DNA of 64,000 bases from Roridomyces roridus (taxonomy: Eukaryota > Basidiomycota > Agaricomycetes > Agaricales > Mycenaceae), in NCBI GenBank assembly GCA_029378245.1, contig JARKIF010000009.1, positions 1,302,001-1,366,000 of the forward strand. The letters are read 5' to 3'. Made by a program: the position numbers and the translations under genes. The notes beneath the pieces are model-generated. The model was not told the DNA's origin and ran no database searches. It was given only the letters and a program-made list of their open reading frames with translations. Below, in pieces: positions 1 to 64,000 of the stretch (position 1 is the first letter of the stretch; each line of letters begins with the position of its first letter).

Positions 1-428
1 ATAGTCGTGCGAACCGGACAGGACGCGCGCACCGGAGGGGTCGACGGTGAGCGCAGAGACGACCTTGTTGTGGTCCTTGAGAATGAGCTCGTGTGTCGTG
101 GGGAACTGGGGAAGATCTGACTCGTAGTCGTCGTCGGAAGGATCAAATTCGGGCTCCTCCTGCTCTTTTTCTGGAGGTGGCGGACCAGGCTCGTCGTCGT
201 CATCGTCATCCGAGACGTCGTCGGGGATCGGCTGTTTCGATGGGCCTGCTACGGGAGTTCGTGCAGGCTAAAACGGTGAATCAAGGTTTAGACGGAGTGG
301 AATAGAATAGATACCTTGGCTGTGGCGTCTTCACGCTTGGTTTTGTCGAACCTGTTCGGGTCGAGCTTCTTGTCTGGAGCCGCCTTGCCAAAACCAGAGA
401 TGCCCATAGCCGCGAAGACATCTGTCAT
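1..428 (-). CDS. WDR70-type WD40 protein, N-terminal part (runs off window)
   Basis: Two exons are visible: 428-315 and 267-1, with a 47-nt intron at 268-314. The start ATG at 428 opens MTDVFAAMGISGFGK, matching the MGFxGFGK opening typical of WDR70. An acidic stretch (PDDVSDDDDDDEPG) follows, then the first WD40 blade (THELILKDHNKVVSAL ... GARVLSGSHDY). Human WDR70 has the same order of N-terminal motif, acidic linker and 'SHEI..K..KTVSAL..DPSGAR' blade. WDR70 is a nuclear factor linked to CRL4 and H2B ubiquitination in DNA repair; that role is taken from the family, not shown here. The remaining blades lie outside the window. The frame is open across both exons. Confidence 0.85.
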
Positions 429-559
429 GGTTCCCGCAGTATTCTTTGAGTGGGGAGATGTTGTCGATATACAGGTGAAACGACGAGGGTTTCGAGTGGT
501 GCAGTCTTACATCAGTAGCGATCAACAGTGATCTACATACTTCCCTCTAAACTCCACGC

Positions 560-1283
560 TCAGTTTCCAAGTCGGACCAATGCAGCGAGCAACTCAACCC
601 CGGCCTTGTTTCCATCGACGACCCTCACGTCGCCTCCAAATCCAGTGTGGACCAGGTTCTCCATCCCAGACATCCCAGCGCATCCCAGGATCACCACATC
701 TACTCCCAACGCCGCAAGTTCTGCGCTCCCCTCCTTCATCTTGCTCTCGACGCGTTCCCCTCCCTTTTGAGCTCAAGGACTCCGAGATTCGTTAGCACCA
801 CTCCACAAAACCTGTCCGATTTCGACCCCAAAACGCGTCGACCCCACCGGCGTAGTCGAACCCAGGACCCGTCGGTTAGAATACCAAACTTATTGCCACA
901 CAACAAAGCGTGTGCGAGCGATGCCTGGAAGATGCCAAGGACAGGTTTGTCTGTGACTTCTCGTAGAGCATGGGTCAACGGATGGTCGGAAACTGCATCG
1001 AATTGGAATCTGTAACGCATTCCTCTCAATTCTGCGACTCACAACAGCTCACCAAGAACCCGTCATACTGATCCAACATTCCTCTCTCTCGAATATCCCG
1101 CATACAAGCTGTAGAGCTGAGCGTGCTTGTGGCCGCATCGTCTATGGACGGAGGGGCATCGGGTGGACCAGTATAGAACGCCAGTTTTGTTCCAGGCGGG
1201 GATCTGATGACCTCTATGAGCCCGTCCGTCACAGACTGGGTGGAATTGGGGTTGATGACCAGGATGGAAGTTTCTAGAGACAT
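560..1283 (-). pseudogene. Dcg1/hydantoin racemase-family protein, frame broken
   Basis: The start ATG at 1283 gives MSLETSILVINPNSTQSVTDGL, the classic Asp/Glu/hydantoin racemase N-terminus. A 50-nt intron (993-1042) joins FLVSC to FSDHPLTHALRE, placing the first catalytic-type Cys before SDHPL. Further down are GIFQASLAHALL, GKFGILT-like, GVLEL and the second active-site block VVILGCAGMSGM. The stop is at 560. The pieces lie in different frames: one shift falls between the GILT block and the following 'TGPGFDYAGG' block, and others near 760-850, partly in G/A runs. Family members (yeast Dcg1, linked to allantoin metabolism) are about 240 residues, which fits the total here. It may be a real pseudogene or a good gene carrying base-call errors. 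It forms a head-to-head pair with the RBR ligase, 65 bp away. Confidence 0.7.
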
Positions 1284-1348
1284 TGTAATTCTACTTCTCG
1301 AATGTGATCTCGGCTATTCGGACCGAGTGACTGTTACAATATCCCTTC

Positions 1349-2981
1349 ATGTCAGAGATTCAAGTCCTCGAGGTTGGTTCCATTCTAGTAAATTCATGGA
1401 CTGCTAATGACTTGCAGTCCATCTACCCTGACTTTTTCCCCGAAACTAACACGGACTCATTCTTGAGGCTCGAAATTCCCATTCAATTGGGACAGCCTAC
1501 GACCATTCTCATCGCGCCCGAGGACACCACTCAATGCGATATACTACTAACTCTTTCGACCCTGCCGCCTCTGCTGCTTCACATCGTCCTGAGCGAGGCG
1601 TATCCGCGACATAGTCCGCCTGAAGTCAAGATCCGCTCCCTCTACACATGGCTCTCTCCACTCCTTGCTGGCCGCCTCTCCCATATCTTGCAAGATATGT
1701 GGCAACCCGGAGAGGAAGTTCTATTCGATTGGGTAGAACTCATCCGGGGCGGAGAATTCCTCGCCAAACTGGATGTTATCCAGCCTTCCGGGGCCATTAA
1801 AATTCGACATCTAGCACCCGAGCGACTCGGCACCTTTCTAACGTCTTATGACGACTCCGCTAGAGCGTCTGCCTTCTCGCAATCTTCTTACCCTTGTGCT
1901 GTCTGCTTGACGACAATCAAGGGCTCCAAGTGTCTTCAACTTGCCTGCTCCCATATCTTCTGTCGATCTTGTCTGTTTGATTATTGGTCACTGTGTATCG
2001 AAGAGGGAAGCGTCGAGGTGAGCCAACTAATCATTGCGAAGGAACTGCCGATAACTCGTTCTCAGCATCTCGGCTGCCCCGACCCTGCATGTATCAAAAT
2101 AGGGCGAAGTTCGAGAGAGGAAGAGATTGCACGAGTTGTGTCTGAAGACGCTGTTAAACGATGGCGATGGCTGAGGGAGAAACTCATGTACGAGAAAGGT
2201 TCGTTTCTAGTCGTTCCGAGGCATTGCCTAAATTTTGTGCTACAGACCCTACACTTGTGCACTGCCCTTTGACGAATTGTCAGGGCCCTGTGCCCAAACC
2301 GCCCGATTCTGAATCTGGCTCTGGTGGGGACAGGTAAGTCTCTTTGCAGTGGTCTTGTCCTGTCAATTCTGATGTTTTCGGAGGTTGCGGATCTGCCCCA
2401 CCTGTTCCTTTTCATTTTGCGCTTTCTGCAAAAGGACATGTGAGCATCTTGTTTGTGTTTCACGCATCATCTCATTGATCTTTTAGGGCACGGCAGTGTG
2501 CAAGAATGCCCAATCTCGCACGGAGAAACCGTCGTCCTGGAATACCTCGCATCAGAGGAAAATTCCATGGAACGCAAGACCATGGAGCAACGCTTTGGCA
2601 AAAAGATTCTACAGAGGCTGGTGGCCCAATACCACGAGGACCAGCTTAACAAGAAATGGCTGGCCGATTCGACCATGGCCTGCCCGGGCTGTGGCTTGAA
2701 CATCGAGAAGAGTTTGGGATTGTAACCATGTAAGACGATGCTTCCCTCAGCGCCCATGCCCTCAATTTTTTTCGCAGATGACATGCGGGAAATGCACTCA
2801 GCATTTCTGTTACAGGTCAGACAGCTCTGTCGGCAGTACCCTCGCTGATTTTTTTTCCAGGTGCGGCACGAAATTATCCGCGAAGGAGCCCTACAAGCAC
2901 TTCTCCGATTCCCGGAACGTGCGGTGCTACAACAAGCTCTTTGACTTTGAAGCCGAGGATCTTGAATGGGAGCCCTTTTAG
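1349..2981 (+). CDS. RWD-RBR E3 ubiquitin ligase (RNF14/Itt1 type)
   Basis: The start ATG is at 1349. A 45-nt intron (1373-1417) joins MSEIQVLE to SIYPDF, the YPxxF-type core of an RWD domain. The first RING follows (CAVCLTTIKG ... CSHIFCRSC), then an IBR (CPxC pairs, CPTCSFSFCAFC) and a second RING (CPGCGLNIEKS ... HMTCGKCTQHFCYRC). This order matches RNF14 and yeast Itt1, which transfer ubiquitin through a Cys of RING2 (here in the HMTC segment) and act in ribosome-linked quality control. Further introns lie near 2018-2066, 2202-2245, 2334-2384, 2438-2487, 2729-2777 and 2814-2860. One extra T at 2720-2721 puts GLNIEKSLG and CNHMTC in different frames, so the model needs a one-base correction. 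No other break was seen. Confidence 0.88.
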
Positions 2982-3344
2982 AGTAAAGGAGGATCGTATA
3001 CACTGGGCTTCGAGAATCGAAGGGGATTGTGTAAAATTGTAGAGGAGAACATTTGATGGCTGTGCACTTGTTTGAATTGCAAACCGAGACATATTCTTTC
3101 CGAACCGAGACATCCTTCTCCCTATAAAACTCTTGTGCTCGTTTTCTCCTCTCTCCCCTGCTTCACCTCGCAAGTGAGACAGACGGCCAGGACGACAGCA
3201 CATTGATACCACTTTGTGTCAATACCCTCTGCTATTCCATACCCGCCGCTCTCCACATCCTTGTACACTAACCTATCCTAATCCTCGTACACTTCAAGGG
3301 GACCAGCTTGCGTTCGAAGCCTTGCCCGCCTTCCCGACCTAGTC

Positions 3345-6300
3345 ATGGAAATATACACCACATCTTTCACTTATCCACGCCGGTCGCGACACGCTCATTC
3401 CGCCCCTTCTTCTCTCGAATTTCCGGGCGCGGAGATCAGGCTCTCTTCGGTCGAACCCTACCCTGGCGCACACCATCTCCCCCATGTAAACAATATTTCC
3501 GACACGAACACCCACCCCGATGGCGAGGCCATCCAGCAGCTCGTTATGATGGCCATGTCCCTCCATGGCTGCCATATCTCGTACTTCATGGTAGAGCCCG
3601 GCCGGTATGTCTCCTTACTGGCTTTTCACCCACTGTGTCTCACCCAGACAGGTGGAACTTTTACATTACTGGCGCATATCAACAAGTGATGCTCGCTCGC
3701 GGTATGATATTGAAAGAGTGCCCAATTCAGGTGTGTTCATCCAAGACACATTTTCATATGCAGGGTCTGACGTATTCTCGATCCCAGCATCGCGCAGCGA
3801 TCAAAGTTGCTCGGTCCGAGATTCTCGACTCGCCTTCTTTGAATCCCAGCCTCAAAGCAGAAGTCCGCCGGCGGTTGGATGAAATCGCGTCCCAGACACT
3901 TGCGCATATAGCCGTCGTCAATAGCCCGCTTGCGCTCTCCAACCGCACCCCGCCCGACGGAATCAGTAACAGCGGAGGCTGGTCGGGTCTCGAGACCGAG
4001 CGCGTCTGCGAATTGGTCGTCACGGGACAAGGCGATTCGGTTGACCTTGCCAGAGTGCGACTGTTGGTGATGCTCGACGAGCTGGTCCGTGCCCCTCTAT
4101 AGCTTCCACGGTTATGACTGACCGCCATTTTCACAGAGCGGACTTCATGCCGAGATGTGTGAAATTGATCACAAATTGCACGCCATCATTGCGGGGAGAA
4201 AACGCGCTGTATTACAGACCATTCAAGAGGAAACGGCTACCAATATCTACCTTCCCTCGCCCCTGCAGGGCCTCATGGGGGCGGAACGATCTGGTTCTGA
4301 TTCCCCGGCGCTCAATCCCAGAAATGGAAACGCGATTTGGATCACAGGCGAGTTCTTCGGAGTGCAGCGAGCACGAGACATGCTATTCCAACTCTCTGTC
4401 AATAAGGTTCGCTCGTTTCTTCGTCTCTGTTGGAAGTACGCTCACACTCTTCCAGAGTAAATCAGTCATATCCAGAGACACTGCGATACTGCCCCGTAAG
4501 CTGGATTGGATGGTCACTGACCGCGCGGACGGTTAGTTCTCAACTCGCTCAGATCATTTCCTTTACTCATTTTCTTGCAGACCTCAAGTCGATTGTCAGC
4601 GACAATGGTACTTTCATCCAGTTCCCCCCTCTGGGGAGCTCCACGAGCTTGATTACCGTGTACGGTGACCACCGCGTCAACATTCAGCGGACTATCAGGT
4701 CAATTATGGCGCTTGTGAGTATTATCAATCCTCAAAAAAATTATACGGCTGACATGGAATCCAGGCGTGCCATTACTACGTCGGATCCTTCTGGTTGTTG
4801 CCTATGCAGTTCAACGCTTTGCTGCCCCCGGCAACGTTGAATGCCTCGCAGATGACGAATCTGCTCAAGCAAATTGCTGTTACCTCGGGCGCGGAAGTCG
4901 TCTTTAAAAGCATGTGCTTCGAAATGCACGGCCTGGAGCCTGAAGTTCGTACTGCTGTGGGTAGGGTCATGGAGCTTGAGATGATCCAGGTCGGTGGATG
5001 CCCTTCTTCTAGACAGTGAATCCTTAAAATTTCGGCAGGCATTCCACCACGAGATTCGATTCCAGATCGAACTTGCAAACGAGCATCGTGAATTCATCAG
5101 TGGAAAGAAAAATGGCAAAATAAACAAGATCATGCAAACCACCAACGTTAAAATCAAGTTCGAGACGTTCAACGACCATAATTTCTTGATCGACATCTCG
5201 GGTAACGATGGGTCAATCTTGCAGGGTCTCTCGCTCCTGCAGGAGGAGCTACCGTCCGAGATCTCTTTCCACGTCCCGGAGGCGTATCACAAACGAATCA
5301 TTGGTGTTGGAGGGCGGAGCATTCAGCGGATCATGAAAAAATACGGTGTTTACGTCAAGTTTTCAAACGCCGAAGAATTTGCAGCCCTCGGCGGGTACAA
5401 CGACAACGACGACAATGTCATTGCCAGAACGCCATCCAAGAATTCCATCAACCTGGACAATCTCAAGCAGTCCGTGATGGAATTGGTGAATCCAAAGGAC
5501 AAGGACTACATCAACGAGACGGTCTCTATCCCGCGCCGGTACCACCGTACTCTATTGGGCGAAAAGAGCATCTTCATTCACGACATTGAGACCAAGACCA
5601 ATTCCCACGTTCGTTTCCCCCACAAGGAAACAGCATCCGATATCGTCACGATATTCGGGCCAGAGAGCCAGGTACAGATTGCGGCTGCCATGTTGCTGGT
5701 GCGTGCTTTTCCTCACCACCAGAGGTCCTCTGCTGACTGTCCATCCAGGATCACGTGCCTTTCGAGGCCGACATGACGGTTCCCCCGAGCGCTGAGCTGT
5801 CCCGCCTTTGTGTCTCGGCGGACTTCAATAATCTAGTCGAGCGCATCAAGCGTGAACTGCAGGTGTCCATCGTGCCAAACATCAAAATGCCTCGCGAGTC
5901 CTCGGGGACAGAAACGCCGACGGAATATACTTTCAAGTTCCGTTGTCAACGAAGCAATAGCGACTTTTTGATCACGGCCAGGGAAATGCTGGAACAATTC
6001 CTGGCCAATCATAGCATCCACCTGTTCCCTTCTCCAGTTATGCACGTGCATAAACGGGGAGATTCTTTTGCGGAGGCTTTCCCTCATTTCGACAGCAAGC
6101 TCTTGTCCACTGCCCGGACTCATCATGAATCCGAAGATATGGGACGTCCGGATATCGCAGGGGACCGACGATTGAGGATGGCAAACTCATCTCCAGATGT
6201 GAAAGCCTTGTTCAACTCCCCCGCGTACATCTACAATCTCGACGACCACAGTGACCAAGCCAGCTATTTGTCCGGGTCGTCCTTGTCCGGAGCCTCACTT

Positions 6301-6760
6301 GACTACTGGACACCCTTGCCGCCCATTGTGCGTTGTATGTTTTTCTTTCCTTGTTAGTGCTTACACTCTTCCATAGGGATCTGGCATTCCTCATCGTACG
6401 AAACACACGGAGGATGCCCTCAAGCGAGGCTCAGATTCGCTTCTCGAGGCCAAGTTGAAAGAACAGATCTCGAAACCTCGTTCTTTGCAAAACCGAGCCC
6501 AGTCGCTCGACTTGACGTATTCTCTTTCCCGTATCACGGAGTCGTCTTCTCGCCTCCCTCCCCCGGACTCGCCGACGACCTCGACAGGCGAGAATGGGGA
6601 TTCGAGCCCGACCTCCGTGACGGCACCATCTTTCCCCAGTGTTTATGGCAACTCTGGCTCTGGCTCCATCTCGCGTTCCGCGGTGATTGGGACTGCAATT
6701 CAGCGCCCCGACCTCGGTGTCGAAGAAGTTTCACGCGTTATTTCCAATCTTGGTTTGTAA
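3345..6760 (+). CDS. Multi-KH-domain RNA-binding protein
   Basis: A large multi-exon gene starts at ATG 3345 (MEIYTTSFTYPRRS) and stops at 6760. Several KH-like modules are recognisable. The clearest has a GxxG-type loop in RIIGVGGRSIQRIMKKYGVYVKF (about 5290-5360). Earlier ones are degenerate (IIAGRKRAVLQTIQEETATNI; GKKNGKINKIMQTTNVKIKF; LLGEKSIFIHDIETKTNSHVRF). The C-terminal third is Ser/Pro-rich and probably disordered (SSRLPPPDSPTTS ... SRVISNLGL). The overall plan resembles fungal Bicaudal-C/vigilin-like KH proteins that bind mRNA. The specific target cannot be read from sequence. Introns are short and most sit between KH modules. No frame break was noticed. Confidence 0.82.
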
Positions 6761-6910
6761 CCGGCCCAAAATGTACAGCCTTCTACATCCCTACTCCCCT
6801 CCTTGACGGTTTGTATTACATATCACATTTCCTGTCTGTATATTACGCTTGGTGTTCGTCTAATAGAATGTGTGATACAAGTTGAGTCCGATTGCGCATT
6901 ATAAGTGTAA

Positions 6911-8458
6911 CTAGTAGACGATCCACGGAACTTCGTAGAAAACAAAGTCGAAGAATTCCTGCTCCATCAATGTCTGATACTCTCCGGCAAACTCTTCCTC
7001 GGTGCTGGCCTTGCCGCTCGAGCGATTGGAGCGTGGTCTGAGATACGCGAATTGTGACTGGAGGACACCAAACGTCTTCTTGGCCGATTTGGGGTCAGGC
7101 TACAGGAGGGTGATTAGACGACAAACAAAGCCAATACCAAATCGCGAACCTTGACCACCACTCCAGTGTAGTTTGCAGGAAGGCCGTATCGTAAGACACT
7201 TTCGACAAACAAACGGACAACCTTGAGATGGACGAGCATCTGTAAGGATTCCGAGAAATTTGTTCTCGACAGACGGAGGAGTTCGGTCTGTATAATCAGC
7301 ATTAGCGTTTCGAAGACCAGATAATCTTACCCAGAGCTCCTTCTCAGTCGTATCGGCCGTTTCCAACTCTTGTTGCTGCTTGGCCAATTCTTCTTCTGAG
7401 AAAACAAAGTCCCGAACGATGAATCTGCCGGGGTTGATTAGTCAACGGAGAGGGCGGGAACATGAACGCACTTGTTCTCTCGGCATTTCTGAACGAACTC
7501 ATCGTGTACCCTCCGGAAGACTACCACGCTGAATAGTGTGTACTCCTCGTCAGAAGCAATGGATCTAGGAGGGAGATGAGCTCCACGCGACACTTCAGAT
7601 TAAATACGCATACGCCGTGGACCTAGGGACGACCATGGAGCCTAGGTGCTCGTATTTAGCGTGCCAGTCCTTGACATTCGCTCTTGGGTAGAATGTTAGC
7701 GCAGAGGGAGGCATACAGGAAAGGGTAGACTCACTTGGGCACGGCCACCAGCAGCGTCTCGAGATACTCGGAGTCCTGCACAAAGTCCTCCTTCGAGACA
7801 ACGTCCACCAGAGAGCGCAAAGAAAGGTTGCCCCTGGGAAGAGTTAGTGGAGTTTAGTTGCTCGAGAACGATCATACGTCTTCTTGCGTTGCATCTGCAC
7901 CAAAGAGCCCTTGACCAAGTTGTAGTTTGTGAGTTTAGCTTTCATAGCGTTGTCTATGGAGACCATTTCCTGCGAGAGCATTAGGGCCACAAATTTGGCA
8001 ATAAAAGAGCCGCACCTTGTTCAGGGTGTCCATAATCTCGCGCAGTCCCCGCTGGATACCATATCGCCCTTCGTTCCATTTCCAGTCCTTGATGAGATAG
8101 TCATCCACGCTCTGCTCGTTGACCAGGACATGATCCTTTAGTTTAGAGGGGTCATTGTTCAACAAATTCCGCAGGGTATCAACCGTTTTGGCGACGGTGT
8201 TGGTGAAGAATGTTTCTTGCTTTGGGAGCTCCTCGGAGAGGGATATGAGGCCGTCCAAGGTGCCTGTCTGCGATATAATCGGCACGGAGCAACTGTTGAC
8301 CTAGCCGATGTACCGACCTTGAAGGATGGGATCGAGAGCTGGGCGACGAGAGTGGACTTTGACTGTTGGGACAGCTTGGGAGAAACTTCCTGGAGCAGGC
8401 CCTCCGAGTCGCCATCCTGGGGTACGGCGATGAGCCAGGTACTTTGATCAGACGGCAT
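6911..8458 (-). CDS. VMA5: V-type ATPase subunit C (Vma5)
   Basis: The start at 8458 gives [14 protein letters not shown], the family's conserved opening, and the protein ends [13 protein letters not shown] at 6911. Characteristic blocks in order are [86 protein letters not shown] and [13 protein letters not shown]. Subunit C links the peripheral stalks to V1 on the vacuole and endomembranes, and controls reversible V1-Vo assembly. About eight exons give roughly 390 residues, the expected length. The start codon lies only 36 bp from the divergent sulfurtransferase start at 8495, so the two 5' ends must share a tiny promoter or overlap. Confidence 0.95.
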
Positions 8459-8494
8459 ATCGAGAGAGAGCGTCAGTGGTGGCCTATTTTGGAC

Positions 8495-9702
8495 ATGTTG
8501 CTCTCGCCCAACAAACTCAGATCGCTTTTGGGGTCCACCAATCGCGTGGTTTTGCTCGATGCTACTTGGTTTATGCCCAACTCTCCTCGCCTGGCGAGAG
8601 CTGAATTTCAAGGAAAGCGACTACCAAATGCACAATTTCTGGATCTGGATCAAGTAGCTTCCTCGCATCCTTTGGGACTCAAGTCGGTTCATTTCACTTC
8701 CTGGGCCCATTTTTCATATTGTTTTGAAGGCACATGATGCCCAATGGCGAGACCTTTGCGCGGGCTTGCGGTATTTTATTTCGCTTCGCATCGTACCACG
8801 TTTGACGGCGGATAGAAAAGTTCGGGATTGGGCCTTCGACTCATGTGGTCATTTACGATGCTCATGGAGGTCTGTTGGTATCTTGGACCTTCTATTCTTC
8901 ATTCTTACAGATACCAGTCTTCTCCTCGCCTCGCGCGCTTTTCATGTTCCAATCGTTCGGGCACCGAAACTCTGCCATTTTGGACGGTGGCCTGCCCCGC
9001 TGGGAAGCAGAGGGTCTGCCGCTAGAAACTGGAGAATTCCATGAATCTGAGGTCCAAGAAACAAAGTATCCCATCCCGAGCCTGGATGCCGACGTGATTA
9101 AAAGTATGGCCATCCCCTCCTTGGTACCAGTTTTGAACCGAGACCGGCGCAGGCTACGAGCAGATGGTCTCCAACTCGACGCTTGTCCCCTTGCAGACGC
9201 CAGGAGCTGAACTAGTCCTAGATGCACGATCGCGTGGACGGTAAGTGGGTGAGCTCCACATATACTGTATGTATGGTGATACTTTAAGCAGTTATTTGGG
9301 GATGGATCCCGAGCCTCGACCCGGACTTTCTTCTGGCCACATTCCAAATTCATTCTCCCTGCCTTTCAATCTCTTTTTACAGAACACAACTGCCGCAAAC
9401 GGGGTCACGTACACCACAATGCTGCCGAAAGAGCAAATCCGTGCTGCCGTCATTGAAGCTGTAGGCATCGAGCGCGCAAACTCCGTGTTCGCTGCGCAGA
9501 TGCCAGTGATAGCAAGCTGTGGAAGCGGCATGACAGCTGCTGTGCTCTGGTTGGGCTTACAGCTTTTGGAGGTCAAACGAACAAGCATCTACGATGAGGT
9601 GAGCGATTAAGGGATGCTGGCATACCATTTGCTAACGCGGGCTTCTAGTCGTGGACTGGGTATAGTATGCGTCCGTCGAGCAAAATAGCCAAGGCGGAGT
9701 GA
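8495..9702 (+). CDS. TUM1: 3-mercaptopyruvate/thiosulfate sulfurtransferase (Tum1 type)
   Basis: A tandem rhodanese-domain protein starts at ATG 8495 (MLLSPNKLRSLLGS) and ends SSKIAKAE* at 9702. The N-terminal, non-catalytic rhodanese domain shows VVLLDATWFMP, PNAQFLDLDQVAS, VVIYDAHGVFSSPRALFMF and LDGGLPRWEAEGLPLE. The C-terminal catalytic domain shows LVLDARSRGRY, GHIPNSFSLPF and the active-site loop CGSGMTAAV, where Cys receives the sulfane sulfur. CGSG fits mercaptopyruvate sulfurtransferase better than the CRKG of rhodanese. In yeast Tum1 feeds sulfur to the Uba4-Urm1 tRNA thiolation pathway. Six short introns were placed, with exons joining in frame (for example DAHG to VFSSPRAL). Confidence 0.92.
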
Positions 9703-9790
9703 AGGTATTATTATTATGCAAAGTGGTGGTACATTTTATTAACACGAATAGACCCAAAATTATGTGCAAAGCGAGCTCTCATACAGCGTG

Positions 9791-10350
9791 TTACAAAATT
9801 TGAATGAATGGTGGTGGCCGCAAGGCCGGGACTTTGCCGACTAGACGCGCAGCTGGATGGATATCAGCGCCAGAATCCAGGCAGTGTAAGAGCTGTGACG
9901 CACGCCGACCAGTGTACTCGACCTGCACACGATGCCGCTTTCCCCTCCGCAGGATGGTCAGGTTCCAGCTATCGAACGCGCGGTCAGGGCCTCTGGAAAC
10001 GACGAAAGAAAGAAAGGATGGCGCACCTCTCGGAAAGCAAGGCGTTAAAGTTCTTCTTCTGGATGGTCTGCAGCAGTTGTTGTCTGGCAAAGACGACCGC
10101 CTTGCGCAGTTCTGCCGCGTCGTCGACTGCGGGGGAGCTGGAAGACGTATGTGCCACACGTGTCCGCGTCGCTGACGGATGCAATGTCAATATCTGTTGC
10201 CTGTGTCAGAACGGATGCAACTGCAACACAGGGGAGCAAGGGAAGAGACGGACCCTCGTCGTCGTCGTCACCCTCGTAGAACACGGGTTTGATCGCCTTT
10301 CTGTCGACGACCTCCCATGGAATCTCTCTTCTGCGAAAGTGCCAGAGCAT
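9791..10350 (-). CDS. Hypothetical protein
   Basis: A weakly supported minus-strand gene. A possible start at 10350 opens MLWHFRRREIPWEVVDRKA with an acidic patch (EGDDDDEG). A short intron near 10135-10170 would join this to AAELRKAVVFARQQLL, QTIQKKNFNALLSER, an amphipathic helix-like stretch, and a second intron near 9990-10025 leads to the tail. I do not recognise the family. The exon-like composition in the middle and the plausible splice sites argue for a real gene, but the 3' exon frame and the stop (taken here at 9791) are uncertain. Confidence 0.35.
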
Positions 10351-10664
10351 GGTTATAGAGAGGGAATGTGATTTGTATTCGCAGCTGTCCTTTCGGGTTA
10401 TATTATAGGACGGAAACGAGTTTTGATTGCGATCGTGCTGAATAAAGAGAGCGTTAAGGGTGTCAAAGCAGACAAGCATTTGATATTCATTCGGAGCAAA
10501 TCCCGTAGATCCTTGCGCCCCCGACTCCGACCCTCTCCGACCCCGAGGGCGGGAGACTTGTCGATCCCGTAATCTTCTCTGACACAAACGGAGCAGCGCG
10601 GCGTTTCCAAATCGAGATACTCGTCCATTCGCTCAAAAAGGAAATAACGGTACAAAGTTTTGTT
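10351..10664. other. Intergenic stretch, no confident gene
   Basis: About 310 bp between the hypothetical gene's start and the stop of the copper-protein gene. It should hold the 3' UTR of the latter and the promoter of the former. An open frame on the minus strand (10398-10655) has no recognisable similarity and I do not call it. Confidence 0.5.
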
Positions 10665-11389
10665 CTAGACAGTAACGGCAGCTGCGCCGACAAGGGCTGC
10701 TCCAAGGACCATCAAGTACTCGACAGGGAGACGGAGAGCGACCGCGGAGGACGGCGGCGGACTCGTGGAGGATGGGGAGGACCCGCTAGCAGTTGCGGAT
10801 CCACTGGCCGAGCTGCTCGACGTGCCATTCGAACAAGCAATATTGGAGAAGCTCGCGTTGCTCGAGAGGGTCAAGTCGACGCATTGGAACAGTTCGCCGT
10901 CTCCGCCGTCAAAGACAATCTCCAAAGTCACGTTCATCCCGTCCTGGAGTCCAGTCGCATTGGTCTTGGACAAGTCGAGAGGCAGGCAGAAAGTGCCCTC
11001 GCCCGAGGCCTTGACAAAGTTGGTAATGCCGGTGAAGTCCGTGAAAGCATCGGGTGCCGCAGCCGTGGAAAGTGTCACGCCGACTGGGGCATATAAGCGA
11101 CAAGGACACCGGAAACAAGACCATCAACGCACCGACCCAGCTGGCATGCTCCGAATTGAGAGTGTAAAAACCGCCGGTCAAGGGAAAGACGGTACGGTTG
11201 ACCACTTTGGAGTATCCGTCTGGAAGAATATAAGCACCGGTGAAAAAATACCCAACGCATCGACGGACCGCAGACGTTGGGCTCGTCGTCTTCGACAAAC
11301 GGACCGCGGGGCGGCGGGAACATCATTTGGAAGTGGGCATTAGCGAGAGCGACAAGGCTCGCGAGCATGAGGGTCGTGGAGGCCAGCAT
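10665..11389 (-). CDS. BIM1-like (LPMO-like, X325) copper-binding GPI-anchored protein
   Basis: The start at 11389 gives a signal peptide ([18 protein letters not shown]) with predicted cleavage just before [11 protein letters not shown], so the mature protein begins with the His that forms the copper brace in LPMO-like BIM1 proteins. Introns are at 11220-11268 and near 11056-11099; the exons join [17 protein letters not shown] and [18 protein letters not shown]. Conserved blocks are [20 protein letters not shown] and [16 protein letters not shown] Ser/Thr-rich linker and a hydrophobic tail ([19 protein letters not shown]) point to a GPI anchor. The family includes Cryptococcus Bim1, a copper-acquisition factor at the cell surface. 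I take the ATG at 11389 over one 39 bp upstream because it gives a clean signal peptide. Confidence 0.88.
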
Positions 11390-11572
11390 CGTTGGTTGAG
11401 GTGCGGGGGACTGGTTCCAAGAGAGCAAAGCATTCTGTTTAAGTATACAGCGACGCGATCAGGAGAAAAAGTTTGTTAGGGGTTACTCCGTTTGGAAAGA
11501 CAAAATCTTCTTTTGATGGTGCTGATGGCAGTGATGGGTTAGGCGTTAGGCGTTAGGCGACAGGCCTGGAAA

Positions 11573-12145
11573 ATGCTTAGACTTGCCGTTGTCCGTGGCG
11601 GCACTAGCGCCCTCAGGCTCAGGGCAGCCTGCACCGCGACCCCACGCGTCCTCCGCCGATATGAGTCTTCCATACCACCCGACATTAAAGCCGCCGTGAA
11701 AGCCGCCAAGGAGCGCTCCGACGACTTGCAGCGCGATTGGGATGCCAAGGTCATCACCTACGAAGAGCTCCTGCCCAAGACGCAGAGCCCCAGCCCAGAC
11801 TCGTACTTGATCGACGTTCGCGAGCAGGAAGAGGTCATCCAGGGGATGATTCCTTCTGCAGTCAACCTCCCGCTGTCCGTCATGGGCAACTCACTCCAGC
11901 TTCCTGCCGACGTGTTCAAGGCCACCCACGGCTTCGACAAGCCGGAGAAGTCCCAGGAGATGACGTTCTACTGCAGGAGCGGTGTGCGTAGTACGAGTGC
12001 GAGCGATGTCGCCAAGCGGAATGGATTCACAAAGTGCGTCTTCTTTTTCTCCAAGTGTCGGTACAGGCATTCAATGTCTACTAGCATTCTGAATTACAAG
12101 GGGAGCTGGTTAGAGTGGTCTGAGAAGCAGAAGGGGGCAAAGTAA
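11573..12145 (+). CDS. RDL2: Mitochondrial single-domain rhodanese (Rdl2-type thiosulfate sulfurtransferase)
   Basis: The start is at 11573 (MLRLAVVRGGTSALRLRAAC). An Arg-rich, acid-free N-terminus of about 30 residues reads as a mitochondrial presequence. One rhodanese domain follows: ITYEELL, YLIDVREQEEV, GMIPSAVNLPLSV, then the active-site loop CRSGVRSTSASD with its catalytic Cys, and the closing helix NILNYKGSWLEWSEK. One intron near 12034-12084 joins NGFT to NILNYKGS. Yeast Rdl2 is a mitochondrial thiosulfate sulfurtransferase, and length and ending agree. Its stop lies 27 bp before the frataxin start on the same strand. Confidence 0.9.
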   Translation: MLRLAVVRGGTSALRLRAACTATPRVLRRYESSIPPDIKAAVKAAKERSDDLQRDWDAKVITYEELLPKTQSPSPDSYLIDVREQEEVIQGMIPSAVNLPLSVMGNSLQLPADVFKATHGFDKPEKSQEMTFYCRSGVRSTSASDVAKRNGFTKCVFFFSKCRYRHSMSTSILNYKGSWLEWSEKQKGAK

Positions 12146-12172
12146 ATGACTTGTAACAATAAGAGCAAACCA

Positions 12173-12814
12173 ATGCTTCCATCCCTTGCGCGCGTCTGCG
12201 CCGTCGCGTCCACTCGTTGTCTACGACCCCGACCACGCAATTCTCGTGTCTTATATGCTGCTCAATCTCGTCCAATGAGTACCCCGCCGCCAATGCTTAA
12301 AACGAGGTCTTGAATGCTACCATGTCCCGTTCCTCGTTGTTCCAACTCCTTGACTCTCCAGTGAATTGTCCTCTCAGCGCTATGACCTGCTCTCGGACAC
12401 GGAAATGGAGAAGCTGCTGAGTGCTCTTGAAAACTTGGTGGACAGTCTAGGGAATGCCGCGTACGAGGTGGAATACCATGTAGGTGTTCCGTTGCAATTT
12501 CAATTCATCCAACAAACGCATTCTCAGAGCGGCGTCCTCACACTACGTCTGGGCGACAAGGGCACATATGTGATCAACAAACAGCCTCCCAATAAGCAAA
12601 TATGGCTGTCTTCGCCATTCAGGTGCGTTCCTTGCACTTTTCGAGAGCCCCACTCCCTCATTGGCGGTCCAGCGGGCCTAAACGCTATGATTACCACGCA
12701 GAGGACAAAACATGGGTTTATTCCAGGGATGGCCAATCCTTGCCGGACCTGCTCAACAAGGAATTGAGCGAGGTGCTGGACCAGGCAGTCGATGTAGCAG
12801 AGCTCGCGGACTGA
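12173..12814 (+). CDS. YFH1: Frataxin (mitochondrial Fe-S cluster assembly)
   Basis: The first exon starts at ATG 12173 ([22 protein letters not shown]), an Arg-rich presequence. A 55-nt intron (12307-12361) splits the Ser codon of [15 protein letters not shown]. Two further introns follow, after EYH (12481-12527) and after PF (about 12623-12674). The frataxin fold is clear: an acidic helix ([20 protein letters not shown]), [36 protein letters not shown] and [29 protein letters not shown]. Frataxin activates cysteine desulfurase in mitochondrial Fe-S cluster synthesis. The [16 protein letters not shown] block is diagnostic. The gene is complete and in frame. Confidence 0.95.
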
Positions 12815-13081
12815 ATGTCATTGCCGCTTGCCGCGCCCTGGTTTAGTGGAGGGTACTTCTACGAAAGTCAGTTGCGAGTCGGAGAAACAAAAAATTGCTC
12901 ACCGTCGAGACTAGCCCTTGTTTTCACATCATCCCCTAGACAGAGAATGAATATGCTGTAACAATTTGGGAGAGGAAATGGATGTACTCCACGCTTCGAG
13001 TATCCTCCGGTCATTCCCAGACGACTTGAAGGCGTTTTCTGCCCCACGTTAGCACTGTGCAGACCCAATGTATTATTATTA

Positions 13082-13321
13082 TCACACACTCCAGACATCG
13101 TCCGCCAGTTTACTCGCATGAGTCGCCGGATCGACCTCGATGTCGCGACCAAAGACGCGTTCGCTCTCCCTCAACAGCATCTCGCGAACTTCGTCCGGCG
13201 TGGGTTCTCTGTAGTCGGCCGGATATCGAAGAGCGGCTCGAGCTTCTCGCACTTGAGCAACCGTGCGGCGAGCGCGGACTACAGCTGAAAGAGAGAAGCA
13301 TCTGCGGGCTATGGCTGACAT
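13082..13321 (-). CDS. Small mitochondrial-type protein of unknown function
   Basis: A single-exon 79-residue protein, start 13321 (MSAIARRCFSLSAVVRARRT), stop 13082 followed by two more in-frame stops. The N-terminus is Arg/Ser-rich with a typical 'RRCFS' presequence cleavage signature. The remainder is helical and charged (LRYPADYREPTPDEVREMLL ... RESERVFGRDIEVDP). I do not recognise the family. Length and targeting signal resemble small mitochondrial ribosomal or respiratory-complex subunits, but nothing more specific can be said. Confidence 0.55.
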   Translation of the reverse strand: MSAIARRCFSLSAVVRARRTVAQVREARAALRYPADYREPTPDEVREMLLRESERVFGRDIEVDPATHASKLADDVWSV

Positions 13322-13654
13322 GTAGTCGGAGACGAAAGTTATGGGCGGTCACGTGATGATAGCCCCTAATTAACACCAATTACTACAGCTCAATCTGGGT
13401 AAATAAGAGTACAAGGCACGAGTTCTGGTCGCGCGTATGAATTGGATTCCTAGTAGTGCGTTTCGAGTGCAGTGCAGAATGACATGAAAACAGGAAGCTC
13501 GATGCTGATAACAGTACTGTGATGATGGTTCTACTCGAAAGATTGGAACGCGTGAAAAAGAGGAATGAGAGGACACACACCTATGGGAGGTTGCTATGAA
13601 TTGTTGTCTTGGTCCAGTTGTTTTCTGCGAGTAAGAAAGAAAGATCCGAGGCGT
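13322..13654. other. Intergenic stretch
   Basis: About 330 bp with no supported gene, AT-richer than the flanks. It probably holds the promoter of the small mitochondrial-type gene and the last exon or 3' UTR of the Ser-rich gene above it. A minus-strand open frame at 13370-13576 could be a last exon of that gene if an intron removes 13623-13688. Confidence 0.4.
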
Positions 13655-14206
13655 CTAGCAATGTCTGTCAACGGACTGGTTCCAAAGAAAAGCAATGGGA
13701 CGCAACTTGTTCGTGTCTTCGTACCGGTCTTTCACGCACTTCTCTTCCTCAAACGGCAATCCGTGTGCAAACCCCGCCATGCCACCGACACCCGTCTTCT
13801 CCGGTGCCTCGGGATGTAGGGGCAACTGCATTGGTGACGCGTATGCTTTGCCCTCGTATGGAGACGACGGGTGCCAGGATGGAGAGAAAATGAGGCGGTG
13901 GCGATGGGAGGCATGCAGCTCGTGCAAGAAAGTGTTTGCAGATTCATACTCGGTATTATGAGACGATGAGGCTACGGGAGGTAGCTGGTGTGAATCAGGA
14001 TAGGTCATGGTATCGTCTTGGTCGTATTCTTCTTCGCCGTCGTCGTTGTCGGTGGCAAACATGGACTCGGAGCGTCGCGACTGGCCGTCAAGCGACGGGG
14101 GCAGGATTCGGCGACGCTTTGGCTGGTATGAGGCATGCTCGTCATCAAGTAGTGGGACGGAGGACGAGCTCGACGGCGGAGAAGGTGCGCGGGGTCGTTT
14201 CAGCAT
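13655..14206 (-). CDS. Ser/Pro-rich nuclear-type hypothetical protein
   Basis: The likely start at 14206 gives MLKRPRAPSPPSSSSSVPLL, followed by a basic cluster (QPKRRRILPPSL) that could be a nuclear localisation signal and an acidic stretch (DNDDGEEEYDQDD). The second half (LHELHASHRHRLIFSPSWH, EEEKCVKDRYEDTNK) looks like a conserved short motif region. No known domain is visible. The 3' end is uncertain: the open frame stops at 13655, but a splice after EDTNK to a downstream exon is possible. The start is 89 bp from that of the divergent Zn2Cys6 regulator. Confidence 0.5.
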   Translation of the reverse strand: MLKRPRAPSPPSSSSSVPLLDDEHASYQPKRRRILPPSLDGQSRRSESMFATDNDDGEEEYDQDDTMTYPDSHQLPPVASSSHNTEYESANTFLHELHASHRHRLIFSPSWHPSSPYEGKAYASPMQLPLHPEAPEKTGVGGMAGFAHGLPFEEEKCVKDRYEDTNKLRPIAFLWNQSVDRHC

Positions 14207-14295
14207 CGAGGAGAATGGCGGGCTGAGTGATGGTACTGGATCAAAGTCGGCAGTCAATGGGCACCGCCACTGTATTGCACTTTGAACAGTACTCA

Positions 14296-17164
14296 ATGTC
14301 GCGACATGCCTCCCAGCCCCCAACGGAATCCTCCAACTCCTCACAGGTGCTTATAACAACGACGCGGTGGACCCACACTTTGCTGAACGATATTCACGTT
14401 CTAGATACAATTTGCCCGCCCGTTCCGCTCTCGCAAGAAGCGACCTTGCGACGAATGTGTGAGGCTACCGTGTTTGTTGACTTGTCCAAGTCTCCTCATT
14501 CTAGGCAGCGTAGGGCCAAGAGTAGATGCGCAATTCCACAAGCTGGACCGCCCTGTGTTGAATGCCAGTGAGTTGATAATTTCACCGGTTTGTGGGCGCA
14601 AATGTCTGGAAGACACACTGGAACACTTCCCCAAGATGCTGGAGTTTGCACGGGTACGGGTCGGCATCGAACAACCCGTGAAACCGGCCTCACGCTATGG
14701 GTCAGGCTCGAGGTTTATGGCCTCGTACAAGGGGATGTCGGGTTCCAGGGTCATCCGGCCAACCCGCTCGTTGTTGCAGGTCCACTTACTATATTTGAAG
14801 ACAGATGAACAGGCGGTGTACTTTCGACGAATTACCCCCGGCAAGAAAGACCACAAAGCCTCCTCAATCCTCCCCCGTCCCTTCCACGTCTACACATTTG
14901 GCTACCGATTCGATGACCACGGGCAAGCGCCCAAGAAGTCCTGAAGATGGCTCGGCGGCGCTGCAAGCGTTAAGTTATGCCGCCGCCCAGGAAAAACGTC
15001 TCAGAATCGGAGACGCGGAGTCAAACTTTGCGCATATCCAGCTGCCGTTTGACCTGTCCATTAGCAGGTCTCTCGATCCACATGCCATCACAACCCTGCT
15101 TACAGGTGAATGAATTCAGTACCATCTATGTTCCCTGCGCATCACCAACGGCCGTTTAGACGACCTTTTGCCCATTGGAACTAGGCAACAGGTGGTCGAC
15201 TTCCCTCTTACCGCTACCACTGACCTAACAAGCAACAGGGTCCAGAAGATGCTCCGCTTTCTGAAACACCACATATACGCCAAATATCGTCTGACCGATC
15301 GAAGCCGCAGTATCTCATATTCACAAAGCGTCGAAATGGTGAGTTTCCTCCGTTTCTCTTAATGTGATTGGTAACTTATGCTCTGCAGAGTCAAACCTCG
15401 AGTACGGGAAGATGCAGCTGGGTCTTCTCAAGACATGTATGGCCCTCCTCGAGCCGCCACCGTCTGAAGATTCTTTGATCGACATATATCTCGGTTTCTC
15501 CAATCCCGCTTTCCCACTCGTCTTCATACCTCCAGACGAATACCAACTGGATCCTCTGCTGCTGTCAAAATTATACCTGACGGCACTCACTCACTACCGC
15601 CATTATCGCTCCTCTATAGTTGCCATCCGGAACATGATGTCCACACATGTTGAGGACACAACGCATACTCCTCTGCGACTCTCCACCATCTCTTCCGCGC
15701 TTCTGGAGCTTTCGAGCCGCCCAGTTCTTGACCCACAGAAGAATTACATCATTCTAGCTCGTGTGTGTTGCTTTTGCTACCTTGGGAACCCACTTTCTGA
15801 ACCACATATGCAGACTATTGCTCAGGCACAGCTGCTTGGGTTACATATCAATCCTACCACTTGGCATATTCCATCATGGGAGAAGGACCTCCGTTGTTGC
15901 CTATGGTGGGCACTTCAAATCCACGATGCTTGGTGAGGCCGCATCCGCTTCACTTTCCTTCCGCCATTCAATCCTTTCTCTCAGGATGTCATTCCTAAAT
16001 TCCCGACCCTCTCACATCCAAATTGACAACCATAGCACTCCGCTTCCAGATCTTACGGGTCTGCTTTCGCCTACCAACCCTCTCCACACGGCAGATACCG
16101 TCCATTCGGCATCAAGCTTTGTCTTTCTTTGTCGACTTGCTGTCTTGTGCTCTCGCCTGCAGTGTCAAGTGTGCACTTTGACTGCGAACACGTTGGCGCC
16201 TGCTGAGCGGTTGAGAAGAGTAAAGTCCATTGAGGAAGATACCCAGCTGCTGCTACAAGAGGTCCGGCGAGACGGTCACGAAAGCAGATCATCGTGCTCC
16301 GGCGTCGGTGAGTCTCTTTGAATTATTCCAAGCCTTGTATCCGACTAACGTTTTGAAGCGTCTCTGCTTACTTGCCTTCTCGGCTTCCGCTGTATGCTCC
16401 GGCGCATTTCCATCGAACTCAGCATTGGGCTTGGCAGCCCGTGAGCATGTCGTTGATTGCTGTTGCTCTTTTGACGGACGTCAGATTTACGCCGGACCCG
16501 GCCACCCTGGAGATCTACGCCGACGCAGTGAATTACGTTTGTTCAGACGAGTTGGACGGCCGGGCCTTCGATGGATTTTGGCTGAACTGTGAGTGGTTTC
16601 ATTCCGGCTCATTGAGGCGTTGCTAAACTGCGTACACCAGATGTTGGACATATTCTATCCTCCCTCACCTCCTCTCTCATCCGACTGAGTCTTGCCACAT
16701 CGACACAAGCCTCTACCGCGTTATCTCCCCAACGAACTTCCTTCACCATCCAAGCCAGTTCCCGAACAATGCCGCTTCTCATGTTATCGAGGCTGCAGCA
16801 GAAGCTGCAACTTGCCAAACGCGATTATTGTTGGGATCTAGCGGACGCTGCGCTAAGTCGCGCCGAGTCTGTGGCTAACTGCCTCAAGACATCGTCAGAG
16901 TATACGAACGTCGTGGCCGCTCTTGCGGGCACGTATGAACCAGCACCGATTATACTACCACCGCTCAATGGGGAGCTCGTTGCCCAGAAATCAAATGGGG
17001 TACAGGATCCCGCGCCCACCTCGGGTGGAGTTGACCAGTATGGGTGGAATATTCAAGTTGATCTTAACGCATTCGGTCTTGAATGGAGCGGCGCGGATGC
17101 TGGACTGTGGGGGCCGGCAACGGCTGGAGATGGTCATGTAATGCAACCAATGTATAGCGAGTAA
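14296..17164 (+). CDS. Zn2Cys6 fungal transcription factor
   Basis: The start ATG at 14296 opens MSRHASQPPTESSNSSQ. The binuclear zinc cluster is assembled from three exons: KKRPCDEC (ending 14458), then RRAKSRC and PPCVEC (14509-14567), then QQMNRRCTFDE (from 14801). This gives C-x2-C-x6-C-x8-C-x2-C-x6-C, the correct spacing. The intron inside the cluster is 233 nt, four to five times longer than others here. A linker with KRPRSPEDG and a helix follows, then the fungal 'middle homology' domain: YLGFSNPAFPLVFIPPDEY, IAQAQLLGLHINPTTWHIPSW, LRCCLWWALQIHDAW and FLNSRPSHIQIDNHSTPLPD. The C-terminus is rich in Gly, Trp and Asp (WNIQVDLNAFGLEW ... PMYSE*). Such proteins bind CGG-type promoter sites; the target genes cannot be inferred. 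Confidence 0.88.
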
Positions 17165-17184
17165 TCCAAGGGATAATTGTACAT

Positions 17185-19595
17185 TCATTTCTCAGGGTCA
17201 TCACTACTTGCAACTGAGGCTGATTCATTGCGACCTTGAGTGGTGGGCCATGCAGCGTGAAGAAGAAGGTAGACGGAGCCTCCGACGACGACGCCGATTG
17301 GCCACACTAGCGAACTACGAACTAGTTGGCTGTTTGTTTTGCGATGGGGGGGAAGGGACATACTAGACATATTTGGCGCCAATGGGTAGATCAAGTTTGG
17401 GATTCACTTGGCCTGCGAAACCGACAATATTGGGGATCAAGGCGAGGAGAAAAGCTGCGACGGCACGTAGGTTGACGCCACGTGTGTACCTGCAATGCTT
17501 TAAGCAGCCAGGGGGTATAAAGGTGACTCATACCAGTATATGGAAGTCTCTTTGCGATAGAGGGAAGCGACGTCGAGTGTTTTTCGCTGTCGTATAAACT
17601 AGCAGGATTCAGGACGAGTGGAGTGAAACGCGAAATATACCAACAAAGTCGGCCAAAATTATCCCGCATACGGGGCCAAGGAAAATGGAGTAGCCCGCCC
17701 TGCGGTTGTGTGAGTATTTCTGCAAGACACTAACAACGTCATACAGGAAGGATCTGCCGTGGATCAATGAAAATGCCAGAGGCGAGCCGGAATGGACATA
17801 CGTGAAAGAAGTAGCACTGTTTTGAATAATCCACTAAGAATAGTCAGACCGAGTGCTAAGATATATCAAGTCTGGTGCATACAGGGCAAGTGGCGAGACC
17901 CAGAATGGCGCATACGTATTGACCACGTCTGATGTTGAGCCAGCGGGGGAAAAGGATAGCCAGGTCGTTACCAACCGCGGTGGAACTGAGAATGGGTAAA
18001 AGAAAAAGCGGATACGAGTGACGAACACACTTGGCAGCTACGTTCGTTGCAACCACAGCCAGAGCCCAGCAGGAAGCCGCAAAAAATTGAGCCGCGCGAC
18101 TGCTCCATAATTCGCAAACTTGCAAAGGATTCCATGTGGACACGCCGTAAATGACAACAGTAGCCGACGTCACTACAACTCCCAGAATCCTGCCACAGAG
18201 AGTTGGAGCGTTGGATGGCAGATTCTGATCATTAATGCTCACGCGCAAAGAGTTACCAGGATGGAAAGACACAAAAGGTTGGTCCAAACCACGGCACGCG
18301 GTGACTTGGCCCACCGCGTGAAGTCGCATAGGTTGAGGGCTAGTGTCGCTTTTGGCGCAATGGCCGTGGACATGGCAGAGAAAAAAGCGACAATGACGGG
18401 GGATCCGGAAACATGGGTCTTCTGTCGGAAAATAGGGCCAAATCCGTGTGCGCTGCCGACCGCCCATCCGACTGCCTCCACATGAGTGATCGCGAACGAA
18501 GTGTTGACGAGAACCTACGAAGCGCGATGCCAAAGATGGGCTGGATGAAGAATGAGCACTTGGCAGGAGCGAGAAGAGTTTTCAATTGCAAACCATTATA
18601 ATTACTTTCAGCGTAAAGAGGGTCTTTAGCTGAGACGGGTGATAAGATCAATTAAAAAATGCACAACGACCATACCTTGGAAATGTGGATGAAAAGCAAC
18701 GGCAGCTGGATGATGTAGAAGATGCTACAGAGAACATGAGCTCGTTGATTGTTCTAGCTGGACTTACAAAAAGCAGAGCAGCTCGGCAGAAGTAACATGA
18801 GCCGAAGCGGGGAGATGGTTCGGGAAAGACTTGAAGGATGGAAAGACAGCCCCAATCATCACATTTACACACTGGCCGCCTAAAAAAATAAGCATCGAAG
18901 AGAGGTCACGATGTACGCCACAAATTTCACCTTGGAACGATATTGTTCCAAACCAGATACATGCGGCACCGGCGCGACACATGATGGCCAAAATATTCCC
19001 GTAGATGCCAAAGGAAGCGCGTGCAAGGGTCTGATAATGATGGGCATCTCTGGAATAGGGAAGCGGTGAGAAATACCGGAAAATTCTGTTGAATCATCAG
19101 GGGCAAGTACGGCGTAACTAGAGCGAGAGCACGAACGATTCCATAAGTTGCGCCAATCCAGCCATTACAGGCGCAGGCTATGGCAACGAGCAGGTGGCCG
19201 ATGAACACTGAATGCGTTGAGACAAAGAAGAGTCAAGAATCTATGGGCGAGTAACCTGCACCGATGGCTAAGCCGGGGGAGAGTCCTGAGGAAACTGCCG
19301 AAGACGCGACCTGGTACTGACTTTCCATGGTTAGTGCCATGATGCATGGAGGACAGCTGAGAAGGAGATAGACCTGATTCCTAAGTAAGGGGAGAGCATT
19401 ATTTCAGCCCTCGGGAGCGCGAAAGAATTTACCGAAGGCTTCCGCGAGCCAGTAACCGCCGAGGTGGAGAGTGCCCCAAGTGCGAGCACTGCCAGTGGGA
19501 ACCGGTAAAAGGTCTGGATGGGAGACAATCGTTTCATTGCTGTCGAGAACGACTTGCTCCTGTGCAGGGATCTCGAGCTGGAAGAAAGGAAGCAT
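17185..19595 (-). CDS. NCS1-family nucleobase/thiamine/allantoin permease
   Basis: A multi-exon membrane protein, start near 19595 (MLPFFQLEIPAQEQ), stop 17185. Signature blocks are SNETIVSHPDLLPVP and ARTWGTLHLGGYWLAEAFG, then ISQYQVASSAVSSGLSPGLAI, VFIGHLLVAIACACNGWIGATYGI, ILAIMCRAGAACIWFGTISFQGGQCV and, near the C-terminus, TSIYWYTRGVNLRAVAAF and LALIPNIVGFAGQVNPKL. This order matches NCS1 transporters (Fur4, Dal4, Thi7 type), about 12-helix cation- or proton-coupled importers of the plasma membrane. Substrate cannot be told from sequence. A 7-nt microexon (19374-19380) is needed to keep AEAFGISQYQVAS in frame. The start lies 205 bp from that of Urb2. Confidence 0.85.
19374..19380 (-). 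other. 7-nt microexon in the NCS1 permease gene
   Basis: The sense sequence is GAATCAG. It is flanked by an upstream intron ending CTTAG and a downstream intron starting GTCTATC and ending GGAAAG, which contains a CTAAC branch site. It reads as the end of a Gly codon, ATC, and the start of a Ser codon, joining AEAF-G-I-S-QYQVASS. Without it the conserved helix is out of frame. Confidence 0.75.
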
Positions 19596-19800
19596 GGGGC
19601 GTCCCTGACATTTTCGAGAAGGAAAAATGTGGAATAAAAGAATTCCGAGTCGGAGCTACCCAGGCTTTGAAATTGCTGTCAGCGATCTCCGGCCGTGCTT
19701 GAATGAATGAGAGGCGTACATATGACCCCGTCGCGTACTTGAACTTCGCGTCTAACCTAGATGGTGATTTGATGCGATCAATGGCAGTTGTACTTTTTGC

Positions 19801-22800
19801 ATGGCCGCCTCGCAGGCCGTCTATCACGCCCTCAAGGCTCCTACCGACCCTCCGCGCGTCGACGGTCCCCTCAAAATCCAGATCGCTTCCGCGGCATGGG
19901 AAGACAAGTCGTTTTACATGCCCAACAAGGGCGAATTCATTGCCGAATTCGTCCTCACCAAACTGCTCAAGGACAAGGCGAACGCACCGTGTGTTTCAGC
20001 GCCCACCCACGCTTTCTCTTCTCACATAATTCTAGAGCACTGAATCCTGTCCTCGATGCGCGTTTTTGGACATTACTGTCGCACATTATTTCAGAAACCA
20101 AGTCGACGAAACACTGGCTCTTGCCTCTGCTCAACAAATTGCCCGTGGCACCCATTCTGTCCGCGTTTTTCCAGCTCCTAAACGATTTGGAGAGTGAACT
20201 ACGCGTCTCCCTCGCGTCTGCTGTCGACACTGCCGTCGCCATAATCTGGCCACTCGCTGTCCAGAAGATAAATGCCGAGGTCTTGCTGGAGTCTTTTGGC
20301 ACCTTCTTGGCGAGCGCGAAATATGTTCGTCAACCAAACGTTGGTCTCGAGCACATAGCTGCCACCCTGACTTCGTCCCTTCGTGTCGCTGCGACCAACT
20401 CCTCAAACAAGAAAAAGGTGGGTCTGTTTTGACATGGATCAAACAGTTCTGACCTTTCCTAGCTATCGTTTCTTTTCATTCAGAACCATCTGCACAAATG
20501 GATCGCGGCGGCCTCTGACTGTGGGTCATCCGGCCTCCAGGAAGAGCTCTATGTTGTAGGAACAGAGATTCTCTTCAATGTAGACACATTGCGCCAACCG
20601 TACGACGAGAATCACCCGCTTTTTACCGCCTTGCAAAGCATCCCTGATGCCTTGACTCGTCCGTTCCTCCCACGGCTCTTCTCTTCGTTCGTCCACTCCA
20701 CCAGGAAACATCGGGGTGCTTTACATGGCCAAAATGAGGCCAACTTGACCTTTTTCGACTCGTGTCAGGTTCTGCTCACAGCCGCTGCTCCGACTAGTTC
20801 GACCTGGGAAACCCGGGCTGCCCTCCTCCGTGTCGTCGCCGAAGAAAATATCTTCGGCAGCGGTCAGGAGCCAAGCTTAAAAAGCATTGTTCCGTTAGCA
20901 CTGTTTGCACTTGGTACGACCCCCTTCGTCTGTGGGAATTCGCAACTCAATTTTGGGATAGATTCAGGCGATGCAGAGCAGGCCTCATTATCGGTTTCCT
21001 GCCTGTGCAAACTATTGCAGATTGACCACGAGCTTGTTTTGAGCGACGTGCCGCGTATACTCACAGAGCTATGTCGGGTGTGTCTACTTCTGTTCATTCC
21101 CCATGTGTCTTAGACCATTGCAGCACCCCGCTCCTCCCCCTTCTGTATTCGACTTCTTACAACTGATATTGGACTATCATGTCAAAACTCGCACGATGCA
21201 CGAACACGTCGAAACCCTGTTCGCCGCTTTGGTTTCGTCTCCGCGAGAAACCTCCGACACCCCCGAGGAGTACCGTCGCCTGTCGTCGAGTGCGCTTCTA
21301 AGCACGGCATATCTCGAAAAGCTAGCGCTGTCTAACCGGAGATTTCTTACACCTACACAAGCTGGTCGGACTGTCAAATTTATTCTCGAGACACTGCAGT
21401 CATGTTGGAAAGAGTTCCAGGATGCTGAAAGCGGCCGCTCGTCGCTCGCTTTCTCCTCCAGTGCTCGATTGGCATCTGCTCTTCTGCCATCACTTCCCTT
21501 GCATGCCCTTTCGAGCACAACTGTGGCAGGAGATCAATGATTCCATAAATGATATGCGCAACGACTTCTTGTCGCGAGCCCTAACAAAATCTCTCAAAGC
21601 GTCCCGCAAGAGTGAATCATGGGGACCGCAAATAGTTGCAACAGCGATTTTGCGCCTAGAGTATGCTCTTGATGCACCTTATTCCGAGAAACTGTGGTCC
21701 AAAATAGAGGGTGCATCGGAGGACGAAAATATTCTCCCGGAGCTGAAAGTCGAGCTTGTGAGTCGTCTACCCACCTTGAATTCGCCGTCTCAAGGTGTCC
21801 AGTTCCGAATCTTGGTTAAATGGTCTGCGGTCGACCAGGATGCAAGATCGACACAGGCGTTGGAACGACTGTTGACCTATCTCGAAAACTCTGGTTCCTT
21901 ACAGGTTTCGTGGTCAGGGGGCTCCCTCAGCTCGGGTTCTCAAGGTCGAGCGGAGGGTGCACTTGCCACCCTTCATATGATTGTTGATAGGTGGCTGCCC
22001 ACAATCGAGTGAGTCGAAATGATCTATCGTACCCTTTGCTCAAACTATGGACTCAGTGCCCTTGCTTCTGAAGCGCAACTTCGAAGACTGGTCTCAATCC
22101 TTGTCAGGTTCAATGTCGGAGAGTGTGATCCCGACCCACTGCATGCGGATGGGGCATCTATTCTCCTGACTGCGTTGTCCTCGGCTCAGTTTTGGGAACT
22201 CCCCAACCTGCGCAGTGAGTCGGTCTCGAAGCTAAAATCGTCCCGGTCTGATCCCTTTCAGCCGCGGTGCTATCATATGCTGACGATGCCACGTCGATGC
22301 TGGTCGATGAAGATGCAGCATTGACCACTAGCGACGGGGCCGCGGTCTCTTTGACTTATCAGCTTCTGCTCATGTTGCCCATCGAATACATGCCCCGAAG
22401 CACCCGGAGTGAACTCGTGAAACGCGCAATAAATGCAGACGTACTCTCCAGTTCTCTCGATGGCGGTAATTTGACTATTCGGCTCTTTATACACAATGCT
22501 GCCATGCATACCGGATATGTCGACCAGCCGGTCAGTACCTTGAGTGAATAATCTCCGCTACCGCTGATCCTTGGATCTAGGTGGCGAATCTATCCCGATA
22601 TCTGCGCCATTTAGTGCAGCAAGATCTTTCTTCACAAGCGCCAGGTGATCACACTACCGTGACGCTTAGCTTGTTTGAACTGCACTTGTCGTATGATATC
22701 CTCGTTTTGACTTTTCCGGATGGCTTATTCATGATCAGGGCTTTGCTCAAATCGTCTGAGCAGGACAGCGTGCAAGCGATATTGGGAGTCCTGCGCTCAT

Positions 22801-24396
22801 GTGTTCCATCCGATCTTAGGGGCTCTGCCAATGCATCGAGCGTATTGGTTTGCCTCGTGGATAGTTTGACAAAAGGGTTTGCACCAACCAAGTACGTCGT
22901 TTGGACTCTCCCTCGGTGCACATTGACACCCCTCTTCAGCCTCCTAAAAGACGTTCAAGATGAAATATTCAATCTTCAACGGCGTTTATCGCAAACTTTG
23001 GCCAGTCATATCCAAGATGTGGGCCAGTCAAAAGAGCTCATGAGCCTGTGGCTCCATACTCTTTCCCTGGGACGCTGGCTACAGCTCAGTGGTCAAAGCG
23101 GAGTTGTCCCTTTCATCGGCCGACAGATCTGTGCTCAGGCCAGTAGCTCTACATCCAGTGACCATACCGCCGCGTTTGCTATCCTGGCAGAAGAACTACA
23201 ATGCATACCGGAGAGCGATCGGTTTCAACACCTTGACAGCATTCTCGCTACTTACGTCTTGTTCTGTCGATTGGTCAGTCCAGATGGTGAGCTTGCTCAG
23301 AATACCCTGGCCTTTTTCTCATCTTGCCCAGGTCAAACTCGGCTTGATCGTCTGCTTTCGCAAACGTGCAACCTTCTATCTGTGGCAGAATTCAGTCATG
23401 CCCTCGACCTCACCTGCGAATGTCTATCGGACACAACGCATTCGGCCCAGGATATGCCTCACCTGGTTCACATGGCTGCACTGCTCCTCTTTGATCACCC
23501 AACCAGTGCGTAACAGGATTTTATCCTCCTTGAACACGCACCGAACGTTTGGTTCAGGTACTCTCAAGGTCACACAAAAATTCCTGACCAATTGTCTGAA
23601 TATATTTGCTGGCCGGAGTCAGTTTACCGACGGGCCTCTGTCTCTGCGTTTAGAGGTCCTGCGTCTGCTTCGGCAGCAATGTTCCGACAGTGTGCGTATA
23701 TAAATCAGGTCTTTCGATAGATATTGACACTGTCTCTAGCCCGCGTCCCTACGAGCGGCGGACATGGGAAGTCTGTGGTCAATTCTCTCCAAGTTCCTTG
23801 CGCGATCCAAGGTGCATGATGCCGAGACCTCGCCGACCGCGTTCTACGAGATCATTGCCATCACAAGTGCTTTGATCCGACTTCGGCGCGACCTTATCAC
23901 TCCGACGTTACCAAGCCTTGCTTTGGTCATTCAACAACTTATCGCCACGCTCCGACGGCCGCGTCCGCAGCTGGGAGTGAAGCAAACTGTCTTGGTGACA
24001 GACTCGCTTCCACGTTGGGTCAATTGCAAAAGCGCTGTCGGGTCGGACCAAGGCAAGGCCCTTGCGCGTTTGCTGGAGGCTCTGATCACCAAGACCACCA
24101 TCCGGAGCAATACCTCGACTGCCGAATTGCAGCGGGCAGAGTCTCTTGCACGACCCTTTTCAAAGCATGCCGCCTATGTCATCAAGGCATACATCGATGC
24201 CATGAATGATCCGCTGTGCATCCTGCCCTCGGAGCTTCGTAAAGAACTTCGCCCAGGTCTTTTTGCTCTTTGCAACATGCTCAGCGATCACAGTCGGGAT
24301 GCGATGATGGTGTCGGCTCTTGACGCGGGTGGAAAGACGATAATGAAGAATTTATGGACCGAATACGAGAAACAAAAGTATGTTGGCAAAGGGTAG
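19801..24396 (+). CDS. URB2: Urb2/Npa2 ribosome-biogenesis protein
   Basis: A large helical protein of roughly 1,300 residues, start 19801 (MAASQAVYHALKAP), stop 24396. The diagnostic part is the C-terminal Urb2 domain: SKHAAYVIKAYIDAMND, then LRKELRPGLFALCNMLSDH, SALDAGGKTIMKNLWTEYEK and YVGKG*. Upstream are long alpha-solenoid-like stretches without motifs, as in yeast Urb2/Npa2. Urb2 acts in the nucleolus in early 60S pre-ribosome assembly with Urb1, Rsa3 and Dbp6. Introns are short (for example 23505-23556 and 23690-23736) and all checked junctions are in frame, so unlike its neighbours this gene shows no indel damage. Confidence 0.85.
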
Positions 24397-24439
24397 GACC
24401 ACACATAGTTTACTTTATATTTTACTTGTCTAATGCTCA

Positions 24440-26072
24440 TCACCGGCGCATGTATACGTTGCGAGATTTCGAGGAGCCGTTGACCGGAGTCTCTGGTTTC
24501 ACGAAACCAGCGGCCTTCTTCTCCTCTGCCAGTTGACGGATGACGGAGAGCAGATCGTCGACGGCCGACTCGGAAGTCTGGATGTGAACGACGAGGCGAG
24601 AGCCTCCCAACACCAGAGGCTCGGCCAATTGGCTTGCACGGTCTGTGCATCTCAGATTCATCGTGTTTTGCAGGACAAACGTACTTGCTCACCGGCGATC
24701 TCATCGAACGTGACGCCAACAGATGCGGGGTCGTAAAAAATCTGGAGATATGATGAATGGCTATGAGCGAGTTCAGCGGAACTTCTTACCATACAGGTCT
24801 CGGCCTTGCTCAAGATGTCTACGCCGATTTCTTCTAAACCTGCTTCTAGCCGTTTGGCGAGTTGGTGGACCTGGGGCAGGAGGGGGAAATTATAGCTCAG
24901 CGCATAGGCAGCAGAGGCGGCCAAGATTCCGGTTTGCCGCATGGCACCGCCAAATAGTTTCCTGAAGGCGCGGGCCTTTTTGATGAATGCCTCAGTTCCG
25001 ACGAGGCAAGAACCGACAGGTGCGCCTTTGATTGCATTTTAACATCAAGTGAAAACACATAAAGACGGTACGCACCAAGCCCTTTGCTGAAGCACAGACT
25101 GACAGAATCGAAGGGGTCGCATAGCTCTTTCACAGAGGTGCCCGTTTCTGCAGCGACATGCCAGAGACGAGCACCATCGAGATGGAGTTTCTTTCCATGG
25201 GAGTGAACGAATTCGGAGATTGCTATGACCTCCTCCTGGGGAATGATTGTACCGTTGAGCGTGTTTTCCAGAGCAACGACTTGTGTGGTAGCACTGATAT
25301 TGGTTTAGCCGACGACGTGGAGGATTTGCAAAGGACTAGGCACAAGTGTATGTCTGTATCCAGGATTATGTTGTCCTTGACATCGTCCAAGGTGAGATGG
25401 TGACCTGATCGAGGTCAGATCCATCCCAGAATTTGAAACAGAGGTTGCTTACCGTTCGAAGGAATGACTGTGGTGACTGCCGCCCCGGAGTGGAACGCTG
25501 TTCCGCCTGCCTCGTACCTGTGCCGTTGAGAAGCAGCCGTGCATCATGTCAAACGGACCTTACTTTTCTATATGAGCGCGATGGTCGCATAGAATTGAGT
25601 ACGGAGGCTGTATGAGGTGGGTCCGCAGAGCGATTTGGTTCGATGCGGTCCCTGATGGCACAAATAGTGCTGCCTCTTTGCCTGTGATCTTGGCCATGTG
25701 ATCTTCGAGGGCTTTGGTTGAGGGCTCAAAGTAGACGTCGTCCCCGAGGGTGGCAAGGGTTGCATATTCGTACATCTCATGGGTTGGAACTAGGAAGAGA
25801 TGCAGAATTCCGTTGCCAGTCCGCAAAAATTCCAGGGATACCTGTAATCGTGTCCGCTACATTACATATTTTTTTGAGTGACAAGGGGAAAAAATTGCGG
25901 GGGAAAATGACTCACAGATGAAGGTGCGGGAGATCTCCTTGCGCTTTGCGATGTTATCCTCGAGGTGGGTAGCCGAAAGGATGTCGAGCTTAACCTGCTG
26001 GGCGACGGCGGCGAAGGAAGACATGGTCCGGTGGTGGAAGACTCTCCGAGAAAGACTCGTGAGCATCGACAT
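24440..26072 (-). CDS. GLY1: Low-specificity L-threonine aldolase
   Basis: A PLP-dependent aldolase of the beta-eliminating lyase family, start 26072 (MSMLTSLSRRVFHH) or a later Met, stop 24440. Clear blocks are SDTITVPTHEMYEYA, GDDVYFEPSTKALE, GKEAALFVPSGTASNQIALR, HLDGARLWHVAAETG (about 25140-25190), the PLP-Lys segment DSVSLCFSKGLGAPVGS-like, and FRKLFGGAMRQTGILAA. The enzyme cleaves threonine or allo-threonine to glycine and acetaldehyde in the cytosol. The SDTIT motif near the active site is restored only by a 15-nt microexon (25842-25856). The C-terminal tail (KPETPVNGSSKSRNVYMRR*) is poorly conserved. The start is 74 bp from that of the zinc-ribbon gene. Confidence 0.9.
25842..25856 (-). 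other. 15-nt microexon in the threonine aldolase gene
   Basis: The sense sequence is CGGACACGATTACAG. The upstream intron (25857-25915) runs from GTGAGT to AATGTAG; the downstream intron (25790-25841) runs from GTATCC to TTCCTAG. The split codons give S-D-T-I-T-V between RTFI and PTHEM, which is exactly the family motif (SDTVT.PT.EM). The alternative of reading straight through hits a stop. Confidence 0.85.
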
Positions 26073-26146
26073 TGGGTTTTAGATAACCCATTGATTGCAG
26101 ATCAGGCACAGCTTAGTCAGCGTTAACATTCCTCAAACCGACCACC

Positions 26147-26578
26147 ATGGGCAACGTGGGTTCCGTTCTCCAACTTCGACTTCGACTTTTTTAACCCATC
26201 TTCAGGGTGCCAAGGCTGCGCAGAAAAGGGAGAGGAACGCGGGTGCCAGCGCGGCCAAAGGTTCCAAAAGCCAGGCGAAGGTGCGGCACTAGAATGAGGC
26301 AGCCAAGCTATCGTGAAAAACGACGGGAACTAATGATCCTTACAGGTGAATGAGGCCGCGAAGTCCATCGTTTGTTCTACTTGCAAACAGCCGTTCGTAT
26401 GTCGCGCCTTATCTCTCTCTTGTTCTTGTTCTAACTTGCAACAGCTGGTAACGACCCGAGCACCAGCGTGAGTTGTACCCCCTCCACTGTCTCTTTTCTT
26501 ATTCTCCACAGCCTCGAGGAACACGCAAAAAACAAACACTCTCTAACACTGGCAGAGTGCTTCCCAAGTTTCAAGTAG
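26147..26578 (+). CDS. Small zinc-finger protein (ZNF706/4F5-related type)
   Basis: A short protein of about 70 residues in five exons. ATG 26147 encodes only M-G-N before the first intron. The next exon gives GAKAAQKRERNAGASAAKG. Then follow VNEAAKSIVCSTCKQPF, LVTTRAP and LEEHAKNKHSLTLAECFPSFK* (stop 26578). The C-x2-C ... H-x4-H zinc site and the Lys/Ala-rich N-terminus with invariant MGxGxKxxxKRERN match the ZNF706/At2g23090 family. Its function is poorly known (translation or ribosome association has been suggested for relatives). Confidence 0.85.
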
Positions 26579-26664
26579 TTTCACGACCCTTAGATCACGC
26601 TCTTGTATTTTTTTGCTCGGGGAATTTCATCTCGTGCGTTTGCTTGCATATTGTACTTTTGAAT

Positions 26665-27043
26665 CTATCGCTGCTGCTGTCCTTCGCCTCTGATCTTGAG
26701 CTGTGAACACGTATCAGACAGCTCCCAAAAATCAACGACTCGGATTCGACCTTCTCTCCGACTGCCGCGTAAACAGCATGGTATTTTGCCACACAGCGGT
26801 CAATGCAGACACTCTCTCCCTTGCTGAGCTCGGCCTCGGCGTAGCGGGCGATGCATTTGCTCTGGCAAGACGAGACCATCCTATTGAAGAGATCTGTCAC
26901 GGTGTCCATTCTAAAGGCTTTCAGAGCAGAAACAAAGATGGTGAGGCATAATAGACGGACTCTGTGAGGGCCATATCGAGACGCTCCTGGTTGAGGGCAT
27001 TCGAGCTGCTGCTGCTAGCACCGCCGCCGAATAGACTGGCCAT
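26665..27043 (-). CDS. TIM10: Mitochondrial intermembrane-space chaperone Tim10
   Basis: The start at 27043 gives MASLFGGGASSSSSNALNQE then RLDMALTE. A short intron leads to MDTVTDLFNRMVSSCQSKC and ESVCIDRCVAKYHAV. The twin CX3C motifs (CQSKC and CIDRC, 16 residues apart) are the hallmark of small Tims; the NRM..SC.SKC segment fits Tim10 best. It works as the Tim9-Tim10 hexamer, guiding carrier proteins through the intermembrane space. I place a last intron (about 26702-26754) so that the protein ends EKLKIRGEGQQQR* at 26665. The last exon is the least certain part. The gene is head-to-head with UTP4. Confidence 0.88.
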
Positions 27044-27124
27044 GACAAGTTGAGAGAGAGATTTTGTGTCCGTCCATATTCGGTCAATCAGCGGCTGTGA
27101 ACCTTTTTTCGCGAAGCCACAACG

Positions 27125-29953
27125 ATGGCGGACTCGTACCACTTTTGCCGTCCACCGTTGCAGGTTCGTCGACTTCACCCCCTCCGCCATAACCGCCCTC
27201 GCTTTTCCTCCTCTCCCTCTTCCATCGCCGAATAAAAAAGCCTCGTCTCTCGGAAAGCAGCCCATACGATTCGGCACTCTTGCCATCGGCCATGCTAATG
27301 GAAATATCGACTTATGCGAGTGGACGGGTGCCGACGGTGCCCTTTCATCCTCCCAGGCGTGGGCTATACAATCTGTGACTTCTGTTCATTCTCTACATCT
27401 TGTTCAAAGCGCTCAACTGCTGGCATGCAAGACCCTAGTTGGCCCGTATCCTTCCAAAGTCGATTCCATCGCCTTTTCCATTCGATATCCCGACGGATCT
27501 GACTCCGGAATCCGTTCCCTCTCGGTCAGACTTGCGTCTATTTTCCTCGGGCGGAGGGAGCGAACTTTTGGAATGGGACATGGAGCGCGGTTGCGTACGA
27601 GTAAGAACGCGTTTCTCCCTTCCTACCTCAATGCCCTGACAAGATTACCTCCAGCGCACCATCAGCTCTCAGGGTGGATCCATCTGGTCCATGTCCGTGA
27701 ACCCTGCATCCAATTTACTTGCACTGGGGTGCGAGGACGGCACCGTGCGGCTCGTTTCGTTGGCAAACGACACATTAACGCACGTCCGCCGATTCGACCG
27801 CGTGAAATGTCGCGTTTTGAGCATTGCTTGGGGACCACCTGGTCCACGCGACAACCAGAAAACAGGCGATGATTCCAGCGACGCCGACGAGGAGGAAGAT
27901 GCCTGGTCAGACTCGTGGTTAGTAACGGGTGGGTCGGACAGCAGCCTGAGGAAATGGGACGTTGCCACAGGGCGTGTCATTGACCGAATGGGAACCGATA
28001 AGATTCGCGGCGAACGAACGTTGGTCTGGTCAGTCACTGTTCTAGGGTTCGTGTCGCTTTTCGTTTTTGAATCCCCTTATTCATCAAACTCCAGAGATGG
28101 CACAATCGTGTCCGGGGACTCGCTCGGCATGGTCAAGTTTTGGGACTCTCGCACTTGTACACAATTGCAATCTTTCCAAGGCCATGGAGCAGACGTCCTC
28201 TGCTTGACCGTCGATCCCGTACGTCCCCAGTGCCTGCTGCTACCTCAGCTCACCAGAAAGACAGACAGGCACCGCAGTTTACACTTCCGGTGTTGACCAA
28301 AAGATAACTCAGTTCTGTTTGGTCAAGACCTCGAGTGGAGACAAACCAAACGCCCGGCGGTGGATTCAGGCATCCTCCCGTCGCATGCACTCTCACGATG
28401 TGCGAGCCCTTGCGATGTGGCCTCCCTACACCAACCTACCCTCATCCCACAAGCGCCAGTTTCCTGCAGACATCGCGCCCATCTTGGCCTCTGGTGGCCT
28501 CGACATGTCGGTGGTGGTCACTCCGGCGGGCCTTCCCACCAGTACCGTGGCGAAGGTTGTGAACCCCATCTCCACGAGTGGGGATTGTATATTTCAAGAT
28601 TCGTACCATCAACGACTGGCCTACTCCTCTGGGCCATCATCTACATCCGCTGTGAGTGTCGCACGCGAAGCTCGGCTTGTGTGTTGCACACGAGACGCGG
28701 GACTAGGTATCTGGAGGATACTGAAAACTGCGGGCGAAAAGGAAGAGGAAGACCCCGACGCAGTGGACTGGGAAAAGATTCTGGACATGGAATTGACTGT
28801 CCATACAAACATACTAGCGAGTTCCATTTCGGCCGATGGCCGATGGCTCGTGGTATCGGATGTATATGAATCGAAGTTGTTTTTATTGGTGTCCGATGTG
28901 CGTATCTTGATATCCGCCATTCGCAGTACTGATTTCTCTGGCAGTCGACTGGATCCATAAAACCGAAACGCATACGAGATTTCCCCGTTCTCCTACGGGC
29001 TCATCTTCCACCGAAAAGCACTTCAACTGGCGGCCTTGCTTTCCAGTTTACCCCCGACTCGTCGAAACTCGTCATTTCGACGGCTATTGGGTCTCATCTT
29101 CTCATCGTTGACCTAAGAACCGAAGACGGGCAGCCCAAAGTCTTGCGAAGATTCGACCACCATCGTCAGAGCAACTCCATTGTTGGTCATCGGGTCGTTA
29201 AGGGACGTTCAGGCGACGAGGAGGAAGAGGAGGCATCCCAGAATGACCCAGAGGAACCGGAGACGGAATCATCTCCGGGCCAACCCTTCTCGACCTCTAT
29301 CCTGCGTTTGGCCACGAGCTTTGACGGGCAGTGGCTTGCATCTTCAGACAGCCATGGCCGGACGCATGTCTTTAATCTCGATTCCCTGCAGGTAACACCA
29401 TCAATTCCTTCCTGGTGTTGCATGCGCTGACTATACCGCAGCACCACTGTGTTCTGCCCTCTTTCCCCAAGGCTGCGCAGACAATATGTTTCGACCCTAG
29501 TCGTCCGAACCTCTTGTTACTGGCCTTCCCTGACAACAGCATCCAGTTATTTGACGTTGAAGCGAGGCAGTTCCCGTCATGGTCCAAAGACATTTGCGAC
29601 AATCTACCCAAGCGGTTCACGCGTATGCACGATCACGTGCTTGGGGTAGCGTTTGAGCCACCTTCGTCATCAAGCGCCCCAAGATACGCGCTCTTTTGGG
29701 GCTCGACATGGTTGTGTAAAATCAAGCTCGCCAGTTCGAGCTCCAAGTCTGGGCAAAAAAAAGACGGCGCGAGGGTGACAAGAGCCCAAAGATCGAGCCC
29801 GTTTCGGAGGATTTCAGGATGATAACCCATTATCGGCCGATACTGCACGTAGATTTCCTGGCTCATGGGGAGCTCGTCGTAGTGGAGCGGCCACTGGTGG
29901 AAATCCTAGCCACCTTACCGCCCGCCTTCTTTGTTCACAAGTACGGTGGATAA
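27125..29953 (+). CDS. UTP4: U3 snoRNP/small-subunit processome protein Utp4 (Cirhin), frame interrupted by indels
   Basis: A WD40 protein of the t-UTP subcomplex, needed for early 18S pre-rRNA processing in the nucleolus. Landmarks in order: MADSYHF, VHRCRFVDFTPSAITALAF, LAIGHANGNIDLCEW, LRLFSSGGGSELLEWDMERG, GSIWSMSVNPASNLLALGCE, RFDRVKCRVLSIAWGPP, LVTGGSDSSLRKWDVATGR, GTIVSGDSLGMVKFWDS, HGADVLCLTVDP, YTSGVDQKITQF, and the tail VVERPLVEILATLPPAFFV..HKYGG* (stop 29953). Three single-base shifts break the frame: T4 at 27143-27146 (three expected), an extra base at 27475-27483, and A8 at 29755-29762 (nine expected). The start is 81 bp from that of TIM10. Confidence 0.9.
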
Positions 29954-30071
29954 ATCACATGCATTTGCCATTGCCGAAAAAGGAATCGCCGTGCGCACAG
30001 CCTGAAATGATTGGGATTGGTACAAATCGAATTCCTAAAGCTACAGTTTCGTATATACAGAAAGAAAGTTC

Positions 30072-31046
30072 TCAGCCAAGGGTGCGTCTCATTGCGGTGT
30101 CTCTATCCTGTTTGCGTTCCTCCCTGGATGCAGAAGTCAGCATGAAAGAATGTTGACGAAGGACGCATACTTGCCTCGAGTTGACTGTGGACAAGTACAG
30201 CGTCCAGAACACGCCGCACGTCGACTGGAATGGCACACGGAACGGGAGGGGCATGTATCTAAAGTTGACCACTTGAACAACGGGCCAGACGCTCCAATTG
30301 GTCAGAAGCGTGGGCATGAATAGATCGCGGTATTTCTATTCGTGCATTTGAATTCCATGACCGCTGATTGCATTGGGAAGGCTTACCTGGGCTATTTGCT
30401 GTCGCGAACGGCCCTCCAAAACACCCATGGATCCTATGAACGCGACAAGCTGAGGAAATTAGCAAGCAAGTCCGCTGTCGACCGAGAGTATCTTACCCCA
30501 ATGGGAGCCCTAGTCAGATGTCAGTCATTTTTTTCGAGTCCTGTGGAGCATTGGGTCTTACATTACCAGTTGGTCGGCGGCAACGCGTTTCAGCAAAGCT
30601 TTGGTACTGACTTTGCGGCTCCCGTGCAATGCGCGCAGGGGAAACTGGCGTTCCAAGAATGTATTCCAGCGGCCAAGGAACGGACCTGGATCCGAGTTGG
30701 AGCGGCGGAACAGGGAGTGAGCAGCGAGGGCACGTACTTATGGAGGCCCCAAAGACGAAGAAACGTAGTGTGCGTATGCCGTCGAAGGGTGCGTACTTGT
30801 CGTGAGGTTTCCGTGTCTGAAGTCATGATAAGAATGTGGGCTTGACACAAGGCGGGTAGACGTGCAATATTCTGGGTCCACTGGGCTACGATGTCTCCCA
30901 GGGCGTTGAGGCACCCGCCGGTGACGCTGGAACTTCCTTGAGGACCAGAGGACCATCGAAGGACGGTGGCTGACTTACGCGAGGGTTGTATGTGGTCTAG
31001 AGTCAAAGGAAGTCTGATAAGCACGAGCGAGAGTGAGGGCGGCCAT
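30072..31046 (-). CDS. Mpv17/PMP22/Sym1-family membrane protein
   Basis: The start at 31046 gives MAALTLARAYQTSFDSRPHT, then TGGCLNALGDIVAQWTQN, a family block after the first helix. The C-terminal signature is NWSVWPVVQVVNFRYMPLP, FRVPFQSTCGVFWTLYLSTV, matching the 'W.vWP..q..nF..vP...R' motif of Mpv17 proteins. These are four-helix proteins of the inner mitochondrial or peroxisomal membrane, thought to form or regulate small-solute channels. About six exons. The last one may use a GC-AG intron with donor at 30174; either reading ends at 30072. Confidence 0.85.
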
Positions 31047-31237
31047 GGATGTGGAGAGAATGTGAAGAGAATTAAGGACGAGTTATATAGATTTGGGTCC
31101 TTGAGCCGTGTATTATCATTGGTGACTGCAGTGGAGCAGGCCGAGGTGGAGTTCGGAGCAAGTCAAGGACTCGACATCATGATGTGCAAACAAACACGAC
31201 GCGTTTCGTTCCTCAACCACCACATTCAACCATTACT

Positions 31238-31793
31238 ATGTTCCCCGCCATTACTACCGTCCTCTTTCTCGCTCTTGCCCTCCTCTCATCGTGTCACGCG
31301 TCCCCTGTGCCTCAAGATGCTGCCAACGCCCAGACGGGGTATGTTTAGCTTCCTTCGAGTCTTCTCGGACGCCTCGACGTATGCGAAGCGTCGAGGGTCT
31401 GTTGAAGAGACTCGCCTAGACGCGATTCTGATATAACGCGCTGCAGCACGGGTGGAGGATCCACTGGTGGCTCGGTCAGCAACATAGACTCTCCTTCTGT
31501 GTTGAATGTTTTGTCAAGTAATGTGCTCCTCGCGCGTCCTACATGCGTATACTCATCGTTCCCAGACGACGCGGGCGGTAGCATTGGCGGACCCTCTGGC
31601 GCCGCGTCTGCGGTCGAGGCTTCAAGATCTGGCAACTCGCCCGGCGACAGTCAGCTCCAGCAGACCGAGACGGTAAAGGACAGTTCGCTCTTGGGTTTAC
31701 TTTCCAGTACGTTGCGCGCACATCCACTTCCTCGTTTTCGATGCTAATTAGACCATAGACCTCGGCGACCTCGCTGGCCCTGCCGTCTTGTAG
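31238..31793 (+). CDS. Small secreted Ser/Gly-rich protein
   Basis: ATG 31238 opens a clean signal peptide (MFPAITTVLFLALALLSSCH-A) followed by SPVPQDAANAQTG. After three introns the mature part reads GGSTGGSVSNIDSPSVLNVL, NDAGGSIGGPSGAASAVEAS, SGNSPGDSQLQQTETVKDSS, LLGLLSNLGDLAGPAVL* (stop 31793). No Cys pairs or known domain are present. It is a typical small secreted protein of unknown role. The last intron splits the Asn codon of LLSNLGD, which supports the model. It pairs head-to-head with the Mpv17 gene. Confidence 0.75.
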
Positions 31794-31888
31794 ATCCGAG
31801 CATCACCATCGCATTGTATCTTAGCCTGCACACTTGTATCGACCTACACCGTCCTTTGTAGAACAGAATCCTATCTTCATTTTTGGCA

Positions 31889-32679
31889 TTACAAAAGGCG
31901 TAGTTTACCGGTCACTCGATTCACAACCTCCACTGGTGCTGGCCCAATAGCGAGCACCGTCGTGGTTCCTCTGCGTATGATGAGTCGACGCCGGAAAGCA
32001 ATCATGAGCAACGCACTGGTCTTGGACACAACGGGCGCATAGATTCAGGTTTTTGGCGACTGACTGGAGATCGAGAAGCTGCTTCTCTGACGTCGCCTTG
32101 AGGGCAATCTTGGCTTGACTGCAACGCATAAATATGGAGAGAGGTAGGAGGCTGGGACGCGTACCCTGTCCTTTCCCAGTGCCTTACCAACTGCAAGCCT
32201 GTATGAGCATTGATCTCGAGGAAGAATGGGGAGGCCGAACATTGGTATTCCGTTGTACTAAAGCGCGATAGCAGGCCAAGGTCGCGTGTCTGGCACGAAT
32301 TGAGTGCGCGTAGAATTGTTGGAGCTGTACACGCACCCACATCTGTGCAAAATGAACGGACGATGAAAGAGCACGGGAAATGCTCACTGGCTTGAAATTT
32401 TGCCGGGCGTCATTTTGAGGTCGGTGCGGACAATGAGGACCTGATTCAGTTGCAGAACTTGCAACAGGATACAAGTAGCCCCCGTACGAGTTTACAAGGC
32501 TCAAAGGTTCCGGCGGTTACTGCGCTGAGGTCTCCGTCGTCGGTGGGCTCGTCTTCGGGCTCATCTTCTTGCACGATATTTTTTGTTGGCGTGGATCGAC
32601 CGAGATAGTATCCGAAGGAGGCAGAGACGATGGAGAGAGCGAGGGCAATACCTGGGGCACCGAGTCGGACGAGTGACAT
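31889..32679 (-). CDS. PTH2: Peptidyl-tRNA hydrolase 2, first paralog
   Basis: The start at 32679 gives MSLVRLGAPGIALALSIVSA, an N-terminal membrane anchor with SFGYYLGRS, then an acidic linker (EDEPEDEPTDDG). The catalytic domain shows CKLVLIVRTDLKMTPGKISS, QCGHATLACYRAL, QAKIALKATSEKQLLDLQSV, AKNLNLCARCVQD, then GTTTVLAIGPAPVEVVNRVT and GKLRLL* (stop 31889). Pth2 releases peptides from stalled tRNAs and in fungi is anchored to the mitochondrial outer membrane. QCGHA is rebuilt only with a 6-nt microexon (32337-32342). The usual DAGRTQI block between QD and GTTTVL is not found; either a splice form was missed or this copy has lost it. Compare the second copy at 41 kb. Confidence 0.85.
32337..32342 (-). 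other. 6-nt microexon in the first PTH2 copy
   Basis: The sense sequence is ATGTGG, flanked by introns 32343-32387 (GTGAGC...CACAG) and 32290-32336 (GTGCGT...GCCAG). Joined codons are CA|A TGT GG|A CAC, giving Q-C-G-H, the core of the family motif QC[SG]HA. Skipping it keeps frame but deletes the Cys and one neighbour. Confidence 0.85.
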
Positions 32680-32785
32680 GAGGACCGATGATGCGAGGCT
32701 CCAAATATTTACATGCTACGTCGCTGCTTGGAGTTGTCTTCCACTCTCTCTTCTCAGATCTTCCATCCAACATCTGTATCACACC

Positions 32786-33910
32786 ATGGCCACCTCTCAG
32801 GTTAGTACTCATTCCTAAAGTCTCCCTTTCTCCCATTAATCCTCCGACCACGCGATCAGCATTACCTCTGGGCGTCGGGCCATTTCCTCCTCCTCATCTC
32901 CTCGCTCCGATATTTTGTCGCATGGGCCATGTTCAGGAGCGTGTCTTCGTGGTGGTACAAAGGTTCGTCCGGCATACTTCCTGCCCGCCCAGTCTCCGTA
33001 CCGACCTCCTCGCCTTGCAGCGAGTTTCACTGGTGCCCTCGTCAGCTACGCGATTGTTTGCCAGTAAGAGCCATTCTACTGTATATTTTGCCTCCCGAGT
33101 CTCAAATTTTTTTGCAGAAAGTCCTTGGGCGTGCGTACTTCCTCGTTTTGCCGCGTGTCCGATGTTGATCAATTCTCCGCAGACTCCCCAACCGTCTGCG
33201 GCTTTCATACGTCGCGCCATGCTTGACGAGGTGAGTCTCTTTTTGTTCTGCTTATATTTGGCTTTCAAACGCGTGCTATCACAGAATGTTCAATATTTCC
33301 TTCTGGCTTTCTTCTGGTGGTCTTCCAAGCCTATTGCTAGTAAATCCTCTCTTTGCCCACCAGACACTCGGACTGATCTGTCCAGTTACTCTCTTCCCAT
33401 ACGCGATTTTCTCTCTCTTCCACGCGCTCACCTTTGCTCGCACCACGTTGATGCCGCAATTCCTCCCGCCTGGTCCCCCCGCTTCGGCTGGTGGCGCGCC
33501 TACTCCCCACCCGATGGCTAAACGCCTCCAGCAGTGGGTCAAAGGTGTGTTCCGAGACTTGATGAATTGTTCCAGCTTGACGCCGTCCATCAGCCAACTA
33601 TGACACTGCGATGAGAGTCGTCGCATACACCGAGCTCGTCATTTTCATCCGCGTACTGCTTGGAGCCGTCACTTTCCAGAACTCGCTGCTCTCTCCGATC
33701 ATCTTCGCCCACTTTTTGCGCCAGCGCTACTACCAGTCCGCCTTTACTCGCGAATCTATCGGTTCGGTGACGGCGCGCATTGACGGGTTTGTGCGCAAGC
33801 CTGGCAACCCGCCCGTCGTTATCAAGATTTGGGAGAATGTGCAGATGCTGATCAGCCGCTGGGTTGGGACCACTTTGACGCCGAATGCTGACGCGGGGGC
33901 TGCCAGATGA
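32786..33910 (+). CDS. TMEM33/Pom33/Tts1-family ER-nuclear envelope protein
   Basis: The start ATG at 32786 (MATSQ) is followed by an intron and HYLWASGHFLLLISSLRYFV. Further exons give four to five hydrophobic spans (NVQYFLLAFFWWSSKPI, FAIFSLFHALTFARTTLMP, MRVVAYTELVIFIRVLLGAV) and conserved blocks SLLSPIIFAHFLRQRYYQSA and FTRESIGSVTARIDGFV, with RKPGNPPVVIKIWE near the end. The 'P...FAHFLR.RY..S..T' motif is diagnostic of the TMEM33 family, which shapes tubular ER and helps place nuclear pores (yeast Pom33, fission yeast Tts1). Stop at 33910. It is divergent from the first PTH2 copy, 106 bp apart. Confidence 0.85.
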
Positions 33911-34021
33911 CGGACGTTGTAAACTCTCTCTCTCAAAAGCGAATAGATTGACTTGTCATTGATTTACGCGCTGAATGCTATTATGGCTTGTGATGCTTGT
34001 ATGACGACGGTGGAGCCCACC

Positions 34022-34029
34022 ATATAAAA
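34022..34029 (+). promoter_or_regulatory. TATA box of the small membrane protein gene
   Basis: TATAAAAG lies about 45 bp before the chosen ATG. This fits a TATA box with a very short 5' leader and favours the second of two in-frame ATGs (34043 and 34073). Confidence 0.45.
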
Positions 34030-34072
34030 GCAGCAATTTTCTATGAGCAAGTCTGAGCAAGTCTCAAACACA

Positions 34073-34415
34073 ATGGCCCCAGCAAGCATACCTTCCGCGC
34101 TATCACAGTTCTTCAACTCCATCCTCGGAGTGTTCTACTCACTCATCAACTCCATACTCGCCGTCTTCCAGGCGATATTCCTACTTGGCAAAGACATTGT
34201 TACGAGCGGAATACAGTTGGGGACAAGTCTAGTCACATTGGCGCTGGATTTACTGCAAGGAGTCTGGGGTTTCGTCGCTGGTATGCATGTTTTATTCAGA
34301 ACGCGGCATTGTTGTGACCCAGATTTTAGCGAATTTCCTGGTGTTGCTGGTTGTCGGCGGAGGATATTATTACTATACAACCACGCAGAAAGGGAAGGGA
34401 AAGCGTAGGGCATAG
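34073..34415 (+). CDS. Small membrane protein of unknown function
   Basis: The likely start is 34073 (MAPASIPSALSQFFNSILGV); an in-frame ATG 30 bp upstream is also possible. One intron near 34281-34328 joins GVWGFVA to ANFLVLLVVGGGYYYYTTTQ, ending GKGKRRA* at 34415. Three hydrophobic segments and a basic tail suggest a small integral membrane protein of about 95 residues, a type common in Agaricomycetes. I do not know its role. TATAAAAG at 34022-34029 is a good TATA box. Confidence 0.65.
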
Positions 34416-34530
34416 TAGGATTTACAACCAGCCAGAAGGGGAACGGCAATGTAGGAACGTGCAAGATGTAAAGTGAATTGATCCGGGAACACAAGCACAA
34501 AGCTGGCCAGGTTTTGTTTCTGCGCGCTGG

Positions 34531-36826
34531 ATGGGGTCTCGCATTCCTGTTCCAACCCACTCGTCTCCTTCCCATAATACCCAATCTGCGCCTCAGCAGT
34601 CCACATTCTCTCCCGTCCCCTTCCCCCAGGAACGCTCCATGTCTACCTTATCCAGCCAGGCTTTCCCGACCTCCGTGTCCGAGACCCGGAAGAAGCAGTC
34701 CAAGAGAGATGAGGTATGCGTTCATCTTATAGGCATTCTCTCGCATTAACCTTTGGAATTTCCCCTGCAGGCTATCCGTAAAAAGATAGAGTCGGAGCTT
34801 TCGCGCAAGCGCACCATTTCGACTACGAACAGCATGCGTAGTGGGAAGCGCGGTAGCAGGATCGCGGCGGCCAAAGGCACTGTCGCTGCGTTGCGGCCTA
34901 GCCCTGCCTTGACGGTCCCTGAAAACATCACTGTCGCGGAAGCGAGTCAGTTGTGTGCGGCCAAGAGAACCGACTGCGTGCTCGTGGTCGATGACGAAGA
35001 AGGTCTCAGCGGCATCTTCACCGCCAAGGATATGGCCTATCGTGTATGTCGTTGCGATTCTACAATGCCAACTTTTATTTACAATATCCAGGTCACGGCT
35101 GACGGTCTGGACCCCCACACCACCCCGGTTCACCAAATCATGACCAGGAACCCTATGGTCACTCGGGACACGACCTAGTGCGACGGAGGCCTTGCAGCTG
35201 ATGGTCTCGAAACATTTCCGGCATCTGGTACGACGCGTCGTTTTTCTATGGTATCGCTGAAATAACGTGTGCCAGCCTGTCTGCAACGAGGAGGGCAACG
35301 TCGTCGGTCTTCTGGATATCACCAAGGTTTTCCACGAAGCCCTGGGCAAGGTTGAGCGCAGCTCGGCTGCATCGGAACAATTGTTTGCCGCCATGGCTGG
35401 TGTGCAGTCGGAACTCGGCTCGGCCGGCTCGAACCCTCAGGCTGCTGCGATGCTGGCGTGGGCCGAAAAGCTTCGCGAGAAGACTGCTCTCCCTGACCTT
35501 ACGACCGTTATGGATGTGCGATCACACCCCGGCCACTGTCGGTCCAAAGACGACCGTCCGAGAGGCGGCGCGCCTCATGAAGGAGAGGAGGACTACCGCC
35601 GTCTGTGTGATGGAAAGCGTCGCTCCTTCTTCCCCCGGTCTCCCGCATGTCGAAAAGATTGCTGGCATTTTCACGAGCAAGGATGTCGTCCTGCGAGTTA
35701 TTGCTGCAGGGCTGGATGCGGGCAGATGCAGCGTCGTTCGCGTCATGACTCCTCATCCCGACACCGCTCCGCCCACCATGACCGTCCACGATGCCTTGAA
35801 AAAGATGCACAACTGGACATTACCTCAATTTGCCCGTCGTCGAGGAAGATGGGCGTTTGTCCGCCATTATTGATGTGCTGACGCTGACTTACTGCGACAT
35901 TGGAACAAGTACGTAGCATTTTTTGTCTACTTTCCTGGCTAAATCCATCTCTCAGATGAACGCTGTGACATCTAACGACAATACGACCTCCGAGGGCGAA
36001 GGCGGACCCATGTGGGGCCGATTCTTTGATTCTATTGGAAACGACGACAACGACTCTTATGTTTCTGGGTTCCGCGCCACTCCAGACATACACTCCATCG
36101 GCCTCCATGAGCCATCTCCGCCAGCCACAGTCTCCTCAATCGGAGGTGCACCCCAACGACTCTGCTTCGGTCATCGACGACGAGCCGTCTGTGGGCGGGT
36201 ATGGTGGTCGTCCCGGGATTCCTTCCATTACTGGGATTGCACCCCCGGTCGACGATGGAACCTATGTGTTCAAGTTCCGCACGCCGAGTGGGCGTACTCA
36301 CAGGTTCCAAGCTCGCCACGACAATGTCGAGCACCTGCGCGAAATTGTGGCTGGCAAATTGGCGACGGACCCCTTCTTCACGGATTTCAAATCGACTTCT
36401 GACCCGGCAGTCATTCCCGACCCCATCGACTTCCATTTGTCGTACACGGACACAGACGGCGACAGCGTATTTGTGACGTCGGACACGGATGTTGTCGACG
36501 CTGTTCGTATGGCGAGGGGTTCCGGTGCGGACCGTGTTGTGCTCGTGATTCATGGCGGCAAGGGATGGGGACAGACCGAGACCAAGGCTGAGCCTGAGCC
36601 TGAGCCTGTTGCTGCTCCTGCTCCGGTAGCGCCGCCCCCGGCTCCCTTGGTGGAAGCAGAGCAAATCAAGGCTGTATTGCTCGAGGAGCGTGCCATTCCC
36701 CCGCAAAAGATACCCGACGATGTGATGGGGATTCCAAAGGACATGTTGCTGCCTGCGAGTATCGTGGCGCTCGCTGTGGCCATTGTGGGCGTTTTCGCTG
36801 TTTCCAGAATGTCTTCGCGATATTAG
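34531..36826 (+). CDS. Four-CBS plus PB1 domain protein with C-terminal membrane tail, frame interrupted
   Basis: The start is taken at 34531 (MGSRIPVPTHSSPSHNTQSA), with an internal Met at 34639. After FPTSVSETRKKQSKRDEAIR come CBS repeats: PSPALTVPENITVAEA, TDCVLVVDDEEGLSGIFTAK, VHQIMTRNPMVTRDT, GNVVGLLDITKVFHEALGK, VGPKTTVREAARLMKERRT, KIAGIFTSKDVVLRVIAAG, and VRVMTPHPDTAPPTMTVHDA. A PB1 domain follows (YVFKFRTPSGRTHRFQ ... LSYTDTDGDSVFVTSDTD). The tail holds one membrane span (DMLLPASIVALAVAIVGVFA). CBS domains usually bind adenosine nucleotides. The fission yeast relative is a CBS/PB1 protein of unclear role. Four single-base frame breaks are inferred, near 35176, 35511-35525, 35810-35817 and 36110-36125. 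Confidence 0.85.
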
Positions 36827-36941
36827 GCTCTTGTTTGGGTGAACAAATAGATACCGTAATAGTGGCTATGCAATGGAACCTAATTTGGAATTTTGATGGC
36901 GCTTGTATGCTTCCGTTCTACGCGAGTCGCGACCTGCAACG

Positions 36942-38419
36942 ATGCCACCCAAGTCTCAGAGAGACGACACACTCTCTGCCTTGGTAACTAGCTCGACCGA
37001 TACTTCTCCTGGTCTCATACCTTGCAGGCCACCCGGATTTTCGCGGTCATGCTTGACGATATTGTCATGGGTCTGCTCTAGTTGCTGGTGTCTTCCCCGT
37101 TTTCGAACAACTCTCCTCAGATGTGACCCTGCAATCCCACCACGAAACCATTCGCACTCGCTCCATATGCAGCGTTTGCAAAACACGGTGGGCTGCGTGT
37201 GCTTTACTTGTTTCAACCTTGATGGAACATGAATGCAGGTGTGGCGCGGGTATTTATTTATTTTCTCCATGCCTGGCGTGCTTTGACTTTGGTTTTCATA
37301 GTGCATACTCCTTCGCATAATCCAGTTGTTCCACCGTCTGCGCTGCCGTCGCGGCCATCGACACCAGCGGCCAATGGCTCGGCAGGAACTGGGACGAGTA
37401 CACCCACGAGCACCAAGGCAGATGGGAGTCTGTACCTTGAATGCGTGCAGTGCTCACGCCAGGTTTGTTCCGTTTTCCTTCGCTCTTACAGTCCAACCCA
37501 CAGTCTGAATCAGATTGCCTCGAATCGATATGCTCCTCATCTCAGCTCGTGTATGGGCCTGTCCACCAGCCGCAGGGGCGCCGTTCGGGCGAGTGCTGCA
37601 AAGTCAAAGTATACCTCCATCTTTTCTCCGTCTTGGGTACTGATTGTCTCAGGCCGTCTTCCGAGGCTGGGGGTCGTTCCACCTCACCCGAAGCTGGTTC
37701 GGAAGATGGTAAAGGAAAGGGCAAATCGAAAGCCAAGAGTAGGTTGCTTCTCGGCAATATCCACTCTTCTGATACCACGCAGACGGGTCTGATCTCAAAC
37801 GCAAACGGGTCAGTTGCTGCTCTTCACGCTGGGCCTCTTTTAAAAAGATTTTCTGTAGCCCGAATCGCCTCAGCTTACGCCGAACAAGAAACAGAAGAAA
37901 CAGGGCGCTACAGGTGCTTGTTTTATTCCTTGTAAGTCGGCCAATACTGAATCATGTCGAGTAGGATCCCCTTTGTCACGTGTCAAGGCCAGCACAGATG
38001 CTTCCAGTCTGCCACCGACGAATGTACGGATCTCTCCTCTCATATCAACGCACATGCTCAATTCTTTGCAACAGGGCCATCATTCACCATCCAAGGTGCC
38101 ATCGAAACTGCGCGACTCGTCGACAGCCTCGTTGGTCGACCGTTCCTTGACGCCTTCTTCTCGGTTCTCTTCCCCGGGTCCTGACAGCCCTGCATCTTCT
38201 CCCTCCTACTCGCTACAGAGCCCCAGTCTGACGGATAAAGGCAATAAAGCCGGTAGAGTTCCGAATATTGCTCCGCCCAAGCCTTCCCCGCCTCGGCCGG
38301 TTGTGGACGATTATCTTCTAGGTCAGTGCTTCCTGGCCATTATAAGGTTCTTTGCTGATGCAATCCCAGACGATGGAGGCGATGAAACTGGTTCATCCAC
38401 GGACACGGACAGTTCTTGA
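36942..38419 (+). CDS. SGF11: SAGA deubiquitination-module subunit Sgf11
   Basis: The start at 36942 gives MPPKSQRDDTLSAL, then the Sgf11 N-terminal helix (ATRIFAVMLDDIVM) and DVTLQSHHETIRTR, a first CxxC (SICSVCKTRC), and the Sgf11-type zinc finger YLECVQCSRQIASNRYAPHL-SSCMGL (C-x2-C-x9-H-x3-C). The C-terminal half is Ser/Pro-rich (SEAGGRSTSPEAG, SPSYSLQSPSLTDKG) and ends GSSTDTDSS* at 38419. Sgf11 docks Ubp8 on the nucleosome to remove ubiquitin from H2B. WDR70 and the SUMO protease in this window are also chromatin-linked, but nothing in the sequence ties them together. Six to seven short introns. Confidence 0.85.
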
Positions 38420-38508
38420 CGGACTAACAACAATCATCTATCTATCTTTATCTACACCCGGCATTTATCCCAATCATTGTAACCTATCCCTCCAATCCAA
38501 CTTTTCTG

Positions 38509-40699
38509 CTAACGGCGACGCGTCGGAAAGAGGGGCCAAATAGCGAACAGAAGTGCTGTCTGGGTAACGGTGATATACGACCAGAAGCGCATACTGAATC
38601 TTGTGACCACGATCCCAGTCATAAATGGAAAGACGGCTGGAAACAATCAGCAAGGGCTGTCGAGATGGAGGAAGAACGCACCGCTACCCGCGCTCCCGGC
38701 CGCAGAGCTGGAACGAGATTAGATTGGGGAAACGAAGGAAGATGAGGGACGTACACGATGGCCATGGCGATCATTTTGACATCTTCGGGCAGCAGATCGT
38801 TGCACAGTTCGAGGATGGCGGGCCAGAGTGGCCCGTAGAACAAACCGACCAGACTACCGGATACGGTGTTTTCAATTTCAGAGTTTATGAACCAGATAAA
38901 GAGTTGCATGGCTAGTGCCACACCGCTGCAAGGAGAGTCGGAATCAGTCTCATTGGCCATTGATCACGACTCACAGGCAACTTTGAACAATGTATTTTCG
39001 GCTTGTGGGCGTAAGTCTTGGCGAGAAGAAGCTCCAAGCAAGTCGTGAAGTAGTCTCCCCAGCCCAGAATCCGGAGGAAACGTAGCCCACGGTATTGGGA
39101 TTCGCGTTACGCTCAGCCAAGAGGTATTGCACGATCTATTCCTCAGCAAGAGATTATCAGGTTAATGCTTGGGCTCACTAGACCCTGTGTTGTAGTTTCG
39201 CTGCAAGTGCTCTTCAGATGACGAGACTAGAGACAAAGAATGGTGCTGACCTGCCGCAATACATCAAGGCAAAGAGAACAAGAGCCCACAGATATGGCAT
39301 CGAGCCAACGCGACGGAATACTTGTGCGAGTATATGAGCTACATGTCTGTGCACTATTAAGAGCACTCACAAGAAGCGCTTGGGCCGGATTGTGGTGAGT
39401 CCACCGGGGATGGAGGAGAATTTTTGGCTTCCAGTGCTTGCCTGCGGTCTAGAGCCCACTCCTGCGCCGTCGGCACGAAAGTGAGTCCGAGAAATACGGC
39501 GCTGACGGCGGCGAGTACCTAGGGTTGCAGGTCAGTGGGAATGATATCGATTCGTCGAGGGGTGAAATTATTTACGAGGGACCCAAAGTAAAAGTGGGCC
39601 CAGGGTAGGCCAACTCCTGCGGTCAGCTGGAAAATGAGAGGCGCGACGACAGCTCCGAGGCCTCGAACAGATGTTAGGCACGAAAGGGATAGTCAAGTGG
39701 AACGTACCCCAAGCGGCGTACGCGTATCCCAGAGGTTTGCTGGGAAGTTCAGCCAAGAAGACATTCCTTGAACAGGGTGAGCCGATTCGGGAGCTGATGC
39801 GGATGAACTCATTACAATGAAGCCGTGAGGATCGACCTGGCCGAAGACAGTACGACATAGGCCACAAACATGATCGGGAGTCCGATCTTTGCGCCCATAA
39901 GGACGAAGAAGATCGGAGGCCCGAAGCTGGCCAATATCACGCAATAATATCGCGCCTGAGTGGGTGACTGTCCAAGGGCATTTGGGGAAATGTGTGACAG
40001 AGCGATGCGAAAGGGTGAGAAGGGAGATATGGCCATTTTAGGGCTGGAAAGATAGAAGCGCCCCAGAAAATTCATCACGGAAGGTACACAAAAAGTACCA
40101 ACGGTAAATCTGGAGTAGACATGAGCGAGATTAGCTGAATCATTGGGACACGCACCCAGTCATAGTAGCTACGAAGAGGAGAGACGAAGTCATGTAGCTC
40201 AGATGGAAAGCAGCCTGGAAATACGGTAGCGCTGTCCCAGTAACTGCCAAATCGTGAATAGAAGCAGGGACGAAGAGAAGCTGTGTCACCTCCGTCCGAC
40301 CATCCATTTAGAAAATACAGGAAAAGAGAACTGGCCAGACGCCATTTGGTGCGGCGCGAGTCCATCAAAGGCCGTTCAAGGTCAAAATACGAGGTACCAC
40401 TGGCTGTAGAATCCACCTGGAGATGCGGTATCGGCATATTTGGAGTGGGTATCATGGTGTCTGGTCGTAGTAAAATTCAGAGAATGGCCAGAGACGTGAG
40501 CATCGGTTATGGGTGAAATGAGGGGCGGCGGGAGCATGTCGTCGGGGTCATCCGCCACGGCACTTTCATTTTGGTTGGGAGCAGGACCGCCGGGCGAGAA
40601 AAGAAGAGGTAGGAGGTTTTGGGGGCGGATGGAGCTGCGACGACGGCCTCGAAGAGCGGAAGTTTCGAAGAATTCTATCGCGTTGGGCTGGAGACTCAT
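38509..40699 (-). CDS. Major-facilitator transporter (Bsc6-like)
   Basis: The start at 40699 gives MSLQPNAIEFFETSALRGRR, a long cytosolic N-terminus, then LASSLFLYFLNGWSDG, VTGTVLPYFQAAFHLSYMTS and SLLFVATMTGFTVGTFCVPSV, a first helix pair with the 'GWxDGxxGxxLP' motif of the fungal Bsc6/FucP-like MFS branch. Later exons add further spans, and the protein ends SMRFWSYITVTQTALLFAIW-PLFPTRRR* at 38509. About nine exons were seen, with 45-55-nt introns. Substrate unknown; relatives are sugar/proton symporter-like. I did not verify every junction, so the exact length is uncertain. Confidence 0.78.
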
Positions 40700-41063
40700 T
40701 TTGGTGCGATAGAGAAGTATTCCACTGTATCGAGCCTTCTTAAAGAACCAGAAAGATACCGTTCGTCCGACAGAGTCCGAGAAAACCAGAGATTAAATTC
40801 GCGAAGTGGAAATTTTCAGCAGGTCAAAAAGATCCGGGAGAACCTCATGCAGAATTTATGGTTTGGTTTTGAATGGCAGAGGGTCGCCGCCGGTCGCGTA
40901 GACATGAATCAGTCCCGTGCAGGAGAGAGATGCGGGCGGATCCAAGGTTTTATTAAGAGAAGGACTTGAAGCGATGGGTATTCTTTACGGAGTGGGCAAG
41001 GGCGTCGGCCATCCACACCGGCCCGGGATGCCGGTCGCTTTCCATTTCGGACATCAATCGGTC
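40700..41063. promoter_or_regulatory. Divergent intergenic region, MFS carrier and second PTH2
   Basis: About 360 bp between two divergent starts, one of the longest gene-free stretches among the paired genes. No clear TATA box or conserved motif was recognised. An open frame on the plus strand here ends near 41108 and may include the true first exon of the PTH2 copy. Confidence 0.4.
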
Positions 41064-41949
41064 ATGGAACCTCCTTCGACTCTGGGTATGCTCACCTCTT
41101 CTCTGTAGGCCGCGGCCTTGACCACTATCCCAGTCGCCGCTGTTGTCGTAATTACTTCCGTTTCGCTGGGTTACTTGGCCGCCCGAGCTAGCAGCGACAC
41201 GAAAATCCAAACCGTTGAGCCGGCCCAGCCTGAACCAGATTCGGATTCTGAAAGCGACGACGATGTGGACGTGTCTGCCTTGAAACCAGCGGACGATTGC
41301 AAGCTAGTGAGTCTCTTTGCCGACGCAGCGGAACGCATGCGATAAAGCGCAGGTGCTGGTCGTCCGGACAGATCTTGGGATGTCAACTGGCAAAATAGCA
41401 GCTCAGTGAGTGCGCGGGTGTATTGTGATGGGCTGGTCTAAGCCTTGCAGATGCTCGTAAGGTCTCGCAGAGCTCTCTGATTGCGCTCGTCTAATATTGA
41501 GCAGCCATGCTACTTTGGCATGCTTCAAAACCCTGAAAGGCAAGAATCCCGCGGTACAGTTCCTGCTATCGCGAAGCAGAGCCGCCGCCTAGTATGCTCC
41601 ACAGCTGCTCCAACGGTGGGCACGCACAGGCTATCCGACGACTACCCTCCGTTTCCCTGATAACGGCGACGCCCTGGAGACATTACAACTGCTCCAAGCG
41701 CAAGCGCAAAGCCTGAATCTCTGCGCACGCTCCATCAAAGACGCGTTCGTGTACTCGTCTGCTTATAACCTCATCTCACTTGACGGTCGACAACAGCGGA
41801 CGAACACAGATCGAAGCAGGCTCGACAACTGTTTTGGGCGTTGCAGGTTTGTTGCAAGGTTTTATTATTTGAATATTAAACGAGGAAAAACTGTAGGGCC
41901 GAGCCTGCTTGTCGAGCAGTTAACGGAGGGGCTGGTGGGGCTGGAATAG
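41064..41949 (+). CDS. Peptidyl-tRNA hydrolase 2, second paralog
   Basis: A second, diverged Pth2. An N-terminal anchor (TTIPVAAVVVITSVSLGYLA), an acidic linker (PEPDSDSESDDDVDVS), then VLVVRTDLGMSTGKIAA, QCSHATLACFKTLKG, LLQRWARTGYPTTTLR, LQLLQAQAQSLNLCARSIKD, AGRTQIEAGSTTVLGVAG and a tail PSLLVEQLTEGLVGLE* (stop 41949). QCSHA needs a 6-nt microexon (41451-41456). The tail needs a last intron (about 41851-41898) that begins GTTTGT and ends CTGTAG. The GRTQI block is kept here but missing from the first copy. The first exon is uncertain: ATG 41064 is one base out of frame across the intron ending CTGTAG at about 41109, so either another start is used or there is an indel. Confidence 0.78.
41451..41456 (+). 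other. 6-nt microexon in the second PTH2 copy
   Basis: The sequence is ATGCTC, between introns 41406-41450 (GTGAGT...TTGCAG) and 41457-41504 (GTAAGG...GAGCAG, branch CTAAT). Joined codons CA|A TGC TC|C CAT give Q-C-S-H. Position, phase and size equal those of the microexon in the other copy. Confidence 0.88.
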
Positions 41950-42132
41950 TTGGTTGGAAAAAGAGAGGGTGATCGGGTGCCTAGTTAGGTTGTATATGCA
42001 CCAAACATTGACGAGTTAGCGACTGCCAAACGACCGCTACCGTCACGTACGGTTAATTTCGACCGTATCGTTCAGCACAGCTACACACTCTTTCAGTTCA
42101 TTCGCAGGTCGAACTGACCACTTTCATTACCC

Positions 42133-43693
42133 ATGCCTTCCGAACCCTTCGCCGCCGCTCCCCAGGAGTTCAAGGACCACAGTTTCGACGAAGAATCCGC
42201 CTTCTCCTCTCCATACTGCACCAACCACACGACACCAGACATTCACTGTCGATGCACCCCGCGATTCATCCTATGCCCACTTTCCGTCAAAGAACCTCGA
42301 CGACGGCGACCTCGCACCCGTAGCATATCCGCCACCGCCTCCAGAGAAGAGATTGACGGCTTGGGATTCTGGCAAAAGGCAAGCCTGGCCCGTCTCAAGC
42401 CAACTGTGGCCAGCTTCTAATCTCCACTGCAGATACTACCCGAGTCGATGGCGTGTCGGCTATATGTCCTCACGGTGCTCATCGAAACGACAATAGACCT
42501 GGCAATCGAGGGCGAACTGCTCATACAGGTCAACCGGCATACGCTGGCAGGAGAACAGGGAGACCACGAAATGCCTGTCTATCTCGCAATATTTGTGCTT
42601 GCACAGTGCGTCCCAATACTTACTTCCTCTTCAATTCTTTGACACTATGCATCTCAGCGTCTTCCAGTTTGCCATGGCCGTAGACGCTGTTTATGCACGA
42701 AATACACTCCAGTTCTTCGCTCTCACGTGCGTCCCCGTATTGTGCATATTGCGTTTAAGCCAACTCTGCACACAGATTATTCAATGCTCTATTCCTGGTA
42801 TACGCCATCATCCAAATTGGCGAAATCCGCGACTTGAATCTCAAGACGAGCGGACACATCCCAGTCAACGCACTCACCACCATCATCCCCATCGTCATCG
42901 CTATAGCCGAAATTGCATATGTCGGTCTGGGCTGGAAGATATACAACGAGTTTGGATGGAGCGTCTACAAATTCTTGGGGGCCGACCGACAAATCAAGAA
43001 GATGTACGCCAACTTCAAATCTACGAATGCTTGGTCAAGTTTGATGTCTTCTTCTGGGTCGGGTTCTCGGTCGGTCTTTTGGTCCTTGGCATGCGGCTTC
43101 TTTACTGACCAGGACCTAGGTCCAATTCATCTTCCTGGTGCTCGTCGACCACAACTGGGAATACTACATTACCTGTGCAGCACTCCCCTTGTCTCTCTTC
43201 CTGCTGGTCGAGGGTCACCTTGCAGCCCGGCACGAGAGCAAGATGATGATGTACACTTTCATGACGGGATGCGTCGGAGCCATGGTCTATTTTGTATACA
43301 AGGTCCGTCCTCTCCTTTCTTCGCGGCCCTCGACTAACCCTATCTACAGCTGCAAAAGGTCATCAGGCACAAAGATGACCCCGAGTTCTTTCCTGTATGG
43401 AAAACACTCACCGTGTTTTGTATGTGTCTCCTTGGCTTCTGGTCTGGGCCCTGCTGACTCTCCGCAGCTGTGATTGCGATTATCCTATTGATCGCGACAT
43501 CCATATTCTCCTTGATTCTGCTACAAAACTTTGGCCGAGGGTTAAAAAACTCGTGTAAGTTCTCTGCTTTCCCGACTAGCCACCGCTCATGTTTGAAATA
43601 GTGGCCAAGAGCACTATGGGGCATAACCGATTTGCATCGCAGCATCATCGACGAGCAGCTAGCCAAAACCCATACCGCATGAGTATCAACTAG
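42133..43693 (+). CDS. UPF0658-type Golgi membrane protein
   Basis: A multi-span membrane protein, start 42133 (MPSEPFAAAPQEFKDHSFDE), stop 43693. Core blocks are ILPESMACRLYVLTVLIETT, IDLAIEGELLIQV, YLAIFVLAQVFQFAMAVDAV-YARNTLQ, IIPIVIAIAEIAYVGLGWKI, ADRQIKKMYANFQIYECLVK, FDVFFWVGFSVQFIFLVLV and FSVIAIILLIATSIFSLILL. They match the fission yeast UPF0658 family (Golgi membrane, function unknown). The first intron (42379-42432) begins GC rather than GT (AAG|GCAAGC). The N-terminal exon is ambiguous: a second frame downstream of PYC also looks coding (Pro-rich YPPPPPEKR), so one more indel may sit there. Confidence 0.75.
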
Positions 43694-43978
43694 CACGCCG
43701 TTCTCTCTCATCTTGCATCGCAAACTTACAGTACATTTACTTTCCTCGGGAGGTGTACGCAGCGCGCATACCACCTCCACCTGCATTTGTATGTATCATC
43801 ATCAAATCTATCATAATTTGGAGATTCTTCGACACCATTTGGGTCAATAACAAGATAAGTACAAGAATGAACGTGTCGACTACCAGGTTCAGTTCACCGA
43901 GGAGGGTAAGTAACTAAGAGTAAGAGCCTCGGCCTCGCGAGAATAAATTATGTCTGTCTGATTCAACCAGTGTCCTTC

Positions 43979-45232
43979 TTAAGCAGCGGCCACCATGCGA
44001 GCCGCAAAGTTGCGATCTCCCAGCTCGGTTGGGGCTGCAGGCGGCCCACGGGGCTGCCTCGTAGGTTGGCTCGCCAACCTGAGGCCTGCCTTGCGGCCCA
44101 CAGAAGTCGGGTGGCCGATTCCAAGCGCTGCGGGATTGGCCTTGGGTGCGTCTTTGGGAGGAGAGACGCTCATCTCGGGGGTTGTCGGGGGCGAGTTGGA
44201 CGCGACGGACTCGGAGGAAGAGCTTGCAGAGTCCGCGTCGTCGTTTTCACCCTCGGAAGTATCAATGGTAACGGCAGGCATGGGTTGAGCAGCCACGCCA
44301 TTGAAGTGAAGAGGTTGGGGGCGGGATTTGCTGACGTTTGCGGCAGGAGTGACGGCCGGAGGAGGAGAGAGGCGGCGTTCTCCGGGAGGCGGCGAGGTGC
44401 GCAGAGCAGCGGGACGGTTGGCGCCTCTCAAAACAGAGTTGTTGTTTCCGCCACGACGCCAGTTGGAGGCAGACTCGGACTTGGAAGTGGCAGGAGTATT
44501 CCCACCGAGGGATGTACCGCCGCTGATGACAGTGGTAGTGGGTGCATCGTAGTCGGTCGAAATGTTTCCCATGGGACGAACGCCAAACTTTCCGCCAAGA
44601 GCAGCGGTCATCGGCACCTGGTCCTCATTCTGGCGGGCGGCACCGTGACGCATCTGGGCGTTGAGGGTCGCACCGCGCAGATCAAAGGACCCAGTGGGCC
44701 CCGCAGTCGCAGGAGGATTAAAGTTGGGGCGTCTGGGGTTCTGGCTTTGCGCAAGAAGCTGGGCTTGATATTGCTGAGCTTGGATAGCCTGGGAATACAT
44801 TGAAGCCATGTCTTGTCGGAATAGAAAAAAGAGGCCATACCTGCATTCTGAGGATTTCAATCTGCATCATCTGCATCTGGAGCGCCTGGGCCTGAGCCTG
44901 GTTGGGGGGTTGCCCACCTAAAAGCAGGACTGAAGGGTCCGAGGTGCGCGTTTGCTTCCTGCTGCTGCATGAAGCGGTTGTTGGGACCATCGACAGCGGC
45001 TGTCATGGGCATGGTCCTACTGGGTCCGCGGTTGACGAACACACTCTGGGCATACTGAGGCTGTTCGTCTTCCTCGGAGAAGATGGAAGAAGGGTGAAGA
45101 TTGATACGAGGGATGTTGAAGCTTGCTCCAGGAGCGGCGGTTTGTGGGATGTTGGATCGCACACCTCCGGTGCGAAGGCCAGAGAGAAGAGAAGCAGCGG
45201 TTTGGATTGGGGGCCGATGTGTTAGCAGACAT
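43979..45232 (-). CDS. Disordered conserved protein, unknown function
   Basis: The start at 45232 gives MSANTSAP then, one base out of frame, IQTAASLLSGLRTGGVRSNI. It continues with PRINLHPSSIFSEEDEQPQY, VFVNRGPSRTMPMTAAVDGP, NNRFMQQQEANAHLG, a Gln/Met-rich helix (QAQALQMQMMQIEILRMQ), PATAGPTGSFDLRGATLN, VPMTAALGGKFGVRPMG, and a long Pro/Ser/Asp-rich tail to FAARMVAAA* (43979). 'PMTAA(V/L)' occurs twice and may be a short linear motif. I recall similar proteins only from basidiomycetes, without an assigned role. A run of five G at 45209-45213 (four expected) breaks the frame after SAP. Confidence 0.65.
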
Positions 45233-45399
45233 GGTGGGTTTAAGAGTGAAATTAGAATAAGAGCAGACTGGAAAGAGAAGAAATGAAAAGGATGGGTCGA
45301 AGTGGGAAGAGAGAGAGTCGGACACGGCTGTAACCATCACAAATCATCCCCGTATAACTGACATGCTATGCTACACTTTCATGGACTCGTCTGCAGCTT

Positions 45400-46087
45400 T
45401 TAAAGATACTTCTTTGCACTAGCTCTAACCCTTGTATCGAATACTGCACTACGGACGGGCGTATGCGCCGTGTGGAAAGGATTCAACATCGTCTGGGCAC
45501 AGTCAAAGATGGTCCGTCGGAGACATCAGCCCGCGCACCTTGACATAGAGCTCCCAAACATCGGTGAAGAACGCCTTGATTCCGTCGTCATTCTTGCCCT
45601 CGTGGAGCAGGAGGAATTTCATGTCTGAAACCGCGGCGTTCCAGATAGATGGATGGGGAACAAGGTTGAAAACACCTACTTCCCGGGGTGACAAAGGCAG
45701 AAACTGTCCATTCGTTGAATTTGTCCACCGACTTGAAATACCTGCGAGCATGAGCCGAGTTGGGAGTGCGCGCCTGCATGAAATTGCATACATGGTGGTC
45801 TGCGTTTTCATTGCATCCTCAATCACATCGAGACTGGCATTGGCTATCATTTGTATAACATGCCGGTCCTGACCGCCTCCCATTCTCACAGTCCCGCTAG
45901 ATGTTTGGTGCGCCGAGCTGGAGGCGCCAGAGAGAGCAGTCAAAGTTCCCGCAAACGCAGAAGTGGACCAATTCGGGAGGTTCCCGGCCAAAGGAGACGA
46001 CACAGTCGATGTTGGCCGCGTGGAATAGAAAGTCAGGGAATAAAGCGGTGTGTCTGAAGGGCTCAGCAGGTAAAGATGATGGCTCAT
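45400..46087 (-). CDS. TRS20: TRAPP subunit TRAPPC2/Trs20 (sedlin)
   Basis: The start at 46087 gives MSHHLYLLSPSDTPLYSLTF, the longin-fold opening of sedlin. After a Ser-rich insert come DRHVIQMIANASLDVIEDAM, TTMYLKSVDKFNEWTVSAFV, MKFLLLHEGKNDDGIKAFFT, DVWELYVKTMLNPFHTAHTP and VRSAVFDTRVRASAKKYL* (stop 45400). The KNDDGIK.FF.DV and NPF blocks are diagnostic. Trs20 is an adaptor in TRAPP complexes, which tether ER-to-Golgi vesicles and activate Ypt1. Introns split VDKFNEW and YVK-TMLNPF. It is divergent from BET1, 157 bp apart. Confidence 0.93.
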
Positions 46088-46244
46088 GGCAAGACGCGCA
46101 CCAGTGGCATCAATATTCCCAATCAGGCCTTACACGTTACCGCTCGCCGCCATGGCTCAAAGGTAACGTCCTGCCCGTCCCAATCCTCAGCTCTCATTTC
46201 GACTCAGAAGAGGCCAGCCCTCCCTCCACAACCGTCTCTCCCTC

Positions 46245-46705
46245 ATGGCCTCCTCAAATCCCCCTTCAGGCCGTTCTTCTCCGTACAGAGACCAAGAACC
46301 CACCGGCCACCGCTTCGCCGACGACCTAGAAGGTCAAAACGACGAGCAGCTCGAGGGCCTGAGTGCAAAAGTAAAGTTACTCAAGGATGTGCGTGAGTCT
46401 GTCCTTATGTCCGACAAACCGAATTCCCAACCAACTGTCCACAGATCACAATTGGCATTGGGAACGAAGTCCGCGAGTCGACAAAGCAGCTCAGCGAAAT
46501 GGTCAGCATCTTGCCTTGCTTTCGCCCCAAAATGCTCACTCGTCTCAGAACGACGCCTTTGCAGAAACATCATGGCATACTCGGCGGGACTTTCAGAAGG
46601 ATGAACAACATGGCAGCGCGACAAGGGTGCCAATGGCTATGGTATATCGTATTTCTTGTAATCGTCTTCTGGTTCTTCATCGTCGTCTGGTGGTTCCGAC
46701 GATGA
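46245..46705 (+). CDS. BET1: ER-Golgi SNARE Bet1, one-base frame break
   Basis: The start at 46245 (MASSNPPSGRSSPYRDQEPT) is followed by NDEQLEGLSAKVKLLKD, ITIGIGNEVRESTKQLSEM, NDAFAETS and GILGGTFRRMNNMAARQGCQ, then a single C-terminal anchor (WLWYIVFLVIVFWFFIVVWW-FRR*), stop 46705. This is the standard Qc-SNARE layout of Bet1: a SNARE helix followed by a tail anchor. The segments NDAFAETS and GILGGTF are in different frames; one extra base at 46571-46575 explains it. Bet1 works with Sed5, Bos1 and Sec22 in fusion of COPII vesicles, the step that TRAPP tethers. Confidence 0.88.
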
Positions 46706-46718
46706 CCACTAATCTACT

Positions 46719-48584
46719 CTACGTCTCTGTGCGAAGCTGCGCATTCCCAATCTCCCAAACCATCCGCCGACGCAGATACAAAATGTCCTTTTGTGCAAAG
46801 TTGAAAGTTTCTTCACCCCGAGAAAGCGATTCCAAGAATTGGCAGGTGAAAACCCCACAGTCAAACCCATTCTCTTGCCATGGAGTGTCCTCGGACGAAT
46901 AGTCCTCCCACCCAGTAAAATCGAAAGGCGTCTTCTTTTTGTTACGGTGCTCTGCATCGACATATTGTCGGAGAAGCTGGATAGAACCATGAGCATAAGC
47001 ATCACAAAGGAAAATTGAACTTGCCTTGAAGACCCGATGCCGCGCTTCGTGCATGCTATCAAACGATTCTATTCTCTTTTGACGAAAGTTGATGGCTGCC
47101 GCCGTCCAATGCACATTATTGTGGTTGACGGGAATGAGAATCGTGTCTTTGCTGAAAATGTCGATCTGTGAAAAGAGAAAATGAGCTTGGGTCGTATTGA
47201 AAGACGGAAGCGAACCTTTTTCGTCCACTTGGCCAGACGACCCTTCTCATAACCGTCCTTCTCCAATTTCGTCCAAAAAAAGGTGCTAAAGTAGTGCACA
47301 TCCAAAGGCTTCTTGGCCTTGGCGTTGCCGCTGGGATTTTCTTTGCAGGCATCCGAGCGTCCCAAGATGAGCGCACCATAAAAGTTGACCACTTCATCGT
47401 TGAGCCACGTAAGGGGTTTCAACCGCTGAATATCCTGGTCCGAGACCTGCTCTCTCGCATATTTGGAGATGACACCACGCTTCTTGAACAGCGCAGAAAC
47501 TTCCTCTTCCTCTTTCGGCGGGAGAGCCGATGGGAGCGGTGGACGACGTAAGCGCCGCTCAAGCTCGTCGTCCTTGGTGCGGTATCGGAATTGGAGTTGG
47601 TTTATTGATGGTGTGAGAGGTCGCAGAGGCTTGGGTCCGTTCAGAGTCGCCTGTGCCTTCTCGATGGCGCGTCGCAAAAAGTCGGTATCATCATCAGGAT
47701 TCGCCTTGGTCTGCCGACTCAAGTCGGTCATTGAAGACGATCGAGAGCGCATATATCGTTTAATCAACGCCTGCTTCTTCATGAAGCCTTTGAATGTAGA
47801 GAAATCGGAACTATAGCCTGTGGTACATGTCATTCAAAGTCTTGGTCCGGTGAGGTCGAACGTACCGTTTCGCTGATTCAGAACATACAGCTCCTTCAAG
47901 AGTTCTTCCCGCGCCCCCGCCACTGCGGCTTGGACGTGCATTTTATGCTGTCCTCAGTCAGAGAGGAACAAGGGAAAGGGCGTGGAACACACCTTCTTTG
48001 CAAAAATATGATTCCGAGTAGCGCGTTTGTGCTGCCGGCGAACCGACTCCCTCTGGCGGCGCAGCTGCTCATCAATCTCAGGGTATGGCGTTTGCGTGTT
48101 CGCGGTGGATGGCCACGGTATGGACGCAGCCTCTGACGGAGGGTTGGAGAACAAGAATGGGCGAGGTGGCGACAGAGGCTTGTCCACGTCGGAGCGTGAT
48201 GAATTTGGGGATTCTGGTGGTGTAGGCAAGGGTAGTTCTGTTGGTAGTTTCACTGGTAGAGGAGCGGGAATATCGTTGTTGTGCAGGGGCAAGGTCGGCG
48301 TTGGTGCTGGTACGTGTCAGACATCCATCGAGGCGACATAGTAAGGTGGGCGCACCAGAGCTGAATAAGGTCTCGAGGACAAGGTCGACCGTGCCCGTCG
48401 CAAAGGACCACCCATTCTTGAGACCCGTCTTAAAGTGGTCTGCCCAGCGCGCCCGGAGCCGTTCGGCATTGCTGCCACCAGGGCTCGGAGTACTGCCATC
48501 AGGTCCACGCATGGCGAGCCTTGGTTGTTTTGCAGGGCGCTCGTTGCTTTCGTCTCCAATGCATTTGCGAGTGCGTGCGTTCAT
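46719..48584 (-). CDS. ULP1: SUMO protease Ulp1 (SENP type, C48 peptidase)
   Basis: The start at 48584 gives MNARTRKCIGDESNERPAKQ, then a disordered basic and Ser/Pro-rich N-terminus (PPRPFLFSNPPSE). A helical region follows (EEEEVSALFKKRGVISKYAR), then the catalytic domain: LKPLTWLNDEVVNFYGALIL, HYFSTFFWTKLEKDGYEKGR, DIFSKDTILIPVNHNNVHWT, RIESFDSMHEAR, and WQENGFDCGVFTCQFLESL. The triad is His in VHWT, Asp in FDSM and Cys in DCGVF, with the oxyanion Gln in WQENG. Ulp1 matures SUMO and removes it from targets, in yeast at nuclear pores. The stop at 46719 lies only 13 bp from that of BET1 (convergent). Confidence 0.92.
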
Positions 48585-48685
48585 AAAGTAGCAAGCAGAA
48601 GACAAGATCAATTTATCGTATTACATAATAGCTGCTTCCAAAAAAATATCCAGCGCGACTCGACTCTTTGTCAATTCCTGTGGCC

Positions 48686-49753
48686 TCAATGCCACATGTC
48701 TCCAACCTGACAGCTATCCAGCGGCGAGAATGTGTGAAGAGACCGAAGGGCCTCGTAGTCGTCCAACCCACCCGCGCCGTTCGCCATGGCCAACGTTAGG
48801 GCAGCAAGCGCTTTTTCGGACCGTGAAGACGGTATTTGGGCGGCGGACGCGGGTGGTAATGCAAGAGAGACAATCGATGAATTTGCGGAATGCGAGAGCG
48901 TGGGTGCCATTGAGTCGTCGTCGGAAAGATACAGAGAAGGACTCGAGTCGCATGTGGTGGTGCCGCCTGGCGACGAAGAGCGCTCGCTCGGTGAATGGTG
49001 TGGTTTGGTCTGGACGAGGCCGACAGACGATGACCTCTGTTTCCCACGGCCAATGAAAATGTTTTCGCCAGCGAATATCTGGACGTCGTCGTCCGACTCG
49101 TCTGAATCATGCTGGGCGTCAGAACGAGAGGGATGCGCCAGAGAACTTCGTCGGCCCCTCCGTTGTGCTTCTTTTACTTTCATGTGCACCGTCGACCGCA
49201 ATCTCCTCGATTCATACACCCGCATGCTCTTCACAAAACTGTCTCCATTGTCTGCGACCGTCTGTTGCAGCTGGAAAAACGCTTCGGAACGTTGACGCGC
49301 CAAACGGGCACTGGTTTCCGAGTCCAAGTTGAGAGCATCGTCTACTGAGTGGTTGGTGGCGCGCCGCGTTGTATTTCGGTCCACGGCGGGATTAGTGCGG
49401 GGGAATATATGGAATTCGGCAGACGATGCAGCGAACGCTGGAGTCGGCGGGGAGACTTGAATTGGGCTAGAATACGAAGAGGGACCGGCATCCACATCCA
49501 TCGAGTCGGACTGTACAGCACCATTAGAACGAGAAAATCACCCAAAGTGAAAAAATCCAACAGAGATATCTCGTCTCCTCCGTTTGCCTCTCCTCCACTT
49601 GTCCACGTCCCATTTCTGAGAAGACGTGAGGTCTGGGCTAGCAGATCGGAATGGCTGGGGATGTGCTCTCTTCATCGCAACGCGCCAGGAGTCCCCGGGA
49701 GAACGAGGAGAGGCCGAATGCGATCTGCATTGGTGCTTTCGCGCAGACGCCAT
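48686..49753 (-). CDS. Ser-rich hypothetical protein
   Basis: The start at 49753 gives MASARKHQCRSHSASPRSPG. An intron beginning GTTGG after RRRRDIS joins to SDSMDVDAGPSSYSSPIQVS. The central part has a charged helix (LARQRSEAFFQLQQTVADNG, SFVKSMRVYESRRLRSTVHM) and basic KVKEAQRRGRRSS. A Ser/Asp-rich stretch follows, then a C-terminal block (SEKALAALTLAMANGAGGLD, DYEALRSLHTFSPLDSCQVG-DMWH*, stop 48686). Short conserved N- and C-terminal motifs around disorder suggest a nuclear regulatory protein. No family recognised. Confidence 0.6.
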
Positions 49754-49961
49754 GAGGGTGTGAGCCAGACGAATACACGCTCAGGAAAAGACTGAGGAGA
49801 CGAAGATGGAGGAGAGTGATCTCTTATATGTCATCAATCCCAGTTTGGTCTACACGAATCACAGTGACTACAAGTCCGGAATAAATACGAGATGAGAAAG
49901 GCCGTGCATCCGATAAAACAGGAGTCGCATCGGCGTACTCTCCACCGAGTCAGGCAGATCC

Positions 49962-52666
49962 TCATTTCGCGACTTGCGCAAGATCTGGCAGACTGGTCAA
50001 TGGCGTCAAACATGTCCGCTCTCGACTTACTTGATCCAAGAGACGCGGTCCAAGGGTAGCAAGCCGTTCCTTCATCACGTCAAAGTATTGGCCGCTTCTG
50101 GCGCCGCCGCAGACGGCCTTTAAATCAGCACAAAGATTCAATGTGAACGGCGTAGAAATCATGAAGCGCGCTAGAATAAATGAGGCAAGTCTTGCGGAGA
50201 ATAGAACCGACTAACTAGATGTGGGGTCCGCCCGGAGGAGCCGTATGAGCGCAGAGCATATCGTCGGGCATACGAGCAGCGCGAGGGGTTCTTGTTCGCC
50301 AGCGTAGTGATTTCTGAGGATTAATGCCAAACAATCTCCTAGATGTCGCCAAGCTTGAGCGCAGGATAACGGACTGCACAGGGCCTGAGATGTCGTGATA
50401 TAATGCGCAAAACTGGCTGGACCTATTCTCAGTGAATGTCAAGAATCAAGGGTACAACTTACACGCAACAGCCAAATCAGGTAATGCTGCTCTAACCACA
50501 AACTGTGATACAACTTCTCGACTGTCGTCCGAGCAAGAAGGATCGCGTCTGGCCGCTGAGAACGCCGTGAGAACAGCATCGGCAAGGATCCTGGACTGCA
50601 ACTGGGACGCGCTCTCTTGTGACACCAAATCGAGGATCTTGGAAAGTACAGGCGAAATCGACTGTCGCAAGAGACATCCTGGTGTCTGACTGAACCAGAT
50701 GATGATGGCAAAGTGCAATGCAGACCGAATAAAATTCAGCGTACGGGCATCAGGTGCCATATCTCTGCGAGGACGGTCAGTTTTTCGCAATAAAAAGTAA
50801 GAAACTCACATAGTGACGCATTTCTTGACACGAAGAATACCTGTCAAGATGAGTATGGAAACGAGTAAAACAAACAGATGGAACCTACGCTCGTCCAGTC
50901 GAGCAGGAAAGCGTAGAAGACTGTCCCCCTGGATCTGCGTTAAACATACACGTAGTGTATCTGCATCGACCAAGCTCAACGCCTCGAGAATATATTCATC
51001 AACTAGCGGCCGAGTGAGAAAAAATCCACTGAAAGAGCAAGTAAGTCTCACCGCAGTGCTCTTCGTTGGTGTCTCCCACCATTACGAATAGACTGAGAAG
51101 ATATTTGCAGATCCCAGATATTATCCAACGTTCATCTTCTTTTTTTGCCAACAACAGAGTATTCAAGGACTCGATTGAGTGATAACATGCTTGGGAAATC
51201 ACCGCCATGGGTACTGACGAAGGAAGAGCCGGGTATGCTGTGGAAAAAGAGAGAACAATGTGATGAAGCACGCGCTGCAATCTTGCTGTGAGAAAGATGA
51301 AACCAGAGTAAGGGAGTACTGACCAGAATCGCGATACAAGAAGAAGTGGAAACACTCATACAACTAGATTCCTCCAGAAAAGATGGTGCCGAGACGTGCA
51401 GAAGCCACGTCGAGGTCTGGGGAGCGTTAGACGGAGGCGTATTAGAAGCAGACGAACTCACGAGAAAGACGATGCTCTCCGCATCAGCTACGCGATGGTC
51501 GTCCCAAGTCTCCCAGCACCAAGATACAGTATCTCCCCATCGGAGAAGCATTGTTTGCGCAGGGTCCAGCGCATCCGGTGGTGCGACTAATTGCAGCGAA
51601 GCTACGGTATCCTCTGGATGGAGCACATTTTGTAGTATGCTGAGGAGCGATCCAAGAGTATGGGGGCGCAAATGAGAACCTCGGCGATAGTTGGTAGCCT
51701 AACGAGGTCAATGAATTGTCGGAGTGGAGAAGAGACAAGACCGTACTGCAAACAATGCGATAATCATTGCACAGTTCAAGCGTTCCTGAATCGCAAGTTC
51801 GTCACCAGCGCGGCTAGCTGAAAAACCCGTGGCGGTACGAGTTTGTGCGACACATCGGTTCAACACTTCCTCCATCGAGTGCGGCGTCCTTGTACGCCTA
51901 TGAAATTCTCGTCAACGGAAATAGCGGAGACGCACTGGATTGGAGAAATTTCTGGACGCAGACAGGGACCCAGTACAAACGCAGCGTATGAAAGCCGCAA
52001 AGCGAGTCTCTTTGCAGCAGAAGAGGCTTTGTCGGAAGCGACGAGTTCTATCACCGAACTCCACTCTGCTGTCTCACTAATTGGTGTCAGCAAACTAGAA
52101 TGGATGCGGACGAACAAGGTAGTTGAGAAGCAGCTCGGAGACCGTCTTCGGCAGCCACAGGAAACAGAGGGCTTGCGAAATCGACCGAGACCCCGCTGGC
52201 AATCGGAACAACAGCATCACCCAGTTTGAAAAGGATTACATCGACCCAGCAGACAACTGCGCTTGAAGGACCTGGGGCCAAGGATTGTGCAGCAATTTGG
52301 TTGAATATTTTCCTGTGTTCGAACAGGGCAGTGAGAAATGCGACATCCACTGTGTCCGTCAGTTTCAAGACAATGTCCATGGAGAGATGTCGCACCAAGT
52401 TGCGCGAAATCGTTCAGTCTCTTAGATGAGTCGTCATTGGGGGTGTGTACACTGTCTAGAAAACAGATGATAGCAGTGGAAGCCTCGGAAATCACGGCGT
52501 GAAGCTCTGTGTCCTGTTCAACGGCCTGTGGATCTGTCACTTCGATGTGCTGTATGTCATGGATAGCAGTCGCGATGGTTTTGGATGTCTCGAGGTTGAG
52601 TGCGTGAAAGTGGTCGAGGAATGGGTCAATCTCAAGGACCTCGGATTCAGATTCAGTGTCGCTCAT
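49962..52666 (-). CDS. Large all-helical hypothetical protein
   Basis: The start at 52666 gives MSDTESESEVLEIDPFLDHF-HALNLETSKTIATA, an acidic opening then helices. About ten exons follow, with stretches such as DIVLKLTDTVDVAFLTALFE, HRKIFNQIAAQSLAPGP, SLLSILQNVLHPEDTVASLQ, EYILEALSLVDADTLRVCLT, HFAIIIWFSQTPGCLLRQSI, and QFVVRAALPDLAVA. The end is placed at TSLPDLAQVAK* (49962). Leu/Ala-rich helical repeats suggest an alpha-solenoid (HEAT/ARM-like) protein of about 750 residues. I do not recognise the family. Exon boundaries were only partly worked out. Confidence 0.5.
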
Positions 52667-53288
52667 GGTGGCGTGATCAAAGACGCGTTCAATTATGTAC
52701 ATCCGACGCGTCAACACATGTTACGAATCCGAGTTTACGAGGAATCGTCTTTACACACCTCCTTCCTTACCAACCGTCCATCAGCCAGCCTAGCAACTCT
52801 TGTTCAAGTGACCTCGTCCTACCCCGTAAGGAAAATAATCTTATCATTTTTGATTATCTGGCTAATATCTGGCCTTCCATCTGCCTCGAGGTGGCATGTC
52901 GGGGCCCGGTATGATTTTGGGGGTCTCCGAGCGATCTTTGCTCGTCCATCCTCGCCTTTTCCTTTGATAAGTACCGTAGACGACACCCTCCCGCGGGCTC
53001 TGAACCCAGGCATGAACCCAGTCCTTTAGGCTTTGGCCTCCTATGCGCACAACCTTTATAAAGTCAGTCACCACTGGACCTGAACCCTCTGGCCCTGGGG
53101 CTCTGCCATCGTCTCAAGTATTAGGCCTCATTGACCCAACCTCTCGTGTGTCCACTATCGAGTAGTACATGGATCGTATTTATACGTATACTATGGATGG
53201 GGAACGACGAGAACCTTCTATTAGGTTCAACATTGTTCCATCTGCGTCCACTCGCTCCTTGACTGCGCGAGTCTGTGTTGAGTCTGTG
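52667..53288. other. Gene-free stretch before the retrotransposon
   Basis: About 620 bp without a supported gene. It should contain the promoter of the helical gene. On the minus strand, near 53160-53235, is a short TG...CA-ended sequence that begins TGTTGAACC and carries a TATA-like TATAAATA; it resembles the start of the copia LTR (TGTTGAAG). It might be a fragment of the older copia element, but no second copy was found. Confidence 0.35.
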
Positions 53289-53293
53289 CACAG
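53289..53293. repeat. Target-site duplication (left), CACAG
   Basis: CACAG immediately outside the left LTR equals CACAG at 58115-58119 outside the right LTR. A 5-bp duplication is the norm for copia integrases and marks the exact element ends. Confidence 0.9.
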
Positions 53294-53513
53294 TGTAGAA
53301 GAATAGACTCAGTCGTAGTTGGGAGAAACGACTCGTATTAGTAGCTACCTGTAGAAGAATAGACTACTGAATGTAAGTACTGGATAAATAAGAAAGGGGA
53401 CGGGCGCACCTCAGTCGTAGTTGGGAGAAACGACTGAGGTGCGCTGTGACGCCCCTATGTGGTATTTGTACCCCGCCGCACGCCATCATTGATCCCGGCC
53501 CGGGTCTTCAACA
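53294..53513 (-). repeat. 3' LTR of the copia element (220 bp)
   Basis: It begins TGTAGAAG and ends TTCAACA on the plus strand, and so TGTTGAAG...CTTCTACA on the element's coding strand. It has the same sequence as the other LTR except for one A (AAA versus AAAA near 53387). It contains two copies of TGTAGAAGAATAGACT (53294-53309, 53350-53365) and two hairpins with an identical loop (53311-53333 and 53404-53444). Confidence 0.95.
53404..53444. repeat. Perfect 15-bp hairpin inside the LTR
   Basis: GCGCACCTCAGTCGT (53404-53418) and its exact complement ACGACTGAGGTGCGC (53430-53444) enclose an 11-nt loop AGTTGGGAGAA. A shorter 6-bp version with the same loop lies at 53311-53333. The same pair is present in the other LTR (58005-58045). 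Confidence 0.9.
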
Positions 53514-56500
53514 CTCCCCCTGGCGTGCGCGCGTCGTCTCCAATCGAGGTTGAGCCTGCTGCAAAGTCGCCAGTGAGTTTGCTTGTCCAGCGGTTTCGTC
53601 ATCAGGTCGGCTAAATTGTCCCGAGACTTGATCGCCGAGATCTCGATCTTCTTGGCGTCGACGAGCTCGCGAACGAATAGATGGCGCATGTCGATGTGCT
53701 TGGAGAGATTATGCCCCTTGGTATTCTTGGTGAGTGCAATGGCTCCAAGGTTGTCGACATTGAGGTTGATAGGACCATCCTGCTTCAAGTAAATTTCCTC
53801 CAAGAAGTTCTTCATCCACACCGCTTGCTGTGCGCCACGGCCTGTCGCAATTAGCTCCGCTTCAGTCGACGACAATGCGACGAGGGGCTGCCGCTTCGAT
53901 GCCCAAGCTACTGGAGCACCTGCCATGAGGAACACGTAACCGCCAGTCGACCGACGCGTGTCCACGCATCCGGCCCAGTCCGAGTCGACGTAACCCAGCG
54001 GCTTCAAACCCACACCCGGCATGTCCAGATCCTCTGCCGCTGGCCGCTTCAGCAAGATACCGAAGTCGAGCGTGCCTTTGATGTATCGGCAGAGCCCAAC
54101 GAGCATTTCCCAGTGCTCGGGCGCCGGGTTGTCTTGGACACGCGCGAGGACACCACACGCAAACGCAATGTCAAGACGGGTTCCGGAGGCAGCCCAAAGG
54201 ATGGCTCCCAGCAGTCGGCGGTACGGCTTGTCCTTCATGTCGACTGTCTCTTCCCGGCTGAGCGGTCCCACACGCGCACGAACGCTGCATCCAGGACGAA
54301 GTGGAGTCCCGACGGGTTGTATGTCCCATAGGTCGAAGAAACGAAGGACTTTCTCCAGGTACGCACCCTGCGATATCCAAATGCTACCGTCGGGCAGTTT
54401 CTGAACTGTTATCCCCAGCAGCACTTCGCGTTCATCCACGGCGTCGAGCTCCCATTTGGCTCGGAACTCCTCACGCACACCCTCCGCCAACTCTTCGCTT
54501 GATGCCGCCGCAAACACATCATCGGTATGGGTCGTGGTGATGACAAGCGAGTCTCCGTCCTTCCGGGCACGGATGCATGGGTCGGCCTTCGATTCGTGGA
54601 AGCCTAACTCTTGGTATGTCTTCTTCAGCGTATTGTACCAGATGTGTCCTGCATCTGGTGACCCGTATAACGCTTTCTGAAGACGGCATGCCAGACCTTC
54701 CTCCCCCAGCTTCTCGAATCCCGGGGGCTGACGCATCCACACCGGGCGCTCCTGTACGCCGTTCAGATACGCGCCCTTGAAGTCCCACTGTCGCGTCGCC
54801 ATGCCCATCACCGCCGCAACTGCCATCGTCATCCGCACCGACTCCATCCGCGCCACCATCGCGTATGTCTCGCCGTAGTCCACACCTGCCTCCATACGGT
54901 CACCACGCAGCACCCACCGTGCCTTCGGCCCTGTCACCACGCCATCACCGTCGACCTTGACGTCGAATGCCCACATACCGTCGACAAGTTTCGCACCAGC
55001 CGGGGGAACCTCATATCGCCAAACAGCCTTCCGTTCCATCGTGGCCATTTCCTTCTCCATCGCTGGGTGCCAATACCCTCGGGATTGCGGTGTTCTCACA
55101 GCCTCGGTATACGATCGCGGGATATGCACGTCGACCCCCTTCACAACACTTGCCGCAACAATCACCATGTCGACTTCCACCACGTTCGTCGCCCGGCAGT
55201 CAACAAAGTTAGCGGAAGGGCGCTTCCCATCTCGTGCCCAGTCTTTGCCTGCTGCGCGTTCGGCCGCTTCGTGATCAGCGCTCTCCGCACGCTCGACTTC
55301 ACGCAGGGATGGTTTGGTAGCACGGCTGGAACGCCGAAGAGCAGTGGGAGCGGGGGCAGGAGCGGGTGCGGGTGCAGGTGCAGGTGTAGATGCAGCAGCA
55401 GGAGCAGGAACGGGAGCGGGTGCAGGGGTGGGAGCCTCAATGTCGTCGGTATCCTCAGCGAGCGGATTCGGTGCAACTTCCTCCATCACCGGCCGTGGGG
55501 CTTCATCGAACTCCACGTCGTGCACTTCAAACACCCGGCCACGCGCAGGGTCATACACACGGTATCCACGTCGCCCCATGTACCCGACCATTTGACCCTC
55601 CCACGCCTGATCCCCGAGCTTACCCTGGACATGGTCAAGGTCCGTCACCCAGCAACGTGCGCCCCAGGGACGCAGGTGAGAAACATTTGGCTTCTTGTCT
55701 GTATTGAGCCAAACTTGCCATGGCAGCTTGTTAGGATGGCGGGAGGTCGGGACGAACATGCGTGTATACGCGTGGGCGAGGGCGGATTCTGCCCACCAGG
55801 AGTGTGGCATGCCCGCGTCGATCATTTGGGTGCGCGCGCCCTCGATGATGGTACGGTTACCACGCTCGACGTGGCCGTTGGACGGGGAGGAAGCTTTGGG
55901 TACGAATTCGATCTTGATCCCGTAGCTTCGGCAGTAGGTGCGAAATTCATTGTTGTCAAACTCGCTACCCAAGTCCACTCGTACGATCTTGAGTTTCCGA
56001 CCTGTCTGGCGTTCCGCCTCGCGATGCCACGCCGCAAACGCCTCCACGACGGTCTCGGCTGTCTTGTTTGCCAAGAACTCGGGGAATTTGCACCCAGAGC
56101 CACCGTCGGCGATGAGCATCATATAGTATGCTCCCCCGTGGCTCTTTGTCCGTGCCTTACCCCACAGGTCGGCATGAACGCGCTCGAGAGGGAGAGCCTC
56201 GTGCTGGACTTCATCGTCAAATGGTTTGCGCACCGCCTTCCCCAGCTTGCACGCCTCGCACAGGTAGTGCTGATCAAGTTCCGCACCACGGACCTCAAGG
56301 CCATCCACCAGCTCCGACTTGGAGAGTGCTTGGACAGCACGGATATTGCAATGGCCAAAACGACGATGCCAAGTTGCGATGTCCGTTGGTTTGTTGCAAC
56401 TAGCCACAGCGGCGACGGTGTGCGGATCATCCAGCACGTCGACTTCGTACAGCCGCCGGGAATTACTGCTATGCGCGAGGCGGCCACAAACGATGACCTG

Positions 56501-57862
56501 CCCGGTTTCAGCGTGGGTCACTTCTAGGTGACCTCTCCCCCATTTCCCCACAAATCCCCGTTTGTCAAGCTCCGGGAGTGATATGAGATTCATCATGAAC
56601 GATGGGGTATGCTTCGCCCTCATGACAAGTTCATTTATCTGGCCTCCCGGTAGTTTCGTCCGAAACCGCACTGTCCCCACACCTGCGATCTTAAATCCAC
56701 CGTCTGCTGTTGCAGTGGAGCCGTCCTCGTCCAGGCGTTCGTACGTCTCGAACGCGTTGCGGTCGCGCCAGCAGTGGTCGGTACAGGCGCTGTCAATGTA
56801 GGTGGGTACGGGACTGGATTTCAATGATGCGGCAACGACAGTATGTGTATCTACGCCTACTACCCGGTCCTCCCCTGATGCATCTAGAACGGCAAGATCC
56901 TGCCGCTCGTCACATCTAGGTTTGGGGTCAGCACCGGGCTTGGGCGTAGAAGTCGTTGGCGCACCTCCGGAGACATCGGTGTGCAGGACGAACGTTGCCA
57001 TGGCGGAACTGGGAGCAGGAGTGGAGCTGGGCTTCGCGTTCTTCAAGCGAAACCACTCAGGCGCGCGGTCAGCAGCTGCGCCGGTCCAGCAATCCGCCTC
57101 TGCGTGTCCCTTCCGCCTGCAAGAACGGCATCGAGGGCGTTGCTCCTTGGAGACTGGGCCAGCCATAGCGAGTGCGTTGGTGACCTTGGTGGCGTCAGCG
57201 GCTTGGGCGGCTGCCTTTACTTGCTGCTCTTTGACGACGGTCCGCCAGAAGACGGTTAGCATATTGCGCACCTCGTCGTACTTGGTGTGGGCCTGGCAGA
57301 CGAGGATTGCGGGTCCCCAAGTAGCACTGCCGACGGGCATCGAACGGATGAGTATGGACCTGAGACGATCGTCGCTGATGTTGCATCCAGCGGCGTTCGC
57401 GGCAGCCCGGAGGGCGACAAGCTTCTCGAGGTGCTTATCGAAATCGTCGCCGTCCGAGTACTTGAGCTCGAGCAACTCCTGCTCGCGGGCACTCTTGCTC
57501 ATCTCCGTCTGATCCTCGAACTGGCCCTTCAGTGCCTTCCACATCTCGTACGCCGACATGTCGTACTTGAGACCAAACGACAGAGGCGATACGGTGTTGT
57601 TGTAGATGAGGGCCGCCATCCATCCATCGTCCTTCCCGAACGCCTCGGGGGTAACCGAACGAGTAATAACGACGGATGAGTCGAAGGAGGGATCAGGGGC
57701 GGAGTGAGCACCAGAGGGGGACAAGGTCGTGCCGTTGAGGAAGCCGATGAGCGCCCGAGCCCGCGCAGTCATGATGATACGGCCACTGAACTGCATCCAG
57801 TTGTCGACGCCGACGAGGCGGTCAGCTTTGTCGAATTGAGGGACATTGGGGGGATTGGACAT
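53486..57862 (-). CDS. Copia Gag-Pol polyprotein
   Basis: One 1,458-codon frame from ATG 57862 (MSNPPNVPQFDKADRLVG) to TGA 53486. Gag (about residues 1-300) carries a CCHC zinc knuckle, CRSCRRKGHAEADC. Protease follows with YIDSACTDH (D-S-A active site). Integrase has the HHCC finger (HRRFGH ... CEACKLGK) and catalytic Asp, Asp, Glu in VHADLWG, VDLGSEFDN and NGHVERGNR. A Pro/Ala repeat linker leads to reverse transcriptase (QWDFKGAYLNGVQERPVWM, KLGEEGLACRLQKALYGSPD), in which the usual YVDD is THTDDVF. RNase H has GYVDSDWAGCVDTRRSTGGY and SSTEAELIA. No frameshift separates Gag and Pol. The last nine residues are encoded inside the 3' LTR. Confidence 0.95.
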   Translation of the reverse strand: MSNPPNVPQFDKADRLVGVDNWMQFSGRIIMTARARALIGFLNGTTLSPSGAHSAPDPSFDSSVVITRSVTPEAFGKDDGWMAALIYNNTVSPLSFGLKYDMSAYEMWKALKGQFEDQTEMSKSAREQELLELKYSDGDDFDKHLEKLVALRAAANAAGCNISDDRLRSILIRSMPVGSATWGPAILVCQAHTKYDEVRNMLTVFWRTVVKEQQVKAAAQAADATKVTNALAMAGPVSKEQRPRCRSCRRKGHAEADCWTGAAADRAPEWFRLKNAKPSSTPAPSSAMATFVLHTDVSGGAPTTSTPKPGADPKPRCDERQDLAVLDASGEDRVVGVDTHTVVAASLKSSPVPTYIDSACTDHCWRDRNAFETYERLDEDGSTATADGGFKIAGVGTVRFRTKLPGGQINELVMRAKHTPSFMMNLISLPELDKRGFVGKWGRGHLEVTHAETGQVIVCGRLAHSSNSRRLYEVDVLDDPHTVAAVASCNKPTDIATWHRRFGHCNIRAVQALSKSELVDGLEVRGAELDQHYLCEACKLGKAVRKPFDDEVQHEALPLERVHADLWGKARTKSHGGAYYMMLIADGGSGCKFPEFLANKTAETVVEAFAAWHREAERQTGRKLKIVRVDLGSEFDNNEFRTYCRSYGIKIEFVPKASSPSNGHVERGNRTIIEGARTQMIDAGMPHSWWAESALAHAYTRMFVPTSRHPNKLPWQVWLNTDKKPNVSHLRPWGARCWVTDLDHVQGKLGDQAWEGQMVGYMGRRGYRVYDPARGRVFEVHDVEFDEAPRPVMEEVAPNPLAEDTDDIEAPTPAPAPVPAPAAASTPAPAPAPAPAPAPTALRRSSRATKPSLREVERAESADHEAAERAAGKDWARDGKRPSANFVDCRATNVVEVDMVIVAASVVKGVDVHIPRSYTEAVRTPQSRGYWHPAMEKEMATMERKAVWRYEVPPAGAKLVDGMWAFDVKVDGDGVVTGPKARWVLRGDRMEAGVDYGETYAMVARMESVRMTMAVAAVMGMATRQWDFKGAYLNGVQERPVWMRQPPGFEKLGEEGLACRLQKALYGSPDAGHIWYNTLKKTYQELGFHESKADPCIRARKDGDSLVITTTHTDDVFAAASSEELAEGVREEFRAKWELDAVDEREVLLGITVQKLPDGSIWISQGAYLEKVLRFFDLWDIQPVGTPLRPGCSVRARVGPLSREETVDMKDKPYRRLLGAILWAASGTRLDIAFACGVLARVQDNPAPEHWEMLVGLCRYIKGTLDFGILLKRPAAEDLDMPGVGLKPLGYVDSDWAGCVDTRRSTGGYVFLMAGAPVAWASKRQPLVALSSTEAELIATGRGAQQAVWMKNFLEEIYLKQDGPINLNVDNLGAIALTKNTKGHNLSKHIDMRHLFVRELVDAKKIEISAIKSRDNLADLMTKPLDKQTHWRLCSRLNLDWRRRAHARGSVEDPGRDQ
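53514..53521 (-). other. Polypurine tract of the copia element
   Basis: On the coding strand AGGGGGAG directly abuts the 3' LTR start (TGTTGAAG). It is the expected primer site for plus-strand DNA synthesis. It overlaps the 3' end of the pol coding region. Confidence 0.75.
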
Positions 57863-57871
57863 TAGGGGTAG

Positions 57872-57893
57872 GAGCAAAGTCAGACTCTTAATC
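57872..57893 (-). other. Primer-binding region of the copia element (tRNA-Lys half-type candidate)
   Basis: It directly adjoins the 5' LTR. Read on the plus strand (same sense as the primer), its last 12 nt AGACTCTTAATC equal the 5' anticodon stem and loop of eukaryotic tRNA-Lys(CUU), with the CTT anticodon inside CTCTTAA. It does not begin TGG on the coding strand, so a normal tRNA 3' end is not the primer. This suggests priming by a tRNA 5' half, as known for Drosophila copia. Confidence 0.55.
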
Positions 57894-58114
57894 TGTAGAA
57901 GAATAGACTCAGTCGTAGTTGGGAGAAACGACTCGTATTAGTAGCTACCTGTAGAAGAATAGACTACTGAATGTAAGTACTGGATAAAATAAGAAAGGGG
58001 ACGGGCGCACCTCAGTCGTAGTTGGGAGAAACGACTGAGGTGCGCTGTGACGCCCCTATGTGGTATTTGTACCCCGCCGCACGCCATCATTGATCCCGGC
58101 CCGGGTCTTCAACA
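57894..58114 (-). repeat. 5' LTR of the copia element (221 bp)
   Basis: It is identical to the 3' LTR except for one extra A at about 57986-57989. On the coding strand it contains a TATA-like GTACAAATACC upstream of the long hairpin, so the hairpin probably lies in the transcript leader. It is flanked on its outer side by CACAG (58115-58119). Confidence 0.95.
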
Positions 58115-58119
58115 CACAG
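58115..58119. repeat. Target-site duplication (right), CACAG
   Basis: The match to 53289-53293 fixes the right boundary of the element. Confidence 0.9.
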
Positions 58120-60192
58120 TGCCCGAGTTGGACAGGATTATGGAGGCGAGACGCGTTACCGACGCGTTTGATCCGTTCGGCAATCACTCCGTCTCTTGCT
58201 CTCCGCTTCCACCTTCTCGTGGCAAATTGCCAGGCAGGCTATGGGCGCTGTGGCGCGTCAATCTACAACACCCCTTCAGACCGGCAAGAGCCCATATGCG
58301 TTGACTCTTCCTACTCGGCCCGTGGGTGGTCGATTATGCATCTTTTCGGGATGGCGGCTGGTGTGGCTCGTCTCCCCTCCGTGCGAGCTCCGTGGGCTGC
58401 GATTGGGTTCTAGTCGGTATCGCTGGTATGCTCTTCTTCACGTTCGTCGATGAGACTGTCGTGGCTGAAGGCTTCTGCGATGAGCCGAATGATTGGTGCG
58501 TGTCCCGCTCGTGCTCTTGTCTTGATTCCGTTCGAATAGGTCTTTCTCAGCTCCAAATCTACTTGGCTACCCATTCTCTGCTCGCAGCCCAAGTTCCAGC
58601 CTCGGGATTCCACGGCGTCGAATGGAGCGCTCAAATGACTGGTGGTGGATGATGTGGTGGATTTCTCTGGGGCCGCGTAGTCTGCGTTCTTCCGAGATCT
58701 CGTGCGTGCTCTGCTCCTCTTCTTCCCCTCATTCTCTCCCTCTTTGCACACTGCGTCCTAGGCTCGCCCTGAATTGCTATCCGTCTCGTCTTCTGTCGGC
58801 GTCGTCGGCTCCAGAAGTATTCGGACGTCTAACGCGGGATGGGGAGTAGACTCTTTGAGGGTCGGCAGTCGTGCTCGCGTTGGCGGATGGGATTGATGAT
58901 AGGTTTGCCTGTGGAAGGGTACGTTGGCTGCGACGGTGCTTGAAGTGGCACAGCTCGACTTCGTCCACGCTTGCGATCGTGACTCGGTGGTCGGTACTTT
59001 GACTCTGTCTACGCTGGTGGCTCCGCCTCACGCGGTGCTGTCGTCTGGATGACCACGGGATACGGGGCTTGCAGCATTGTTTGCGGGAGATTGCGGCTCG
59101 GCGTTCCCAGCTTCCCCTCGAGTTGCAGATCGACCGGTGCTGGGTGCTCGAGCCTCGGCGTTGGCTATACGACTGTCTGTACGCCTCAATCCCACAAATC
59201 AAAAATTATTATCTCCTCTTCTCGCGACTCCATCTTCAGCACGACAGTTTGTGCCTCAGTCCCGCTCGTGTATGTCGGCAGGTTTGGTGTCCAAATGCAA
59301 GCTTCCAACGAAATCGTTTGTTGTCTTGGTTGCGCTGCCACCCCTCGCGCGCCCCAGGTCCTCGGCTGCTCCGTTTGGGTGTGTGCGCGCTGGGTTGTTG
59401 CTCGTCTTGATGGCGGCATACATGCCCTCGCATGTGACTGGTTGCACTTTTGTCTAGGCTCGCGTGACTACTACAGGCTCGGACGGCTGTCTCGTCCCGA
59501 ATGGTCATAACTCGAACAATTGCGCCGACACACACTGTGGCCTGTATACGCAAGTCGGTGCTGATGGGACGTCGAGTGTCTTGCGTGCACGTCGAAGAAC
59601 GTGCGTTTGTATGTGTCCAGCTTCATTGTTGTCGTTGGGTCAGTTGATCGTTTCGAAAGCCAGGCCAGCAGTTGTCCGGTTCACAGGGGTGGGATAGGTT
59701 AAAGCGGGAGCTACTTAGTACGCACTCGAATAGAACTCGTTCTCAACGTCGTCTGGCCAATTAACCTTCTCCGTTCCCATAGAACTCGGACCTTCTCCCT
59801 CGTTGCCTCCACCTCTTGACCAACAGTCAGCGGCGACGTGACCCTTTCGACGACAATTGTTACACCTCTCCCCTTCAATTTGTCCTCCCCCGTCGCCCTT
59901 GCTTGCTCACCCATATTCTGCTACGCTGCCCTCGCCGCTCTTGTCGATTTTGCGACAGTTCTCTTCAAGGACTAGTGAGATGAACTCGTACAATGAGACG
60001 GTCGGGGCGTTGCTCGATACGCCAAGGTACGCTGCTGTGAAGTTGTCCCAGGTGTCGGGGAGCGAGCTGACGACTACATAGCAGCTGAAAATCTTCGTCC
60101 GAAACGATGCTACTGCAGCCGCACCCTGCGAGGTGTCGCCTACTTATAGTAAGATTCACCAGCCTCTCTAGGTACCAATTCCTCCCCCGCAA
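58120..60192 (-). pseudogene. Decayed copia-like element (Gag remnant)
   Basis: On the minus strand, fragments of a copia Gag are recognisable from about 60192: YLERLVNLTI, SDEDFQLL, then in another frame VVSSLPDTWDNFTAAYLGVS, PTVSLYEFISLVLEENCRKI, a stop, and finally ERCNNCRRKGHVAADCWSRG, a CCHC knuckle (about 59820-59866) closely like that of the intact element. It has frameshifts and at least one stop. Below 59700 no Pol domain is readable, though the composition stays repeat-like. The Gag N-terminus is missing at the right end. This is an old relative of the intact element, which sits directly beside it or within it. Confidence 0.7.
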
Positions 60193-60487
60193 AAGTGCCT
60201 AGAGAGATTGGTTCGAGTCTAGACCTAGGCCTTATCCTAATCTCTTCAACTTGTTACGATTCGCATGTTTTGAATTTTCTGAGTCGTTGATCACTGGTGT
60301 ATGGATTCCCGTCACGATGGGTGTGCACATTATAAGTACATGATGCTTGCGAGTGTCTTAGGTTTGATGAGAAATTAAAGTCACCCTGGAAGTGCACCGC
60401 TGCCCGGGGTTCTCGGCGCGCATCGGCAAAAATCACATCGGATTCGTACCTGCCATGCGAAGCAGTGGCCACAAACCCAAGTCAATA

Positions 60488-61306
60488 TCAATCCCGATCC
60501 TCCTCTTCCCACTTTCCATATTGGATACTTTTCACGCTCTTGCAGATCTACAAGCTATTAGATGATTCTGTCCAAGAAATGCGGTCCCTACCTTCTTGTG
60601 GCGTGACCAATCTTCTGCCTGGCACGCGACGCTGCAGTATCTTGGCGAGAGTTAGCGGTGACTGACACGACTCAAAACAGGGGACTCGCCTGATCAACTT
60701 GCATTTCCCGCAGCGTTTGAGTTTCGTCTCGGGGGGTTCATGAGGGTCTTGATGACACTTGGCGCAGCTTCTTGAAAGCGGTTGTATAGTTGTGTTTCGC
60801 GAAGTGCTGGGCGGGTTGGGCGGAGCTCCCGCCATTTTACGCCACTCGTTACTCTCAGCTTTAGCCCCACGATCGCATGCCTCGGCCTGGCACAGTTGAT
60901 GCACCTGGAACGTCAAGCTTCGTCATCTTTCAGGGGAGTCGACTTACCCAGATGACCAGCGACGGTTCTGGTTTGTGCAAATATGAAAGTATGTCGAATC
61001 GATTCTGCCGAGCAGGTTTGCCTGGAAACAAGTTAGACATTTAACTTCTCAACAATGCTGCGCTCACCGCATTGCGAGCATTTCCATTTCCCAGAGTACT
61101 TCACATCATTCGTGACCTCGAGTGCGGTTTGGCGGAGCCAGAGATTCATTCCGACGTTGTCCTGCATCACCCTCGCGGACGGCATGGGCCGTTGTATGGT
61201 TATTTTGACGTGTCGGCCCTCGCTACGGAGGTGGTCAGTGAAGAATGTTCCATGTAGCTCGCTGAACTCACAAGCCGAAAGCTGTTATTTCCAGGTCGAA
61301 CTGCAT
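60488..61306 (-). CDS. MYND zinc-finger protein
   Basis: The start at 61306 gives MQFDLEITAFGF, split by a first intron, then EGRHVKITIQRPMPSARVM, LWLRQTALEVTNDVKYSGKW, a CxxC (KCSQCGKPARQNRFDIL) and VHQLCQAEACDRGA. The C-terminal MYND finger is CAKCHQDPHEPPETKLKRCG-KCKLIRYCSVACQAEDWSRH-KKIC, with all seven Cys and the His. The protein ends SIQYGKWEEEDRD* (60488), about 220 residues. MYND fingers bind short Pro-rich peptides. Small proteins of this build are numerous in Agaricomycetes and largely uncharacterised. One intron (60641-60687) starts GC (AG|GCGAGT). The stop of RPC5 lies 76 bp upstream on the same strand. Confidence 0.82.
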
Positions 61307-61382
61307 GGTTTGAGACGAGGTGTGGCAACCCCTAAGAGCAATGAAACAGACCAAAACATTCATACAAGATACAAAACAGCTA

Positions 61383-62323
61383 CTACAACCCAGCAATGTC
61401 TTTGAGAAATGCTGTCACGTCCGTTTTCGATTCCAATACTTCTTCGTTAGTCGAGAAGATGCGTTCAAACGTCTCCTCCGACTCCCCAGTCTGCAAATCA
61501 TGAGATTCAGTATGAGCAGAGGTGACTAGACGCACTGTGACATCGCAGAATTCAAGATCTTGCCATTCCTCATCTTCCTCGGCGCGGATGGCGATCAGCA
61601 TCTCTCTTCTTGCTACGGACAACCCGCCCGCAGCTTGTAGTCCTTTGTCCTCCGCTCTACGTGCTGTAACCTGCACCTCGCGAGCCTCGCCAGACGACTT
61701 TTTCTCCTTTTTCGGCGCAGGTGCAGCAGGCACAGGGTCGTCTGGATCTGGGGGAGGTCCGTCGTCCGAATCAGAATCAGACCCAACGCCTCTCGATCGT
61801 TTTTTCCGCGAGAGGATATCGAGATATGTCAAAGTTGGACGTAGTTGGTGCGTTTCGCTAATGGGATGGAGATGCAACTGGCCTGTCTCTCCCGCATTGG
61901 CCCTCCAAAGTAAAACCGAGATACAATCAACTCACCATCGCGCACGATTCCCAGCATATGAGAACCCTTTTGCTGAATCTGTTCACTCCGCATGCGTACT
62001 TCGTTCAGCCTGGGCTCGTCGTTTTCGTGTTTGGATTTTATTTCTTGATTCTTTTCGCGGTCATCATCGACGCGGGCTGCCCCCAGTTCACGGCCACGGT
62101 CGTTGTTCCACACCTCCGATCGGGTGTCGGAGGGAACGTGGATTTCTAGTCTGCGCACATCGGGTTTTATGCGTGCGGTAATTCTCTTGCCACTGGCAGC
62201 GGCGGAGGGAGGGGCTTGGAGGGGACGCGTCAAAAGAGGAAACTGGTGGATCTGAATCGTCGGAGAGAGGGCATTGGAAAAGCGAATGGGAATGCTGGTG
62301 ACAAGTTCGTCGTCCAAGTCCAT
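61383..62323 (-). CDS. RPC37: RNA polymerase III subunit Rpc37/RPC5
   Basis: The start ATG at 62323 (MDLDDELVTSIPIRFSNALS) leads to PTIQIHQFPLLTRPLQAPP, the N-terminal dimerisation fold that pairs with Rpc53. Next are ARIKPDVRRLEIHVPSDTRS, GSHMLGIVRDGQLHLHPI and THQLRPTLTYLDILSRKKRS, matching the 'vLGI..dg.lhL.P......RPs..ylD' block. An acidic Pro-rich linker (DSDSDDGPPPDPDDPVPAAP) precedes ARREMLIAIRAEEDEEWQDL and the end TAFLKDIAGL* at 61383. Rpc37-Rpc53 act in Pol III initiation, termination and reinitiation. Three exons, all in frame. Confidence 0.9.
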
Positions 62324-62404
62324 CAAGGGCGTGGGAATAGTGACTCCCTCCGATCAGATACGAAAGCAAAGAGTAGTATTTTTAGTTTACAGGTACAAGT
62401 ACAT

Positions 62405-64000
62405 TCATTTCGAGAGATGTCTGCCATCCCGTTCTTCAACGACGATGCCATCGGTGAGACCAGCACCATGCCAATCGCTTGCCCCGCCGTCGGGGAGTTC
62501 CAGAGAGGTCCTGATGCTGCTGGGCACATCGGGGTAACTCAGTCTTCCCCGCATGTAAGCAGCTGGAGTGGGTGTTATGAGGGATTCCCCACTCCAGGAC
62601 GAGACTGAATCTCGGAGCGCTCTCGACTCACTGAAAGGATCGTTGGCATCATGCTGTGTCCTCCCTTGAGATCCAGGATAAGTCCGCCGAGAATAGGCGT
62701 TCCGATTCACTGGCGAATCGGCCCATGCCGAACGGTGCTGTAATAGGGCTTCCTTCTCGTGGCGACGAACTACCCGCCCAAAACTGTGGATGGCCAGTAG
62801 CGAGATCATGGCCCCTGCAAAGAGTAAGTGCACTGAACCAAATAGTCAAGTGGCAAACCTCACAGTTTGCGCCTAGCCAACCAAACACGTCGAGACTATT
62901 TTCAAAATTCACTCCAAAAACGAGGGAAAGGGCAAGGACGACCATGGTTCCGGTGATGGTCGTCGTGTAACATAACTATTCAATTAGCACAACCCAATAC
63001 AGAATAAAAAGAGAACAAGGACCAACCTCGTCCTTCATGACCTTATGGAACAATTCCATTGGTGGAATAAACCATGAGAGAGATGGGGTGGGGGTGTGGG
63101 ACCGAGCGCCGGGCTCGACTAAGGAGTGTAATGGTTGCTGGAGGGCAAGGTCTGGAGTCGTGTCAATCCGCAGGCTAGGCACTGTGGCCTTCTCTTCGGG
63201 AGGAGGGGACACATCGACAGTCGGAAGATCCACAGGCTCGCCGCGGAGGCCAAGCAAGTGCCTCCACCAGCTCTGCGGCGTCTGTTTATGGGATCCCGAG
63301 TCGGGGAAGTCGGATAACGATACACGAAGTGACAACCGTCCGCGAGCTGCTGGGGAGGAGCGCGATTTCCAGACGGCGTACAAGACTGGAAAATAAGAGT
63401 CAGACATCGGGTGGGGACGCCAGAAAAACGTTCGTACAGCAACAACAAAGAAACAGAGCATGACCCAATTGTATCAATACATAAAGTCTCGCGAATTCCG
63501 GGTTTATGGACAAGGTCAGACAGCCCCCTTGGGTATGTCAGTAATGATAGTTGCGGTGGTTTCTTGGCGTACCGGAAAGCCTGCGCACTCCACGGGTGTT
63601 GATCACTTGCAAGGCAAGTAACACTGAGGAAGCGCAGAAGAAAGCAGCCAAGAACAGTAGAACCACGCGGGAACTATCCAGGCAGCGGTAGGCTTTCAAG
63701 CCAAGCACTCCCGTCATCTACCCGAGTGTGAGCTTCCATCGAGATATGGTGATGAGACGCCGTACGAGCAAGGCCACGGAAACGCCGGCGGTGACAGAAG
63801 CCACGGAGACGGCCCTGTATGGAATAAATCATAGGCGATGTTATATAGTGAACGACATACGCGGTGCAGTCCAAATGGACAGTGAAGTAGGACGCAAGCA
63901 ATGGCACCATACCCATCTGAGAAGAATTAGGACAAGTCCACGATCCAGACTCGAGGAGAAATCAACGAACAGAAAGTAGTTGACTAGACAACAAGAGATA
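62405..64000 (-). CDS. Multi-pass membrane protein, unknown function (5' end outside window)
   Basis: A minus-strand gene entering from the right edge. Exons visible in order: MGMVPLLASYFTVHLDCTAY-type span, AVSVASVTAGVSVALLVRRL, RCLDSSRVVLLFLAAFFCAS-SVLLALQVINTRGV, a span near MLCFFVVAVRTFFW, a long cytosolic loop (SPAARGRLSLRVSLSDFPDS, GLRGEPVDLPTVDVSPPPEE), the span ITGTMVVLALSLVFGVNFEN, and a last span (LLFAGAMISLLAIHSFGRVV) before a basic tail ending RDGRHLSK* (62405). At least five or six helices are likely. It resembles seven-helix proteins expanded in Agaricomycetes, but I cannot name a family. Confidence 0.55.

What the first reader, a model, noticed from the sequence alone, without database searches (positions are those of the whole stretch)
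41406..41504. Six-nucleotide microexon in the second Pth2 copy
Exon ATGCTC (41451-41456) sits between 45- and 48-nt introns with good donors, acceptors and a CTAAT branch. Only with it does the catalytic-domain motif Q-C-S-H-A form (codons CA|A TGC TC|C). Six-nt exons are at the limit of what spliceosomes can define, and gene predictors would miss them.
Basis: partly seen in the sequence, partly recalled or inferred. Interest (0 to 1): 0.75.

Follow-up and report, generated by a model that had tools for sequence, protein, structure and literature searches.

The report
Six-base exon in a mushroom gene
A mushroom gene for a translation-rescue enzyme contains what looks like a real exon only six bases long that supplies two residues of the enzyme's active-site region; a sister gene nearby has the same tiny exon, which the public annotation overlooked.

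Summary
ATGCTC (41451-41456) lies between 45- and 48-nt GT-AG introns and restores A-A-Q-C-S-H-A in a Pth2 gene (41028-41949, +).
(1) The first Pth2 copy (31889-32679, -) has the same 6-nt exon, ATGTGG (32342-32337), at the same codon position and phase.
(2) A parse giving Q-C-S/G-H arises in only 146 (copy 2) and 29 (copy 1) of 200,000 resampled intron regions.
(3) Deposited Roridomyces roridus protein P0001 equals spliced copy 2 letter for letter, exon included. Deposited P0121 equals spliced copy 1 minus exactly those two residues: there the annotation skipped the microexon.
In searches 1 and 2, 15 of 226 listed homologues (P0121 among them) lack exactly these residues. All 15 are annotated models; 0 of 45 environmental proteins do. 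Both paralogue clades contain such models.
Best reading: an old, constitutively included, intron-defined microexon, often misannotated. Six nt is not a spliceosomal limit, and 6-bp exons are already reported in a basidiomycete. No RNA, and no other fungal genome, was examined. A new member of a known kind.

The parts
41451..41456 (+). 6-nt microexon ATGCTC of Pth2 copy 2; completes Q, encodes C and two bases of the S codon of AAQCSHA
   Evidence: included in deposited protein P0001
41406..41450 (+). 45-nt intron before the microexon (GTGAGT...TTGCAG)
41457..41504 (+). 48-nt intron after the microexon (GTAAGG...CTAATATTGAGCAG)
41028..41949 (+). Pth2 copy 2, eight coding exons: 41028-41085, 41134-41306, 41353-41405, 41451-41456, 41505-41553, 41605-41744, 41797-41846, 41897-41949; introns 45-52 nt
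   Evidence: spliced translation equals P0001, 193 aa, letter for letter; PF01981 110.1 bits (on an earlier model with a different N-terminus)
32337..32342 (-). 6-nt microexon ATGTGG of Pth2 copy 1; same codon position and phase, gives SSQCGHA
   Evidence: missing from deposited protein P0121
32343..32387 (-). 45-nt intron before the copy-1 microexon (GTGAGC...GCACAG)
32290..32336 (-). 47-nt intron after the copy-1 microexon (GTGCGT...GTGCCAG)
31889..32679 (-). Pth2 copy 1, seven coding exons: 32679-32488, 32440-32388, 32342-32337, 32289-32241, 32190-32165, 32118-32017, 31970-31889; introns 45-50 nt
   Evidence: PF01981 127.9 bits with, 115.0 without the microexon; spliced without the microexon it equals P0121, 167 aa

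Best explanation
ATGCTC is a genuine internal coding exon of six nucleotides, normally included in the mRNA. It lies between two ordinary short GT-AG introns. Each intron is small enough (45 and 48 nt) for its two ends to be paired across the intron (intron definition), so the exon need not be recognised as a unit. Removal of both introns, one after the other, joins CA|ATGCTC|CC and yields the conserved stretch A-A-Q-C-S-H-A of a Pth2-type peptidyl-tRNA hydrolase. The microexon is older than the duplication that produced the two Pth2 copies and is probably shared by much of the Agaricomycetes, where many deposited models skip it by error. Shown here: the sequence, the parse, the same exon in the paralogue, the exact match to the deposited protein, and the pattern of two-residue gaps in homologues. 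Inferred: inclusion in RNA, intron definition, constitutive use, the exon in other species, its age.
For: (a) Same 6-nt exon, same phase and neighbouring codons in both paralogues, while the flanking introns are not significantly alike (first intron 49% against 48% for shuffles; second 58% against 49%, z 1.8). (b) A Q-C-S/G-H parse by chance: 146 and 29 of 200,000 draws. (c) The other introns of the two genes are 46-52 nt; without the microexon each gene would have one intron of 99 or 98 nt. (d) PTH2 scores rise from 94.0 to 110.1 and from 115.0 to 127.9 bits; human Bit1 1q7s reads GKVAAQCSHA. (e) Deposited P0001 equals the copy-2 splice product with the exon. (f) Of 226 listed homologues 15, P0121 included, lack exactly these two residues; in the other hydrolase-domain columns there is one two-residue gap (P0219). 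(g) Five models read AAHHA, which is what joining CA to an exon that begins with C gives, as in copy 2; 0 of 181 proteins matching A[AS][QH]C[SGA]H have H in place of Q. (h) Skip forms: 0 of 45 environmental (jgi/lgn-only) against 15 of 181 annotated proteins in searches (Fisher p 0.03); 0 of 47 against 28 of 205 over all three searches (p 0.002; the third search was built to favour skip forms). (i) Skip forms fall in both paralogue clades, 9 and 20.
Against: No RNA read was seen; inclusion rests on coding sense, conservation and the deposited model, whose own support is unknown. No fungal DNA other than this genome could be read, so the microexon in other species is inferred from protein gaps. 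The flanking exons of the two copies are themselves only modestly alike as DNA (z 2.7 and 1.7), so the contrast with the introns is weak. Point (g) has exceptions outside the pattern: P0172 and P0213 read STHC, with H in place of Q and no skip. Two-residue gaps also occur before the domain, one shared by 21 proteins. Another place, after D-A, has gaps of 5 or 7 residues in 13 rows, copy 1 and P0121 among them, and gaps of 2, 3 or 4 in three more, so not every gap near a junction is a missed exon. The environmental proteins are taken for spliced transcripts only because long ORFs sit on short contigs; their DNA was not read. Tree support for the two clades is moderate (SH-aLRT 91 and 85; 115 columns, 90 rows, short search; the outgroup rows did not hold together). 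Some annotated skip forms may be real isoforms.
Confidence: 0.92

Rival explanations
1. The microexon is a regulated cassette. Skipping it keeps the frame and makes a Pth2 lacking two residues just before the conserved histidine, so the choice acts as an on/off switch for the enzyme.
For: Skipping is in frame in both copies; 28 of 205 annotated homologues have the skip form (enriched by the third search). A 20-nt glucose-dependent microexon switch is described in Trichoderma (PMC11121469, passages).
Against: 0 of 47 environmental proteins carry the skip form. In one genome the annotation includes it in one copy and skips it in the other, which fits predictor error. No regulatory element was sought.
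Confidence: 0.06
2. There is one 99-nt intron (98 nt in copy 1); the 6-nt exon is a chance parse and the protein really lacks the two residues.
For: The deposited copy-1 protein P0121 reads that way, and any AG-N6-GT arises in 12% (copy 2) and 4% (copy 1) of resampled regions.
Against: A parse restoring Q-C-S/G-H is rare (146 and 29 of 200,000) yet present in both paralogues; both PTH2 scores fall without it; the deposited copy-2 protein includes it; the other introns are 46-52 nt.
Confidence: 0.02
3. Copy 1, or less likely copy 2, is a decaying gene in which the microexon is a relic and correct splicing no longer matters.
For: Copy 1 lacks the seven residues GRTQIEA that copy 2 and most listed homologues have.
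Against: Both genes give complete frames over seven or eight exons with GT-AG introns, both score well above the Pfam cut-off, and copy 2 keeps the AAQCSHA and DAGRTQI stretches that align with 1q7s.
Confidence: 0.03

Closest known systems
Conserved, misannotated plant microexons (PMC8831610; start of abstract and passages)
   Same: Tiny coding exons conserved across species and often missing from reference annotation, down to 1 nt in APC11 and VPS55
   Different: Plants, shown by RNA-seq and RT-PCR; here a fungal gene and no RNA evidence
Microexons of 2-10 codons in Phanerochaete chrysosporium P450 genes (PMC1184071; passages)
   Same: Basidiomycete, frequent introns of 45-55 bp, shortest exon 6 bp
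   Different: P450 family; no paralogue or cross-species test of the 6-bp exon in the passages seen
Trichoderma virens Xlr2 20-nt microexon (PMC11121469; passages)
   Same: Fungal microexon missed by the JGI gene model and looked for in related species
   Different: 20 nt, regulated by glucose, in a transcription factor; here 6 nt and probably constitutive
Human MPC1 4-nt exon (PMC9929638; abstract and passages)
   Same: Very short exon, constitutively included
   Different: Recognised by exon definition between long introns; here short introns, probably intron definition
Human PTRH2/Bit1 (PDB 1q7s; PMC7661711, passages)
   Same: Same AAQCSHA stretch. By my own count along 1q7s, with the recalled start of that chain near residue 63, the Q split by the first junction matches human Q85; Q85P is a reported disease variant said to kink a helix
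   Different: No microexon is described in the passages seen; the match of residue numbers is my own count

Membership tests
Microexon (internal exon of about 30 nt or less) | Short internal exon between two introns with GT-AG ends | tested here: met
   6 nt, GTGAGT...CAG and GTAAGG...CAG
Microexon (internal exon of about 30 nt or less) | Contributes coding sense that is conserved | tested here: met
   QCSHA/QCGHA restored in both copies; PTH2 scores rise
Microexon (internal exon of about 30 nt or less) | Present in mature mRNA | not testable with these tools
   No reads available; deposited protein P0001 includes it, but how that model was supported is unknown
Pth2 peptidyl-tRNA hydrolase (PF01981) | Profile match above cut-off over the domain | tested here: met
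   copy 2 110.1 bits over 1-112/115, copy 1 127.9 bits over 1-115/115, cut-off 23
Pth2 peptidyl-tRNA hydrolase (PF01981) | GK..AQ[CxxH] and DAG[RH/K]TQ stretches (read off the alignments to solved Pth2 chains, not from a published motif) | tested here: met
   Copy 2 has both. Copy 1 has the first but lacks GRTQIEA, so for copy 1 the second is not met
Pth2 peptidyl-tRNA hydrolase (PF01981) | Hydrolase activity | not tested
   Needs an assay
Regulated (switch-like) microexon | Inclusion changes with condition | not testable with these tools
   No RNA data; 0 of 47 environmental proteins show the skip form

The most novel reading that the evidence does not exclude
A single 6-nt exon in the active-site region of Pth2 has been kept since before the Pth2 duplication in mushroom-forming fungi, in both daughter genes and across several orders, because in-frame skipping offers a regulated way to turn the enzyme off.
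Probability: 0.06. Interest if true: 0.7.

Novelty: new member of a known kind. Interest (0 to 1): 0.42.

Why it matters
It is a clean natural case of a very small, probably constitutive coding exon in a fungus with short introns, kept in two old paralogues. It suggests that up to 29 of the 205 annotated Pth2 proteins listed here lack two residues next to the active-site histidine through annotation error. The AAQHA/AAHHA signature could be used to find such errors in other fungal families, and the gene would suit tests of how intron definition handles an acceptor and a donor six nt apart.

Tried and rejected
Family PF01981 searched by frame in the own genome matched only copy 1. Protein and DNA searches of the own genome with copy 2 listed only copy 2 itself and no third gene; such searches are weak for short exons, and one search did not list copy 1 either. 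A first gene model with start 41064 and a 23-nt intron was out of frame and was dropped; the model with exon 1 at 41028-41085 fits P0001. A first chance simulation used the wrong frame and was redone; only one search is used. Viral contigs gave two distant Pth2 relatives, of no use for gene structure. A twin intron that removes all 99 nt was considered and set aside by reasoning only, since the six coding bases that complete the motif would be lost. No structure prediction was run.

Literature: no held paper contains both 'peptidyl-tRNA hydrolase' and 'microexon' (0 papers). 'Microexon' with 'fungi' (25 of 61 papers listed), 'microexons' with 'basidiomycete' (5 of 5 listed) and a looser term set (15 of 2,175 listed) showed no Pth2 case in titles or starts of abstracts. 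Romfo et al. 2000 (intron definition in S. pombe) and Bumpus et al. 2008 (Phanerochaete cytochrome c) were seen only as reference-list entries. A search for this species with 'genome' found one paper, a review of luminous fungi (listing only).

Full report
What is there. The window lies in a 90.8-Mb genome of 501 contigs. Both Pth2 genes match proteins deposited for Roridomyces roridus, so the window is that species or nearly so. Copy 2 runs on the + strand in eight coding exons, 41028-41949. The finding's coordinates are exact: intron 41406-41450, exon ATGCTC 41451-41456, intron 41457-41504. The spliced product equals deposited protein P0001 (193 aa) letter for letter. Its hydrolase domain scores 110.1 bits against PF01981 with the microexon and 94.0 without (that run used an earlier N-terminus, outside the domain).

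The sister gene. Copy 1 (31889-32679, minus strand) has the same arrangement: exon ...AGCCA, a 45-nt intron, ATGTGG (32342-32337), a 47-nt intron, exon ACACGCG..., giving S-S-Q-C-G-H-A. Its score is 127.9 bits with and 115.0 without the microexon. Position, phase and length of the exon are the same in both copies. The first introns are no more alike than shuffled sequence (49% against 48%), the second not significantly more (58% against 49%, z 1.8); the neighbouring exons are only modestly alike as DNA (z 2.7 and 1.7), so this contrast is weak. The deposited copy-1 protein P0121 (167 aa) equals my copy-1 splice product minus exactly C and G: that model joins the two flanking exons through a 98-nt intron.

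Chance. I kept the outer splice sites and resampled the interior of the region by a first-order Markov chain, 200,000 times per copy. An AG-N6-GT occurred in 12% (copy 2) and 4% (copy 1) of draws, so the bare dinucleotides are weak evidence. A parse giving Q-C-S/G-H occurred in 146 and 29 draws. In the real sequence copy 2 has four parses and copy 1 four, two of the latter in frame (ATGTGG, and ATGTGGGTGCGT giving SSQCGCVHA); only the 6-nt ones give the family motif. The other introns of both genes are 46-52 nt; treating the region as one intron would give 99 and 98 nt, about twice the norm of these genes.

Other species. Three protein searches listed 252 different homologues, each listing being the best 120 of more hits (1335, 429 and 5347). 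In an alignment of the 226 from the first two searches with the two window copies, 15 of 226 lack exactly the two residues encoded by the microexon, P0121 among them; in the rest of the hydrolase-domain columns there is one two-residue gap, in P0219. Before the domain, two-residue gaps are commoner, one being shared by 21 proteins. After D-A the alignment has gaps of 5 or 7 residues in 13 rows, copy 1 and P0121 among them, and shorter ones in three more. Three more models (P0009, P0148, P0181) are misread at the microexon in other ways and are not in the 15. The third search used a profile made of skip forms and so favours them: 14 of its 26 new proteins are skip forms. Over all 252, a pattern count gives 28 skip forms among 205 annotated proteins and 0 among 47 environmental ones; P0206, a 29th by alignment, was classed 'other' by the pattern. 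In the less biased first two searches the counts are 15 of 181 and 0 of 45 (p 0.03). The environmental (jgi/lgn-only) proteins are long ORFs on short contigs, 46 of 47 on 0.9-3.8 kb and one on 9.2 kb. I take them to be mostly spliced transcripts; their DNA was not read.

A detail argues for splicing rather than true deletion. Five skip models read AAHHA (P0211, P0227, P0229, P0232, P0246); the others read Q before H or D, and P0206 reads H before Q. Joining a CA remnant to an exon that begins with C or T gives H, and to one that begins with A or G gives Q; copy 2 and copy 1 of this genome show both cases (AAHHA and SSQHA). Of 181 proteins that match A[AS][QH]C[SGA]H none has H at that place. 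Exceptions exist outside that pattern: P0172 and P0213 (Marasmius) read STHC with no skip.

Age. In a tree of 90 hand-picked rows the deposited copies P0001 and P0121 fall in separate clades (SH-aLRT 91 and 85), with 9 skip forms in the copy-2 clade and 20 in the copy-1 clade. If these are missed microexons, the exon is older than the duplication. Species with skip forms include Suillus, Pisolithus, Exidia, Coniferiporia, Vararia, Auriscalpium and many Agaricales (names; their orders are recalled). Support is moderate, the search was a short one and the outgroup rows did not hold together; for species other than this one the exon is inferred from proteins, not read in DNA.

How it works. Two short introns flank the exon. 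Pairing of splice sites across each intron (intron definition, reported for fission yeast in a title seen only in a reference list) removes the need to recognise a six-base exon as a unit; the two introns can be removed one after the other. Keeping either intron stops translation at once (...AAQ or ...AAQCS), while skipping keeps the frame but removes two residues just before the conserved histidine. Human Bit1 has the same AAQCSHA stretch. By my own count the glutamine split by the first junction corresponds to human Q85, whose change to proline is a disease variant said to kink a helix (PMC7661711, passages). Loss of two residues here would probably disable the enzyme; that is inference.

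What is known. Six-bp exons in a basidiomycete (PMC1184071), a fungal microexon missed by annotation (PMC11121469), conserved misannotated plant microexons down to 1 nt (PMC8831610) and a constitutive 4-nt human exon (PMC9929638) are all in print; of each I saw passages only. What appears to be new is this case in Pth2, its presence in two old paralogues and the misannotation pattern; no held paper has both 'peptidyl-tRNA hydrolase' and 'microexon'.

Verdict. The feature is real with high confidence. The finding is a good, modest addition to a known kind.

Noticed in passing
window 31971-32016 (-): Copy 1 lacks the seven residues GRTQIEA that follow D-A in copy 2; the deposited P0121 lacks them too, and six Armillaria/Desarmillaria proteins share the same seven-residue gap in the alignment. 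Copy 1 may be a less active or repurposed Pth2.
   Followed up: partly
homologues P0137, P0142, P0143, P0144, P0147, P0217, P0219 (Armillaria and Desarmillaria): These copy-1-type proteins have D in place of the conserved H after the QCG (or skip) motif, which suggests loss of catalysis in that paralogue.
   Followed up: no
homologues P0148 and P0181 (Mycena sanguinolenta), P0009 (Mycena polygramma), P0251 (Laetiporus sulphureus): These models look misread at the microexon site in other ways: six residues lost, extra residues, QWH, QYRH.
   Followed up: no
loci L010 and L011 (viral contigs): Two IMG/VR contigs encode distant Pth2 relatives, 34% and 30% identical to the query in the best segment.
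   Followed up: no
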